From the NCBI GenBank assembly GCA_003023745.1, contig PXYV01000005.1, positions 1 to 64,000 of the forward strand: a stretch of 64,000 nt of DNA, given 5' to 3'. The stretch comes from Sulfobacillus acidophilus. Lineage in GTDB: Bacteria; Bacillota; Sulfobacillia; Sulfobacillales; Sulfobacillaceae. Shown here piece after piece: positions 1 to 64,000 of the stretch (position 1 is the first letter of the stretch; each line of letters opens with the position of its first letter). Under the pieces are notes generated by a model. It searched no databases. It saw nothing but the letters and a program-made list of their open reading frames with translations, and had not been told where the DNA came from. Position numbers and translations under genes: made by a program.

Positions 1-80
1 TGCTTCAGCAAGCGGCCAACGTGAAACCGGCGAAAAAAGTGGCCCAGGGTTTCGGAAATCGGTGCATCTTCTGGTATCAT
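1..80 (-). CDS. 5' end of a possible IS4-like transposase, truncated by the window edge
   Basis: Minus-strand frame from ATG at 80 reads MIPEDAPISETLGHFFRRFHVGRLLK, open to the edge; resembles the N-terminus of IS4-type transposases (FxxxFxxGxLLKxAN). Confidence 0.3.
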   Translation of the reverse strand, partial: MIPEDAPISETLGHFFRRFHVGRLLK

Positions 81-299
81 CAGTGCAAAGACACCCCTTT
101 GACGATATGTGGTTGTGTGCTACTTCCAGCATATCAGTGCAGGGGGTGTTTTACCGTCATTTAAGGTCGCATAAAACTCGGAAATTCTAGGCGGGGCCAG
201 GTTTTCGGGGATCGGTCAAACTGCGAAACTTGAGATAATTATTTTTCGCATCTGCTGATTTGTGGCTATCCGTGTACAATATCGATAGGAGGTGTGGAG

Positions 300-1199
300 A
301 TGGAGGTCGTGAAAATTACGCCTCGTGGCTATTGCTATGGGGTGGTCGACGCCATGACCATGGCAAAACAGGTGGCACGTGACCCCGCCGTCCCGCGCCC
401 TATTTATGTTCTTGGTCAGATTGTGCACAACCGGCATGCGGTCGAGGATCTGGACCGATTAGGGATTATGACGTTAGATGGCGGGCAACGCGCAGAGCTG
501 TTGGAACAAGTGCCGGATGGAGCCACCGTAATTTTTACCGCCCACGGGATTTCTCCTGACGTGAAAAAGCGTGCGCAGCAACGGCATCTTCAATTTTTTG
601 ATGCAACCTGCCCCGATGTGACGAAAACCCATACTTTGATCCGAGACAAGATTCATGACGGATATTCCATTATTTACATCGGCAGTAAAGGTCACCCGGA
701 ACCGGAGGGTGCCATGGGCGAAGCACCCAAAGACCGGGTGGCGTTGGTGACAATCCCCGAAGATGTTGCCTTTCTGTCCTTTGATGAGGGTATGCGGTTG
801 GCCGTTGTGACCCAGACAACCCTTAGCCAATGGGATACCCAAGAGGTGATTGATGCAGTGAAACAACGCTATCCTAAGGCAGAGGTCTACAACGAAATTT
901 GCTTGGCCACTCAACTAAGGCAAGAAGCCGCGGTGGCCGCTGCAAAAGATGTTGACCTGGTGGTCGTGGTAGGCGATCGACGCAGTAACAACTCCAATCG
1001 CCTGGTGGAGGTTGTCGAAAAAGTGGCGAAAAAGCCGGCGGTGCGGGTGGAACGGGTGGAAGATTTAGATCCCGCATGGTTTGTCGCGGTGTCGCGGGTT
1101 GCGGTAACGGCGGGATCGAGTACTCCTAGCCAGGTGACGCGGGCCGTGATTCAGTGGTTAGAAGCGTATGACAAGAAGTCTTTACCTTCAAGATTTTGA
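300..1199 (+). CDS. ispH: 4-hydroxy-3-methylbut-2-enyl diphosphate reductase
   Basis: ITPRGYCYGVVDAM, TAHGISP, ATCPDVTKTH and NNSNRL motifs; AGGAGG at 287-292 upstream of ATG 300. Confidence 0.95.
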   Translation: MEVVKITPRGYCYGVVDAMTMAKQVARDPAVPRPIYVLGQIVHNRHAVEDLDRLGIMTLDGGQRAELLEQVPDGATVIFTAHGISPDVKKRAQQRHLQFFDATCPDVTKTHTLIRDKIHDGYSIIYIGSKGHPEPEGAMGEAPKDRVALVTIPEDVAFLSFDEGMRLAVVTQTTLSQWDTQEVIDAVKQRYPKAEVYNEICLATQLRQEAAVAAAKDVDLVVVVGDRRSNNSNRLVEVVEKVAKKPAVRVERVEDLDPAWFVAVSRVAVTAGSSTPSQVTRAVIQWLEAYDKKSLPSRF

Positions 1200-1399
1200 T
1201 ATCCGCTATAGACGCCCCCGAAACTTGTCCTCAGCGTTGTCCCGTATTCGGCTCCCGCTCCGAGTTGATCGACGGTGTGGGCCAACCGCACGGCTAGACA
1301 AAAATCGTTTAGAGGAATTCCTGTGCATTTGTCGAAGCAGTGTGTATTAGGCTGGATTGTGGCGATGCAAGATGCGTTTTGGCTTGAAGGGGGTACTTC

Positions 1400-2086
1400 G
1401 TGATACGGCTAGAGGGAGTGACGAAGCGCTATCCTAATGGGCATCATGGGCTGGTAGACGTGTCATTGACTATTCACCGGGGCGAGTTCGTCTTCTTGGT
1501 CGGCCCGTCCGGGGCGGGCAAGTCCACCTTGATTCGCCTGCTCTATGGAGAGGACCGTGCCACTCAAGGGGATGTAATGATTGACCAATTTCGCCTGGGA
1601 AGTATGAGTTTGCGTCAATTGCCGCGTCTTCGGCGCAAGTTGGGCATTGTGTTTCAAGATGGCAAGCTGTTGCCGACGCGTACCGTGTTTCAAAATGTCG
1701 CTTTTGCGATGGAAGTCGTCGGGGCCTCCAAGAAAGATATTATGCGCCGCGTGCCCCAAGTATTAGAGCTGGTGGGATTGCGTCGGCGGCGGGATCACTA
1801 TCCCGATCAATTGTCGGGCGGCGAACAGCAACGCGTTGGCATTGCCCGGGCGTTGGTCAACCAGCCTACATATGTGCTGGCGGATGAGCCCACGGGGAAT
1901 TTGGACCCAGACACCGCAGCTGATATCATGCGTCTGTTTACGGAAATTAACCGCCGTGGAGCGACGGTTTTAATGGCCACCCATGCGCGTGAATTAGTGA
2001 ATCATCTGCAAAAACGCGTGATTGCGATTGAAGATGGGCGCATTGTCCGCGATGAAGCCCGAGGAGCATACGGTTATGACGCTTAG
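1400..2086 (+). CDS. ftsE: Cell division ATP-binding protein FtsE
   Basis: ABC ATPase with Walker A GPSGAGKST, LSGGEQQR signature, DEPTGNLD; followed by ftsX. Confidence 0.95.
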   Translation: MIRLEGVTKRYPNGHHGLVDVSLTIHRGEFVFLVGPSGAGKSTLIRLLYGEDRATQGDVMIDQFRLGSMSLRQLPRLRRKLGIVFQDGKLLPTRTVFQNVAFAMEVVGASKKDIMRRVPQVLELVGLRRRRDHYPDQLSGGEQQRVGIARALVNQPTYVLADEPTGNLDPDTAADIMRLFTEINRRGATVLMATHARELVNHLQKRVIAIEDGRIVRDEARGAYGYDA

Positions 2087-2963
2087 CAGCATCGGGTATT
2101 TGCTGCGGGAGACGGGGCGCAGCTTGCGGCGCAATTTGTGGATGACGGTCGCTTCGGTATCTACGGTAGCCATTTCGTTGTTTGTGCTTGCGGTGTTTGT
2201 CGTGGTTAGTACGAACGTCACGCACGTTACCACGCTTTTGCAAAATCAGGTGGAACTTAAAGTCTTTATCAAACCCAAGACCAACCGCGCGCAAGAAATG
2301 GCTTTGTTAAAGCAGGTACGCGTCTGGCCCGATGTAAGGCGCGTGGAGTTTTTTACGAAAGTTCAGGCGGCCGCGCAGCTGCGGCGCGAGTTTCCGGATC
2401 AACAGGCGTTGTTTCAGGTGATTGCACATTCTAATCCCCTGCTTGATGGATATGATGTCTTTACCCATACCCCTGATCAAATACCTGCGGTCGCGCACCG
2501 CTTTGCGCGGGAGCGGATTGTCCACAACGTAATCTATCAGGGAACCATTATTAAACGGCTTACCGGACTGGGGCGCATTGTGAAATGGTCGGGATGGATC
2601 GTAGAGGCGCTGCTGGCAGCCGCGACGCTCTTGATTATTATTAACACGATTCGTTTGGCAGTTTTTGCCCGTCGCCGTGAAATTCAAGTGATGCGGTTGG
2701 TCGGGGCAACGAATTGGTTTATCCGTTGGCCGTTCATTCTGGAGGGACTGGTTATTGGCCTGCTGGGGACCTTCTTGTCGGAATTGGTGGTTGGGTTAGG
2801 GTATCGCTGGGTTCTAGCTCGCGCTGCTATTGCCTTGCCGTTTTGGCCGATGGTGAACCTGCATACGATCATGGTACGCACCACGCTGTTTACCGGACTA
2901 GGAGGGCTGGCCGTTGGCACCATTGCCAGTGTGATTGCCTTGCGGCGGTTTTTACGCGTCTAA
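2076..2963 (+). CDS. ftsX: Cell division protein FtsX (permease)
   Basis: Begins MTLSSIGYLLRETGRSLRRNLWM at ATG 2076, overlapping ftsE; FtsX family membrane protein. Confidence 0.93.
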   Translation: MTLSSIGYLLRETGRSLRRNLWMTVASVSTVAISLFVLAVFVVVSTNVTHVTTLLQNQVELKVFIKPKTNRAQEMALLKQVRVWPDVRRVEFFTKVQAAAQLRREFPDQQALFQVIAHSNPLLDGYDVFTHTPDQIPAVAHRFARERIVHNVIYQGTIIKRLTGLGRIVKWSGWIVEALLAAATLLIIINTIRLAVFARRREIQVMRLVGATNWFIRWPFILEGLVIGLLGTFLSELVVGLGYRWVLARAAIALPFWPMVNLHTIMVRTTLFTGLGGLAVGTIASVIALRRFLRV

Positions 2964-3015
2964 TATCGAGCGCTGTTGCATGCTATAATGGGGGATACGG
3001 TCTAGGAGGACTCTC

Positions 3016-4221
3016 ATGGGAGTACGGCGGCTCGGCGCATGGATGGCGCTCACCGTATTACTGATGGCGGCGTCTAGCGGCGCGACCTGGTGGTTTGCCA
3101 GACAAGCGACACGGTCGGCTGTCGCTGGGATCCCGGTTAGCATGGTGGATAACGCGCAATTCCAGCGCTTAGTGTCCACTTACCAGCTTATCCGTTCGCG
3201 ATCGATTTGGCACAATACCCCCCAGCAGTTGCTGGCGGGAGCGACGGACGGCATGGTGAGTACACTGCATGACCCATTCACGAACTATCTTACTCGCACC
3301 GAGACCCGTAACTTGGAAGACGAACTTGCGCCGTCCTACGTTGGAGTTGGTGTTAGCGTGACGATGACGCGGCCATTGGTTATAGACCAGGTTTTTGCCG
3401 GGACGCCAGCCCAACAAGCGGGATTGAAGGTGAATGAGGTGATTGTCCGGGTCAATGGGCACCGCACCGCGGCGATGAATCCTAACGCAGCATTACAGAT
3501 GTTACGGGGCAAAACGATCGGATCAACGGTCACGGTGACGGTGAAGGCCGGGTCGACTGAGCGCCAGGTGACTCTCACGCGCCGCCGGATATTCCTGCCG
3601 ACCGTTCATAGTCGGATGCTTGCCGACCATGTGGCGTATTTGGATATTCAGGTATTTGGCCAAAATACCAGAGCCGAGGCGATGGCGCAATTTCACCGAC
3701 TCATGCGACAGCATCCGCGTGGCATGGTGCTAGACCTGCGCGACAATCCTGGAGGGGAAGTCACGCAGGCCGTGGCTGTCGCCCGGTTGTTTGTGCCCAA
3801 GGGGCCGGTCGTGACGTTGAAATACAAGAATGCTCACCATGACATTACTTATAATTCAGCGGGTCCGGGGACTCGCTTGCCCGTTGTTGTTCTGATCAAT
3901 CACCAGACCGCATCGGCGGCGGAGATATTGGCTGCCGCGATTGCGGAGCGCCAGGGTGGCAAACTGGTCGGTACGCGCAGCTATGGAAAAGGCATTGTTC
4001 AGCAGGTGGTGCCGCTGTCGGACGGGACGTCCCTGAAATTGACGGTTGCCCGTTATTATACGCCTGATGGCCACTACATCGAACATGTCGGATTGAAGCC
4101 GGACGTGTTCGTGGCTGAGCCGCCCGGGGTGAGCCCTTCAGACGATCCGGCGTTAGACCCACAACTAAAGGCGGCGATTGGCGTGTTGGAGCGGATGATG
4201 CCTCAAAGCACGGGGCGATAG
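3016..4221 (+). CDS. ctpA: S41 family C-terminal processing peptidase with PDZ domain
   Basis: PDZ segment ([17 protein letters not shown]), [32 protein letters not shown]. Confidence 0.92.
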
Positions 4222-4231
4222 GAGGAGCATT

Positions 4232-6241
4232 GTGGGAAAATTTCAGTTGACTAGCCCCTATAGCGCAGCGGGCGATCAGCCCCAAGCTATTTCCTCATTA
4301 GTTCGCGGATTTTCTGAAGGATTCCGCCAACAAGTGCTGTTGGGGGTGACCGGATCAGGGAAAACCTTTACCATGGCCAACGTGATTCAAGAGGTTGGCT
4401 TGCCGACCCTGGTGGTAGCGCCTAACAAAACGTTGGCGGCACAATTGGCCGGCGAGTTGAAAGCGTTTTTCCCGGATAATGCCGTTGAATATTTTGTCTC
4501 CTATTACGATTACTATCAGCCGGAGGCCTATATTGCCAGCACCGATTTATATATTGAAAAAGATGCCCAGGTCAATGATGAGATTGACAAGCTCAGGCAT
4601 TCCGCCACATCATCCTTGCTGGAGCGTTCAGACGTCATTGTAGTGGCATCGGTGTCCTGCATCTATGGGTTAGGGTCTCCTAAGGACTATCGCGAACTCG
4701 TGCTGTCTTTGCGGGTGGGTCAAGAGCGTTCGCGCGACAGCATTTTGCGCAAGTTGGTGGAGATTCAATATGACCGCAATGACGTCAACTTTGTTCGTGG
4801 AAAATTTCGGGCGCGGGGCGATGTTGTTGAAGTCTTTCCGGCCAACCGCAGTGAACAGGCCATTCGGGTCGAGCTTTTTGGTGACGAAATTGAACGCATT
4901 CGCGAATTCGATGTGTTGACCGGGGAGATTTTGGGCGATCGGGATCATGTCGCGATTTATCCGGCCTCGCACTATGTCATGGGCCAGTCTCGCCGAGATC
5001 CGGCCATCGACAGTATCGAACGCGAGTTAGAAGAACGCTTGCGGGTGTTGAAGGATCTAGGCAAGGAGCTGGAAGCGCAGCGACTGGAACAGCGGACCCG
5101 CTATGACTTAGAGATGCTGCAAGAGGTAGGATTTTGTTCGGGTATTGAGAATTATTCGCGCCACTTTACCGGATTGGCGCCGGGCGAGGCGCCCTACACA
5201 TTGTTAGACTATTTTCCCGAACGATTTCTGACGATTATTGATGAGTCGCACGTCAGCGTCCCACAAATTCGCGGGATGTACGCCGGTGACCGGTCTCGCA
5301 AGGAAAGCCTGGTGGAATACGGATTTCGATTGCCCTCGGCTTTTGACAACCGTCCTTTAACGTTTGATGAATTTCGCCAACACCTTTATCAAGTGATGTA
5401 CGTGTCGGCCACGCCGGGCCCCTATGAGTTGGAGCATGCTGAAAAAGTGGTGGAACAAATTGTGCGGCCTACCGGGTTGGTCGATCCCAACATTACGGTG
5501 CGGCCAACCAAAGGGCAAATTGATGACTTATTAGGGGAAATCCGCCTGCGCGTGGAGAAGCGATTGCGGGTCTTGGTCACAACGCTCACCAAACGCATGG
5601 CGGAGGACTTGACCGACTATTTGCGGGAGTCGGGGGTAAAAGTCCGCTATTTGCATTCGGATATTGACACCATGGAGCGCATGGCGATTTTGCGGGATTT
5701 GCGGCTGGGCGAGTTTGACGTGCTGGTGGGCATTAATCTTTTGCGCGAGGGTCTGGACCTGCCGGAGGTTGGCCTAGTAGCGATCTTGGATGCCGATAAA
5801 GAAGGGTACCTGCGGTCCACAACGTCATTGGTGCAGACCATTGGACGGGCGGCGCGCAATTTAGAGGGTGCCGTGATTATGTATGCGGATGTGGTGACCG
5901 AGTCGATGGAGCGAGCCATCTCCGAAACCCAAAGACGCCGACAGATTCAACAGCAGTATAACGAGGCGAACCATATTACGCCCGTCGGCATTACTAAGGA
6001 CGTGCGCGAGGTGATTTCAGCCGTGCGCCCTGTTGACGGGGATGCCACCTCGGAGAAAGCCTCTGCCAACACCATGTCGGCGCGCGAGCGCATCAAGATG
6101 GCGAATCAAATTCGTAAGGAGATGAAGGAGGCAAGCCGCAATTGGGAATTTGAACGGGCGGCGGTGCTGCGGGATATGCTGATGGAACTTGAGGCCAAAC
6201 GACCGGTGCACAGCGTGGGAGGGAGCCTAAGAGGTGGCTAG
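4232..6241 (+). CDS. uvrB: Excinuclease ABC subunit B
   Basis: [37 protein letters not shown]-terminal UVR motif. Confidence 0.98.
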
Positions 6242-9077
6242 TGGTGTCATTCGAGTGGTCGGTGCGCGCCAGCATAATCTGAAAAATATTACGGTCGAAA
6301 TTCCGCGCGATCAGTTGGTGGTCATTACTGGCGTATCGGGATCGGGAAAATCCTCGCTGGCGTTTGACACGATCTATGCGGAAGGGCAAAGGCGCTATGT
6401 CGAATCCCTGTCGAGTTATGCCCGGCAATTTTTGGGGCAGATGGACAAACCCGACGTGGACACGATTGAAGGTCTGTCGCCGGCCATTTCCATCGATCAA
6501 AAGACGACAAGCCATAATCCGCGCAGCACTGTCGGCACGGTTACCGAGATCTACGATTATTTGCGGGTGCTCTATGCCCGTGCGGGCCAGCCGCATTGTC
6601 CACGTTGCGGCCAACCGATTCATCCTCAGACTGTCCAACAAATTGTGGACCGCGTGTTATCCGAACCAGAAGGCACGCGTCTGGAAGTCCGAGCTCCGGT
6701 GGTGCGCGGCCGCAAGGGAACGCACGAGAAGGTGCTTGAGGATTTGCGGCGTTTAGGGTATGCTCGGGCCCGCATTGATGGAGAGTTGGTGGAACTGGAA
6801 AGCGCACAACCTCTGAACAAAACGCACAAACATACCATTGCCGCCATTATGGATCGAATTGTGTTGCGGCCAGGTGTCGCGGCGCGCTTGGCGGAAGGCA
6901 TTGAACACGCGTTTGAAATTGCCGCCGGCCTGGTGGAAATTGGTCCGCCCGACGGTCAGGCTGCGCTGTACGCACGTGATTTGGCCTGTGCCCAATGCGG
7001 GATGTCGCTGGAGGAACTGACGCCGCGATTGTTTTCCTTTAATGCGCCGTTCGGCGCCTGTCCCGACTGCACGGGACTGGGATTCAAGCAGGAAATCGAC
7101 CCGGAACTGGCCGTTGACTTCAATCGCACCTTGGCTCAAGGCGCTTTGTTTCCTCTCTATCGCGGCACCAGTCGATTTTATCCCGATCTGGTTTTGGCCC
7201 TGGCGCGCGCTACTGGCATTCCCGACGACGTGCCTTTCGCGGCTTTGGACCAAGCCCAGCAAAAGATCTTGCTCTACGGGTATTCGGAACCGATTCCGTT
7301 TGCCTACGAAAGTATTTTTGGGCAACAGCGCCGTGAGACCATCATTTGGCAGGGACTGGTACCCATTTTAGAAAGGCGCTATCGGGAGTCGACCTCGGAC
7401 TTGCAAAAGGAGGAAATCGAAGCCTACATGTCGTCGCGCCCCTGCCAAACCTGTGGCGGTCGGCGACTCAAGCCGGAAGTGTTGGCGGTCACGATAGGGG
7501 GATTGTCGATTGCGGCGCTGACCGATTTGTCGATTCAACAGGCGCGCCAGTTCCTGCGTGACCTGGTCTTGGAAGGACGACAAGAGAAGATCGCCACTCC
7601 TATTTTAAAAGAAGTTCTGGAACGTTTAGGCTTTCTAGATGATGTCGGACTAGGATATCTCACCCTGTCGCGCACTGCCGGCACCCTGTCAGGGGGGGAG
7701 GCACAGCGGATTCGCCTGGCCACTCAAATTGGCTCATCTTTAATGGGTGTGCTTTATATCTTGGACGAGCCATCCATCGGTCTGCACCAGCGGGACAATG
7801 ACCGCTTAATCAGCACCTTGAAACGGCTGCGCGATTTGGGAAACACAGTATTGGTGGTCGAGCATGACGAAGAGACGATGCTGGCGGCAGACTATTTGAT
7901 TGATATTGGTCCCGGACCTGGCGTCTATGGGGGACATGTGGTCGCCTCAGGAACGCCTGCGGCCGTCATGACTAATCCCCAGAGCTTGACCGGGCAGTAT
8001 TTGGCGGGTACCCGGGAAATCCCCTGGCCCGAGGTGCGCCGAACACCGGGGGAGCGGTGGTTGGTGGTTGAAGGCGCAAACGAACACAATTTAAAGAACC
8101 TTCAAGTGCGGGTGCCGCTGGGGCTGATGGTGGCGGTGACCGGTGTGTCGGGTTCCGGAAAATCGACCCTGGTGAACGATATCGTGCGGCGCAAGCTGGA
8201 GTTGGAGTTGAATGGAGCGCGTAGCCGACGGGTAGGGCGTCATGACCGTATTTTAGGCTTAGAGCATTTGGATAAGGTGATCGCCATTGACCAAAGTCCG
8301 ATTGGCCGGACCCCGCGGTCGAATCCGGCAACCTATACCGGGGCGTTCGACATGGTGCGGGAAGTATTTGCGGGGACGACGGAAGCGCAGATCCGCGGGT
8401 ATCGGGCGGGCCGGTTCTCGTTTAATGTGCGCGGGGGGCGTTGCGAGGCGTGCCGGGGCGATGGAATTTTGCGCATCGAAATGCATTTTTTACCGGATGT
8501 ATACGTGCCCTGCGAGGTCTGCAAGGGGACCCGCTATAATCGGGAAACGCTAGAGGTCACCTATCGGGGTAAAAACATTGCTGATGTGCTGGATATGACA
8601 GTCGATGAAGCGGTATCATTTTTTCAACATCACCTGCGCCTTAAGCGCAAATTAGAGACTTTGCATGCGGTCGGATTAGGCTATATTCATTTAGGCCAGT
8701 CGGCCACGACGCTTTCAGGCGGAGAGGCGCAACGCGTGAAATTAGCGACGGAGCTATCGCGCCGCTCAGATGGACGCACCTTGTATTTATTGGATGAGCC
8801 GACCACAGGGCTGCATGCCGAGGACATCCGGCATTTGCTGGAGGTGTTGGAACGACTGGTGGCGCAAGGTGACACGGTTCTCATTATCGAACATAACTTG
8901 GATGTGATTAAGCGAGCCGATTGGATTATTGATCTGGGACCCGAGGGCGGCGAACTAGGCGGCGAAGTGGTGGCGACAGGACCGCCGGAACAGGTGATGC
9001 AGGAGGAGCGCTCGTATACGGGACGATACTTGCGACATTACGTGGAGCGGAGAAAGATGTTGTCACAGGCTCGTTAG
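6234..9077 (+). CDS. uvrA: Excinuclease ABC subunit A
   Basis: Two ABC ATPase domains, [28 protein letters not shown], CxxC zinc fingers. Confidence 0.98.
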
Positions 9078-9094
9078 CAAAGCGGGGATGGCAC

Positions 9095-10969
9095 TTGGTG
9101 GATATGGATAATTCTTTGGCGTTAGCGGATAAGGTTAAGACCGTACCGAGCGTACCGGGGGTCTACCTGTTTAAGGCAAGCGATGGTCAAGTGCTGTATG
9201 TGGGGAAAGCTGTGGTGCTGAAAAACCGCGTGCGGTCGTACTTCCAGACGGCGGACAAATTGGCGCCGAAGGTTCGGGCGATGATGCGTCATGTGGCCGA
9301 CGTCGAGTACATTGTCACGAGTACTGAAGTCGAAGCGCTCATTCTGGAAGCGACACTCGTCAAGCAGATGAAGCCCCATTATAATATCCGGCTCAAAGAT
9401 GATAAGGCGTATCCCTATCTGCGGCTTACCTGGAACGAAGAATTTCCTCGCCTTCTGATCGCGCGCAAATCCGCGCAGGATGGCAGCCGCTATTTTGGGC
9501 CCTACCCGCGGGCCCAAGCGGTGCGCGATACGATTCGACTTTTGCGAAAAATTTTTCCGATCCGCAACTGCACCAATCAGAAGTTCCAAAATGCGGCGCG
9601 GCCCTGTTTGGAGTACCACATTGGCCATTGTCAAGCGCCATGCCAAAAATTAGTTTCCGAGTCGGATTACCGGCAGATGATGCACCAGGTTGAGCAATTT
9701 TTGGAAGGTCGAGCCGACGACGTCGAAAAAGATTTGATGGATCGGATGCGCCAAGCCGCCGAAGAGCTGCAGTTTGAAAAGGCGGCCGAACTGCGGAACC
9801 AAATCCAGGCAATTCGTGCCGTGCGTGAACCACAGCGCGTGATGCGCGGCACCGAACGGGAGTTGGATGCCATTGCTTGGGCTGTCAGCAGAGATGAAGC
9901 GCATGTGCAGATTTTTCGGGTTCGCAAGGGTAGCTTGACGGGACGCGAAGGATTTACCCTAACGGGTGTCGAGGGATCGTCCTCGGCATCCATTGCACAA
10001 GCATTTGTTACTCAATACTACCGCGATGCACAGGAAATTCCGCCCGAAATTTTAATTCAGGCGCTGCCCGAAGATCTGGACAGCACGATGGTGTGGCTGC
10101 GTTCGCTTAGGCAAACCCGAGTAGCTCTCAAGATGCCGCAACGCGGGGATAATCTAAAGTTATTGCAGCTTGTGCAAAAAAATGCAGAAATGGCGCGCGA
10201 TGAAAGCATGCGCCGCACGCAAAGCGAGGCGGACCGCATTGAGGCCGGTCTCTTAGGGCTGCAGCACGCGTTAGGTCTAGCGACGCGTCCGCGCCGTATC
10301 GAGTGTTATGATATTTCTAACACCCAAGGTACCGAATCGGTGGCGTCGATGGTGGTGTTCACGGACGGTCGTCCCGACAAATCGCAATATCGGCGATTTA
10401 AGATTCGGACCGTGCAGGGGCCTAATGATTTTGAGTCGATGGCCGAGGTGATCACGCGACGTTTTAAACATCGGGAGGTGGCGCAGGTCAATCCTGCACT
10501 GAAACGTTTTGCGCTAAAGCCGGACTTAGTCGTTATCGATGGAGGCCGCGGACAATTGGGCTATGCGGCGCGCGCTATGCAGGAAGCAGGGGTTGCCGAC
10601 ATTCCGGTGTTTGGACTGGCGAAGCAGCATGAGTGGCTGTTTGAGCCGGATAGCCCGAATCCGATTGTTCTCGATCGCGACTCGGAGGCGCTGAAGTTGT
10701 TGCAGCAGGTACGGGACGAAGCTCACCGCTTTGCCATTACGTTTCACCGGCAGTTGCGGACACGCCGCAATTTGAAGTCGGTCTTGGACGATGTGCCTGG
10801 TATCGGTCCGAAACGCAAAAAGGTATTGTTGCGGTCGTACCCGGATTTGGCGGCGATCGCTAAGGCCAGCGTTGAAGATTTGCGCAACCTCCCCGGAATG
10901 TCGACCACGGCGGCCGAGTCTGTTCATCGTTATTTGACCCAAAGCACCGTGAAGGGGGATGAGGCATGA
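9095..10969 (+). CDS. uvrC: Excinuclease ABC subunit C
   Basis: GIY-YIG N-terminus (PGVYLFKASDGQVLYVGKA), YFGPYP, RIECYDISNTQG, C-terminal HhH. Confidence 0.97.
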   Translation: MVDMDNSLALADKVKTVPSVPGVYLFKASDGQVLYVGKAVVLKNRVRSYFQTADKLAPKVRAMMRHVADVEYIVTSTEVEALILEATLVKQMKPHYNIRLKDDKAYPYLRLTWNEEFPRLLIARKSAQDGSRYFGPYPRAQAVRDTIRLLRKIFPIRNCTNQKFQNAARPCLEYHIGHCQAPCQKLVSESDYRQMMHQVEQFLEGRADDVEKDLMDRMRQAAEELQFEKAAELRNQIQAIRAVREPQRVMRGTERELDAIAWAVSRDEAHVQIFRVRKGSLTGREGFTLTGVEGSSSASIAQAFVTQYYRDAQEIPPEILIQALPEDLDSTMVWLRSLRQTRVALKMPQRGDNLKLLQLVQKNAEMARDESMRRTQSEADRIEAGLLGLQHALGLATRPRRIECYDISNTQGTESVASMVVFTDGRPDKSQYRRFKIRTVQGPNDFESMAEVITRRFKHREVAQVNPALKRFALKPDLVVIDGGRGQLGYAARAMQEAGVADIPVFGLAKQHEWLFEPDSPNPIVLDRDSEALKLLQQVRDEAHRFAITFHRQLRTRRNLKSVLDDVPGIGPKRKKVLLRSYPDLAAIAKASVEDLRNLPGMSTTAAESVHRYLTQSTVKGDEA

Positions 10970-11313
10970 GACGGCTGATACTATGGGCTACCACGGCGTT
11001 GACGTTGTTTGGGCTGGCTCATGCCCATATGGGAATTGCGGTGGCCACGTTGGACACTGCCGTCGTCGCGAGCTTGGTGCTGGGATTGGTCAATCTGATT
11101 GTTCGGCCGATTGTGCGCTTATTGGCATTGCCATTGACATTGTTGACCTTGGGCCTGTTTGGGTGGGTTATCAATGCCCTCATGTTGTGGCTGGTGTCTT
11201 TTGTGGTGCCGGGGTTCCGGCTCAGTGGATTTTTGCCGGCGCTATGGGCTGCAATTATTCTAGCATTGGTGTCGGGGGTGGTTAATTGGGTGATGCGACG
11301 TCATACGCGTTAG
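10966..11313 (+). CDS. Phage holin family / 4-TMS membrane protein (PF04020-like)
   Basis: Four hydrophobic segments, LVNLIVRPIVRLLALPLTLLTLGLF motif. Confidence 0.8.
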   Translation: MRRLILWATTALTLFGLAHAHMGIAVATLDTAVVASLVLGLVNLIVRPIVRLLALPLTLLTLGLFGWVINALMLWLVSFVVPGFRLSGFLPALWAAIILALVSGVVNWVMRRHTR

Positions 11314-12116
11314 TGGCGTTGGACTTGGACGGGACCGCGGTGAGGACTGACGGAACGGTGTCAGAGCGCCTCAAACGCGCGATTCGCGAGTGCCACAAGC
11401 GCAACATTCGGGTGATCCTGGCTACCGGGCGGATGCCGCAATCGGCACTGCGTTATTGGCAGGAGCTAGACTTGTCGCGCGGACCGCTCATCGCCTACCA
11501 GGGGGCGTTGGTGATGTGGGTGCCCGATGGCGAGATTGTGTCGCGAGTGGCGTTGCCGGACGATGCCGCGCGCACTGCGGTCGACTGGGCTCTTCGCCAT
11601 GGATTGCTGACTCAAGTGTATGTCGGCCGGGAGTTGTGGGTATCCCGGGAGGATGCGCGCGCACGCCGGTACATTGACGCCAATCATATTCCGGCCCTGG
11701 TGCGATCGCCGCAAGAAATTGTCGACTGGCCTGAGCCACCGATTAAATTGTTGCTGCAAGATCAGGAGGCCGTCTTAGATCGCTTGCGGGATGACCTACA
11801 AGAGTTGATGCGATCGTATCCCGTACGTATTTTTAAATCACAGGCGGACTACTTGGAAGTCGTCAGTGATCGTGTCGGAAAATCTGTCGGACTCGAGGCG
11901 GCAGCGGCCCTGCTAGAAATTCCGCGCGAACGGGTCGTGGCGATTGGGGATGCGGAGAACGATCTGGACATGTTAGAGTGGGCAGGGTTTGGTGTGGCAA
12001 TGGGCCAAGCGCCTGACGCGGTAAAGACCTCATGCGACGCCGTGACCGGCAGTGTCGACGAAGATGGAGCAGCACTGGCACTAGAGCGGTGGGTGCTACA
12101 CATGCCGACTCAATAA
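11286..12116 (+). CDS. Cof-type HAD family hydrolase
   Basis: LVALDLDGTAVRTDGTVS, ATGRMP, GDAENDLDML. Confidence 0.92.
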   Translation: MGDATSYALVALDLDGTAVRTDGTVSERLKRAIRECHKRNIRVILATGRMPQSALRYWQELDLSRGPLIAYQGALVMWVPDGEIVSRVALPDDAARTAVDWALRHGLLTQVYVGRELWVSREDARARRYIDANHIPALVRSPQEIVDWPEPPIKLLLQDQEAVLDRLRDDLQELMRSYPVRIFKSQADYLEVVSDRVGKSVGLEAAAALLEIPRERVVAIGDAENDLDMLEWAGFGVAMGQAPDAVKTSCDAVTGSVDEDGAALALERWVLHMPTQ

Positions 12117-12359
12117 GAACAGTCCGACGGATGTGCGGCTGATGAGATAGAGCGTGGTTAGGGTTACGGCGATAATGAAAAGCCACGTAAATTGGCGCTC
12201 TAGGGAACGCTCACGCCGACGGCGATTGCGTTCGGAGCGGCTATCGAGCGCGTCGGGGGCGGTCGGAACTGCAGGAAGGCGAGGACGTTGGCGCCGGGTC
12301 GGTACATTATTATGGGGTGGCTGGGATGCGGCCACGAGGGTTCCTCCTCTACACGACAA
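12096..12359 (-). CDS. Small single-TM protein of unknown function
   Basis: Basic N-terminus followed by QFTWLFIIAVTLTTLYLI hydrophobic segment; fills the gap between HAD and rapZ. Confidence 0.35.
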   Translation of the reverse strand: MSCRGGTLVAASQPPHNNVPTRRQRPRLPAVPTAPDALDSRSERNRRRRERSLERQFTWLFIIAVTLTTLYLISRTSVGLFLLSRHV

Positions 12360-12575
12360 TCGGATATTGGTTACAATTCGACACTATTGTGGCGCAACTG
12401 TCAATAATTCTTGATCGCATGCCGGAGTTGCGACAGCACTGCGGGGCAGAAAAATTTAGGGCGGGCTTAGCACTCAACCATTCGACTTTCGCGTTGGACC
12501 GTGATGTTCTGCGTTTTTGGGCACGGGAACGCGTCACAGCCAAAGGAAGAAGCAACCCGGATGGGGATGGCGAAC

Positions 12576-13448
12576 ATGGCTCTTCGATTCATTATTATCA
12601 CAGGGCAGTCGGGTGCGGGACGCAGCGAGGCCATTCGGGCTTTTGAGGACTTGGGCTATTTTTGCGTTGATAATCTGCCGCCGTCCTTGGCGCCTAAATT
12701 TGCGGAATTGGTTCAGCGCAGCCCTGATATTCATGGTGCGGCGCTTGGCATGGATATTCGCGGCGGCAGTTTTTTTCCGGAACTGGAGTTGATGCTCGAC
12801 GAATTTCGGGCAGCGGGGATACCTTACCAACTGTTGTATTTGGAAGCAGACGAAGAAACGCTGATTCATCGCTACAAGTTATCGCGCCGGCGCCATCCTT
12901 TGGAGTCGGGGTCTCGCTTAGTTGATGCGATCCGACGTGAGCGTGCCGCTTTGGAGGAGCTCAGGGGACGAGCGGACTTGGTGATCGATACCTCGGGGCT
13001 GACGCCTTTACAGTTGCGCCAGCGTTTGAACGATGCGTTTCGCCTGGTCGAGACGGTGCCTTTTCAAGTGCGGTTGGTATCGTTTGGATTTAAGCACGGG
13101 TTACCAAAAGATGCCGATCTTGTCTTTGATGTGAGGTTTTTACCCAATCCGCACTATGTGGCGGACCTGAGTGCACGAACGGGCGCTGACCCAGCGGTGG
13201 AGGAATACGTGATGGGATTTCCGCAATCGCGCGAAACGCTCGTGCGTCTGGAAGCTTTATTGGATTATCTCGTCCCACAGTTTAAAAATGAAGGCAAACC
13301 GGTAGTGACCGTTGCGGTCGGTTGCACCGGCGGGCAACATCGCTCGGTGGTATTTGCTAATCAGTTATCCCGGCATTTTCAGGAGAAAGGCGAGACTGCC
13401 TGGGTTGAACATCGTGATATCGATCGGATGGCGGGTGGCGAACCGTAG
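12576..13448 (+). CDS. rapZ: RNase adapter / nucleotide-binding protein RapZ
   Basis: FIIITGQSGAGRSEAIRAFEDLGYFCVDNLPPSL; GCTGGQHRSV; upstream of yvcK-whiA. ORF opens at 12501, start chosen near MALRF. Confidence 0.94.
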   Translation: MALRFIIITGQSGAGRSEAIRAFEDLGYFCVDNLPPSLAPKFAELVQRSPDIHGAALGMDIRGGSFFPELELMLDEFRAAGIPYQLLYLEADEETLIHRYKLSRRRHPLESGSRLVDAIRRERAALEELRGRADLVIDTSGLTPLQLRQRLNDAFRLVETVPFQVRLVSFGFKHGLPKDADLVFDVRFLPNPHYVADLSARTGADPAVEEYVMGFPQSRETLVRLEALLDYLVPQFKNEGKPVVTVAVGCTGGQHRSVVFANQLSRHFQEKGETAWVEHRDIDRMAGGEP

Positions 13449-14720
13449 ATGTGGAGACTATGGTTGCCGGGACTGAAAGTCAAGCGCTTTATGGTGGTTG
13501 TGGCCATTGGCTTCGCCGCCATCGGAGGAGCGGTGGCCCAGTGGTTTTTGCCCCACCCGATGTCGCTGAGCATACTGGTGACACTGTTGGCAGGCGGATT
13601 GGCATTAGCATTTCTGGGGGCCTGGGGCTTGACCCGGACCATGACCGAGCTGCTCGGGTCGGACAAATGGGCAGGCGTCATTTATTCGCGTCGGCAACTG
13701 GCACGGGGCCCGAAAGTCGTGGCGCTTGGAGGCGGTACCGGGTTGCCGGTGGTGTTGCGTGGGCTCAAGCAGTTTAGTTCTAATTTGACGGCGGTTGTGA
13801 CGGTCGCTGACGACGGCGGCAGTTCCGGACGCTTGCGGGGCGATCTCGGCATTTTACCTCCAGGCGATATTCGCAATTGTTTGGTGGCGCTGGCCGATAC
13901 GGAGCCTCTGATGGAGGAATTATTTCAACATCGTTTTGAAACGGGAGAACTGAAAGGACACAGTTTTGGGAATATCTTCTTGGCCGCCATGGAGCGTACG
14001 GCCGGGGATTTCGTGACCGCTTTGCGCGAATCGAGCCGTGTCCTGGCAGTGCGCGGCACTGTTTTGCCGGCTACCTTGGATCCGGTCACGCTGTGGGCAG
14101 AATTGGTGACCGGGGAGCATATCGACGGCGAAAGCAATATCGGCAAAAGTCCCGCCAAGATTGCCAAAATCGGACTGAATCCGCCAGACGCCACGCCCTT
14201 GGCAGAAGCCATCAACGCCATCTGTGAAGCCGACATGGTCGTATTGGGGCCGGGCAGTCTATACACCTCGGTCATCCCCAATCTTTTAGTCAAACCGATT
14301 CAAGAGGCGGTGCGCTCGACTCACGCGGTCCGTGTGTACGTGGCCAACGTCATGACACAGCCGGGAGAGACGACACACTATTCGGTCGACGATCATTTGC
14401 AGGCGATCGAGCAACAGGTGGGCAAGGGTCTGATTGACGTGGTCTTAGTCAACAACCAGGCGATTGAGCACAGCGCCTTGCAAAAATATCTTGACGAGGG
14501 TGCAGAGCCGGTCCTCCCAAAAGTGGGCGTGCGCACTTGGCCTGAAATTGTAGCCGAACCCCTGATAGCGGTGGACGGAGTGATTCGCCACGACCCGGAC
14601 CGATTGGCCCGCGCTCTTTTGCGGATTTTGGTGAGATTTCGACCAAGGTGGGCAGAAGGCCGGGTACTTGACGGATTTTGGTTGGAATCGCGGCTTAGGG
14701 AAAGGCGGGTCAAGCCATGA
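13449..14720 (+). CDS. yvcK: Gluconeogenesis factor YvcK (CofD-like)
   Basis: VALGGGTGLPVVLRGLK, VTVADDGGSSGRLR, LGPGSLYTSVIPNLLV. Confidence 0.95.
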   Translation: MWRLWLPGLKVKRFMVVVAIGFAAIGGAVAQWFLPHPMSLSILVTLLAGGLALAFLGAWGLTRTMTELLGSDKWAGVIYSRRQLARGPKVVALGGGTGLPVVLRGLKQFSSNLTAVVTVADDGGSSGRLRGDLGILPPGDIRNCLVALADTEPLMEELFQHRFETGELKGHSFGNIFLAAMERTAGDFVTALRESSRVLAVRGTVLPATLDPVTLWAELVTGEHIDGESNIGKSPAKIAKIGLNPPDATPLAEAINAICEADMVVLGPGSLYTSVIPNLLVKPIQEAVRSTHAVRVYVANVMTQPGETTHYSVDDHLQAIEQQVGKGLIDVVLVNNQAIEHSALQKYLDEGAEPVLPKVGVRTWPEIVAEPLIAVDGVIRHDPDRLARALLRILVRFRPRWAEGRVLDGFWLESRLRERRVKP

Positions 14721-15577
14721 CCTGGTCCTATACGCGCCAGCTCAAGGCAGAACTGGCGCAGACCCCGATTGGTGCGCTACCCTGCTGTTGGGCGGAACTA
14801 TGGGGGTTGTCAGGTCAGGTCGAGGATCCGTTTGACCTGCAGCAACCGTGGGTTCGAGGCGGAATAGCGTTTGTTGTGCGGCGGGCTTATCGCATCATGA
14901 AGCGTTTGCAATTAGAGCCGCAGATTCGGTTAAAACCCTATGCCGGTCACATTGAATTTTCGGTCTGGGGATGTGACGTGCCCGCGCCAGATGTGGAACA
15001 AAGTGTTTACGACTGCCCTCAGGACTTTGTGCGCGGTGCGTTTTTGGCGCGGGGCTACGTGTCGGAAGTTGACCGGCCCATGCATTGGGAAATTGCGCCT
15101 CCCAATGCGGCGGTGAGCCACTATCTGGTCGGAGCGATGCAGGCACTGGGCGTGAATATCCACGTTTCGGCCCGTCGTGGCCAGCCTCTTTTGTATCTCA
15201 AAGATCGGGCACAAGTGACGTACGTGCTGGGACGTATGGGGGCATATCAGTCGGTTTTGACAATGGAAAGCCAGGGAGTTGTCCGCTCGATGAAAAATCA
15301 AGTTAATCGGCTGGTCAACTCCGAAACCGCTAATATGAAGCGCATGGTGGATTCGGCTGTTCGGGACGCCCACATCATCGCGCGCGTGATGGCGTCGGGT
15401 CGTTGGGAGCGCTTGCCGCCAGCGGTACAGGAGGTTGGGATCTTGCGGATTAAGCACCCGGAGTGGAGTTTTGACGAATTGGGTCGACATGTGCATCCGC
15501 CTATTTCCAAATCCGCAGTCAACCATCGCTTGCGCCGCATTCGCCTGACGTTGCAAAACGAACTCGAAAATCGTTGA
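14717..15577 (+). CDS. whiA: DNA-binding protein WhiA
   Basis: Conserved rapZ-yvcK-whiA context; C-terminal HTH ...LGRHVHPPISKSAVNHRLRRI. Confidence 0.94.
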   Translation: MTWSYTRQLKAELAQTPIGALPCCWAELWGLSGQVEDPFDLQQPWVRGGIAFVVRRAYRIMKRLQLEPQIRLKPYAGHIEFSVWGCDVPAPDVEQSVYDCPQDFVRGAFLARGYVSEVDRPMHWEIAPPNAAVSHYLVGAMQALGVNIHVSARRGQPLLYLKDRAQVTYVLGRMGAYQSVLTMESQGVVRSMKNQVNRLVNSETANMKRMVDSAVRDAHIIARVMASGRWERLPPAVQEVGILRIKHPEWSFDELGRHVHPPISKSAVNHRLRRIRLTLQNELENR

Positions 15578-15703
15578 TCAATTTCGCCAGTGAAGTTGAT
15601 CACCCTCGAAAGATTGTTACAATAGGTGAGGGAACACGGTAAGGTTGACGAATCCCATGTGAATCAGGTAACAATCTAGGCGCGCTAGAAACGAGGGAAA
15701 ACC

Positions 15704-16057
15704 ATGATTAGCCAATACGGTGGATTGTTGCTGTACGTGCTGGTAGCTTGTGCCGTCGCCTATTTAGTCAGCTCTTCTTCAGAGCACATGGGGCCTAAGT
15801 CGCCAGGTGGTCTAAAGCGGACCACGTACGAGTCGGGCATAGTGCCTGAGGCGCCGGTCAAGTATTTTTCGGTGCGGTTTTATCGCGTTGCTATGTTTTT
15901 TATGATATTTGACGTGGCGGTCATGTCGCTTTATCCCTGGGCTACGAGTCTGAAAGCTTTACGCCAGGTGGGTATGCTACATGCGCTGGCGTTTTTGTTG
16001 ATTGTTGGCGTTGCGTTCGCTTACGTATGGAAACGGGGGGGATTTCGGTGGGATTGA
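15704..16057 (+). CDS. nuoA: NADH-quinone oxidoreductase subunit A
   Basis: NuoA TM protein (YESGIVP..., [27 protein letters not shown]). Confidence 0.95.
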
Positions 16058-16566
16058 ATTCCGCTCAAAAAGAAGTCGAGCGTGGGATCTTGTTGACAAC
16101 GGTCGACAAGATGTCCCATTGGGCACAAAAGTCCTCCGTCTGGCCGGCAACGTTCGGGTTGGCTTGTTGCGCCATTGAGATGATGAGCGTGACATCATCA
16201 CGGTATGACCTGGCCCGGTTCGGCTCGGAGGCATTTCGGGCGTCGCCGCGTCAAGCCGATCTGATGATTGTAGCCGGGCGTGTCAGCCAAAAGATGGCGC
16301 CGGTGCTGCGTACCATTTGGGAACAGATGCCGGAACCGAAGTGGGTTATTTCTATGGGCGCTTGTGCCTCTTCCGGTGGGGTCTTTGACAACTATGCCAT
16401 CATCCAGGGTGTTGACCATGTTGTGCCGGTCGATGTGTACGTACCGGGTTGCCCGCCTTCTCCCGAAGCTTTAATGTTTGGGATTTTGAAGTTGCGCGAA
16501 AAAATTCAGATGGGATTGCCTCCGAAGTATCAGGAAGTCGCGATGGCTCGGGGAGGCGCGTCCTGA
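16027..16566 (+). CDS. nuoB: NADH-quinone oxidoreductase subunit B
   Basis: [31 protein letters not shown]. Confidence 0.97.
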
Positions 16567-17024
16567 TGACGAATGATGTCGGCATCATTGAGAGGCTGAA
16601 AAATCACTTTGCCGAAGGACTTGAGACGGTTACCAGCATTGACCAACCGACTGTTATCGTGCCGCGTGGACAGCTTTTAGCATTTGCCGAACATCTAAAG
16701 AGCGTTGAGGGGTACGTGATGTTTAACGACGTGCTGGTGGTGGACTGGTTTCCGGCGCGCCCGCGCTTTGAAGTGGTCTATCAAGTCTATCAACCCGAGA
16801 CACGCCAACGGTTTCGCTTTAAGAGTTTTGTCGATGAAAGTGAGTCTATGCCGACTATGACGGGCGTGTGGGCTGGGGCGAATTGGCCCGAGCGCGAGGC
16901 TTTTGATTTGTTTGGCGTTGTCTTTGACGGGCATCCCGACCTGACGCGAATTTATTTGCCGGACGACTGGGAAGGCCACCCGCTGCGCAAGGATTACCCG
17001 ACAGGCGGAAATCGGATCGACTGA
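16566..17024 (+). CDS. nuoC: NADH-quinone oxidoreductase subunit C
   Basis: NWPEREAFDLFGVVFDGHPDLTRIYLPDDWEGHPLRKDYP; start [11 protein letters not shown] at 16566. Confidence 0.95.
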   Translation: MTNDVGIIERLKNHFAEGLETVTSIDQPTVIVPRGQLLAFAEHLKSVEGYVMFNDVLVVDWFPARPRFEVVYQVYQPETRQRFRFKSFVDESESMPTMTGVWAGANWPEREAFDLFGVVFDGHPDLTRIYLPDDWEGHPLRKDYPTGGNRID

Positions 17025-17035
17025 GGAGGGAAAGC

Positions 17036-18250
17036 ATGGCAACCGAGGAAGTCCGTCCGGCAGCAGATACCGAGGTGCTGTCAGACGAGACCATGGTGAT
17101 TAACATTGGCCCCCAGCACCCCGCGACGCATGGGGTCTTGCGGGTGCGCCTGACACTGGATGGGGAGCGCGTGGTAAAGGCTGAACCCATCATCGGCTAT
17201 CTGCACACGGGATTTGAGAAAACCGCGGAAACGCTCACGTATCAGCAGTGCAATACCATTACCGACCGCCTCGATTATTTGTCGCCGATGACGAATAATT
17301 TGGCTTATGTGTTGGCGGTGGAAAAAATGCTGGAGTTGGAGGTGCCAAATCGGGCCCAGTATATCCGGGTCCTCTTTTCTGAACTGACGCGCTTGGCTAG
17401 TCACCTGGTGTGGTTAGGCACCCACGTGATGGACTTAGGTGCGATGAGTTTGTTTTTCTATTGCATGCGCGAGCGGGAAGTGATTTTGGATCTGATTGAG
17501 GCCGCAGCCGGGGTGCGGATGAACCCGAGTTACTTCCGCGTCGGGGGACTCGCCTACGATTTGCCCCTCGGGTTTCACGAAAAAGTTCGGGATTTCCTTA
17601 AAGACTGGCCGCGTTGGATGAAGACTTACATGAATTTGGTCGACGGTAATCCGCTGATTAATCAGCGCCTCAAGGGGATTTCGGTGATGGACCGCGAAAC
17701 CTGCTATCAATATGGGGTAACCGGTCCGAACATCCGTGCCACCGGGTTGCCTTTGGATTTGCGCAAGGATGAGCCCTATTGTTTGTACGACCAATTTGAG
17801 TTCAATGTCCCGACTCGAACGGAAGGCGATGCCTACGCACGCTTTTGGGTGCGGGTTGAAGAAATGTATGAGGCGGCCAAGATTGCGGAGCAGGCATTAG
17901 ACAAAATTACCCCGCAAGGGGAATTTGCGACCTCCGATCGGAAGGTGGCCTTGCCGCCACGCGATGAAATATATGGCAACATGGAAGCCTTGATCCACCA
18001 GTTTAAACTCGTCACGGCTGGATTCCCGGTACCGACGGGCGAAGTGTATCAGGCCGTGGAAGGCCCGCGCGGAGAGATGGGATTTTATATTGTATCGGAC
18101 GGTGGTCCTAAACCCTATCGCTGGCGGGCGCGCACGCCGTCCTATTACAATCTGCAGACAATGCCCATCATTGCCAAGGGAGGTTTGGTGGCTGACGTGA
18201 TTACAGCGATCGGAAGTATTGATATTATGCTGGGAGATGTCGACAAATGA
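17036..18250 (+). CDS. nuoD: NADH-quinone oxidoreductase subunit D
   Basis: INIGPQHPATHGVLR, C-terminus SIDIMLGDVDK. Confidence 0.97.
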   Translation: MATEEVRPAADTEVLSDETMVINIGPQHPATHGVLRVRLTLDGERVVKAEPIIGYLHTGFEKTAETLTYQQCNTITDRLDYLSPMTNNLAYVLAVEKMLELEVPNRAQYIRVLFSELTRLASHLVWLGTHVMDLGAMSLFFYCMREREVILDLIEAAAGVRMNPSYFRVGGLAYDLPLGFHEKVRDFLKDWPRWMKTYMNLVDGNPLINQRLKGISVMDRETCYQYGVTGPNIRATGLPLDLRKDEPYCLYDQFEFNVPTRTEGDAYARFWVRVEEMYEAAKIAEQALDKITPQGEFATSDRKVALPPRDEIYGNMEALIHQFKLVTAGFPVPTGEVYQAVEGPRGEMGFYIVSDGGPKPYRWRARTPSYYNLQTMPIIAKGGLVADVITAIGSIDIMLGDVDK

Positions 18251-18714
18251 AGCCAGAATGGCGAGAATGGGCGGCGGAGGCACGCACGGAATTTCCGCAG
18301 GCTCATTCGGCTTTGTTGCCGCTTTTACACCGTGTGCAGCGTGCCGAAGGATGGCTTTCAGGTGAAACGTTGGCCGATATTGCCGAATTACTCGATCTTT
18401 CGCCGCAATATGTCCAATCGGTGGCCTCTTTCTATTCCTTGTACTTTAAGGAGCCCGTGGGCAAGAAAGTCGTTCATGTCTGCATGGGGTTGTCTTGTAT
18501 GCTGGCGGGGTCGGATGAGCTGATGCATCAACTGGAAGAGAAGCTTGGCGTTTCGCAAGGGCAAACAACAGCGGACGGCGAATACACCTTGTTGGAAGGC
18601 GAATGTCTGGCAGCGTGCGATTTAGCGCCGGTCGCGCAAGTGAATTTGCGCTACCATGGACCTGTGCCGCCAGAAAAGGCGGACACGCTCTTGCGCGAGG
18701 AGGTGTCCCCATGA
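18247..18714 (+). CDS. nuoE: NADH-quinone oxidoreductase subunit E
   Basis: HVCMGLSCML...ECLAACDLAP 2Fe-2S ligands. Confidence 0.93.
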   Translation: MKPEWREWAAEARTEFPQAHSALLPLLHRVQRAEGWLSGETLADIAELLDLSPQYVQSVASFYSLYFKEPVGKKVVHVCMGLSCMLAGSDELMHQLEEKLGVSQGQTTADGEYTLLEGECLAACDLAPVAQVNLRYHGPVPPEKADTLLREEVSP

Positions 18715-20003
18715 CTCAAGCCCGATATTTGTTAAGAAACCAGGAGATTGAGGACATTGACCAGTTCGAGGTGTATCGAGCGCACGGCGGGTACGATGCG
18801 CTGAAAAAAGCATTAGCCGAGTTCGAGCCCGAGGCCGTGGTGGATCTGGTCAAACGGTCGGGTTTGCGCGGCCGCGGCGGGGCCGGTTTTCCTACGGGTG
18901 TGAAGTGGGGGTTCTTGCCAAAGGATGGGCGACCGCGCTACTTGGTCGTGAATTCCGATGAAGCGGAGCCCGGAACATTTAAGGACCGCGAGCTTATTGA
19001 GCGTAACCCCCATCAGCTAATTGAAGGCATGATTATTTCTAGTTTCGCCATCCAGGCACGCCAAGCCTATATCTATTGCCGCGGAGAGTTTCTGAGAGGC
19101 TATGAGCAATTGTCCCGCGCCGTGCAAGAGGCGTATGCGGCCGGGTTTCTTGGAGACAACATATTGGATAGCGGATTTGCCCTCGACATCTTTGTCTATC
19201 GGGGGGCGGGCGCCTACATCTGCGGGGAAGAATCGGCGCTTTTGGAGTCGCTGGAGGGGCGCCGCGGCAATCCTCGGCTCAAACCCCCGTTTCCGGCCGT
19301 TGCCGGCCTGTACGGAATGCCCACGATTGTTAACAATGTGGAAACAATTGCTAACGTCCCGCCCATCGTGACGCTGGGCGCGGAATGGTATACCTCGATG
19401 GGTACAGAAAAGAGTCCGGGGCTCAAGATAATGTCGGTTAGCGGCAAGGTCAATCGTCCCGGAAACTATGAGATCCCCTTAGCCACGCCACTGAGGGCTT
19501 TAATCGACGACTATGCGGGCGGCATGCAACCGGGGCGGTCGGTTAAATGCGTTATTCCCGGTGGCAGTTCCGTTCCCTTGCTGATGCCCGACCAACTGGA
19601 CACGCCGCTAGACTATGAATCGGTCCTGCAGGCAGGATCGATGTTAGGGTCGGGTGGCTGTATTGTGCTCGACGACACCGTCTGCATTGTCAAAGCCTCG
19701 CATCGTCTCGTCAAATTTTATCGTGAGGAGTCTTGTGGCAAGTGTACACCCTGTCGGGAGGGGACCTATTGGATGGCGGACGTACTGGAGCGGGTAGAGG
19801 CAGGCATGGGCGATGAGGGTGACCTCGCCATATTGATGGACGTGGCCGACAACATTAACGGCAAGTGCTTTTGCCCTTTGGGCGATGCGTCGATTGGGTT
19901 TCTCGTGAGTGCCATTCGACACTTTCGTGACGAATTTGAGGCTCATGTTCGGGAGCACAGCTGTCCAATGGGGGAAAAAGTCTATGATACGGCTAACTAT
20001 TGA
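18711..20003 (+). CDS. nuoF: NADH-quinone oxidoreductase subunit F
   Basis: GRGGAGFPTGVKW, YICGEESALLESLEG, ESCGKCTPCREG; start MTQARYLLRNQEIED at 18711. Confidence 0.96.
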   Translation: MTQARYLLRNQEIEDIDQFEVYRAHGGYDALKKALAEFEPEAVVDLVKRSGLRGRGGAGFPTGVKWGFLPKDGRPRYLVVNSDEAEPGTFKDRELIERNPHQLIEGMIISSFAIQARQAYIYCRGEFLRGYEQLSRAVQEAYAAGFLGDNILDSGFALDIFVYRGAGAYICGEESALLESLEGRRGNPRLKPPFPAVAGLYGMPTIVNNVETIANVPPIVTLGAEWYTSMGTEKSPGLKIMSVSGKVNRPGNYEIPLATPLRALIDDYAGGMQPGRSVKCVIPGGSSVPLLMPDQLDTPLDYESVLQAGSMLGSGGCIVLDDTVCIVKASHRLVKFYREESCGKCTPCREGTYWMADVLERVEAGMGDEGDLAILMDVADNINGKCFCPLGDASIGFLVSAIRHFRDEFEAHVREHSCPMGEKVYDTANY

Positions 20004-22293
20004 CGGTCAAGAAATTAGCGTGCCGGAAGGCATGATGATTGCAGACGCGGCGGCACGACTGGGCATTGAGGTGCCTGTGTATTGCTATCACGAGGCACTT
20101 GGACCCTTAGGCGCTTGTCGCATGTGTCTAGTGCAAGTCGAAAAGATGCCTAAGTTGGCGACGGCGTGCACAACTGCCGTGGCCGAAGGCATGGTTGTCC
20201 ATACCCAAGGTGCCGCGGTGGATAAAGGCCGCAAGGGTGTTTTGGAGTTTTTGCTCATCAATCATCCGCTGGATTGTCCGGTGTGCGACAAAGGCGGGGA
20301 ATGCTTTTTGCAGGACTATACGTTTCGGTATGGTCCCCCGGCCGGGCGCTTTGAAGAGCCCAAGATCCAAAAGGTCAAAGATGGGCCGATTAACGAGTTT
20401 GTTTTAATCGACCAGGAACGTTGCGTGCTGTGTCAGCGATGTGTAAGGTTCATGGAAGAGTATGTGGGCGAACCCCAGCTGTTGTTGGAAGGGCGCGGCG
20501 TCGAAACGGTCGTCAGTACCGTGGAGCATCGGCCGGCCCAAAGCCAATTTGCGGGCAATGTGGTGGACTTATGCCCGGTCGGCGCGCTGTTGGCGACTCC
20601 GTATCATCACAAGGCCCGGCCTTGGAACATTGAGCGGCAAGAGTCGGTATGTCCCTTGTGTCCGGTGGGCTGTACGACATTGAATACCGGTCGCGACGGA
20701 CGGATTGTCCGGGTTGAAGGACGACCGGTCTTAGATCGCAACTGGGGGTGGTTGTGCGATCGGGGGCGTTTTGGCTTTGATTTTGCCGTGAGTCCGGACC
20801 GGCTGACCGTATCGCGCCTGCAAGGGCATGACGAGGCGGCCGCGCGTGCGACACGGCAAGTGGGACAATGGTTGGAGCAAGTAGTGGGTCAGTATGGTCC
20901 AGACAGTGTTGCCTTCGTGATTGGCGGATTGCACACGAGCGAGGAAGCGCACCAACTTTATCGCTTTGCCACCGAGGTCGTCGGCACATCGCGTTTGGCT
21001 ATGAGCCGCCAGGTGCAGGGTTACTTGCCGCGAGGCCTTAACGGCACGTTTGAGGATATTGCCGCCGCCGATGCGGTGGTGTTGGTGGGAACGGATCCCT
21101 ACGAAGCGGTTCCAGTCGTGCATTTGAAGTTGCGCGAGAGGTGGCGCCAACAGCGCGACCTGAAACTGTTCGGGGTGGCTCCGAGAACGTTGGGGCGGGA
21201 AACGCTGCCGGTTGACACGTTGATCACCCATGTCGGTCACGAGGCGCACGTGTTGGCACAGGCGTTGGCGCGAGTGGTTCCCGACCATCCGGCGGTGGCG
21301 CAGTTGGCCATCCAGGGCGATAGTGGATTTGACGACGCCGCCACACTCGCGCAATTGGGCCAAGCGTTAGTGAACAGTGAGCACCTGACATTGCTGTGGG
21401 ACGGAGTCGAGCCTGAGGTTGAGTCGGTTCTCATCGCCTTGGCCACGGTTCGGGGTGCGAAAGTCACACGGGTGTTGCCGACTTGGGGACCGAGCAATTG
21501 GCGGGGATTGGAACGGGGAGGTTTCCCGGCACGGCTCGAAGCGCTGACGCAAATCCTGAAAGATGCTCGGGATGGGAAGGTGCAAATGCTGGTGTTGTGG
21601 GGTGCAGACTTGCTGCGCGAGTATCCCGATGCCCAGCTGGTACAAGAAGTTTACCAAACGGTGCCCTACATCATTGGCGAGGGACTGTTCTTGCCACTGG
21701 GCTCGGAATCGATGCGCGCATTTTTGCCTGAGGCCAGTCCGGGCGAGATGGCAGGTACCTATATCAACATGGAGGCGCGCGTGCAGACCTTGACTCCGTC
21801 GGTGCAGCCGCCGGGGCAGGCACGTCCTACGCGCTCGTACCTCAATGCTTGGGCCCACAGTTTGAAAAAGTCGTTCGTAGCCGAGGATGACTGGGATCCG
21901 TTCGACGATGAAAGTGGAGATTTGTTGCCCGTCGAAGCCATTCCCGCAACGATTGCGCCGCTCTCGCCAGTGAGCCAGCCGTCGGGCGAGATGGAGTTGG
22001 CAACAGGCGTGCTGGTGATGGAAAATGGGATTCCCTCGGAACTTTTACGGTCGCGCAAGCCCCAAGCACTGGCTCGACTAAGTCCGGTCGATGCGCAGAG
22101 GCTCGGCCTATCGGCTCAGGGCATGGTGCGCGTTGCCAGAAACGGCGAAGAACTGCGGGTGGCGGTGACCGTGGATCAGGCGATGACGCCGGGACGCATT
22201 TATATTCCGTTAGGAGTACCGTCCTGTCCGGTGAACAAGATTGGGACGGGCGTGGTTGAAGTAGCCCGGCTAGAGGAGGTCCACAGCGCATGA
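19984..22293 (+). CDS. nuoG: NADH-quinone oxidoreductase subunit G
   Basis: N-terminal 2Fe-2S domain MIRLTIDGQEISVPEG, LDCPVCDKGGECFLQDYTF, molybdopterin-like domain. Confidence 0.95.
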   Translation: MIRLTIDGQEISVPEGMMIADAAARLGIEVPVYCYHEALGPLGACRMCLVQVEKMPKLATACTTAVAEGMVVHTQGAAVDKGRKGVLEFLLINHPLDCPVCDKGGECFLQDYTFRYGPPAGRFEEPKIQKVKDGPINEFVLIDQERCVLCQRCVRFMEEYVGEPQLLLEGRGVETVVSTVEHRPAQSQFAGNVVDLCPVGALLATPYHHKARPWNIERQESVCPLCPVGCTTLNTGRDGRIVRVEGRPVLDRNWGWLCDRGRFGFDFAVSPDRLTVSRLQGHDEAAARATRQVGQWLEQVVGQYGPDSVAFVIGGLHTSEEAHQLYRFATEVVGTSRLAMSRQVQGYLPRGLNGTFEDIAAADAVVLVGTDPYEAVPVVHLKLRERWRQQRDLKLFGVAPRTLGRETLPVDTLITHVGHEAHVLAQALARVVPDHPAVAQLAIQGDSGFDDAATLAQLGQALVNSEHLTLLWDGVEPEVESVLIALATVRGAKVTRVLPTWGPSNWRGLERGGFPARLEALTQILKDARDGKVQMLVLWGADLLREYPDAQLVQEVYQTVPYIIGEGLFLPLGSESMRAFLPEASPGEMAGTYINMEARVQTLTPSVQPPGQARPTRSYLNAWAHSLKKSFVAEDDWDPFDDESGDLLPVEAIPATIAPLSPVSQPSGEMELATGVLVMENGIPSELLRSRKPQALARLSPVDAQRLGLSAQGMVRVARNGEELRVAVTVDQAMTPGRIYIPLGVPSCPVNKIGTGVVEVARLEEVHSA

Positions 22294-23279
22294 TGCTTTT
22301 GCAAGTGGTGCTGTTAGTGATTAAGATCGTGCTGTTAATTGCCATCCTCATGGGTGGGTTTGCTTATACCATGTTGTTAGAGCGGCGCCTTCTAGGATTT
22401 TTCCAGTTGCGGTTGGGTCCCAATCGGGTCGGACCCGGTGGGTTTTTGCAACCGATCGCAGACGGATTGAAAATGGTGTTGAAAGAAGACTTGATGCCTG
22501 ATGGGGCCGATCGCTTTGTTTATCGGTTGGCTCCTGTTATTGCTCTGTTTACCGCGTTGTCGGTTGATGCGGTGATTCCGTTTGGCGCGGCCATCCATAT
22601 TTTTGGCCTGACCGTATACTTGGATATTGCCAACCCCTCGATCGGACTATTAATTGCGTTTGCCTTTAGTTCGCTAGGGGTGTACGGATTGGTGCTGGGC
22701 GGCTGGGCGTCGCAGAACAAATACTCGCTCTTAGGCGGGATTCGCGCTTCGGCCCAGATTATCTCGTATGAATTGGCGATGGGCTTGGCTGTCATGGGGG
22801 TTATCATGACAACGGGAACCGCCAATCTCTACAAAATTGTTCTCTATCAGCAGCATCACGGTTGGTTGTGGCTGCCGCAAATTGGCGCCTTTATCATCTA
22901 TTTCATCACCGGCATTGCAGAGACCAATCGCACGCCGTTCGACTTACCCGAAGCGGAATCGGAGCTGGTGGCGGGATATCACACGGAATACTCGGGCATG
23001 CGCTTTGCCAGTTACTATATTGCTGAATATATCAACATGATTACGGTAAGCGGCATTGCGGTCACGCTATTTTTTGGCGGATGGTTGGGTCCGTGGCTTC
23101 CGCCGATTATCTGGTTTTTCATTAAGGTAGCCATCTTCCTGTTTGTGTTTATTTGGATTCGGGCGACACTGCCGCGATTTCGCTACGATCGCCTGATGAA
23201 TTTTGGCTGGAAGTTTTTACTGCCGGCTGCCTTAATTTATTTTCTGGGTACCGCCGTCTTTGTAAGCGGGGTCCTCTAA
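22290..23279 (+). CDS. nuoH: NADH-quinone oxidoreductase subunit H
   Basis: ERRLLGFFQLRLGPNRVGPGGFLQPIADGLK, ETNRTPFDLPEAESELVAGYHTEYSG. Confidence 0.97.
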   Translation: MMLLQVVLLVIKIVLLIAILMGGFAYTMLLERRLLGFFQLRLGPNRVGPGGFLQPIADGLKMVLKEDLMPDGADRFVYRLAPVIALFTALSVDAVIPFGAAIHIFGLTVYLDIANPSIGLLIAFAFSSLGVYGLVLGGWASQNKYSLLGGIRASAQIISYELAMGLAVMGVIMTTGTANLYKIVLYQQHHGWLWLPQIGAFIIYFITGIAETNRTPFDLPEAESELVAGYHTEYSGMRFASYYIAEYINMITVSGIAVTLFFGGWLGPWLPPIIWFFIKVAIFLFVFIWIRATLPRFRYDRLMNFGWKFLLPAALIYFLGTAVFVSGVL

Positions 23280-23336
23280 GAAGGCAACTTGGTCGCTGGC
23301 ATATCGACGGCTTTTTCTTTTCAAGGAGGGATTTTG

Positions 23337-23774
23337 ATGCTCGATGGAATTAAGGCGATTGCCAAGGGGATGGGGACCACATTCAAGGCGCTGGGAGAGC
23401 CGCGCGACACCTATCCGTATCCCGAAAAGCGGCGCGAGTACTCGCCCCGCTTTCGGGGAAAGCACATGTTGGCCAAAGACGAGGAGGGCCACGAGCTATG
23501 CGTGGGGTGTGGGCTGTGTGAAGCCGTGTGTCCGGCCCATGCCATTCGCGTGGTCGCCGCCGAGGCCCCCGGCGACAAGCCGGTGTCGTGGACCAATCGC
23601 TATTCGGTCGATTACGAGGTGGACTTAATCCGGTGCATCTTCTGTGGGATGTGCGAGGAAGCGTGTCCGACCAATGCGGTGCGTCTGACACCTTTTAACG
23701 AGTTAGCGGCGTATGACCGCGAAACCATGATTGCGGACAAGGACGAGTTATTGAGGCCAGCCATTCGGAAATGA
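23337..23774 (+). CDS. nuoI: NADH-quinone oxidoreductase subunit I
   Basis: Two 4Fe-4S motifs CVGCGLCEAVCP and CIFCGMCEEACP. Confidence 0.95.
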   Translation: MLDGIKAIAKGMGTTFKALGEPRDTYPYPEKRREYSPRFRGKHMLAKDEEGHELCVGCGLCEAVCPAHAIRVVAAEAPGDKPVSWTNRYSVDYEVDLIRCIFCGMCEEACPTNAVRLTPFNELAAYDRETMIADKDELLRPAIRK

Positions 23775-23788
23775 GGTGACCGAGAGTC

Positions 23789-24325
23789 GTGATTGCGTTT
23801 GGGATTTTGGCGATCGTGGCGCTGATAGGCGGGATAGGCGTCATTGTCGCGCGCCAACCGGTGCATAGCGCATTGTTTCTGATCGTCAACATTGTAGCGC
23901 TGGCAATCTTCTACATCATCTTGTCGGCCGAGTTTTTAGCTGCGGCGCAAGTGATTGTGTACGCCGGGGCGATTATGGTGTTGTTTTTGTTTGTCGTGAC
24001 CCTCTTGACGGCGGGGAAGGACGATGAAGAAGCTGGCGAGGAGCTTTCCGGCCAGCGCATCACCGCAGGGGTTTTAGCAATACTGGCAGGCGGAGGCTTG
24101 GCGGTGGTGGGCGTTTTGTACCCCAGTCAGCGCATTCAGTTGGGTCTGCCCCAAAACTTTGGCAACTTGCGAGGGATGGGGGACGTTTTATGGGGTCCCG
24201 ACTTTGTCTACCTGGCCGCTGTAGCGCTGATGTTGTTGACGGCAGCCGTGGGCATCATGGTGCTTAATCGCCCTCCTCGCAAAAAGGCCGATCCCGAAGC
24301 GCGATTAAAGGAGCGTGAATCATGA
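23789..24325 (+). CDS. nuoJ: NADH-quinone oxidoreductase subunit J
   Basis: SAEFLAAAQVIVYAGAIMVLFLFVV. Confidence 0.95.
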   Translation: MIAFGILAIVALIGGIGVIVARQPVHSALFLIVNIVALAIFYIILSAEFLAAAQVIVYAGAIMVLFLFVVTLLTAGKDDEEAGEELSGQRITAGVLAILAGGGLAVVGVLYPSQRIQLGLPQNFGNLRGMGDVLWGPDFVYLAAVALMLLTAAVGIMVLNRPPRKKADPEARLKERES

Positions 24326-24624
24326 TCCCGCTAAATTGGATTGTGGGTCTGGCGGCGGCCTTGTTTGCGATTGGAGCCGTAGGCGTGCTTATTCGCAAGA
24401 ATCCTCTGATTATGTTTATGGCGGCCGAAATGATGTGGAACGCCGCAGCTTTGGTGTTTGTGGCGTACGCCCGCTCGTTCCACGCGATGAGCGGTCAAGT
24501 CATGGCATTCATCATCATTGGAACGGCGGCGGCCGAGGTCGGGATTGGACTGGCGATCATTGTATCGGTCTTTCATCACCGCCACCGTTTGGACATTGAT
24601 GAGGTTTCGCAGCTCAGAGGCTAG
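24322..24624 (+). CDS. nuoK: NADH-quinone oxidoreductase subunit K
   Basis: FMAAEMMWNAAAL, AAAEVGIGLAIIVSVFHH. Confidence 0.95.
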   Translation: MIPLNWIVGLAAALFAIGAVGVLIRKNPLIMFMAAEMMWNAAALVFVAYARSFHAMSGQVMAFIIIGTAAAEVGIGLAIIVSVFHHRHRLDIDEVSQLRG

Positions 24625-24657
24625 TAAGCCAGTACGCTTTGAAGGGGCGTTTGCATA

Positions 24658-26538
24658 ATGCAGGGTCTATTAGAAATATTAGTGTTGCCGCTGATTGGGG
24701 CAGCGACGATTACTGCGTTCAAAGGGTTGATGCCCAAGCGCCTAGCTGGTATTTGGGCGAGCTTTTTAGTCGGCGTCAGCTTTATCTTAAGCATTGTCGC
24801 GGACGTGCGACTGTCGCACCTGTCGGCTTCGCACCGGGTGGTGACGGGCGCTATTTGGAATTGGGTGACAGGTTTTGGCCCGTCCATTCACTTTCAGTTG
24901 TATCTCGATCCATTGGCTGGAGTATGGCTCTTGATCATCACGGGCGTGGGCGCGTTAATTCACGTGTATTCGATTGGTTATATGCATGGAGATGATGGCG
25001 AGCCTCGCTACTTTGCCTATCTGAACTTTTTCGTGTTTTCTATGCTTTTGCTGGTCTTGGCGGGTAATTTGGCGGTCTTGTTGATTGGTTGGGCGCTGGT
25101 GGGGTTGGCGTCGTACTTCCTGATTGGATTTTGGTATCAAAGACCCACTGCGGTTGCCGCCGCCAAGAAGGCATTTGTGATGAATACGTTGGGCGATGTG
25201 GGGATCTTGTTAGGTTTGGCGTTGTTGTACCTGCACTATCATAGTGTGGGATACCAACACTTGTTTGCGATCTTCAGTCACGCGACGCCCGGATCCGCCT
25301 TCTTTGAGTGGACCGCATTTTTATTGTACCTGGGGGCCATGGCGAAATCGGCGCAGTTTCCGTTACATATGTGGCTGGCCGATGCGATGGAGGGCCCTAC
25401 CCCGGTGTCGGCGCTTATTCACGCAGCGACCATGGTGACCGCTGGTGTTTATTTGATGACCCGCTTGTATCCTCTATTGCGGATTGCGCCGGTAACGCAT
25501 GAATTGGTGGCGGCCATTGCGGCATTCACCTGTATCTTCGCCGCGAGCGTCGCATTTTATCAACAGGACATCAAAAAGGTGTTGGCCTATTCCACGCTGA
25601 GTCAGTTGGGATATATGTTGTTGGCGGTTGGCGTGGGCGCTTATACGGCGGGCGTCTTCCACTTTATGATGCACGCATTTTTCAAGGCGGCGCTCTTCTT
25701 GGCGGCAGGCAGCGTGATTCACGCGCTCAACGGCGAACAGGATTTAAGCAAAATGGGAGGGCTGTGGCGAAAGATGCCATGGACCATGGCGGCCTTTTTA
25801 GCAGCCACCTTGGCCATTTCGGGCATTCCGCCGTTTTCTGGGTATTTTTCGAAAGAAGCCATCCTGGGTCAAACGTACAATAGCGGACATTACATTTTAT
25901 GGGGAATCGGCGTCTTTACCGCAGGGATGACGAGTTTTTACATGTTCCGCTTGTTCTTCCTCACGTTCTTTGGTAAGCCGCGCGACGAGAAGTTGTACGA
26001 GCATGCTCATGAGGCACCGTGGGTGATGACCGTGCCGGTGGTCGCGTTGGGTGTGCTTTCGGTGGTGGGAGGAGCCATCGGCGGATGGCTTAACGGCTGG
26101 CTGGCCCCGGTGTTCCACCAGTATGCGGGGGCCTCCCATGCGGCACTGGAGTCGGGGCCGATTTTTGGCACCGTGATTGCGGTGGGATTGGCAGTCGTGG
26201 CTTTTGGCGTCGCATATTGGCTCTACGTGGTGCGCCAGACGGCACCGCGCGCCGGCATCGCTTCAATTCCAGGTATTTGGATGTACAAGGCTTGGGGCAT
26301 GGACAGCGCCTGGATGGCGGTGGTGGTGAACCCGCTCAAACAGCTAGGGGTTGGGGTACTGGCAGTCGAACGCGGGATTTTGGCAGGTGTCATGGGAATT
26401 GCCGATGGTGTGCAGGCCTGGGCTTCTGATTTAGCCCCAATCGAAACCGGCTATGTCAGACGGTATGCCCTTTCGATCATGGTGGGCGTGGTAGCCCTGT
26501 TGGCCTATTACCTCATTCGCATCGGTTTTATCTCATAA
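24658..26538 (+). CDS. nuoL: NADH-quinone oxidoreductase subunit L
   Basis: Proton-conducting antiporter family, PLHMWLADAMEGPTPVSALIHAATMVTAGVYL. Confidence 0.96.
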   Translation: MQGLLEILVLPLIGAATITAFKGLMPKRLAGIWASFLVGVSFILSIVADVRLSHLSASHRVVTGAIWNWVTGFGPSIHFQLYLDPLAGVWLLIITGVGALIHVYSIGYMHGDDGEPRYFAYLNFFVFSMLLLVLAGNLAVLLIGWALVGLASYFLIGFWYQRPTAVAAAKKAFVMNTLGDVGILLGLALLYLHYHSVGYQHLFAIFSHATPGSAFFEWTAFLLYLGAMAKSAQFPLHMWLADAMEGPTPVSALIHAATMVTAGVYLMTRLYPLLRIAPVTHELVAAIAAFTCIFAASVAFYQQDIKKVLAYSTLSQLGYMLLAVGVGAYTAGVFHFMMHAFFKAALFLAAGSVIHALNGEQDLSKMGGLWRKMPWTMAAFLAATLAISGIPPFSGYFSKEAILGQTYNSGHYILWGIGVFTAGMTSFYMFRLFFLTFFGKPRDEKLYEHAHEAPWVMTVPVVALGVLSVVGGAIGGWLNGWLAPVFHQYAGASHAALESGPIFGTVIAVGLAVVAFGVAYWLYVVRQTAPRAGIASIPGIWMYKAWGMDSAWMAVVVNPLKQLGVGVLAVERGILAGVMGIADGVQAWASDLAPIETGYVRRYALSIMVGVVALLAYYLIRIGFIS

Positions 26539-26556
26539 CGCTAAGGAGGCTTGAAC

Positions 26557-27996
26557 ATGTTTTTGGTATGGCTTTTGGCGGTGCCATTGGCTGGCGCCAT
26601 CGTGACCCTGATTGCCCCCAATGCGGCGGCTAAAGGGATCGCAGCCATCACCAGCATTCTTGGGTTGATAGGGTATGCCGGGTTGCTCTTTATCGATCGA
26701 GCTGGGGTCAACTGGTCTTGGATTCCGGCATGGGGCGTTCGGTTCCACTTGGTCGGCGACGGACTGAGCTTGTTTTTACTGGGCCTCGCGGCCGTCATGT
26801 TTGCGGCTGCGATCTTTGCCTCCGATCAAGGCGCGGGCCGGTCTTATTATTTCTGGATGCTGTTGTTGGAGTTCTCGGTGGTGGGACTGTTTTCCGCGGT
26901 GGACTTGTTCGTGTTTTACGTGTTCTGGGAGGTGCTGCTCATTCCCGTCTTTTTCCTCCTAACCGGCTGGTCGGGCGAGAAGGGAAAAAAGGCGGCCATG
27001 AAATGGCTGGTGATGAACCTGGTGGGCAGCTTCTTTATGTTGGTGGGCATTGTGGCGCTGGCCGTCATTCATCACCAAGACGGCGGGGCCTTTACGTTTG
27101 AAATTAATAAGCTCAGCGGGATGGTGCTGGGGCCGGCGGTTGGCAGTTGGCTCTTCTTCGCGTTTCTTGTGGCGTTTGCCATCAAAGCGCCGCTGTGGCC
27201 ATTGCACGGGTGGATGCCGGACGCTTACGGTGAGTCGCCGGCGCCGGTGACGGCTGTCATCTCCGGGGTTTTGTCTAAGGCAGGCATTTATGGAATGCTG
27301 CGCGTCATGATTCCGATTTTTATGCCGCAATTTCGCGAATACCAAATGCCGCTGCTCATCGTTGCCGCTATTGGTTTGATCTACGGTGCGGCCTCGGCTC
27401 TGCGCCAGCGTGACATGAAGATGGTTACTGCATACGGGTCCCTCTCACATATGTCGATGATGGCGCTGGGTGTTTTTTCACTGACGGCCGTTGGACTTTT
27501 AGGCACCACGTTTTATATGGTAGCGCACGGTTTAATGATTGGGGCGCTATTCTTGGTCTTGGGCATGCTAGAAAATCGCACCGGCAGGCGGTCGTTGGAC
27601 GATATGGCCGGTCTTAACCATTCCGCACCGCGATTGGCGGCCTATTTTCTCTTCTTTGTACTGGGGGCGCTGGGGCTTCCGGGATTGCCTGGCTTTGCCG
27701 GCGAGTACATGATTATTCAAGGGCTGGTGACCTCTCATGTCGTGTTTGCGGTCATTGCCGGGTTTGTGCTGGTGGTGGCGGCATGGTACATGCTGCGCGT
27801 CTTCCAAGCGGTTATGCAAGGGCCAGCGCCCACAACAGGTATCAAAGATCTGGTGGCGGGTCAAGTGGCCTGGCTGGTCCCATTGGCTGGGCTCGTGATT
27901 TTGATTGGCGTGTGGCCAGCCGGGATTACTTCTCACGCCGTGCCTTCGCTTTATCAGGCGATGCATTTTGCAGCAGCGAAAGGAGGCGTGCGCTAA
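26557..27996 (+). CDS. nuoM: NADH-quinone oxidoreductase subunit M
   Basis: FAIKAPLWPLHGWMPDAYGESPAPVTAVISGVLSKAGIYG. Confidence 0.96.
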   Translation: MFLVWLLAVPLAGAIVTLIAPNAAAKGIAAITSILGLIGYAGLLFIDRAGVNWSWIPAWGVRFHLVGDGLSLFLLGLAAVMFAAAIFASDQGAGRSYYFWMLLLEFSVVGLFSAVDLFVFYVFWEVLLIPVFFLLTGWSGEKGKKAAMKWLVMNLVGSFFMLVGIVALAVIHHQDGGAFTFEINKLSGMVLGPAVGSWLFFAFLVAFAIKAPLWPLHGWMPDAYGESPAPVTAVISGVLSKAGIYGMLRVMIPIFMPQFREYQMPLLIVAAIGLIYGAASALRQRDMKMVTAYGSLSHMSMMALGVFSLTAVGLLGTTFYMVAHGLMIGALFLVLGMLENRTGRRSLDDMAGLNHSAPRLAAYFLFFVLGALGLPGLPGFAGEYMIIQGLVTSHVVFAVIAGFVLVVAAWYMLRVFQAVMQGPAPTTGIKDLVAGQVAWLVPLAGLVILIGVWPAGITSHAVPSLYQAMHFAAAKGGVR

Positions 27997-29411
27997 TGGC
28001 CTTTGCACTTTGGCCGGAATATACGATTGTGCTTGGGATTTTTGCGACGATGCTGGCCATCATGATTGGGTCGCGCGAACGGACGATTGTCGGCTATTGG
28101 CTAGCGCTGGCAGCGCTGGTGGCGTCCGCTATAGTAACCACCGTGGACTGGTCGTCACGGGTATTGCCGGTTTCGTTGTTCCATCAAGGGGTCACCGTGG
28201 ACGCATTTAGTTTGGTGGTGGATGGGCTGGTGCTGTTGGCGGCGGTTGGGGCGCTCTTGATTGGATGGAACGACCGCCGCTACGGGACCGATTTTCCCAT
28301 CTTGTTGCTCGTGGCTTTGTTGGGAATGATGGTGCTGGGAATGGCCAACAACTTTATCGTGTTATTCCTCGGCATTGAATTGTTGTCCCTGCCTTTATAC
28401 ATTTTGGCCGCAAGCCACAGTCCCGGGGTTAGCGGCGAGGCGGGATTGAAATATCTGTTGCTGGGTGCCTTTTCCTCCGGCATTCTGTTGTTTGGCCTCG
28501 CCTTGCTCTACGGTTCGTCTGGGACCATGGTGTTTACCCAGTTGGATCCGGCGACGATGATTTTGCCGCTGGCTGGCGCAGGGCTGGCGTTGACCGTCGT
28601 GGGCCTCGTCTTCAAGCTCGGGATCGTGCCCTTTCATATGTGGGTGCCTGATGTCTATGAGGGTTCGCCCATGCCGGTAACTACGTACATGGCCTTTGGC
28701 ACCAAGGTTGGGGCGGCGGCCATTTTGCTGAGGTTCTTGTTTTTTGGATTTTCGTTGTCGGTGGATTGGTGGGGTCCTGCCATTGGCTATTTGGCGGTCT
28801 TGACCATGATTGTCGGCAATCTTTTGGCGTTGGCACAAAAGGATCTGAAGCGGCTTCTGGCCTACTCGGGGATTGCCAATGCGGGATATGTGCTGGTAGG
28901 CATTGCGTCGCACAACATGTCGGGCGCAAGGGCGCTGTTGTTTTACCTCTTAGTCTACGGATTGGCCATTTTGGCGGCCTTTGCCATCTTGACATTTGTG
29001 GCCGGAGAACGGGATTCCGTGTCATTGAATGATCTGACCGGATTGGTGTATCGCTCGCCGTGGCTGGCGGCCTTCTTGACGATTGCGATGTTGTCGTTGG
29101 CCGGGATACCGCTGACGGGGGGATTTGTCGGCAAGTTCTATTTGCTGCAGGCGGCTATCTACGCGGGCCAACCAGGCTTGGCGATTGGTTTGGTGGTGGG
29201 CGCGATGGTGGGATTGGCGGCCTATGTGCGCCCCCTGCAACGTGCATTTGCCAAGCCTTCGGGATCGGAGAGTATCGAGCCTATTCGCTGGCCGATTGCG
29301 GGTGCGATTGTTTTGATTGTCTGCGTGGCTGGGACGATTGGCCTCGGCGTCTACCCTGGTCCCGTCGTGCATATTGTGAACCACTCTGCGGCTTTCTATT
29401 GGCTCAAGTAA
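27996..29411 (+). CDS. nuoN: NADH-quinone oxidoreductase subunit N
   Basis: KLGIVPFHMWVPDVYEGSPMPVTTYMAFGTK; start MAFALWPEYT at 27996. Confidence 0.95.
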   Translation: MAFALWPEYTIVLGIFATMLAIMIGSRERTIVGYWLALAALVASAIVTTVDWSSRVLPVSLFHQGVTVDAFSLVVDGLVLLAAVGALLIGWNDRRYGTDFPILLLVALLGMMVLGMANNFIVLFLGIELLSLPLYILAASHSPGVSGEAGLKYLLLGAFSSGILLFGLALLYGSSGTMVFTQLDPATMILPLAGAGLALTVVGLVFKLGIVPFHMWVPDVYEGSPMPVTTYMAFGTKVGAAAILLRFLFFGFSLSVDWWGPAIGYLAVLTMIVGNLLALAQKDLKRLLAYSGIANAGYVLVGIASHNMSGARALLFYLLVYGLAILAAFAILTFVAGERDSVSLNDLTGLVYRSPWLAAFLTIAMLSLAGIPLTGGFVGKFYLLQAAIYAGQPGLAIGLVVGAMVGLAAYVRPLQRAFAKPSGSESIEPIRWPIAGAIVLIVCVAGTIGLGVYPGPVVHIVNHSAAFYWLK

Positions 29412-29519
29412 CGAGGCCGAGGGAGAGTGGTAAGATGAAGAGGCGAGGTTGGAGGGTCGGTGGGCGCGATCTTTCGGGTTGGTATGGCCTAATTTTCGAA
29501 CCAAAGGAGACAAGCGCGG

Positions 29520-30473
29520 TTGCCACTATTTTCGCTGATTGCTGAGCACATGGCGGCGGTGGATCAGCGTCTGAAGGAAGCCCTCGAGCAGCATAATCCG
29601 GTAGTGCGCGAGGTTTCCGACTATCTGCAACAGGCCAGCGGCAAGCGACTTCGGCCAGCCTTGGTGCTGTTGGCGGGTCGCGTGGGTACAGAGCGGGATC
29701 TGTCGTTTGACCTGGTCGATGTGGCGGCGGCAGTGGAAATGATTCACATGGCAACGCTAGTGCATGATGACATCATTGACAAGGCCGAGGTGCGGCGAGG
29801 ATTGCCGGCGGTGCGGGCGCGCTTTTCGGACCCGGTAGCTGTCTTGGCGGGGGACTTTTTGTTTGCGCGCGCGTTCCAAATACTGGCATCCACGCGGCGG
29901 CCGGAGCTGGTCGATTTAGCCGCCGAGGTTGTGTACGTCATGTCAACAGGAGAAATTAGCCAGCACTTGGATCAGGGTCGCATTGCGTCAGAGGAGGCGT
30001 ATTGGCGGCGAATTGAGGCCAAGACCGGATTTTTCCTCGAAACCTGTTGCCGTCTTGGGGCACGCGCGTCGTATGCATCGGCGAAGGTGCAAGATGCATT
30101 GGGGCGTTATGGTCACCACATTGGCCTCGCCTACCAAGTCATTGACGATCTGTTGGATTGGCTGGCCGATCCGGCGGTTTTAGGGAAGGCGGTTGGTGAG
30201 GACTTGGCAGCGGGCGTCTATACGTTGCCGATCATTCACAGTCTGGAAGAATCAGAGAATCGAGAGGAATTGCGCCAGCTGTTGTTGCAAGACACGGTGG
30301 CAATTGACGAAGTGCGCCGGATTTTGGTCAGTAGCGGCGCGACCGACTATTGCCAAAGACGAGCACACGAGCATCTCGAGGCAGCACGTCAGGCGTTGGT
30401 TGACGTGCCGGCAGGACCGGAACGGGACGAACTTTACGAGGTGGCCGATTTTATCGGGGTGAGGGATCATTGA
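29520..30473 (+). CDS. Polyprenyl synthetase (heptaprenyl/octaprenyl diphosphate synthase type)
   Basis: LVHDDIIDKAEVRRG and YQVIDDLLDW aspartate-rich motifs. Confidence 0.93.
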   Translation: MPLFSLIAEHMAAVDQRLKEALEQHNPVVREVSDYLQQASGKRLRPALVLLAGRVGTERDLSFDLVDVAAAVEMIHMATLVHDDIIDKAEVRRGLPAVRARFSDPVAVLAGDFLFARAFQILASTRRPELVDLAAEVVYVMSTGEISQHLDQGRIASEEAYWRRIEAKTGFFLETCCRLGARASYASAKVQDALGRYGHHIGLAYQVIDDLLDWLADPAVLGKAVGEDLAAGVYTLPIIHSLEESENREELRQLLLQDTVAIDEVRRILVSSGATDYCQRRAHEHLEAARQALVDVPAGPERDELYEVADFIGVRDH

Positions 30474-31126
30474 TGGAACGACACGACATGGGGACCCGAC
30501 GAATTCCGGACACCACGATTCGTCGGCTTCCTGCCTATTTGCGGGCGCTGACGCTCGCGGGCCATGACCGGGTGACGTCGGAGGTGCTTGGCCAATTAGC
30601 GGGGTATACGCCGGAGCAGGTGCGCAAGGACTTAGCGTATTTTGGCGCGTTTGGAACCCGCGGCGTAGGATATGATGCACTTTCGTTGACGAAGGAAATT
30701 CGCCATATTTTGCAGTTGGATCTGGGAGTCCGGGCCGTGGTAATTGGAGCGGGGCGTTTGGGGACCGCACTGGTGCGCCACACTGATGAAAGTTCCCGTG
30801 ATGTGGCGATTGCGGCGGTGGTGGACATCAATCCGGCCGTGATTGGCCGGCAGTTGGACCATTTAACGGTGGAGCCGCTAGACCGGTTGGAAGAGTTGGT
30901 GCGAGAGCGAGATATCGGCATGGGGATCATTGCAGTGCCGCCACAAGGTGCACAAGCTGTGCTTGATAGGCTGGTCAATGTCGGAGTGCGGGCGATTTTG
31001 AGTTTTGCGCCAAAGGCGTTGGTGGTGACGGATCCCACCGTATTTGTCCAGCAAATTGATTTAACTTTGGAAATGCAAGCGTTGTCGTATTTTGTGGGGA
31101 CCAGCCAGCGCAGCGGGTCATCTTAG
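30470..31126 (+). CDS. rex: Redox-sensing transcriptional repressor Rex
   Basis: N-terminal winged helix (RKDLAYFGAFGTRGVGYD), NAD-binding domain VVIGAGRLGTAL. Confidence 0.95.
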   Translation: MMERHDMGTRRIPDTTIRRLPAYLRALTLAGHDRVTSEVLGQLAGYTPEQVRKDLAYFGAFGTRGVGYDALSLTKEIRHILQLDLGVRAVVIGAGRLGTALVRHTDESSRDVAIAAVVDINPAVIGRQLDHLTVEPLDRLEELVRERDIGMGIIAVPPQGAQAVLDRLVNVGVRAILSFAPKALVVTDPTVFVQQIDLTLEMQALSYFVGTSQRSGSS

Positions 31127-31177
31127 CCGCGCTCCGACCTCCGGTGGGAGTATTGTCGGGCAGAGATAGGGCACTGA

Positions 31178-32824
31178 TTAGTGGTGAGAACGGCCGCGCC
31201 ACCAACTGACGACGAAAATCAGGGCAGCCAGCACGATGAGGCTGCGTCCCAGCCAAGGATGAGCGGAAAGAGAGAGAACGCCTGCAATGACAAACCCCGC
31301 CGCGTAGACACTGGACGCCAGATGGCGCACGGACGCGTTCAGCCGCTCTAACTGTTGCATGCCGTACGGCCACTGGATTTGGGTTTGCAGATCGCCCTGG
31401 TCGAGACTATGCAAAACTTTAGCCGATAAGAGCGGCAATTCTGCTAAGGTTCTGGCGTACCGTTGTGCTTGGCGCGAGACGTAGCCGCTGGTGCCGCCGG
31501 CCTCTTCTGTGACGAAGCGGTGCGCGTACGGCGCAAACAACTGGACGAGATTGATGTCGGGATAGATGGCGGTGGCGAGACCGACTAAAATCGCGATGGC
31601 TCGCCCCAAAAAGGCGAACTGTCCGGGGACTTGGATGGCTTTATCTCGCAAGATGGCCTCAAAGTCGCGCAAAAGCTGAGGGATGTCTAAGTGGCCCAAT
31701 TGGTCGAGCGTTTCCGCATAATAGCGATCCAAGAGATAGTTGATGCGGCGCCGTAGGCGCGTTAGATCAGCCTCGGGCCGAATCATCCCCAATGCGGTCA
31801 TCGACTGCAAGAGCCCGCCGGGATCGCGTCCCGAGACTGCCACGAAGAGGCGGCGGATATTGCGTTTGGCGGCAATGTCGAGACTCCCTACCATGCCGTA
31901 ATCGAGGAGAATGAGTTCTCCACTAGGCCCGACCAAAATGTTGCCGGCATGGGGATCGGCGTGGTAGACGCCCGACTCTAGGACCATATGCAAATAAAGC
32001 CGGATGACACGTTCCGCCACCAATTGCGGACTGATGCCATCCGCGAGCAATTCATCCACGTGGTCGATCTTAATGCCGCGAAAAAATTCCATGACTAGCA
32101 CCCGTTCGGTCGAGAGTTCGGCATAGGTTCGGGGTACAATTACATGCGGCTGGGTATTGAGATCTTGTCGAATCCACTCGGTGTTGCGCAATTCGCGACG
32201 ATAGTCCAACTCTTCAAAGACTAGGCGGCGAAACTCTCTGAGCACGATATTGAGGTCAAATGTCTTGCCGAATTCGGTCAGACGGCTTAGAACTCGCACG
32301 ACCCAACTCAAAGCCTTGAGATCAGCGCGAACAATATGGTCAATTCCGGGACGCTGGACTTTGACGGCCACCTCGTCCCCATTGACGAGCCGGGCCTGAT
32401 AGACCTGCCCCAGGGAGGCGGCTGCCAGAGGTTCTTGCGCAAACCATACGAAATGGTCAGGAAACGGTCCCAAATCCGTTTCCAAGATCGGGAGAACCGT
32501 TTCCCAAGGGGCTGCCTGCACGCGGTCTTGCAATTTGGCTAGCTCTACGAGATAGGCTTTGGGCAACAAGTCGACGCGGCTGGAGAGAAACTGCCCGACT
32601 TTAATCAAAAGGCCGCCCATTTCTTCTGCGTAGCGGGTAAAACGGCGCGCCTGCCGTTGATATAACGCTTCATATTTAGGTGTCGAGAGATCCGGGGCCT
32701 GGTTTCTTAGCACAATGGCATACCATAAAAGTTCGACCATGATGGACACGAAGAGAAACATGATGCGGTATGTACGCCACAGTGCGGATGTTTCGGACGC
32801 TGGTTTGGCGTGTCGGTCTGACAT
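31178..32824 (-). CDS. ABC1/UbiB (AarF) family atypical kinase
   Basis: KVGQFLSSRVDLLP, PLAAASLGQVYQARL, ADPHAGNILV, LLDYGMVG; two C-terminal TMs. Confidence 0.92.
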   Translation of the reverse strand: MSDRHAKPASETSALWRTYRIMFLFVSIMVELLWYAIVLRNQAPDLSTPKYEALYQRQARRFTRYAEEMGGLLIKVGQFLSSRVDLLPKAYLVELAKLQDRVQAAPWETVLPILETDLGPFPDHFVWFAQEPLAAASLGQVYQARLVNGDEVAVKVQRPGIDHIVRADLKALSWVVRVLSRLTEFGKTFDLNIVLREFRRLVFEELDYRRELRNTEWIRQDLNTQPHVIVPRTYAELSTERVLVMEFFRGIKIDHVDELLADGISPQLVAERVIRLYLHMVLESGVYHADPHAGNILVGPSGELILLDYGMVGSLDIAAKRNIRRLFVAVSGRDPGGLLQSMTALGMIRPEADLTRLRRRINYLLDRYYAETLDQLGHLDIPQLLRDFEAILRDKAIQVPGQFAFLGRAIAILVGLATAIYPDINLVQLFAPYAHRFVTEEAGGTSGYVSRQAQRYARTLAELPLLSAKVLHSLDQGDLQTQIQWPYGMQQLERLNASVRHLASSVYAAGFVIAGVLSLSAHPWLGRSLIVLAALIFVVSWWRGRSHH

Positions 32825-32986
32825 GGCGTCCCCCTTGGTCTAATGGACTGTTGGTAACAAATAGTCTCCAAAAATAGTCTAGCATACCAGAAAACTGTTT
32901 CAGTGCTTATAATGGCCTGGACATGGCGTTCGCGTCTAACTGTGGTAACCTAAGACTGGCAATAATAAGCGGGTGATGATCAAGCA

Positions 32987-33811
32987 TTGTTAGCCTTCAT
33001 CCAAAACATGACGCCGGTTTCAGGCCTCATTTCGGTTGTCGATGTGGCCATTGTGTCGTATGGCGTGTATCGGTTGTTTCTGTTGATTCGCGGCACCCGG
33101 GCGGTTCAGCTCATTAAGGGGATCGTTTTGTTGTTGCTGGCTGTGCCCGTGTCTAACTGGCTCAGGCTCAGTGCCACGCACATGGTGCTCAAGGACATCC
33201 AAACCATGTTGATTGTGGCGATCCCTATTGTCTTTCAGCCAGAATTGCGCCGGGCACTGGAACAGTTGGGGCAGGGGCGTTTTTTCTCGGAGACGCTGTT
33301 AAATCACGAAGAGGTTGATTTGGCTCATATGATTGATGAGTTGGCCCGAGCCGCCGACCGCTTGTCCCGCAGCCGAACCGGAGCCTTGATGGTGATTGAA
33401 CGACAAACCGGGTTGGCGGATTACGCTGCCACGGGAACGCCGATTGATGCGGTGGTGACGTCGGCGCTCTTGGAAAACATTTTCGTGCCCAACACGCCAT
33501 TGCACGATGGTGCCGCAATTATCCGGGGCGACCGCGTCGTGGCGGCAGCCGCATTTTTGCCACTGACGGACAGTGCGCAGCCCGGGAGTGAACTGGGAAG
33601 TCGGCATCGGGCGGCTTTAGGCATTAGTGAACAGTCTGACGCCATCGCTGTGACCGTCTCCGAGGAAACCGGCTGGATCTCGGTGGCGATTGAAGGCCGC
33701 TTGTACCGACGCCTCGAAGATCGCGCGTTGCGCGAGATGCTGGTCCGGTATTTGCCGGCTCGCCCACACGTCACGTTAGGTCGTTTTTGGCATCGAGGTG
33801 CGCAGTCATGA
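32987..33811 (+). CDS. cdaA: Diadenylate cyclase CdaA
   Basis: Three N-terminal TMs, DAC motifs DGAAII and GSRHRAALGISEQSDA. Confidence 0.95.
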   Translation: MLAFIQNMTPVSGLISVVDVAIVSYGVYRLFLLIRGTRAVQLIKGIVLLLLAVPVSNWLRLSATHMVLKDIQTMLIVAIPIVFQPELRRALEQLGQGRFFSETLLNHEEVDLAHMIDELARAADRLSRSRTGALMVIERQTGLADYAATGTPIDAVVTSALLENIFVPNTPLHDGAAIIRGDRVVAAAAFLPLTDSAQPGSELGSRHRAALGISEQSDAIAVTVSEETGWISVAIEGRLYRRLEDRALREMLVRYLPARPHVTLGRFWHRGAQS

Positions 33812-34746
33812 TGGATCGCTTACTGGAAAACAATACGGTTCTCAAAATTTTATCGGTTATTGTGGCGATTTTCATTTGGTTCCAAGCCGGGGCGTCGACG
33901 ACCCAGTCGATTAACCGTTCGGTGGGCCCAGTCGCTGTAGGCTTCCCCTCACTAAACCCTCATCTGAGCGTATTGTCGATCACGCCGTCGTCGGTGATGG
34001 TGCAAATTAAAGGACCGCCCAGTTCGGTTGAATCGAGCGCCATGGCGTCGGAGGTTTCCGCGTCGATTAATCTGGCTAAAATCACGGGACCAGGGACCTA
34101 TTCCATGAAGGTCGCGGGCTCGGTGCCGCCGGGCATTGGGGTGGTGAGTGTGACGCCCAGCCGAGTAGTGGTGTCAGTGGCTAAGATCGGACAGAAGAAA
34201 GCGCCCGTTGTGGTGCATATTGCTGGGCAACCGCTGGCCGGCGACCAATTGGTGGGATATAAGACGAGTGACAAAGAGGCGACTATTTTTGGACCAACAG
34301 GCGCGCTGCGCCAGGTAACGGCGGTTGAGGGGACCCTGGCTATCACTGATCGATCGGATAGTTTTAGTGCTTCCGTGGTTTTGCATCCGGTTAACGCACA
34401 GGGGCAAACTGTGGGTAAGGTAGAGATTAATCCGCCGGCCACACGGGTGACGGCGATGATTCAGCCCAAACCGCCCGAAAAAGTCTTGCCGGTTATTAGC
34501 AAACTGAGCGGAAAGCCCGTCGCTGGGTACCAGGTCTCGCAAATTACCGTGTATCCGTCGTCGGTAACGGTGACGGGCACGAAATCGCTTTTGAGCAGCT
34601 TGAGCCATTTGTATACGGAACCGGTGGTTGTTTCGGGAGCTCGTAAGAGCTTTAGCGTTTTGGTGCCGGTTGTCCTGCCCAAGGGGCTAACCCTGATAAG
34701 TTCGGGGGACGTAACCGTGACTGTCACCATTAGTGGTGTGGGGTAA
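33808..34746 (+). CDS. cdaR: CdaA regulatory protein CdaR (YbbR domains)
   Basis: Single N-terminal TM plus repeated YbbR-like domains; between cdaA and glmM. Confidence 0.9.
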   Translation: MMDRLLENNTVLKILSVIVAIFIWFQAGASTTQSINRSVGPVAVGFPSLNPHLSVLSITPSSVMVQIKGPPSSVESSAMASEVSASINLAKITGPGTYSMKVAGSVPPGIGVVSVTPSRVVVSVAKIGQKKAPVVVHIAGQPLAGDQLVGYKTSDKEATIFGPTGALRQVTAVEGTLAITDRSDSFSASVVLHPVNAQGQTVGKVEINPPATRVTAMIQPKPPEKVLPVISKLSGKPVAGYQVSQITVYPSSVTVTGTKSLLSSLSHLYTEPVVVSGARKSFSVLVPVVLPKGLTLISSGDVTVTVTISGVG

Positions 34747-34773
34747 TAAGGTAGGTTGAGAAAAGAGGATGGG

Positions 34774-36129
34774 ATGCCGTTGGCGTTGTTTGGCACGGAC
34801 GGAGCGCGGGGAATAGCCAATGACACATTGACCGTGGCTTTGGCATTGGATATTGCCAGGGGTGCGGTGGTGCAGCTGGACCGGCCGGCGCGGGTCGTTA
34901 TTGGCCGAGATACCCGGGTCTCTGGCCCGATGTTGGAGGCTGCGTTAGCTGCGGGATTTACGGAATTTGGAGCGGACGTCATGTTGGTGGGCATGGTGCC
35001 GACGCCCGCCTTGGCCTATCTCATACCGGCCATGCACGCGGATGTGGGTGTCATGATTTCGGCGTCGCATAATCCGCCCCAATACAATGGCATTAAACTT
35101 CTGGATAGGGCGGGCCGAAAGTGGGAGAGCGACGCCGAGGCACGTGTTGAACGCGCGATTCGCCAAAGGCGCTGGCCCGAGAAGAGTCCTGATAGAGTGG
35201 GACGCATTTTTCATTATGAAGATTCTGCAGTGCTTATGTATCGTCGGCATCTGTTGTCGATCTTTGCCGGACAAATTGCTGAAGACCAGGTTGTCTTAGA
35301 TGTTGGCCATGGGGCCGCGGCATTTACGGCGCCAGACGTATTTCAGGCATTGGGTGTAAAGACGACAGTGCTCAACGCAGAGCCGTTAGGGGAACTAATT
35401 AACGTAAATTGCGGCGCGACGCACCCCGAACGAGTGCGTGAAGCGGTTTTGCGGATACAGGCAAGCCTAGGATTAGCTTTTGATGGAGATGCCGATCGCG
35501 TCATTGCGGTGGATGGGTCGGGCCGGATCATCGACGGCGACGAGATCCTCTACGTATTGGCTACGGAGCTGGAGCGACAGGGCGAGCTCGTCAACCATGA
35601 AGTGGTGGCCACCGTGATGTCGAATTTAGGGCTGGAGCGGGCTTTACGGCAACAGGGAATCCGGTTGGTGCGCACGCCCGTAGGGGATCGTTGGGTGGCC
35701 AAAACCATGCGCGATTCAGGCGCTGTGTTAGGCGGCGAACAGTCGGGACATGTCATTTTGAAGAAGTGGACAGAAACGGGCGACGGACTCTTAACGGGAT
35801 TGGCGCTGCTGGCTGCCATTCACGCACGCGATGTGCATCTGGGAGAAGCGGTGTCGGCCGTGGAGCGTTATCCTCAGATTTTGCGAAATGTTGTTGTCGA
35901 CACGCCCGTCGAGGATTGGCGCAGAATTGTCGGATTGGCTGAGGCCGTGGAGCAGGCCGAAGAGGCATTGGGAGAAGAAGGGCGAGTCTTGGTGAGGCCG
36001 TCTGGGACAGAGCCGCTTTTGCGCATCATGCTGGAGGGGAGGGATGTGGAACTGATACAACAGTGGGCCCACCGGCTGGAATCGGTGGTGCGCGAGGCCT
36101 TGGAGTCGGCCGAGGCCCAGCGGCAATAG
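34774..36129 (+). CDS. glmM: Phosphoglucosamine mutase
   Basis: MPLALFGTDGARGIAND, ISASHNPPQYNGIK, DGDADR. Confidence 0.97.
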   Translation: MPLALFGTDGARGIANDTLTVALALDIARGAVVQLDRPARVVIGRDTRVSGPMLEAALAAGFTEFGADVMLVGMVPTPALAYLIPAMHADVGVMISASHNPPQYNGIKLLDRAGRKWESDAEARVERAIRQRRWPEKSPDRVGRIFHYEDSAVLMYRRHLLSIFAGQIAEDQVVLDVGHGAAAFTAPDVFQALGVKTTVLNAEPLGELINVNCGATHPERVREAVLRIQASLGLAFDGDADRVIAVDGSGRIIDGDEILYVLATELERQGELVNHEVVATVMSNLGLERALRQQGIRLVRTPVGDRWVAKTMRDSGAVLGGEQSGHVILKKWTETGDGLLTGLALLAAIHARDVHLGEAVSAVERYPQILRNVVVDTPVEDWRRIVGLAEAVEQAEEALGEEGRVLVRPSGTEPLLRIMLEGRDVELIQQWAHRLESVVREALESAEAQRQ

Positions 36130-36262
36130 AGCGCCGGAACCCTAGAGCTAGGGTTGACGAGGAGAGGGATCTCGAATTATTCGGCGGGTGACCTCCGGCT
36201 ACTCAGCAGCCGTCAACTCACGGACAAAGGTCGTTCGTAAGGGCGACACAAAACCGTGCGGC
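36130..36262 (+). ncRNA. glmS ribozyme / GlcN6P riboswitch
   Basis: A|GCGCCGGAAC...GGTTGACGAGGAGAGGGATCTCGAATTATTCGGCGGGTGACCTCCGGCT...CAGCCGTC...ACAAAGG matches the conserved glmS ribozyme core, directly upstream of glmS. Confidence 0.95.
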
Positions 36263-36299
36263 TGAGACCGACTCAACTTCGTTATGGAGGCGAGTCAAT

Positions 36300-38114
36300 A
36301 TGTGCGGCATTGTGGGATACGTCGGCCGAGAGGGCGACGCGCGGAGCTTTTTGTTTGATGGCTTAAAACGGTTGGAATACCGAGGATATGATTCGGCCGG
36401 CATCGCTTTAGCCTATCGCGGCACCATCGCTATACAAAAATCCCAAGGAAAACTTACGGTGCTGCAAGAATCCCTTGACTTGTTGCCGTCAGGCGTTCCC
36501 TGTGGCATTGGTCATACCCGCTGGGCCACCCATGGCCGGCCAACGGATGCGAATGCCCATCCGCATACCGACTGCCAGAAAGTCATTGCCACCGTGCATA
36601 ATGGCATCATTGAGAACTTCCAGGAATTACGAGAAGAATTGTTGGCAAACGGCCATCACTTCACGTCAGAGACAGACAGCGAAGTGATTCCCCACTTGTT
36701 GGAAGCGTACGGTGGCACCGACGATCTAGTCAACGCGGTGCGTCGGGCGGAAGAGCGTTTGCGCGGTGCATATGCGTTTTTGGCCATTTCGTCGCGCCAA
36801 CCAGACATCATTGTGGCAGTGCGACGTTCTAGTCCCTTAGTGGTCGGAATCGGTGAAGGCGTGAACTACGTGGCGTCCGATATCAGCGCCTTTTTGACGA
36901 TGACGCGACGAGCCCAAGTTTTGGAAAACGGGGACCTGGCCGTGATTACACCTGAGACCGTCAATATTTCCAACGTACACGGTATGCCGATGCTCCGTCC
37001 GGAAATGACAATCGATTGGGACATCCGCAAGGCGGAGCGCAGGGGCTATGCACATTTTATGCTGAAAGAAATTATGGAGCAGCCGGATGTGTGGGGGGAT
37101 TGTCTCCTGGGGCGGATTCGGGATGAACGGGTGCTGGTAGAGGAACTAGGACTGCCACTGCCTCATCTGGGGGAGATCCGTCGTATTCACGTGGTGGCGG
37201 CAGGTACCGCGTATCATGCGGGCCTGGTTGGCAAGGCGTTGATTGAGCGACTTGCCCGCGTTCCTGTTGACGTCTCGGTGGCGTCGGAGTTTCGATACCA
37301 AGATCCGGTACTCGAACCCGGCACAGTGGTGTTGGCGATTTCGCAATCCGGCGAAACGGCGGATACGCTCGCCTCGGTCTATCTGGCGCGTGAGCAGGGG
37401 GTTCCTACCTATGCGGTTGTCAACACAGTGGGATCAACCTTGGCTCGCGACAGTGATTATGTCGCTTACACGCATGCAGGACCCGAAATTGCGGTGGCAT
37501 CCACGAAAGCGTACACCACGCAAATCCTGGTGCTGACGCTCTTGGCGCTGGCGTTGGCTGAGCGAAACGGGCGAGCCCGACCTGATTTGGTGCGAGCATT
37601 GCGCCGTGTGCCCATGTTGGGGCAAGAGACGTTAGACGGCCTGAACAATATCCGAGCGATGGCGGCAGAACTGATGCGCAGCCGGGACGTCTTTTACATT
37701 GGCCGTGGACTCGACTATGCATTGGCGATGGAAGGACAGCTGAAAATCAAAGAAATCGCCTATATCCACGCGGAAGCGTATGCAGCCGGGGAAATGAAAC
37801 ACGGCACATTGGCGTTGATTGAAGAAGGAACACCCGTAGTGGCCGTGGTCACCGAACGCACGATCGCGCGCAAAACGCTGTCCAACATTCTTGAAGTCAA
37901 AGCGCGCGGCGCCGAGGTCTTTGGAATTATCGACGCACAAATGGCCCATCAGTTCCCGGTGGACCATCTACTGCCCGTGCCCGTGTCCGATCCGCTTCTT
38001 GCGCCGGTTTTGGCAGCCCTGCCTTTGCAGCTCTTAGCGTATTGGACAGCGGTCGATCGCGGTCGAGACGTTGATCAACCTCGCAATCTGGCCAAAAGTG
38101 TCACGGTTGAATAA
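36300..38114 (+). CDS. glmS: Glutamine--fructose-6-phosphate aminotransferase
   Basis: MCGIVGYVG N-terminal nucleophile Cys, SIS domains, C-terminus RNLAKSVTVE. Confidence 0.98.
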   Translation: MCGIVGYVGREGDARSFLFDGLKRLEYRGYDSAGIALAYRGTIAIQKSQGKLTVLQESLDLLPSGVPCGIGHTRWATHGRPTDANAHPHTDCQKVIATVHNGIIENFQELREELLANGHHFTSETDSEVIPHLLEAYGGTDDLVNAVRRAEERLRGAYAFLAISSRQPDIIVAVRRSSPLVVGIGEGVNYVASDISAFLTMTRRAQVLENGDLAVITPETVNISNVHGMPMLRPEMTIDWDIRKAERRGYAHFMLKEIMEQPDVWGDCLLGRIRDERVLVEELGLPLPHLGEIRRIHVVAAGTAYHAGLVGKALIERLARVPVDVSVASEFRYQDPVLEPGTVVLAISQSGETADTLASVYLAREQGVPTYAVVNTVGSTLARDSDYVAYTHAGPEIAVASTKAYTTQILVLTLLALALAERNGRARPDLVRALRRVPMLGQETLDGLNNIRAMAAELMRSRDVFYIGRGLDYALAMEGQLKIKEIAYIHAEAYAAGEMKHGTLALIEEGTPVVAVVTERTIARKTLSNILEVKARGAEVFGIIDAQMAHQFPVDHLLPVPVSDPLLAPVLAALPLQLLAYWTAVDRGRDVDQPRNLAKSVTVE

Positions 38115-38138
38115 CGGGCTTCGCGGCTGGGAGGGCGG
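38080..38138 (+). other. attTn7-like site (3' end of glmS plus 24 bp)
   Basis: CGCAATCTGGCCAAAAGTGTCACGGTTGAATAA resembles the E. coli TnsD recognition region at the glmS 3' end; element end begins 24 bp after the stop codon. Confidence 0.75.
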
Positions 38139-38301
38139 TGTCGAGAGTGAAAAATTCACTGGACTCGAAAATAATTATCTAGACTGAGAAAAAATGAGCG
38201 TGACTGCAATGGAAAAACATGGCACAGTTGAAACAAACGTTCGCGACCGTTTCGACTGTGCTTTTGTTAGCTCTTCGTGTTGTGGGAAATGAGGAGACTC
38301 T

Positions 38302-38574
38302 ATGGCCAAACGCCAACGAGAAAACACCCCTGACATCATAGACCGGCGAATAAAAGAGGGACGGGGTGCCGGACGAAGCGGCGATTATAATCCGTGGCTT
38401 TTGGTGCCAGATGTTCCGTCCCCAAAATTGGCCAGTCGTGTTAAGGGAGTACCCGCTACGATTTCTTGCTGCTGGATGACTGCTCTGCATCCTTTGACCG
38501 CCGACGAAAGTTGTGATCTCCTTGCCTGGAATCGGATCTTCGCTCTAACTGACGACGTCAGTCGGCGTGATTAG
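38302..38574 (+). pseudogene. Decayed tnsA (Tn7-like transposase endonuclease subunit) N-terminal fragment
   Basis: MAKRQRENTPDIIDRRIKEGRGAGRSGDYNPWLLVPDVPSPKLASRVKG resembles TnsA N-terminus (IKEGRGQGRGADYKPWLxxxDVPSxGxxxRxKG); then a break, with RYDFLLLD in another frame. Confidence 0.7.
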
Positions 38575-38977
38575 GGTGAACTCCTCCTGCAGCCACCATG
38601 GCTTGGTCGAAGGTGTAGACGGGGATTTCCGGCGAATATGCGAGCAGAAGACAGTCTACCCAGTCGAGATTTGTTTCCTCAAATTGTCGGAGCGCTTTAA
38701 GTACCACGTCGAGGTCTACAACCTCTACACCCTCCAATGCAAAAAACCCACGTAGGACGTCTGCGACCTGTCGCCGTGGATAAGCTGCCAGCCTAGGCGA
38801 CGTGAGAACGTAAATAACCTCGGCGCATACGACCGGATGGATTACCGCGGTTAGTTCTGCTCGCGACGCCCGGTCGAATATCGCCTTTGAAGAGTGGGCC
38901 TGGTCCTCCGGTTCGCCTAAGAGAAGGCGCAGGATCACATTAGCGTCAACATGAGCACGGCGAGCCTCCTCACGCAT
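38558..38977 (-). CDS. PIN-domain toxin (VapC-like)
   Basis: VDANVILRLLLGEPEDQ, CAEVIYVL, DCLLLAYS...VYTFDQAM. Confidence 0.88.
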   Translation of the reverse strand: MREEARRAHVDANVILRLLLGEPEDQAHSSKAIFDRASRAELTAVIHPVVCAEVIYVLTSPRLAAYPRRQVADVLRGFFALEGVEVVDLDVVLKALRQFEETNLDWVDCLLLAYSPEIPVYTFDQAMVAAGGVHPNHAD

Positions 38978-39230
38978 CAGGTTGACCTTCCTTTAGCTTG
39001 TCGACCAAGTGGTTCTGATAGTCCTGACGCGCCTCCTTTACATTCACCGGCTCGGGCATCCGAAGAATACCAAGGAGATCGGACGTGGTGCGGGCAGGCA
39101 CGGGAGTCAGGACTACCTTTCCATCTTGAATGTCAAATACGACCCGGTCACCTGGACCAATCCCGATTACATCGCGAAGTTCCTTCGGCAGGACTACCTG
39201 GCCCTTTTGACCAACGCGCGACATAGTCAT
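38970..39230 (-). CDS. AbrB/SpoVT-like antitoxin
   Basis: MSRVGQKGQVVLPKELRDVIGIGPGDRVVFDIQDGKVVL; overlaps the PIN toxin start. Confidence 0.88.
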   Translation of the reverse strand: MTMSRVGQKGQVVLPKELRDVIGIGPGDRVVFDIQDGKVVLTPVPARTTSDLLGILRMPEPVNVKEARQDYQNHLVDKLKEGQPDA

Positions 39231-39580
39231 CGACGTATCACCTCGCGCTCATTGTATCACTATCGGCTCATCTGTGCTACCAGAGGAGACAAGTCATACC
39301 ACGTCGATTTGTGGCATGATAATCTAGATGAAGATAACTGAATGACTGCAGCCTGGCGGCCGTGTGGTGATGGGGGCTCCGTTACACGGAGTCATTATTT
39401 TGTTGACGATAGGCTCCCCAGTTTAGATAATTAGTGGTTCTCAGGCGTAGGGGAACGATACGGAAAATCGGACCACGACAAGTAATTATTTTTCTCTGCC
39501 CCTCGCGTACACAACAAAAAATCGCCTGTTTTTGGGGCGTCAGAATAGATAATTGTTTTCCTCAAACAGGGCGTGATGCT

Positions 39581-39640
39581 TGGTAATAATGTTCTGCGCT
39601 CTGTAATAAAGTTCTGAGGTCTGTAATAAAGTTCTGAGCT
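39581..39640. repeat. Three tandem 20-bp repeats
   Basis: TGGTAATAATGTTCTGCGCT / CTGTAATAAAGTTCTGAGGT / CTGTAATAAAGTTCTGAGCT, exact 20-bp period. Confidence 0.85.
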
Positions 39641-39711
39641 GACGCCGGGGGAAACCCGGCGTTTAGCGTTGGCTACAAAGCATCTCCTATCCGCTGATTA
39701 ATGACGTTAAT

Positions 39712-39728
39712 AATCTGCTAACGCCCCC
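39712..39728 (+). repeat. Dispersed intergenic motif, divergent copy a
   Basis: AATCTGCTAACGCCCCC followed by CGAATC-aagat-GATTCG. Confidence 0.4.
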
Positions 39729-39869
39729 GAATCAAGATGATTCGCCCCATAAACCATCCGGCAACCCGCGTGTCGCGGTCTGAGCTGGCGAAGCACTCTC
39801 ATATACCCTACTTGGCCGGCCATGCTAAAATAGGACCATTAATGATTTGCGGATAGGAGGGCTCTTCCG

Positions 39870-40037
39870 ATGAGCGAACCCATCGAGCGTCTGTTAGAAG
39901 CGCTCCGCCAGTTGCCGGATTCGGATAAACGCGAATTCTTGGAACGTCTGGACGAAGAGGGCTGGTACCGCACCATGGTACGCCACATGCAAGCGGAATG
40001 GGATAATCCCCGTGACGACGCCTACAACAATTTATAG
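39870..40037 (+). CDS. Small antitoxin-like protein (55 aa)
   Basis: MSEPIERLLEALRQLPDSDKREFLERLDEEGWYRTMVRHMQAEWDNPRDDAYNNL; overlaps a MazF/PemK-like reading frame. Confidence 0.55.
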   Translation: MSEPIERLLEALRQLPDSDKREFLERLDEEGWYRTMVRHMQAEWDNPRDDAYNNL

Positions 40038-40358
40038 AGCCGGCGATGTGGTGCTGACTCCGTTTCCCATGCGGACCAACGGGGTGAGAAAAAGCGGCCC
40101 GTGGTACTCCTGTCGAACGACCAGGTTTCGGTAGACACGGGACTCTACATCGCCTGCATGATTACATCGCATGCCCCGCGTGACCTCTGGAATGTCGAAT
40201 TATTAGCCTGGAAGGAAGCCGGGCTGTTGTTCCCGTCAGTGGTGCGATGCCCCAAAGTCTTCGGACTGGACCACATCCTCATCTTGCGGTGTCTCGGACC
40301 TCTACCTACCAGTGATTGGACACGAGTCCAATCCCGATTTCGGGCAGCCTTGGCCTAA
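40012..40358 (+). pseudogene. MazF/PemK-like toxin, frameshifted
   Basis: Frame 1 TTPTTIYRAGDVVLTPFPM then frame 2 DQRGEKKRPVVLLSNDQVSVDTGLYIACMITS; junction near 40072-40076. Confidence 0.7.
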
Positions 40359-40405
40359 TCTACTCCAGGCCCATCCGATCCCGCCTAATCGATGGTGCTC
40401 AGACG

Positions 40406-40425
40406 CTTGATGCATTATCGCCCCC
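40406..40425 (+). repeat. Dispersed intergenic motif, copy b
   Basis: CTTGATGCATTATCGCCCCC. Confidence 0.65.
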
Positions 40426-40829
40426 TATCGTATATTATCAGGTCGCCAGGAAACTGGTTGACCTTTTTTTGTTCCAAGGGTCTACTGTGGTAGCTGGGTG
40501 GACGTCCGCCCCCGTGGGCTCCGATCCTGACGAGTCCACGCTTCCCATCGAAGTCAGAGATGAGTTGTTCATAGGGGATACGCGCAGACATGACTCGGTG
40601 ACATCATGAGAGGCTAGGAAGAGAGCGGTATATCCGTGTCCATCTGTACGACATGGAGCCTGGCGCGGCCTTCAGGACCCTGAACATGGATGACCCACCG
40701 ATAGACGGGGGATATCCAATTCATGACGCCCACGATGACCGCATTGCCCAGAGTCCACAGACTGACGGTGGAAACCGAGTGATGAACCAGCTCCTCTAGA
40801 GCCGCGAAGACGATCGCGGTCGGGAGGAA

Positions 40830-41186
40830 TTACCGAACAGCCCGCTTGCTGCCTGGATAACCGCGTTTAATCTTAATGATCGCCCCGTCGAAGAATTGGG
40901 TATCGGCGCGCCATTGCACTACGCCAGCCGCGCGATCCCATGATCCACGACCTCGGCGTCGCGTGGCCGGACCCGCCGCCAAATACAGATAAATAGCCCC
41001 GGCGGCACCCCACAGAACCCATCCCGTCACTACAATGCCCGTCGGCCATTGAAACGTCCCCCAGCCCATGAGAGCCGCGCCACCCATGACACCGATGACG
41101 TATAGCGGGAGGCCAACGAAGGAGGGTCGTACCCACGCGAACCCCTGAAAGTGCGCCCGATCGGGAATTGATAGGGAATTATTCAC
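40830..41186 (-). CDS. Small membrane protein of unknown function
   Basis: Two hydrophobic segments (PLYVIGVMGGAALMGWGTF, IVVTGWVLWGAAGAIYLYLA). Confidence 0.5.
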   Translation of the reverse strand: MNNSLSIPDRAHFQGFAWVRPSFVGLPLYVIGVMGGAALMGWGTFQWPTGIVVTGWVLWGAAGAIYLYLAAGPATRRRGRGSWDRAAGVVQWRADTQFFDGAIIKIKRGYPGSKRAVR

Positions 41187-41252
41187 AGGAAGACCTCCTA
41201 ATATCAGGGTAACACGATTCGAGGGGGTTCACGCTATCACTCATGCCTTGGC

Positions 41253-41272
41253 GTTAATGCGTTCTCGCCCCC
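41253..41272 (+). repeat. Dispersed intergenic motif, copy c
   Basis: GTTAATGCGTTCTCGCCCCC. Confidence 0.65.
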
Positions 41273-41378
41273 GTTAGGTCGGTAAGAGGGCCATCGAAGA
41301 CACTACAATATTCCCCTAATAACCTGAGCTCAACTTGTGCCGTTGTTAACAACGATACGGCGAAAGAAGGTCGGGGAT

Positions 41379-42353
41379 ATGAAAAGCGCGCGCGTTGCAG
41401 GCATCATGGGAGTGGTTGCGTTGGCTGGCGTGGTCTCGGCGGGGTGCGGAACGTCGAATTACCTCGCCACCGAACATCACACGGCGGTGATTGCCCTGTC
41501 CGCACACCGCACCTCACAGGTGGCGTTCACACTTCTCAAGACAGACGGCATTTCCATCCGCGTACCCAAGAGCTGGCATTTGGGGCAACAAGTCACCGTG
41601 TCCAAAAGCGGTGTAACCGGCCTGAATGCCGGATTCCTCGTACCTCAAGTGCCCAAAGATACGGTTGCGCTCACGCACGACCCGCGCAATCAGAGTCCCT
41701 ACTTTACGGCGACTATTGAAACCGCAGGCCACACCGCTTACGGCGAAATTGACGAACTCAGCGGCGCCGGGAACTACTACAACATTCAACTGCAGGTTCC
41801 CCAATCCGCCATGGATGCCTTACGCCGAGCGCTCCGGACCGTGACTTTGCCACCCGTGGCGACCGTGACGCAGGCTGTCAACCTCATCGAGCGTCGAGCG
41901 ACGATCGGTGCCCAACTATGGCTGGCCAATACCGCGGCGGCGAACACCCACTGGGTGCTGGTCGGCGGGGCTGTCGCGACCGCACAACAACCGTTCTATT
42001 TGTTCCGGACGAGGGACGGAGGGAAGCACTGGTCCCTCATCAACTACACGTCAACGCCTCAGCACATTTTTCCCGACGCGGCCGGAAGCCCGGATATGCT
42101 GTTCTGGTCCGCAGACGACGGCATCATTGCGGAAGTGACCGGATGGTCACACGACGTTTGGATATATGACACACGGAATGGCGGACAGACGTGGGCCTTG
42201 CAAAAGGTCGCGTTGCCGAGTCAGCCCAACGCCCAAAAGACGCCACAAATTGCGTGGACGACGACCGGAACGCTCACCATTTCCGTGACGCTACAATCCG
42301 GCACAACGCACCAACTCACGAGCCAGGATTCCGGACGAACATGGACGACATAG
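41379..42353 (+). CDS. Lipoprotein with BNR/Asp-box repeats
   Basis: Signal peptide with lipobox (VVSAGC); RTRDGGKHW, DTRNGGQTW and TSQDSGRTW Asp-box repeats. ORF opens at 41337. Confidence 0.7.
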   Translation: MKSARVAGIMGVVALAGVVSAGCGTSNYLATEHHTAVIALSAHRTSQVAFTLLKTDGISIRVPKSWHLGQQVTVSKSGVTGLNAGFLVPQVPKDTVALTHDPRNQSPYFTATIETAGHTAYGEIDELSGAGNYYNIQLQVPQSAMDALRRALRTVTLPPVATVTQAVNLIERRATIGAQLWLANTAAANTHWVLVGGAVATAQQPFYLFRTRDGGKHWSLINYTSTPQHIFPDAAGSPDMLFWSADDGIIAEVTGWSHDVWIYDTRNGGQTWALQKVALPSQPNAQKTPQIAWTTTGTLTISVTLQSGTTHQLTSQDSGRTWTT

Positions 42354-42393
42354 CGCCCGCGAGAGGATTCAAATCTGGTCAACGACTAAGACC

Positions 42394-42413
42394 GCTAAAT
42401 GCATTTTCGCCCC
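42394..42413 (+). repeat. Dispersed intergenic motif, copy d
   Basis: GCTAAATGCATTTTCGCCCC. Confidence 0.55.
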
Positions 42414-42502
42414 GAAAGTCCTACTAGGGGTCGGAATACATCGGTACGGTCTTCCCGTTTGGCAGTTGCATCGACCATTGGCGATCATAAATGACACCAA
42501 TG

Positions 42503-42914
42503 CTAAAGGGCACCGTCATGTGCCAGAGACCACCAATCGATCGGCGCCCCTCCGAGATTAGTCTCCACATTCCCATAGCCGTTTACGTGCCATCCCCATA
42601 GAGTGCGCGTGAGATACCACCCATTAAAGCCAGCCCCTTGCCCTACCGGGACTTCGGACACAATGAGACGGCCCTGGGCAAATGGCACGGACTCCACGAC
42701 CCCTGGAATCGGGTCGTGGGCGGTAGCCAGCGCCCGCATCGGGGTGGCGTGGTCGGAAAACCGATGCGCCACCACGCCACCCACCACCAGCACACCCGCG
42801 GCAGGTTCCCCATGATATAGAATGGTAGTATCGGTATGTCCAGACACTTCCGAATACCATAAGCACAGCCAGCACAAGAATTCTAACCGCCCTGTGCGCA
42901 TACATGATTCTCAC
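42503..42914 (-). pseudogene. Membrane-anchored protein of unknown function, frameshifted
   Basis: N-terminal TM MRIMYAHRAVRILVLAVLMVFGSVWTYRYYHSI in one frame continues as YHGEPAAGVLVVGGVVAHRFS... in another; both ORFs overlap at this point. Confidence 0.55.
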
Positions 42915-43075
42915 GGCCGAGACCTTCTTTCGTCATTACATTAGCCATGGCATTCCATTGTTCATCTCTGGTTATATTCGAGGCTTTCTTGAACATGTCC
43001 TTGCGGGACACTCGCCCCCAAGAGTGCATGATTAGCAACCTGAAGAAATAGAAAGGGGATCGAAGCTTCTTCGGG

Positions 43076-43336
43076 CTAAAGCCGACGGTAGACCTCGCCG
43101 CGTGGGGCAATGTCGCTGACCTGAACCTCATGCAGTGGCTCATCGATGCGATAGACGATACGCCAAGTGCCCACCCGGCTCGATCGCAGACCTTCGGCAT
43201 TCGTGAGGGGTTTTGTGAACAGATCACGGGGATTTTTGGCCAGTTGTTCTAACCGGTCGATAATTCGTTGCTGGGCCATCCGATCCAGACGTTCCAAATA
43301 CCGTGCCGCTTGCCGCGAGAGGATGATTTCATACAT
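43076..43336 (-). CDS. RelE/ParE-family toxin
   Basis: MYEIILSRQAARYLERLDRMAQQRIIDRLEQLAKNPRD...WRIVYRIDEPLHEVQVSDIAPRGEVYRRL. Confidence 0.85.
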   Translation of the reverse strand: MYEIILSRQAARYLERLDRMAQQRIIDRLEQLAKNPRDLFTKPLTNAEGLRSSRVGTWRIVYRIDEPLHEVQVSDIAPRGEVYRRL

Positions 43337-43535
43337 CGTGTTGGCGGCGCCAATCCTTGAGGTTGACACGATCGCCCTGGGCAATCTGCCGCTCACCGTG
43401 TTGGACCCGTTGCCACTCGTCGGGCGTGAGCGTGTCCGTGTCTTGCTGGAGCCATCGGACATAATCCACCACATCATCGACCCACCGGTCGTCCATGTGG
43501 TCAATTAAGCGTCGCAATTCGTCCTTCGAGCTCAT
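43329..43535 (-). CDS. Antitoxin partner of RelE-like toxin
   Basis: 68 aa ORF directly upstream of and overlapping the RelE start. Confidence 0.65.
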   Translation of the reverse strand: MSSKDELRRLIDHMDDRWVDDVVDYVRWLQQDTDTLTPDEWQRVQHGERQIAQGDRVNLKDWRRQHDV

Positions 43536-43639
43536 GGCTACCGCTCCCTTCTTATCAATTTCATTATCGCAAGATCTAGTCGTCGGTGTCCATCCGGGTC
43601 GTTCGACATCACGGCGGCAGTCTACCCCGTTCCTGTAAC

Positions 43640-43659
43640 GTTGATGCGTTTACGCCCCC
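43640..43659 (+). repeat. Dispersed intergenic motif, copy e
   Basis: GTTGATGCGTTTACGCCCCC followed by CGAAT-cccgctc-ATTCG. Confidence 0.65.
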
Positions 43660-43865
43660 GAATCCCGCTCATTCGCATTATGAAGCATTCCTGGTATTTC
43701 AAGCCGCCCCCGATCTCCAAAACGCCGAATGCGAGGCTGCTGTTTCGGCTCGGCGGGGTGGTCGGCCGCCACGTGGGCTATGCAGGACAAGACGGACGAG
43801 GCGTGGAAGGACTATAGAAAGCCACAGTCGTCAGGATGAGATCTTTGAACAAACCTATCGGAACA

Positions 43866-44365
43866 TGGCACGTCGAGCAACTCGCGTTGTGCCGCGTCAG
43901 GAATACCTCAATGAGCGCTGCAACGAAGGGCTGACCCACGCGCTAGCTCTCCTCGAATCGACCGCGGTGAAGTATCCGCGCGACGTGGCCATGGTCAATG
44001 TCCAGGAACTCACGTCGGACGCCCTGCACGCAGTGTATTGGGAGCAGCTCGTTCCCTCCGCTGTCCGGTGGCAGCGTGAAGTTCGCCGTGTCTTTGGCAC
44101 AAATGAACACTCAGGCTCTGACGGCTCAAAATTGGGAGTCCGTGTGCCCTTGTTGCTAATCCGGTTCAAAGAGTTTGACTCCGCACTCATGGCTCCTTAC
44201 ATTGATGGGCATGTTAGGCCGCGGCAAATCGTCACGATTCCTGATGTATTGCACTCCTTGTCGGATGCAGAACAGCGGCGCTTGTTAACCATTCAGCCCG
44301 GAGGAAGCCGCTCAGTTGCTGGATCCCGAGTTTGTATCCTGGGATCCGGAATCCAAGCACCATAG
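43866..44365 (+). CDS. Hypothetical ORF, unrecognised family
   Basis: Open frame MARRATRVVPRQEYLNERCNEGLTHALALLE...; no recognised motif. Confidence 0.25.
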
Positions 44366-44390
44366 CGTATGAGGCCCGCATAGGCGGTCT

Positions 44391-44617
44391 GTGCTCAATT
44401 ACCTCAACAAATTAGATGTGCCCACCCGACGGCGTCTCGAGGCCGCCCTAAAAGCGCTTTCGGAAGTCCCACCGACGGGAGACATTCGGCCACTGGCTGG
44501 ACAGACCGGCACTTATCGGTTGCGGCTTGGTCGTTTCGCCTCCTCTTCCACATCGACCACCAGCAGGAAGTTAGCTTCGTGGACGCCATCGGCTCACGAG
44601 GCGACATCTACAAATAG
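44391..44617 (+). pseudogene. RelE-family toxin remnant, frameshifted
   Basis: YLNKLDVPTRRRLEAALKALSEVPPTGDIRPLAGQTGTYRLRLGRF continues in another frame as RLLFHIDHQQEVSFVDAIGSRGDIYK*. Confidence 0.75.
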
Positions 44618-45498
44618 TGTGCCCCGTCGCAGGCGACCGCCGATGGGGTTGGCCCGTCTTGGGGGCTCGCACAGTTTAGCTTGCAGCGCCCATCGCGCCG
44701 ACACCGGCCACGGTTGCTGTACCGAGCGCTGTCTTCGAGATGAGGACTAGCCAGACGTGATCCTGACAATAGTTCGTGTGATGAACTATGAGATAGCGGA
44801 TTTTTGATGATGTTAGCGGATGTCGACATGCCGAAAAAATTTGTCCGCCTTAGACGCCCTCGCCCCGGCAAAATACCAAAAGATTTCATGCGACACCGGT
44901 GCGTTGACCGCACGACCTAGCGGAAATGTCAGGACAACCATCCTCATCGGTGGATGATTGAAGATCCCGCCCGCCATGAGGATACTGTGGACATCACTGA
45001 GCTCCACGGCCTGTACAGGCGTCGCATTTCTTAAGGAAAAATGTCTTCATGTCCACGGGCCGATGCCAAAATAGCCGTGTATTTCAACTCCCCGTTGGCC
45101 TTTTAGGATGAATCGACGAAGCTTTGGTCCGGCATCGCCTGTTCGCTGATCATATGAGCCCCGGCGATCGCGTCTGCTGGCTCAGCCTTATTCAGCGCCG
45201 CATCCCCGCTGGACCTATGAAGCGCCGTCGCAGTTCGACACAGGCGCCCCGGTGGAACCGCTGATCGTTTTGAACCAATGATCTCCTTGGCCTTCGCTTG
45301 GCCTGCGACCTACGCAGGGGAATGCGCGGGCCGTTTGTTCACTAACGCATTGCGTAACTTGTGTCGGCAGTCAATGACGTAACCCGCATTCGCATTGTTG
45401 GACGTTTTGCGTAAGAACGATTGGGGCACTATAAAGCATCAAACCAGCACGGCGGATACAAAGCCGCGTGTAAGACCACAAATGGGGAGGAAGCAATA

Positions 45499-46065
45499 AT
45501 GCCAGGGGACAGCGCGCCAAAACACGCGTCACGCAGCATACTTTTGACGACCGTTGACCATATGGTGAACTGGGCCCGATCCTCGTCGGTTTGGCCAGCA
45601 ACCTTTGGACTGGCGTGTTGCGCGATTGAGATGATGAGCGTGACCGACTCGCGGTATGATATTGCCCGGTTTGGTTCCGAAGCGTTTCGGGCATCGCCAC
45701 GCCAAGCGGATCTGATGATTGTGGCGGGACGGGTAAGTCAAAAAATGGCTCCCATCCTGCGCACGATTTGGGAGCAAATGCCTGAGCCAAAGTGGGTATT
45801 ATCGATGGGGGCCTGTGCGTCATCCGGGGGAGTCTTTGACAACTACGCCATTATTCAGGGCGTTGATCATATCGTGCCAGTGGATGTTTATGTGCCCGGC
45901 TGTCCGCCGACGCCTGAAGCCTTGCTCTTTGGCGTCTTGAAGCTGAGAGAAAAGATTGAGCAGGGGATCCCGCCGAAATATCTCGAACTGAGCAACTGGG
46001 ATGAAGCCGGATCGTATACCTGGCAACCTACAAGCGGGGATGACGCCAACCCTGCGCACGTTTGA
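45499..46065 (+). CDS. Second NuoB-like protein (orphan copy)
   Basis: [43 protein letters not shown]; very similar to NuoB at 16027-16566; no other nuo genes adjacent. Confidence 0.92.
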
Positions 46066-46343
46066 GCCAAATCCCCACAACGCCTCCCACTATGTTAAGT
46101 CGGGTGTGGGCTAGCTCTTCACAGTAAGGTGACGCATCCGGCTACCCACTCCGTTGACGGTTCGATCTCATATCACACGCATACCGGCCTTGTTCGGCCG
46201 TGAATTTGGTCTCGTCGCCGATACAATAGACATAATCCATTGTTTAACGCAAAACAATCCGCCGGTCGTCGGTCGAACCTGAGGTGACACGTTTATGAGT
46301 ACTTTTTATGCAGACTATCGTCACGGTAAATACAGTCCACGAA

Positions 46344-46562
46344 CTATGCCGTGCGCAGTCGGCGCGCCTCTTCTTGAAGAACATAATCCGCGAAACAATG
46401 GCGGCAAATAAAATCAACTGGTGCTAACTGCGCGCGATCGTAGAAGACATCATAGTGATAGTCAAAGAGTTCTTGACAGCGATGACAGCGATGCCGTACC
46501 GTCTTTAACGATACCCCAGTGGAGGATGGGGATAGGTCAATCTTACGCTGGCTTCTTGTCAT
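46344..46562 (-). CDS. Small zinc-ribbon protein
   Basis: Two CxxC motifs (CHRC, CRHC) in a 72 aa ORF. Confidence 0.45.
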   Translation of the reverse strand: MTRSQRKIDLSPSSTGVSLKTVRHRCHRCQELFDYHYDVFYDRAQLAPVDFICRHCFADYVLQEEARRLRTA

Positions 46563-46819
46563 ACACCATACACTTCCTTTCTCTGTGTCGATGAAGGGCT
46601 GACTATGCTTACTAATAATAAAACGATGTCGGGTTGTAAAAGGTTACCATGCAAAGAAATTTGTCATGCATCCGGAAGTATGCGGAGGTCACAAAACTCA
46701 GACGCCGGCGCGGCGGCAGTACATACGAGCGGGAAACCGAAATGGTAACGTTCGATGTGACATCTGTTGCATGGATACTCCACACAGTGGCGTTGGTGGT
46801 CATAAGGGAGGTGACCGAT

Positions 46820-47301
46820 ATGGAGTCCGGAGAGTGGCTGGTAAAGTTAAGGCCTTTGAATGTCGCTGAGGATGTGAACCTTGCACTATCTTGGTATGCC
46901 GACCCCGAAGTCCTGTATTTTTCTGAGGGAGCCAATGCTGGTCGGTTTGACGCGGCCCGCGTCGAACGAATGTATCGGTGGCTTTTGCATAAGGGACGCG
47001 TTTTCATTGTCGAGGTATTCGATGAGGGGTGGCGTGCCGTAGGGGATGTGGCACTATGCCCCGAGTTGATGCCGATCGTCATTGGGGATCCGCAGTACCG
47101 CAACCGCGGCGTCGGTACGCAGGTACTCTGTCTCTTGATTGAGGAGGCGCGACGAAGCGGTTGGACCAAACTCGTGGCCCACAAAGTCTATCGGTACAAT
47201 ACACCGCCATGCGGCTATTTGAGAAGTGCGAATTTGTGCCGAGCGGTGAGGGGGTCGAGGTTGACGGGCAGCCATTTGTGCGCTATGAAAAGGTTCTCTA
47301 G
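46820..47301 (+). pseudogene. GNAT acetyltransferase, frameshifted
   Basis: VIGDPQYRNRGVGTQVLCLLIEEARRSGWTKLVAHKVYRYNT, then MRLFEKCEFVPSGEGVEVDGQPFVRYEKVL* in another frame near 47200. Confidence 0.75.
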
Positions 47302-47719
47302 CATTCAAGTGACCGGGACGGTGGTTCTATATGTTTTGGCGCGCGCAAATTAGGATTCGTGATGGCAACGAATTGTCAAAGGTATTCGAGTGTTTTCCAT
47401 TGAAGTGGAAGCGTCATCAGCGAGGCGACCCACACACTCCGAAACACAATCTCGTGATTTTTAGCTTGCGGTCAGCCCGCGATGCGCGTAACAACTCCGA
47501 GTATCACCGTATTCGAAAATTATGCGTGCGCGAAGCGAAATCTCCAACGACATGGGGAACAATTAGGCAGTCTAGTCGGCCCTGCTAGGAGTTTGACATG
47601 GTAGGCCAGGATCACGAGTATAGCCATTCCAAAATTCGGAATAGAACCATGATCCTAAAAATCTTACTACTATTGGCGACCACGTATCGTCAAATGTATC
47701 AAATTAAGGAATCGGTCTA

Positions 47720-48934
47720 CTAGTGCCGCCCTGTCGACTGGTTGATGGGCAAGATTTTAGGATCCGTGTGATCTTTTCGATAGTACCAGGCTCCCCAAAA
47801 AACGGTGGAACCTACCATGAATATGCCGGAAGTGACTAAGACAAAGGACGCCTTTAAATGGGTGAGAAGGATGGATATTAGTGCTAGCCCTATGAGATTC
47901 ATGCCGTTCATCAGGAGGCGCTGTAAAGCAAAGATGTGGGCCTGGCGGTCGGGGGGGATCGATTGGCCGATTTCTGTGTCGAGCGCCACGTGCACCAAGG
48001 GGCTTCCAATACTGGCGAGAATGGTCATCAACAAGGCCATTACATAATTTCCGCTAAGCCCAATCAGTATGAAGCCCAGGCCCGTAAGTGCCCACGACAG
48101 AAAATAGAACGGCCGCAGATACCGAGACCAATGACGAGTTCGCATTACGATGAGGGTGCCAAGAACGGCGCTAATGCCCCAGACGGATCGAAAGACGCCA
48201 TACCCGATGGATTGGGTGTGCCACCGGTCGAGCACTAACAGCGGGATGCCGAGGGTGAACGCGGGCCAGGCCAAATTAGTCAGCATCCGCACGATAAAGC
48301 CGGTGCGGAGAAAGTCTTGATGGGTGAGTGCCGATAACGCTTCGTGCCATTGAAGGCGCGTTGCTGCATCGTTAAACACAGGTTGAGGAACGCGCCACCA
48401 CAAGAGGCTAGCGGCCAAGAGTAACGCCATCAGAGCGACGACCGTGCCATATGGTCCACTAAGAGCTAACAAGCCTCCTGCCAAAAGGGGTCCTACAATG
48501 CGACCGCTGCGTGATGCGACTTCGAATCGAGCCGACGCGAGAGGACGACGATTGGTTGCCGTCGACTGCATCATGAGTGACTGCGCCTTCGGAATGATGC
48601 GGGCCGAGTACCATCCCAACAGGCCTGCTGCCGCGATCCAAACAATTGCGCGGCGTGGTGATGCAATGGTGAGCACCAGGATAACGAAAGCCTCGATGAT
48701 GGTCCATTGCGCGAGTGAACCACCGTGTCCCCAGTCGGGACCGGTCGTGCCGACGACAATCGTGGGCACGAACTCCATCGTTAAGGCTGCTGCCATCCAC
48801 AGAGGTGAATGCGTCAATGCCAATACTTGCCATAGTAGAGCGGTTTGAAAGAAATTGTCGGCAGCATACGACACGCCAACCGCAAAGTAAAACGATCGCG
48901 CAGAAGGTAGGTCTTCCGTCCCGGGGTGGCTCAA
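47720..48934 (-). CDS. MFS transporter
   Basis: About 400 aa with many TM segments and MFS-like organisation. Confidence 0.75.
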   Translation of the reverse strand: MSHPGTEDLPSARSFYFAVGVSYAADNFFQTALLWQVLALTHSPLWMAAALTMEFVPTIVVGTTGPDWGHGGSLAQWTIIEAFVILVLTIASPRRAIVWIAAAGLLGWYSARIIPKAQSLMMQSTATNRRPLASARFEVASRSGRIVGPLLAGGLLALSGPYGTVVALMALLLAASLLWWRVPQPVFNDAATRLQWHEALSALTHQDFLRTGFIVRMLTNLAWPAFTLGIPLLVLDRWHTQSIGYGVFRSVWGISAVLGTLIVMRTRHWSRYLRPFYFLSWALTGLGFILIGLSGNYVMALLMTILASIGSPLVHVALDTEIGQSIPPDRQAHIFALQRLLMNGMNLIGLALISILLTHLKASFVLVTSGIFMVGSTVFWGAWYYRKDHTDPKILPINQSTGRH

Positions 48935-49800
48935 TCGCTGGTCGCTCCCTTCGTTGTTACCGTATCAGACTTGCCGAGGTTTTTTAAGCGACTGCGTCAA
49001 ATCCTGTCTCAAAGCCCAGGTGCCATGTGACTGCGCTGATCGATTCGATGCATGAAAGGGGGCATGATGGCTTATGCAGCCTGGAACCTAAAAATCGGTC
49101 GCGGTGGGTCCGGCTGTACTAACTTCCCGCTCCCTCTAGCCTATCGCGCATCAGGAGAAGGAGGCGCATGCAATGAATTTGGCATCGAAGCAGATTAAGT
49201 TGAGACAATTCAATCCGGGGGGATACCTCGTCGGTACACGCTCATGCCAGTGACGAACATTGGGGCGAAATCGCTGGCATGATTCTACTCAATTTACTGT
49301 GCGAGACAGACGACACATGTCAAAATTGGTGAGCGGGCGAAACGCCGCCACCGTGCGACGGGAACGTCCTAAGAAGCAGTGCCCCCGTGTACTCTAGAAA
49401 GAGCAATCGTCTGTTGCTCGGTGTGCACGTCCAAACTGCTCGACCCGTGCATTCGCCGTACGAGGTAGAACGCAGCTACCTCAGCGACAAACCTGACGAC
49501 GTGTCGCGTTCGGTCGATCGGATGTCGAAGCCGAAAGAGATTAACGTAGGTTGTTAACTGGGTGACTCGCCCGGTAAGGACCGCCACGCTATTGTCCCGG
49601 TCGACGCCCGGCGAGATGAGATCCGAGGGCGAGCAAGATTTCAGGCCGTCACATGAAGCAACCTCTGCCGCACCGAAAGATTCCCCCGCAAATCTGAGTC
49701 TCGCACCTATGTGCGAAGACTTTAGCCTGCGGGAAGCGATGGAAACGTGGCACACCGACTGTGATACGATCGAGGTGGATGAGAGAGGTGGGGATGTTGC

Positions 49801-50310
49801 ATGCGCAATGCGCTATGGTGGCAGCGCTATCCCATGCGGGTGGCCTGGCCGAAAGTGCTTTGGGCGGGGATAATGTTAGGACTGCTAGGGGCTTTGGATC
49901 AGTGGCTGCATGTGGGTTTGATCTTTCTTGTCCCGCCATTTGCGGCGACCTTGAGCCTCCTTATCTACCTTCCAGAAAAGTCCGTGGCACAGCCGATTCC
50001 CGTGGTCGTGGGAAGCACCTTGGCATCCGCCTTAGGCACCTTGGTGGCGTTCATCGCGCACGGCCCACTGGTTGCCGCGCTGCTTGCCCTGGTGTTGCTG
50101 TGGTTATTGCCGCGTTGGGGCATCTATCACCCGCCAGCCTTGGCGTTAGCCATGTATCCGTTACTGCTGCACCCCGGGGTGTGGTTTCCGGTGATTGTGG
50201 TGTTGCCATTCACGGTGACTGCAGTCGTATCGTATGCGGGACTAACACGTGTTCTATCCCAGGGTCCGCGTTATCCGCTGGATGGAGCTACGGACCAGGG
50301 ATCGTGTTGA
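49801..50310 (+). CDS. HPP family membrane protein
   Basis: FLVPPFAATLSLLIYLPEKSVAQPIPVVVGSTLASALGT...YHPPALALAMYPLLLHPG. Confidence 0.75.
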   Translation: MRNALWWQRYPMRVAWPKVLWAGIMLGLLGALDQWLHVGLIFLVPPFAATLSLLIYLPEKSVAQPIPVVVGSTLASALGTLVAFIAHGPLVAALLALVLLWLLPRWGIYHPPALALAMYPLLLHPGVWFPVIVVLPFTVTAVVSYAGLTRVLSQGPRYPLDGATDQGSC

Positions 50311-50352
50311 TCAAGGCGATATGCGATTTTGCATCGGAAAGGAGTTTCATGC

Positions 50353-50931
50353 GTGCCTGACCTCATTTGGCCTGTGTACCTGAGCCTGGTGAACAGTCTC
50401 CACACCGATTGGATTCCCGCTGACCCGTTGTTGTCGGTGCAGCCATTAAGGGCGCTTTCCTGGTGTCCTCCGTGGCCGTGGTACCCTAAGGACTTGCCCC
50501 ATTGGGGCATCTCGCCTGCCCCGGGCCCGGTGGCCCGGGTGTGGTTTGCCGGAAATCCTCAAGGCCAGGAGCGCCGTGTCTTTGATGTCGTGGTTGAGGC
50601 GGTGGGCCGAAAGCGGCGATTGCTTCATCCAGTTACGGAGGCGACATTGGCACCATTGGGCAAAACGCACATTGCGGTGGCGGTGCTGACGACGCCGGGG
50701 TGACCGCTTTGTGCCGAGGCCGTGCGCCTGGCCCACGCCATGGCACTAGCTAGCCCAGCCATTACCAGTGTGGCGATCATGCTTGATGCCAGACCGTCAT
50801 TGACGGGGGCCCTGCAAATTCAACGTGTTCCGGTGGTCTTTATCGAAGGACAGCGTCTGGATGGACCGATCACGGAATGGGTTTTGGCGCAACGCCTACT
50901 TCAAGTGAGGGGGAGTTCGGATGCACCGTAG
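50353..50931 (+). CDS. Protein disulfide oxidoreductase-like (two thioredoxin folds) with in-frame TGA at the first position of CxxC; candidate selenoprotein
   Basis: Frame continuous across TGA at 50701-50703: ...HIAVAVLTTPG[TGA]PLCAEAVRLAHAMALASPAITSVAIML...IQRVPVVFIEG...; AAAGGAG RBS upstream of GTG 50353. Confidence 0.65.
50713..50732 (+). promoter_or_regulatory. SECIS-like hairpin downstream of in-frame TGA
   Basis: GCC-g-AGGC-CGTGC-GCCT-GGC: 7-bp stem with one bulged G and a 5-nt loop containing G 19 nt after the TGA. Confidence 0.45.
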
Positions 50932-50940
50932 ATCGCTCGC

Positions 50941-52017
50941 TCATCTGTTGGCAGCGGGAAGATGAGCGCGATGCTGAACGGCTGAGAAGCCGCGTAACGC
51001 CAGCATGGCGCATAGTTCAGCGATAAGATAAAAGCGTGCGGTCGGATCGATGATGTGCAACAGCAAGCGGGTGGATGTCTGCGGCGAGGACATGACGAGC
51101 GCGGCAATAGCCCAGATACCGACAACCAGCGTTGTCACGGCCAACCGAGTCAAGCGGCCCATCGGCCTCCAGGTAAACCCTAAACGAATATGCACCATCA
51201 AACTCAGCGCAACGCCAAGCGTCCAACTGAAGACCACGACGATGCCAATGCGTGACAAGAAGAACGTGCTATCCAGCGTGACATGGTCGAGAGCAAACAC
51301 TACGGGCCAGCGCAAGTGCGTCAGAGCTTGTGGACCTAAGGATCCCATGACGGCGGCATACAGCATGGCTAACATCACCCAAGGAATGACAATCGCCGTG
51401 ACCCGCCAGGCTGGGGTGGGCTCGCTTGCTAATTTTCGGGCCACCAGTCGAATGGTCGTGCCAATAGGAACACCAATGTAGGCTAAAATGCCGACTCCTT
51501 GAAAAATGGGCATTAACAGGATCTGGTCGTTGGGGGCAAGGGGGCGCAGATGTGTCACGTTGACCACCGCCAGCAATAGAATGAAGGCGGTGCCGAAAAT
51601 GAGAATGGGGACCCAGAGCATGGCCATTCGCCAGGCGGTTTGGGGTGCGCGATTGACGGCCAACCCGACGATAGCGGTTAGGGGTAAAATCAGTGCAGCA
51701 CGCGGTGTGTCAAAATAGAAAAAGGTTTGCAACATCGCGGCCAATTGGTTCAGCATGACGGCGTCGATGGCTCCGGTGACAATCAGCGCCACGCCGTCGA
51801 GGATGCGCGTGGCCGAGTGCCATATTCCGGACGGCTGTGGTGAAGGAATTAATAGCGTCAAGACCACGGTCCACACCAACGCCAAGACCAAAGCGATATC
51901 AGCATTTTGACCAGCCACCAGAACGACGTGAAGCGGCCAGACAAATAGGCCGCTACCCAGGACGCTGGCGGTTGTAATCCACAATAGGGCGGTTCGGGTT
52001 AATCCGGGACTTTTCAG
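50941..52017 (-). CDS. Spore germination protein GerAB-type (endospore permease)
   Basis: APC-like multi-TM protein downstream of gerAA- and gerAC-like genes; start uncertain (ORF opens at 52170; family homology appears to begin near ALKSPGLTR). Confidence 0.82.
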   Translation of the reverse strand: MKSPGLTRTALLWITTASVLGSGLFVWPLHVVLVAGQNADIALVLALVWTVVLTLLIPSPQPSGIWHSATRILDGVALIVTGAIDAVMLNQLAAMLQTFFYFDTPRAALILPLTAIVGLAVNRAPQTAWRMAMLWVPILIFGTAFILLLAVVNVTHLRPLAPNDQILLMPIFQGVGILAYIGVPIGTTIRLVARKLASEPTPAWRVTAIVIPWVMLAMLYAAVMGSLGPQALTHLRWPVVFALDHVTLDSTFFLSRIGIVVVFSWTLGVALSLMVHIRLGFTWRPMGRLTRLAVTTLVVGIWAIAALVMSSPQTSTRLLLHIIDPTARFYLIAELCAMLALRGFSAVQHRAHLPAANR

Positions 52018-53105
52018 CGCAAGACTCCTTCTTCCCTGAGCGTAAAATGAACCCAGCAGGTTAAAGACCAATGGGACCATCCGCGGTCCGATGCCCAGGC
52101 GGCATCCGACCAGATAGCGGAACGATGCCATCCCATCGGATCGGTGTCCGTTCGCTGAGCCTCTAGCCAAGCGGCCTGGACATAAGACTGAATGCGGTTG
52201 GCGACCTGCCTTTCGACTTGTCGGTCGAGCCCAATCGCATCGGACCCCGACACATTGCCGAGAATGACGCCCGAATAGTCCAAGTGAACCGATGCTGCGA
52301 TCGTGGATTGGCGGTGGTGGATGGCCAGGTGGCTGCGCCCCCGAATTAATCCAACGACGAGCGGCGTGTGGTCAAGCGTGACGGAAATGTTATCCCGAAG
52401 GAGCCGACCGGTAAGGTAGGACCAGCCGATGGTGGCTTCGGGCGACCAGCTTACGGGATAGGGTGAACGCAGCACCAACAGGCGCGTTAAGGTAAACTGA
52501 CCCTGATGGGGATGAACCCAAACCACGCTTGGCGTGATGCCCGGGGTAACGATTTCGGACCAGACCCGCCACCCGCGACCGGGCCAACGAATTCCCTGGC
52601 ATCGACAAGTCAAGGCATTGTACAGTCCCACTTCTGGCACAACTTCGACGGGAGGGATTAATGACACGACGGCGGCAGCGTTGGGAGCTCCGACAATCCA
52701 GGTGGTCAGCACGAATCGCCCCGAATCCGCCATCGTCATCAAGGTCGAGCGCCAGATGCGGGTTGGCAGCGCACTTGACAGGCAGACAATCCGGACTTGT
52801 CCGAGGTAGAGTGTGCGGCTTTCGCGCCGTTGCGCGGAGAGTAATGCGGATAGAAGGTTTGGCGCCGTGACGTGGATGGCATAAAATTCTTGGCTTTGGG
52901 GTGTGGTCGCCAAACTGGCGGCGGTGGTCGTCACGTTGGGAAAGGTAAACGTATAGTTGGCCTGTCCAACCCCTGGCGCTGGATCGATGCCAATCGCGGC
53001 CACTGCTGCGCGCATTTCCACGGGATGTTGATCCCAGCATCCCGATAAACTCAAGGCGAGAAGACAGAGTCCGATGGCACGCAGTTTGCCCCGTTTCTTA
53101 CGCAT
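52014..53105 (-). CDS. Spore germination protein GerAC-type (Ger(x)C lipoprotein)
   Basis: LSLSGCWDQHPVEMRAAVAAIGID lipobox and GerC start; operon context. Confidence 0.88.
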   Translation of the reverse strand: MRKKRGKLRAIGLCLLALSLSGCWDQHPVEMRAAVAAIGIDPAPGVGQANYTFTFPNVTTTAASLATTPQSQEFYAIHVTAPNLLSALLSAQRRESRTLYLGQVRIVCLSSALPTRIWRSTLMTMADSGRFVLTTWIVGAPNAAAVVSLIPPVEVVPEVGLYNALTCRCQGIRWPGRGWRVWSEIVTPGITPSVVWVHPHQGQFTLTRLLVLRSPYPVSWSPEATIGWSYLTGRLLRDNISVTLDHTPLVVGLIRGRSHLAIHHRQSTIAASVHLDYSGVILGNVSGSDAIGLDRQVERQVANRIQSYVQAAWLEAQRTDTDPMGWHRSAIWSDAAWASDRGWSHWSLTCWVHFTLREEGVLR

Positions 53106-54591
53106 CGTCTGTCCACCTAAGGTCAGTAGCCCGGCCCTCGGTTAATCGCCGACGCAGCGCACGCCATGGCACGCGCCACGTGAAATTTTCCCAGTCCTTG
53201 GGGCGCCATGGACTCAGTGGACTCAAATACGGCGTGCCGAAGGACGTTAAACTGACCAGTTCGACAGACATGGCGAGCGTGACCAGCATGACGCCATAGA
53301 TCCCGAGCACAAAAGCTCCGACCAGCACGCCCCAGCTCATGAAACGCCAGGTGGCTAATAGCTCGTAGGTGGGAACACTAAAGAGGCTCAGAGCAGTAAA
53401 GGTCATCAGCACGATGATTTGCGGGCTGACGAATCCCGCTTTGACGACGGCTGTGCCGACGACGATGGCTCCGACGGTTCCCAGCGTGGTGGCCAGCACC
53501 TTCGGCAAACGCACGGCTGCCTCGCGCAACACTTCAATCACTAAAATCATGACGACAACCTCCACGAACGGAGTAAAGGGCAGCCCTGTATGACTCCCTG
53601 CAATGATGTTGAACAAGGTGGGGGAAATCAGGTCGGGATTGACTTCGGTCAAGGCGATGTACCATCCGGGGAGCATGACGCCAAAAGCCCAGGCTAAGAG
53701 GCGAATAATGCGGATAAAAGAGGCGTCATACCAGGCTGCGTTATAGTCTTCCGACGTACGATAGAAATCACTTAAGGTGGCGGGCACAGTTAAGACGAAA
53801 GGGTCGCCTTGTATCGAAAGCGCAACCTTGCCACTTTGGAGTTGGAGAGCGACCCAGTCGACACGTTCACTATAGCGGACGGTGGGGAAAAGTGCCCACG
53901 GATGATCTCGGATAAGGCTGCCTAAACGCGTCGCATTGGTCGCACTATCGAGGGTTAGTGAGCGGAGGCGATCGCGCACACGGGTAATCACCTCTGGCGA
54001 AGCTAAACTTTCGCAATAGATCAAATCGCAGCATGTCGGGAACCGCAGGCCAATCGACAACCGTTCCACTACCAAGTCGGGAGTAGCCAGGCGCTCTCGA
54101 ATCTGCGCGATCTTGACATTCTCGAGTTCCACAAAGGCGTCTTGGGGGCCGCGAATCGTTTGTTCGGTGACGGGCGACTCGATGTCGCGGTGGGGTGGTT
54201 TTGCGAAGTCTATCAACACGGCTCCGGGTTTTTTGGCAGTGACAATCGCCGTTTGACCGCGCCATACGCCCGAAATGACACGACTCCAGAGTTGCACCGG
54301 GCGGGACGAATGCCCAATGTTGTCCAGCGTGTCTGGGGAGTCCGACTTAAGAAATGTGGTCAGCTCCTGGCTGTCCACTAGACCATCGATCCAAACCACT
54401 AGACGCGACCCGGTTTCTTGGACGACGAGGTCAGGAGCATGGGTGGCGTGTTCTCGAAAAAGACGGGCCAGGGTGCGAATGTCCGTGAGATTGAGTGCTT
54501 GTTGGGCGACTTGCGATTGGATGTGATGATGCCATGCGACGAGCACCGCATGAAGACGCTCTATGTCTTGGGATAAGGATTCGATGGGCAC
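53098..54591 (-). CDS. Spore germination protein GerAA-type
   Basis: GerA family: IVTAKKPGAVLIDFAKPPHRDIESPVTEQTIRGPQDAFVE, C-terminal TMs. Confidence 0.92.
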   Translation of the reverse strand: MPIESLSQDIERLHAVLVAWHHHIQSQVAQQALNLTDIRTLARLFREHATHAPDLVVQETGSRLVVWIDGLVDSQELTTFLKSDSPDTLDNIGHSSRPVQLWSRVISGVWRGQTAIVTAKKPGAVLIDFAKPPHRDIESPVTEQTIRGPQDAFVELENVKIAQIRERLATPDLVVERLSIGLRFPTCCDLIYCESLASPEVITRVRDRLRSLTLDSATNATRLGSLIRDHPWALFPTVRYSERVDWVALQLQSGKVALSIQGDPFVLTVPATLSDFYRTSEDYNAAWYDASFIRIIRLLAWAFGVMLPGWYIALTEVNPDLISPTLFNIIAGSHTGLPFTPFVEVVVMILVIEVLREAAVRLPKVLATTLGTVGAIVVGTAVVKAGFVSPQIIVLMTFTALSLFSVPTYELLATWRFMSWGVLVGAFVLGIYGVMLVTLAMSVELVSLTSFGTPYLSPLSPWRPKDWENFTWRVPWRALRRRLTEGRATDLRWTDDA

Positions 54592-54999
54592 GTGAGCAAT
54601 CCTTTCCGAGAGTCTTTTTCTATAACAACGGCCGTCGTATTAGTGTTGCGAGGCCATAGTCTTTTTATCCATGCGTGAGTATCCCGTCAGTTGCAGCGAT
54701 GAATAAAACCGGGCTGGCCGAGTAAAAAAGCGCAGTCCGCATGAAACAGGCACTCGCATCGCGTCTAGGCAGCCAAATTCGCATCCGGGCATCTTGCCGC
54801 TGCGACTAGGCAATAGAAACACGCAGGGTAAACTCGAGGGCGTATCGTTTGGCAATGGACTCAAACGGCGAAAGGACGCTGTCGGGCCCCATCTCGGCAA
54901 CCTATTGTTGACATTGCCGAAGCATTCTATCGTGTGGGGACACGGAGCGATGACCACGGCAGTGGGGAAAACGATTCGATCCCTCCAGTGGTCGAGAAG

Positions 55000-56856
55000 T
55001 TAGGGTGTTGGGGATTTGGTCGTATCATCCGTCGGCTCAGTTAAATGCATGGGTACCGTGCCAATCATCACGTCGGTCCGGTGTCGCAGCGCCGCCCCGA
55101 TCGCTTGGCCCATACGGTTATGTAACAGTTCTTGACCCCAGGTATCGGGAACAATCTCTGGAATGAGAACCAACACCCGTTGTTTGGAGCGACGGTCGAC
55201 GGTCTGGATGAAACGCAAGAGCGGGCGGACCACCGAGTGGTACTGGGATTTCAATTCGACCAAGCGCACCGGTGGGTTCCACTGCGCCCAGGAGGAGCGA
55301 AATGTGGCCATCTCTTGGTCAGAGTCGTCACCTTCGAACACCACGACCACTGCCAGCACCTGGTCGCTCAGAGAGAGCGCGTGGTCGAGGGCCCGACGCG
55401 TGAGCTCCGTGAGGTTGGGGGTAATGGGCACGACCACAATCGGACGCGGACGCGGCGTTAACGCGGCAGGGATTTGTCCAATTTTGAGATCCACCCCCAC
55501 CCGCTTATAGTAGCGATGAACCTGCAAGAATCCGATAATCAGGATGGGGACGGCGAGCACGACGACCCACGCACCTTCGGTAAATTTGGTCGTCACAAAC
55601 AAAATGGTCGAAATTCCGGTCGCGATGGCACCGGCCGAATTGAGTACGGCGCGGACTTTCCACCCCGGTGGCCGAACTTTTCGCCAGTGAAAGACCATGC
55701 CGGCCTGCGACAGCGTGAATCCCGTGAACACGCCAATGGCATACATGGGGATTAACGCCTGGGTGTTCCCATTGACCGCAACCAATAACGCGGCAGCGGC
55801 AATAGCTAAAAAAAAGATGCCACGTTCAAAAACTAAGCGATCACCCCGGACCGCAAACGAGCGGGGCGCATAACCGTCGTGCGCCAACAAGCTGAACAAT
55901 ACAGGTAACCCGCCAAAGGAGGTGTTGGCGGCCAGTCCCAAAACCACCATGATCGTTAGGGAGACAAAGTAATAAGCCCAATTGCGGCCTACAGCATCGG
56001 TCATGACCCGACTTAAGAGAGATTGGGAATTGGTCGGGAGCGCGCCGAAGCGAACGGTCAGCAACGCAATACCCAGTAACATGCATGCTAGAATCGCCCC
56101 TAAGAGCCACTCGGTGCGCTTGGCGCGAAGTTGCCGCGGTTGCCGAAAGAGCGGGACCCCGTTTGCGATGGCTTCAACTCCGGTGAGTGCTGTTAGTCCT
56201 GCGGCAAAGGCCTTCATTAAGAAAAAGATGCTGACATGCGGTGCAGCAGCGGCCGCAATGGGCGATGGTTTGGTTACGGCGGGGTGGACTAATCCCACCA
56301 GCAACACCGCTAACAGACCGACAATAAACAAAAATGTAGGCAGCAGGAAAGCCCTGGCGCTTTCGCCGACACCGCGCAAATTGAGAAAGGTGATAATGGC
56401 CAGAAGGAGTAGACACAGTGGCAATGTGGCGCCGAGCAGGCTAGGGAAAGCCGATGTCAGCGCTTGGATTCCGGCCGAGATGGAGATGGCCACGGTGAGT
56501 GTGTAGTCGACGGTGAGAGCTGCTCCGGCTAAAAGGCTGGCCCGTGCCCCTAGATTTTCCTTCGAAACGGCATAAGCTCCGCCACCGCGCGGGTAAGCAT
56601 CGATGACCTGGCTGTATGACAGCACAAGAATCGCCAAGAGACCGGTAATGGCCAGAGAAATTGGCAAAAGATAGCGAAGGCCGACTGCGCCTACGGCAAT
56701 GAGCACCAGCACAATAGCCTCAGGACCGTATGCAACGGATGTCAATGCATCCAAAGAAAGGGCCGCTAATCCTTCTGAGGTCCCGATTTCCTCAGTCTCT
56801 GCATCTTTAGATCGTAGTGGTCGGCCGACCAAAAGGCGCCATATGTCCATAGCCAA
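55000..56856 (-). CDS. APC superfamily permease, KimA-like K+ importer
   Basis: LSLDALTSVAYGPEAIVLVL, YPRGGGAYAVSKENLGARASLLAGAALTVDYTLTVAISISAG; resembles B. subtilis KimA along its length. Confidence 0.8.
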   Translation of the reverse strand: MAMDIWRLLVGRPLRSKDAETEEIGTSEGLAALSLDALTSVAYGPEAIVLVLIAVGAVGLRYLLPISLAITGLLAILVLSYSQVIDAYPRGGGAYAVSKENLGARASLLAGAALTVDYTLTVAISISAGIQALTSAFPSLLGATLPLCLLLLAIITFLNLRGVGESARAFLLPTFLFIVGLLAVLLVGLVHPAVTKPSPIAAAAAPHVSIFFLMKAFAAGLTALTGVEAIANGVPLFRQPRQLRAKRTEWLLGAILACMLLGIALLTVRFGALPTNSQSLLSRVMTDAVGRNWAYYFVSLTIMVVLGLAANTSFGGLPVLFSLLAHDGYAPRSFAVRGDRLVFERGIFFLAIAAAALLVAVNGNTQALIPMYAIGVFTGFTLSQAGMVFHWRKVRPPGWKVRAVLNSAGAIATGISTILFVTTKFTEGAWVVVLAVPILIIGFLQVHRYYKRVGVDLKIGQIPAALTPRPRPIVVVPITPNLTELTRRALDHALSLSDQVLAVVVVFEGDDSDQEMATFRSSWAQWNPPVRLVELKSQYHSVVRPLLRFIQTVDRRSKQRVLVLIPEIVPDTWGQELLHNRMGQAIGAALRHRTDVMIGTVPMHLTEPTDDTTKSPTP

Positions 56857-57054
56857 AGTGTACCACAGCCAACATCCCCAGGGGCGTCACGCATGTTGGG
56901 GATGTCACGGCGAACCAATTCAACGACCCTAATCGGACAAGACCAGACAAAGTGAGGGTGGACACCAGGCCACCCGTTTTCCGCAGATCAACTTGAAAGC
57001 GCGATACGCGTAGCGTGATAGTTAATAATTGGCACATGCGTCGTGAAGCGGCCT

Positions 57055-57279
57055 TTAATGTAGTGTTTGAATCGTATTAATGACCACCACGCCCACCATG
57101 AAGAGGACATAGATTCGAAGCCCCCAAATCAGGCTTTTGAGTCCAGGCCCCATTTTCAGTAAGTCCAATTGCTCGACGGCGTGCAGTGACGAGCGATACT
57201 CGTTCAAAGCTTCGGCCACCAGCATGATATCGTCGTCTGAACGATTTTCGGACGCATTGTCAAAGGTCATTTCTGCCAT
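57055..57279 (-). CDS. Small single-TM protein
   Basis: Start MAEMTFDNASENRSDDD; C-terminal TM; directly downstream of the Nramp-like gene. Confidence 0.5.
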   Translation of the reverse strand: MAEMTFDNASENRSDDDIMLVAEALNEYRSSLHAVEQLDLLKMGPGLKSLIWGLRIYVLFMVGVVVINTIQTLH

Positions 57280-57321
57280 GAATCCTACTCCTTTTCTTGA
57301 ACGGTCGAACATGGTGCGTGA

Positions 57322-58641
57322 TCACTTCAGTCCCGGAATAATGACCGTAAGCGCGTAGACGATGCCAGCTACAGACACAAAGACCCCGACCCCGACGCCA
57401 AGAATGTTTAACCACCACGTGTTGCGGTGCACTCCCATGATGGTCCGGTCATTCGCCAAAATGAGAAGGAAGCCAATGGCTGGAGGCATCGTCAGTACCG
57501 CGATGACATTGACTAAGATAACTACCAGCTCCAAAGGAAAGCCAGGCAGCAACACCACGGCACCGCTGACGGCGGCGACTGCCAGCAAAATGACATAAAA
57601 CCCTTTCGCCTGGCGAAACGAGCGATTAAGACTGTGCGCCACTTTCGTGACCTCGCCAAACGCGTAAGCCGAGGATGTTGAGATGGTAATGGCTGCTACC
57701 AACCCCGCTTCCAGAATGCCTAAGGCAAAGAGCGTGGCGCCAAAACGGCCCGCGTAAGGAATTAACGCTTGCGCAAATCGCGCGGCTCCATATTGGCTTG
57801 CATTCATGTGGTGAAGAAAGAGTGGGGCGGTGGCGATAATCGCGGCGCAGGCGGCGATTGTCGCCAAGAACGCTCCAATCGCAGTGTCGAGGCGCCCGTG
57901 TTGGATGTCCTTGACCGAAAGGCCTTTGTCAGAGACGGCACCTTGTTGGAAAAATAGCATCCAAGGGGTAATGGTGGCTCCAATATCGGCCAACAGAATA
58001 ATGAGCGTATTGTCATTCATGCCGCCCGGCAAGGGTCCCCAGGTCACGAAGGCACGCCCGACTTGCGCCCAGTCGGGGTGCACTAATATCGCCACGGGAA
58101 TGAAGACCAGGTTGAATAACGCAAACGCTAGGGTCATGCGCTCCCAACGCCAATAGCGCTTGGACAATACTGCGGCAGCAATGATGAGTAATGCACCCGC
58201 CACGGCGACGACTGGAGGGATGCCAAAGAATCCGGCACCTGCCACGATGCCGATAAATTCTGTGACGAGCGTCATCACATTGGTTGCTAATAGGTCAATC
58301 ATCGCGAAATTACCCCAAAATCGGCCGAAGCGTCGATAGATCAGGTCGGCGTGGCCAGTTTTGGAGACTGCGCCCAGGCGTACAGTGATTTCCTGCGCGA
58401 CGAATGCAAGTACGAACGTGAAGACCACAAACGGCAGGAAGAAACCAACGCCAAACTGTGATCCGGTGGCAGAATACGACAGCATTGACGGGGCATCGTT
58501 TTCTCCTAGCATGACGAGTAACCCAGGGCCAATCAACAGCCAGAACAGCCGCCATCGACGATGTTGGTAGTGCGCGTTGAGAACCTGCACGCGATCGCGC
58601 GTGCGCTGTTTTTCTTCTTCATTTATGGGCCTAGTAATCAT
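57322..58641 (-). CDS. Nramp-family divalent metal transporter, divergent
   Basis: GPGLLVMLGENDAPSMLSYSATGSQFG (TM1) and ADIGATITPWMLFFQQGAVSDKG (TM6); Nramp fold-length TM pattern. Confidence 0.82.
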   Translation of the reverse strand: MITRPINEEEKQRTRDRVQVLNAHYQHRRWRLFWLLIGPGLLVMLGENDAPSMLSYSATGSQFGVGFFLPFVVFTFVLAFVAQEITVRLGAVSKTGHADLIYRRFGRFWGNFAMIDLLATNVMTLVTEFIGIVAGAGFFGIPPVVAVAGALLIIAAAVLSKRYWRWERMTLAFALFNLVFIPVAILVHPDWAQVGRAFVTWGPLPGGMNDNTLIILLADIGATITPWMLFFQQGAVSDKGLSVKDIQHGRLDTAIGAFLATIAACAAIIATAPLFLHHMNASQYGAARFAQALIPYAGRFGATLFALGILEAGLVAAITISTSSAYAFGEVTKVAHSLNRSFRQAKGFYVILLAVAAVSGAVVLLPGFPLELVVILVNVIAVLTMPPAIGFLLILANDRTIMGVHRNTWWLNILGVGVGVFVSVAGIVYALTVIIPGLK

Positions 58642-58723
58642 GCGTTAACCCCCTGAGGATGTGAGCCTCGACTTCGTTTGTTAACCAAGGGCAATAACAC
58701 CATATAAAGCGTGATCGCGTTGG

Positions 58724-58954
58724 GTGAATTGTCCCGAGAAAAATGTGAATAAGCATGAGCCAATCCACCACTTCCTTGGATACGAGGCGGTCGGCTGGGT
58801 GACTCGCGGTGGCCGCAGCGGTTTCGAGCTGACCGAAGGCACCTTCTTCTCACTCCATCAACATTCTTATGCGGGTTGTCCGACCTGTCACAGGGCCGTC
58901 GTCTTTGCAAGATCCGTCCGGTATCGAATCGAAAATTCTTCCAAGTTGTCGTAA
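58724..58954 (+). pseudogene. Possible GroES-like alcohol dehydrogenase fragment
   Basis: HHFLGYEAVGWVTRGGRSGFELTEGTFFSLHQHSYAGCPTC resembles a GHEAVGxVxxxG...G...CGxC segment, but short and isolated. Confidence 0.25.
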
Positions 58955-59145
58955 CTTTGGCAGTTACGGAGGATTTTTGGGGATCGTGGGGCCATGTGCG
59001 GTAGACCATAGGCCACTGGGCCTTACCGAATCTGACAAAATACGCTTAATCTCGCTAACATGAGGGATGCGTCTTCCAGTCAACGGTCCATCCCTGACGT
59101 TGAATCCGAGGATTTTTAATATAAAGAGATTGTGTGGTGGTTTGA

Positions 59146-60366
59146 TTGCTCCGTGCTAATCGATGGTTTGTGCTAACCGTGGTGCCCGGTCTGGCGTTGG
59201 GCATCGGCTGGTTTAGGCAGACAGCGGTGGTACAGGCCGGATTTATTCCTACATACCGGGCTTCAGCGCTCATTTCACGAGACAATGGGCCGATGACATC
59301 AATCAGGAGCGACTCAGTGTCGCGCATAATCGTTAAGGCGGCGATACCAACGGACACGGCTGTCAGATCCACTGAAATCACGGTTCACGCTCGGTCCACC
59401 AAACATCCGGCGAACGCTGCGAAAAAATCTCAACGGCAGATTAAGAAAGCCGATAAGGCCACGCCTATGGTGTTAGGCTACTATGTCCCGGGAGTCGCGG
59501 CGTTGGCTGATCTCAGGGCTCATGCCCAACAAATCACAGCCATTGCTCCGTTTTGGTATTCCTTGCGCGTCAACGGCACCCTGCATGACCTGGGTTCGAG
59601 TGTGAGTCTAACCCGTTGGTGCGTCGCCCACCACATTGCGGTCTACCCTATGGTGATTAACGGTTACGGGAACACGAATGCGCTGCAAAATCCCACATAC
59701 TACACGCGTGACTTGGCGTTTCTCGTAAAATTGGCACGTACTTCCGGATATGCAGGACTCAATCTTGATTTTGAGTCGTTGAACAATGACGATGAAGGGC
59801 TTTTGGATCGCTTTGTGGCGGCTCTGGCGCATGAACTGCATCGGGAAGGCAAGAAACTGATTGTGTCGGTGGGGCCTAGAACCAGCAACAGTAACGGCTA
59901 CCACGTTTATAATTACCAGAGTTTGGGGGCATCGGCCAACTATGTGGATTTGATGCTTTACGACGAGCACGACAATACCAGCGCGCCCGGACCGGTTGCT
60001 GGATTAAATTGGGCGGACGCGATTGTGCAATATGCTCGGGCTACCATTCCGGATTCTAAAATACTTGTAGGGCTTGCGGGGTATGGATACAATTGGGCTT
60101 CTACCGGATCCACCACGGTGACGGACGCCCAAGCCCTCAATCTGGTTGACCGCTACGGCTACGACTGGGACGGGGGATCGGTGCAGGAACCGGAAGTGAC
60201 GTATAGCGTCGATGGAGTGCGACACGTGGTTTGGTTTGAAGATAGCTATAGCGAAGCGTTCAAGGTCCGCTGGGTGAGACAATATGGGCTCGGCGGCGTG
60301 GCCTTATGGGCTCTGGGCCAGGAAAATCAAGGTGTCTGGGCTATGTTGCACACGATGTTGCCCTAG
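59146..60366 (+). CDS. GH18-family protein (YaaH-like spore/cell-wall hydrolase)
   Basis: N-terminal signal anchor; AGLNLDFESLN catalytic-type motif; VGLAGYGYNW; GGVALWALGQE. Confidence 0.88.
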   Translation: MLRANRWFVLTVVPGLALGIGWFRQTAVVQAGFIPTYRASALISRDNGPMTSIRSDSVSRIIVKAAIPTDTAVRSTEITVHARSTKHPANAAKKSQRQIKKADKATPMVLGYYVPGVAALADLRAHAQQITAIAPFWYSLRVNGTLHDLGSSVSLTRWCVAHHIAVYPMVINGYGNTNALQNPTYYTRDLAFLVKLARTSGYAGLNLDFESLNNDDEGLLDRFVAALAHELHREGKKLIVSVGPRTSNSNGYHVYNYQSLGASANYVDLMLYDEHDNTSAPGPVAGLNWADAIVQYARATIPDSKILVGLAGYGYNWASTGSTTVTDAQALNLVDRYGYDWDGGSVQEPEVTYSVDGVRHVVWFEDSYSEAFKVRWVRQYGLGGVALWALGQENQGVWAMLHTMLP

Positions 60367-60825
60367 TTCGGTGCGGTGTAGGTGATTCAGGCTGACCGCG
60401 AGTAAGCCGCCATCGTGATCTCTCATTTGCAGTTGAGACAACGCGACTGGCTGGGCCGAATTGGAGCCAAGCATTCGGGGAAGTGCGGGACTGTACTGAG
60501 ATGAAAACCGACTAGACGGAAACTCCGCCACACGCACAGTATTGGCTGGTGGAGGTGGTGTAACGAATGGAGGACGGTGTCTGTCGCCCCATTGAGACTG
60601 GAAAGTCCACACCCTTGAAACCGCCGTGTGAATAGCGCTGGAGCGTCCGTGTCAGCACCAACTCCGATGTGATTGGCTCACCTAGGTTAGTGCTTTTGGC
60701 GTGCTACGGGTCCCATTGCCGTGAGCGACAGGGGTCTTTTGCGCGCCATAAATGGCCAGTCATCGTGATTTGGTTTGTTCGGGTCCATCCTGGTATCGTT
60801 CACGTCCGGCCGCGATCCCTATGGG

Positions 60826-62874
60826 CTAGTGGATGGCTCCGATGATCATGCCGATTAGCGCGAAGATCCACACATAGGCCACGTATTGCGTCACACGTCC
60901 CGATTGGATGCGTTGGATGTTTCGACCCAGCCAGGTGCCCATCTGCATCATTGGTCGGTACAGCTGTTCTTCCAGTCGATTGATAACCGTATGGCGGTAG
61001 AAGTGGGCTTGTTGGCGTTGGGTTCGCTCGCGCGACAATCCGTAAAACCGGCTAAAGGCCAGGCGAATGGGATGCGTAAATCCTTCTGCGGACCAGGTGG
61101 TTTGGGGAGAAAATGGGGTGGCGCCCCCATTCCAGGGAGCGACCCGACGAAGTGGTTTTCGTCGAACGAAGTGGCGGATCAGACCGACCACGACACTTAA
61201 GAAGAGCGCCATAAAGAGCAAGACATAGGGGTCGCCCACGTTAAAGCTTTGTGGGAAGAACACGGTGCCTTGGGCGCCGGGGGCCGGGATCAGATTGGCA
61301 CCGATGGGTATTAAAGGCAAAGCCGTCTGTGGGTGAATAAAACTCGGTGCCACCACGGGACTGTTGGACGTCAAAAACGAATGCAATGAGCGATTAAGCC
61401 AAGGCAAAAACCAGGGAACGCCGGGTCCTGGCACCAACATCAGCAACAACGGCAGCGCTAAGGCCCAGACCCACTCTCGAGCCGGGGGGGCGATGTCTTT
61501 GGCCGAGCTTCGATGAATGCCTAAGAATATAAATCCAAACCAGCGTAAATATGCGGCAAGGCCGATGGCCACTGTAAGCGCGATGAAGCCGGCCGTGATC
61601 ATCAAGGCGAGGTGCACTAAAGCCACGCTGGTGGACGTCGAGATGGGCTTTAAAATGCTCTCCAACAAGAGCCATTCGCCGACAAATCCTCCCAGTGGCG
61701 GAAAAGCGCCGAGCGCCAGGATACCGAGGAGAGATAATAGAGCCGTCGCGCTTGATGTGTGAATGAGTCCGCCCAACCGGTCTAAGGTATGGCCCCACTG
61801 TCCGGTGTAGTCGCTGGCGGCAAAGAGCACAAACTTGGCGCCCGCATGCATGACCAAGAGGACAATGGCGCTATCTAGTGCTAAACTGGACCCCACGTTG
61901 TGGGGGGCAACCAAAGAGAGAATACGCCACAGAGCCAACGCGGCAAAGACTAGGCCAAGAATTTCCAGCGTCGAATAGGCGAGCACCCGTTTGACATGCC
62001 GGGACACCACGCTGTACAAGGCACCGCTTAACGCGCCCAGCACGCCCAGCACCAACATAACAATCGCCCAAGACAGACCGCTTCCGGCAATCTCGGTCAT
62101 CGCCAGAACCCCGCTGACAGCCAAGGCGGTCAAAAGGCCGGAAAATATGCCAGCCACCACGCCGGGGGCCTCGGGCTCTGCCATCGGCATCCAGATCATG
62201 ACCGGGAACAATCCGGCCTTTACGCCAAAGGCCACCAATGCCATCAACATGATGATGTTCGTGACTGCTGGTGAATGCGTCGGCGCTAGGCGGGCCAACC
62301 GGATCAGCGAGTCCGACAAAAACTGCGTGTGGGTAGGCATGAGCCACGCTAACGCGATCAAGAGCAACATTCCACCAAATTCCGACAACGCCAAGAGCGC
62401 CCACCCGGCATTCCAAACCGGGCGTGAACGCCGGGTGGTCACCAAGCCCAAGTAGGTGACCGCCGAAATGAATTCCCAGGTTAAAAGCAGCATAAGCCCG
62501 TCGCCGCTCCAGACATAGACGCCAACCCCCGCCATTAAGGGCAACAGGGCATAGAAGACACGATGGCTGTCGGTCCGTCGCATTGTCAGCAGCGTTGCGG
62601 ACAAAAACAAGATTCCCGCGACAATCGCCCATAAGCCAGCGAGCGGCAAAGGCGCCATGACCAGAGTCGGCCAGGGGTGGGGCAGCGCCATTCGGCTGGC
62701 GTGAGCGGGAGAGAGGCTAAAGGACATGACAACCAGCGCAACCGACCCAACCGTCATGACAAAACTGAGCCAATGGCGAGTCCAGCGCGGCTTGAGCGTT
62801 GTCAGCAAGGCTGCTCCGGCCAGCGAGATGAGAGAAAACCCGATCCAACCCATCACCCAAAGTGAGCCGTTCAT
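60826..62874 (-). CDS. Hydrogenase-4 component B-like / NuoL-type proton-translocating subunit
   Basis: Proton-antiporter M domain, C-terminus YSAEGFTHPIRLAFSRFYG...LYRPMMQMGTWLGRNIQRIQSGRVTQYVAYVWIF as in HyfB/HycC; start MNGSLWVMGW at 62874. Confidence 0.88.
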   Translation of the reverse strand: MNGSLWVMGWIGFSLISLAGAALLTTLKPRWTRHWLSFVMTVGSVALVVMSFSLSPAHASRMALPHPWPTLVMAPLPLAGLWAIVAGILFLSATLLTMRRTDSHRVFYALLPLMAGVGVYVWSGDGLMLLLTWEFISAVTYLGLVTTRRSRPVWNAGWALLALSEFGGMLLLIALAWLMPTHTQFLSDSLIRLARLAPTHSPAVTNIIMLMALVAFGVKAGLFPVMIWMPMAEPEAPGVVAGIFSGLLTALAVSGVLAMTEIAGSGLSWAIVMLVLGVLGALSGALYSVVSRHVKRVLAYSTLEILGLVFAALALWRILSLVAPHNVGSSLALDSAIVLLVMHAGAKFVLFAASDYTGQWGHTLDRLGGLIHTSSATALLSLLGILALGAFPPLGGFVGEWLLLESILKPISTSTSVALVHLALMITAGFIALTVAIGLAAYLRWFGFIFLGIHRSSAKDIAPPAREWVWALALPLLLMLVPGPGVPWFLPWLNRSLHSFLTSNSPVVAPSFIHPQTALPLIPIGANLIPAPGAQGTVFFPQSFNVGDPYVLLFMALFLSVVVGLIRHFVRRKPLRRVAPWNGGATPFSPQTTWSAEGFTHPIRLAFSRFYGLSRERTQRQQAHFYRHTVINRLEEQLYRPMMQMGTWLGRNIQRIQSGRVTQYVAYVWIFALIGMIIGAIH

Positions 62875-63437
62875 GCCCGCACCCCCCTTGGGGCCAAGGA
62901 TGCTGGATCCGCTCCGTCGACTGCCGCCAAAAGGCCGCGCAGCAGGTCTCCGGGTGTGGGTGGACAGCCGTGAATGCGAACGGTCACGGGGACTATGTCG
63001 TCGAGACGACCGAGAACGTCGGGCGCGCCTTGGAAGACCCATCCGTCAATGGCACATGCACCAACAGCCACCACGCGCTTAGGGGCCGTCATTTGATCAT
63101 ACACAGTGCGAATGACCGGTGCCAGCGCCCGCGTAATCACGCCGGTAACGACTAACACGTCCGCATGTTTGGGCGATGGGACAAAACTAAATCCGTACCG
63201 GCTCAAGTCATAATCAGGGCTCGATAAAAGACTCAATTCCGATTCGCAGCCGTTGCACGAGCCTCCATCGACCTGCCGAAGCGCCACCGACCGCTTGAAA
63301 AAGGGCTGCTCCAATGGCGCGTCAACAACAATTGCGCCACTGCGTGACATGTGTTGAACCGTGTCGTCTAAAGCGGTCGGATAGCCTGTGGTTTTAGGCC
63401 GGTGGACGACATTTTTAACCCAATGCCAATAGTACAA
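62871..63437 (-). CDS. Group-4 [NiFe]-hydrogenase-like small subunit (NuoB-like)
   Basis: DGGSCNGCESELSLLSSPDYDLSRYG, VVAVGACAIDG, HGCPPTPGDLLRGLL. Confidence 0.9.
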   Translation of the reverse strand: MYYWHWVKNVVHRPKTTGYPTALDDTVQHMSRSGAIVVDAPLEQPFFKRSVALRQVDGGSCNGCESELSLLSSPDYDLSRYGFSFVPSPKHADVLVVTGVITRALAPVIRTVYDQMTAPKRVVAVGACAIDGWVFQGAPDVLGRLDDIVPVTVRIHGCPPTPGDLLRGLLAAVDGADPASLAPRGVRA

Positions 63438-63456
63438 CGTTGATACCTCCTAAAAA

Positions 63457-64000
63457 TTAGCCATCCCAACCGGCCACCGAAAGCGAAAAGCTGGCATCAA
63501 CGATCGGGAAATCTTGAAGAATGTTGCCGTTAGCCATCGTGACAGGATATACAGCCCAGTTTCGCTGAGACGGCGTCGCCACGTGTAATTGTGCAATGCG
63601 ACCGGTATCGGGTGAAAAATGGATTTGATAGGCGAGTAACCCCCGTGGGGCTTCCACCAACCCAATGCCGGTACGACGGCGCGGCCGCGATTCATCAAAG
63701 CGCGTCAATTTGTCTGATTGGACTCGTATTGCGTCGCGATCCCAGTTCCGTAGGATTTCGTGGATTAGTTTCAGGCTCACAGTCAGTTCGGCGACGCGGA
63801 TGCGAAAGCGCGCGTAGGAATCGCCGCTAGACAACACCGGAATGTGAAGGTTGTGGTGGGGATAATCGGCATACGGATGCACTTGGCGCACGTCCATCGC
63901 CAATCCCGCCGCACGTCCGACTGGCCCCACCGGCCGGATTGCCGCCACGGCTTGCGCAGGGACGGTACCGGCTCCGTGCAGGCGGTCTAGAAATGAAGTT
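63457..64000 (-). CDS. Group-4 hydrogenase-like large subunit, C-terminal part (continues past the window edge)
   Basis: Open to edge: TSFLDRLHGAGTVPAQAVAAIRPVGPVGRAAGLAMDVRQVHPYADY...GLVEAPRGLLAYQIHFSPDTGRIAQLHVATPSQRNWAVYPVTMANGNILQDFPIVDASFSLSVAGWDG*. Confidence 0.88.
   Translation of the reverse strand, partial: TSFLDRLHGAGTVPAQAVAAIRPVGPVGRAAGLAMDVRQVHPYADYPHHNLHIPVLSSGDSYARFRIRVAELTVSLKLIHEILRNWDRDAIRVQSDKLTRFDESRPRRRTGIGLVEAPRGLLAYQIHFSPDTGRIAQLHVATPSQRNWAVYPVTMANGNILQDFPIVDASFSLSVAGWDG

Follow-up and report, generated by a model that had tools for sequence, protein, structure and literature searches.

A probable selenoprotein of the AhpF N-terminal domain/PDO type, with a single UxxC site, in Sulfobacillus acidophilus

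We analysed a 64,000-nucleotide stretch of a Sulfobacillus acidophilus contig (PXYV01000005.1; referred to here as the window) and identified a gene, interrupted by one in-frame TGA, which we hold with high confidence to encode a selenoprotein. The UGA at 50701-50703 would be recoded via SelB under the direction of a hairpin, giving a product of the AhpF N-terminal domain (AhpF-NTD)/protein disulfide oxidoreductase (PDO) type. This TGA is very probably read as selenocysteine (Sec, U) at the redox active site. The gene and its surroundings comprise the following features:

49801-50310, plus strand: HPP-family membrane protein gene (PF04982, 1.9e-15), 42 nt upstream of the selenoprotein gene
50340-50344, plus strand: Shine-Dalgarno-like AGGAG, 8 nt 5′ of the GTG start, from the sequence
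50353-50931, plus strand: gene for the predicted Sec-containing AhpF-NTD/PDO-like protein (intact frame, orthologue architecture, AlphaFold2 model of the read-through product)
50701-50703, plus strand: TGA, probable selenocysteine U117, residue 1 of UPLC (column conservation, TGC/TGT elsewhere, the Sec machinery of the genome)
50710-50712, plus strand: TGT, Cys120, putative resolving cysteine of UPLC, invariant in the subfamily
50715-50731, plus strand: candidate bacterial SECIS hairpin (RNAalifold and covariation), kept in TGA genes
50827-50832, plus strand: Val159-Pro160, conserved cis-Pro loop, invariant in the alignment

The read-through product has 192 residues, running from the GTG start at 50353 to the TAG stop at 50929-50931, and the TGA is the sole interruption of this frame. 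Around the site it reads ...VLTTPG-U-PLCAEAVRLAHAMA...RVPVVFIEG, with TGA translated as U, and the residues after VLTTPG-U are PLCAEAVRLA. Sequence and frame agree with the first-pass annotation, which had seen the TGA as replacing the first catalytic Cys of CxxC, had put the ORF ending at the TGA and the ORF from GTG 50722 in one frame, and had called the ribosome-binding site good. Of the residues that are invariant in the family alignment, about half are located 3′ of the TGA; for Val159-Pro160 we assume the role of the cis-Pro loop from general knowledge of the thioredoxin (Trx) fold. As TGA serves as a normal stop elsewhere in this genome, for instance at 50308-50310 where it terminates the HPP gene just upstream, there is no general code change. 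A promoter and terminator scan of the region gave nothing useful; a perfect GC-rich palindrome, CCCGGGCCCGGTGGCCCGGG (window 50520-50539), inside the coding sequence 5′ of the TGA was flagged as terminator-like, but within chance.

A pseudogene or a sequencing error, in which TGA arose from a Cys codon by mutation or miscalling, leaving a dead gene or one that in fact encodes Cys, would need one base only, and some orthologues do have TGC or TGT. However, the gene was found in 7 of the 8 genomes of the genus, the eighth being 59% complete, and all seven have TGA at the site; six of these are other species of the genus. These relatives include Sulfobacillus harzensis DSM 109850 (contig JABBVZ), the remaining named records being metagenome-assembled genomes of Bacillota. 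Since the identical TGA is present in independently sequenced genomes and separate assemblies, including that of the cultured S. harzensis strain, a sequencing error is excluded, and a strain-specific mutation or error is refuted by the TGA being common to several species. The first-pass annotation had named close relatives that all have Cys as a refuting result; instead, close relatives carry TGA.

In eight pairs of Sec orthologues, dN/dS 3′ of the TGA was about 0.1-0.2, purifying selection after the TGA was no weaker than before it, and amino-acid identity was higher 3′ than 5′. The dN/dS and identity values indicate that the downstream part is translated in this frame. With this selection, the Sec machinery of the genome and a distribution of Cys forms as expected for Sec/Cys exchange, a dead or miscalled gene is scarcely credible, and we retain the selenoprotein.

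A search across the class, covering 154 genomes, found the high-scoring members of the subfamily in the same order. Its orthologues mostly have TGA, with TGC or TGT in G101, G102, G115, G118 and G098, so that the in-frame TGA is conserved and other orthologues have Cys. Among all PDO-type homologues gathered, the site codon was TGA, TGC or TGT and never one for Trp or Arg. A lone GAC in the column (locus L186) was rejected as an off-target alignment; L186 also has a proper TGC match. By parsimony, the Sec/Cys label changed 17 times on a quick, partly unresolved tree with long branches, 12 of these changes being forced by well-supported branches.

The source genome, a 3.68 Mb draft of 89.6% completeness, has the complete Sec machinery that the first-pass annotation had proposed to look for: SelA (537.5 bits), SelB (347 bits against a cut-off of 242; its ORF is full-length, 629 aa), SelD (348 bits; its gene also contains an in-frame TGA, in SGUGCK) and tRNA-Sec (74.8 bits, anticodon TCA, UCA in RNA). 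SelB and tRNA-Sec were also found in nine comparison genomes. Sec formate dehydrogenases were reported for every Sulfobacillus genome studied (PMC4378227), and the Sec-peroxiredoxin PrxU of S. thermotolerans was detected by proteomics (PMC7409299).

SelA was present in 74 of 77 genomes with the TGA form versus 7 of 13 without it (Fisher p 2e-4), as counted by hand among the matches listed. The TGA-bearing exceptions without SelA are G096, G059 and G124. The first two both carry SelB and tRNA-Sec, and the absence of SelA there is therefore probably an assembly gap; the third is 71% complete. G101 and G102, which belong to another genus of the same family (g3) and are 96-97% complete, are without SelA, SelB and tRNA-Sec, and their site residue is Cys both in this gene and in the full-length PDO paralogue. 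Apparently, genus g3 lost Sec decoding, and two of its gene families changed from Sec to Cys accordingly. The order is thus a natural experiment: in the genus lacking SelA, SelB and tRNA-Sec, all copies examined encode Cys, which allows a direct comparison of the Sec and Cys versions of an enzyme.

These data also bear on whether the UGA could be a true stop, with a short N-terminal main product and the rest made from GTG 50722 or by non-specific Trp/Arg read-through. The downstream ORF does start with an in-frame GTG, and some ribosomes always terminate at UGA. Yet GTG 50722 lies 3′ of U117 as well as of C120, and the first beta-strand of the C-terminal domain is encoded 5′ of the TGA, so a true stop would split the active site. 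Exchange with Cys alone, which tracks the Sec machinery, and a hairpin specific to TGA genes (described below) argue in the same direction. This alternative is very improbable, and Sec insertion remains the preferred reading.

Bacterial SECIS (bSECIS) elements are hairpins shortly after the UGA with a small apical loop that has a G in its first two bases. In the window, the stem is formed by 50715-50720 with 50726-50731 around the loop CGTGC (50721-50725); the hairpin spans 12-28 nt after the UGA, the loop begins 18 nt after it, and 50716/50730 is G-G in this species and unpaired. With the T of TGA numbered 1, pairs 16-30 to 20-26 close a 5-nt loop, NGUNN. RNAalifold, unaided, recovered the same hairpin from 25 TGA orthologues and added a sixth pair, 15-31. 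The pairs vary between sequences: 18-28 is G-C, U-A, A-U or C-G, 19-27 is G-C, A-U or G-U, and 16-30 is C-G or G-C. In the hairpin alignment, 92.8% of cells are paired. The covariation of 0.381 compares with 0.150 ± 0.031 after shuffling (none of 500 shuffles reached the observed value) and at most 0.119 in slid controls. Several covarying bases fall on synonymous positions, for example third positions of Arg and Leu codons.

All four core pairs were formed in 92% of 111 distinct TGA genes versus 26% of 35 Cys genes, the sequences being related to one another and many of the Cys genes being other paralogues; the synonymous-codon permutation null gave 79%, with a maximum of 82%. The folding energy of the whole region, measured against synonymous recodings, gave a weak difference (mean z -0.6 in TGA genes and +0.34 in Cys genes). 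The pair-by-pair test separated TGA from Cys genes, but the whole-region energy test did not clearly do so. Rfam, at lax and gathering thresholds, returned no SECIS family match at the locus. With its 5-nt NGUNN loop and covarying stem, the structure has the bSECIS form; it is a candidate hairpin of bacterial SECIS type, maintained in TGA genes and decaying in Cys genes.

The AlphaFold2 model of the read-through product, built from 11 sequences with Cys substituted for Sec, had a pLDDT of 92.7 and a pTM of 0.90. Its top PDB matches in Foldseek were AhpF N-terminal domains and archaeal/Aquifex PDOs (TM 0.73-0.76), and its closest solved relative by sequence is the Aeropyrum PDO 2hls (E 2.4e-7). 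From this model we confidently predict a double Trx fold of the AhpF-NTD/PDO type with a single active site; AlphaFold2, Foldseek and the alignments all gave two tandem Trx-like domains, the second of which carries (U/C)xxC. The N-domain is shortened and without a conserved CxxC in the subfamily. In place of CxxC it has W41 and W43, invariant in seven genus sequences, and it carries its own motif, PWPWYPxxLPHWG. Pfam gave glutaredoxin-like matches only, in the C-domain, and a PHROGs search with the protein gave no useful match.

The earlier description of the protein as PDO-like therefore holds for the double Trx fold, but not for a canonical two-site PDO, since the short N-domain without CxxC brings it nearer to the AhpF N-terminal domain. 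The archaeal/Aquifex PDOs (1a8l, 1j08, 2hls, 2ayt) share the fold at TM 0.73-0.76; canonical PDOs, however, have two CxxC sites, whereas the N-domain of the window protein has none. The AhpF N-terminal domain (1zyn, 5h29, 6il7, 4xvg; TM 0.75-0.76) is also a double Trx fold and, like the window protein, has its only active site in the second of the two domains. The window protein differs from AhpF in being free-standing at 192 residues, with no fused FAD/NAD(P)H-binding thioredoxin-reductase-like part, in having Sec for Cys and in an identity of 17-18%. Bacterial Sec-thioredoxins and Sec-glutaredoxins also have UxxC with an N-terminal Sec (PMC13188914, table 1), but they are single-domain and their kinship is at the fold level only.

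The first-pass annotation knew of no described Sec-PDO of this type, but Sec forms with UxxC were already predicted as "Homolog of AhpF N-terminal domain (Grx-like domain protein)", TIGR02187, and the 2006 survey listed the family in Carboxydothermus (an example is ABB15282.1) and Symbiobacterium (PMC1794560, PMC9312934, PMC13188914). A literature search under the name Sec-PDO found nothing relevant, the known family being filed as an AhpF N-terminal domain homologue; NCBIfam currently names TIGR02187 'PDO_seleno_TRX'. As in this family, the window protein has two domains, and its Sec is the leading residue of a UxxC motif in the C-terminal Trx-like domain. It differs in its own N-domain, described above, and in a score of 62.1 bits, far below the cut-off of 185, with positions 86-201 of 209 matched; the full-length paralogue of its own genome at C1 (UPYC) reaches 181 bits. 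In the tree, it forms a separate branch beside the full-length Sec-PDO paralogues of the same genomes. Given the score below cut-off and the separate branch, it apparently represents an undescribed Sulfobacillales subfamily of a known predicted selenoprotein family. This adds a well-supported selenoprotein subfamily to those of acidophiles from acid mines and hot springs, with a gene that standard annotation would probably split or cut short.

Other PDO-type genes were observed in the same genome. Locus L032 (G000:C1:89753-90367) has TGA at UxxC in TPTUPYCP, L047 (G000:C123:5044-5358) has a very divergent TPTUAFCAQ, and a fourth paralogue, L042, has CPHS. The window gene, L032 and L047 thus make at least three PDO-like selenoprotein candidates, and several PDO-type selenoproteins are possible within a single genome. 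A thioredoxin-like ORF (G000:C83:3685-3918; L054, 1471-1845 minus strand) has an in-frame TGA in ALFTAAW-U-PHC and is a candidate for a further selenoprotein, a Sec-thioredoxin. Full-length Sec-PDOs (TPTUPYCP) occur widely throughout the class (loci L094-L193), far beyond the two cases of the 2006 listing.

The computed evidence covers UGA conservation, Sec/Cys exchange, the machinery, the hairpin, selection after the UGA and the fold; Sec insertion itself, the substrate and the reductase are inferred. SelB and Sec-tRNA(UCA) would recode UGA 50701-50703 to selenocysteine, directed by the short hairpin just downstream, inside the coding sequence. The C-terminal domain would then present U117-P-L-C120 and the cis-Pro loop, beside a shortened N-terminal domain without an active site. 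By analogy with Trx-fold and AhpF families, Sec117 would most likely attack disulfides or else act on oxidised peroxiredoxin or on persulfide substrates, Cys120 would resolve the intermediate as a selenenylsulfide, and a flavoprotein reductase may then reduce it. Fold and neighbours, the only guides here, suggest general disulfide or peroxiredoxin reduction as the most likely function.

The HPP gene and the selenoprotein gene are likely on one transcript, and an HPP gene lies directly upstream of the orthologue also in G109 and G110 (tblastn synteny, Pfam). Other neighbourhoods raise a possible persulfide role, in which the selenoprotein would act specifically on persulfide or sulfite, as a Sec persulfide reductase, and not in general disulfide/peroxiredoxin reduction. 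MBL-fold hydrolase and rhodanese genes precede the orthologue in S. harzensis and in one further species (G005). S. harzensis, G115 and G116 have TauE/SafE sulfite exporter genes close to it, and in S. harzensis it is followed by a gene for a pyridine nucleotide-disulfide reductase. These neighbours hint at a sulfur or persulfide redox role, though the context is not constant. They vary between genera, such a neighbourhood is absent from the window, which has the HPP membrane protein instead, and from other genera, and the MBL protein is below the cut-off of every persulfide-dioxygenase model. We therefore consider the specific persulfide role unlikely, if worth keeping in view. Rather doubtful is a Sulfobacillales-specific single-site Sec-PDO with a dedicated role in sulfur-oxidising acidophiles, e.g. 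a Sec persulfide/peroxiredoxin reductase, distinct from the full-length paralogues.

On the other side of the gene, a spore germination cluster (window 50941-54591, minus strand) converges on it:

50941-52170, minus strand: membrane protein without a match
52014-53105, minus strand: GerAC
53098-54591, minus strand: GerA

In L087 and L090, where the orthologue is a Cys form, GerA/GerAC-like genes likewise lie upstream of it.
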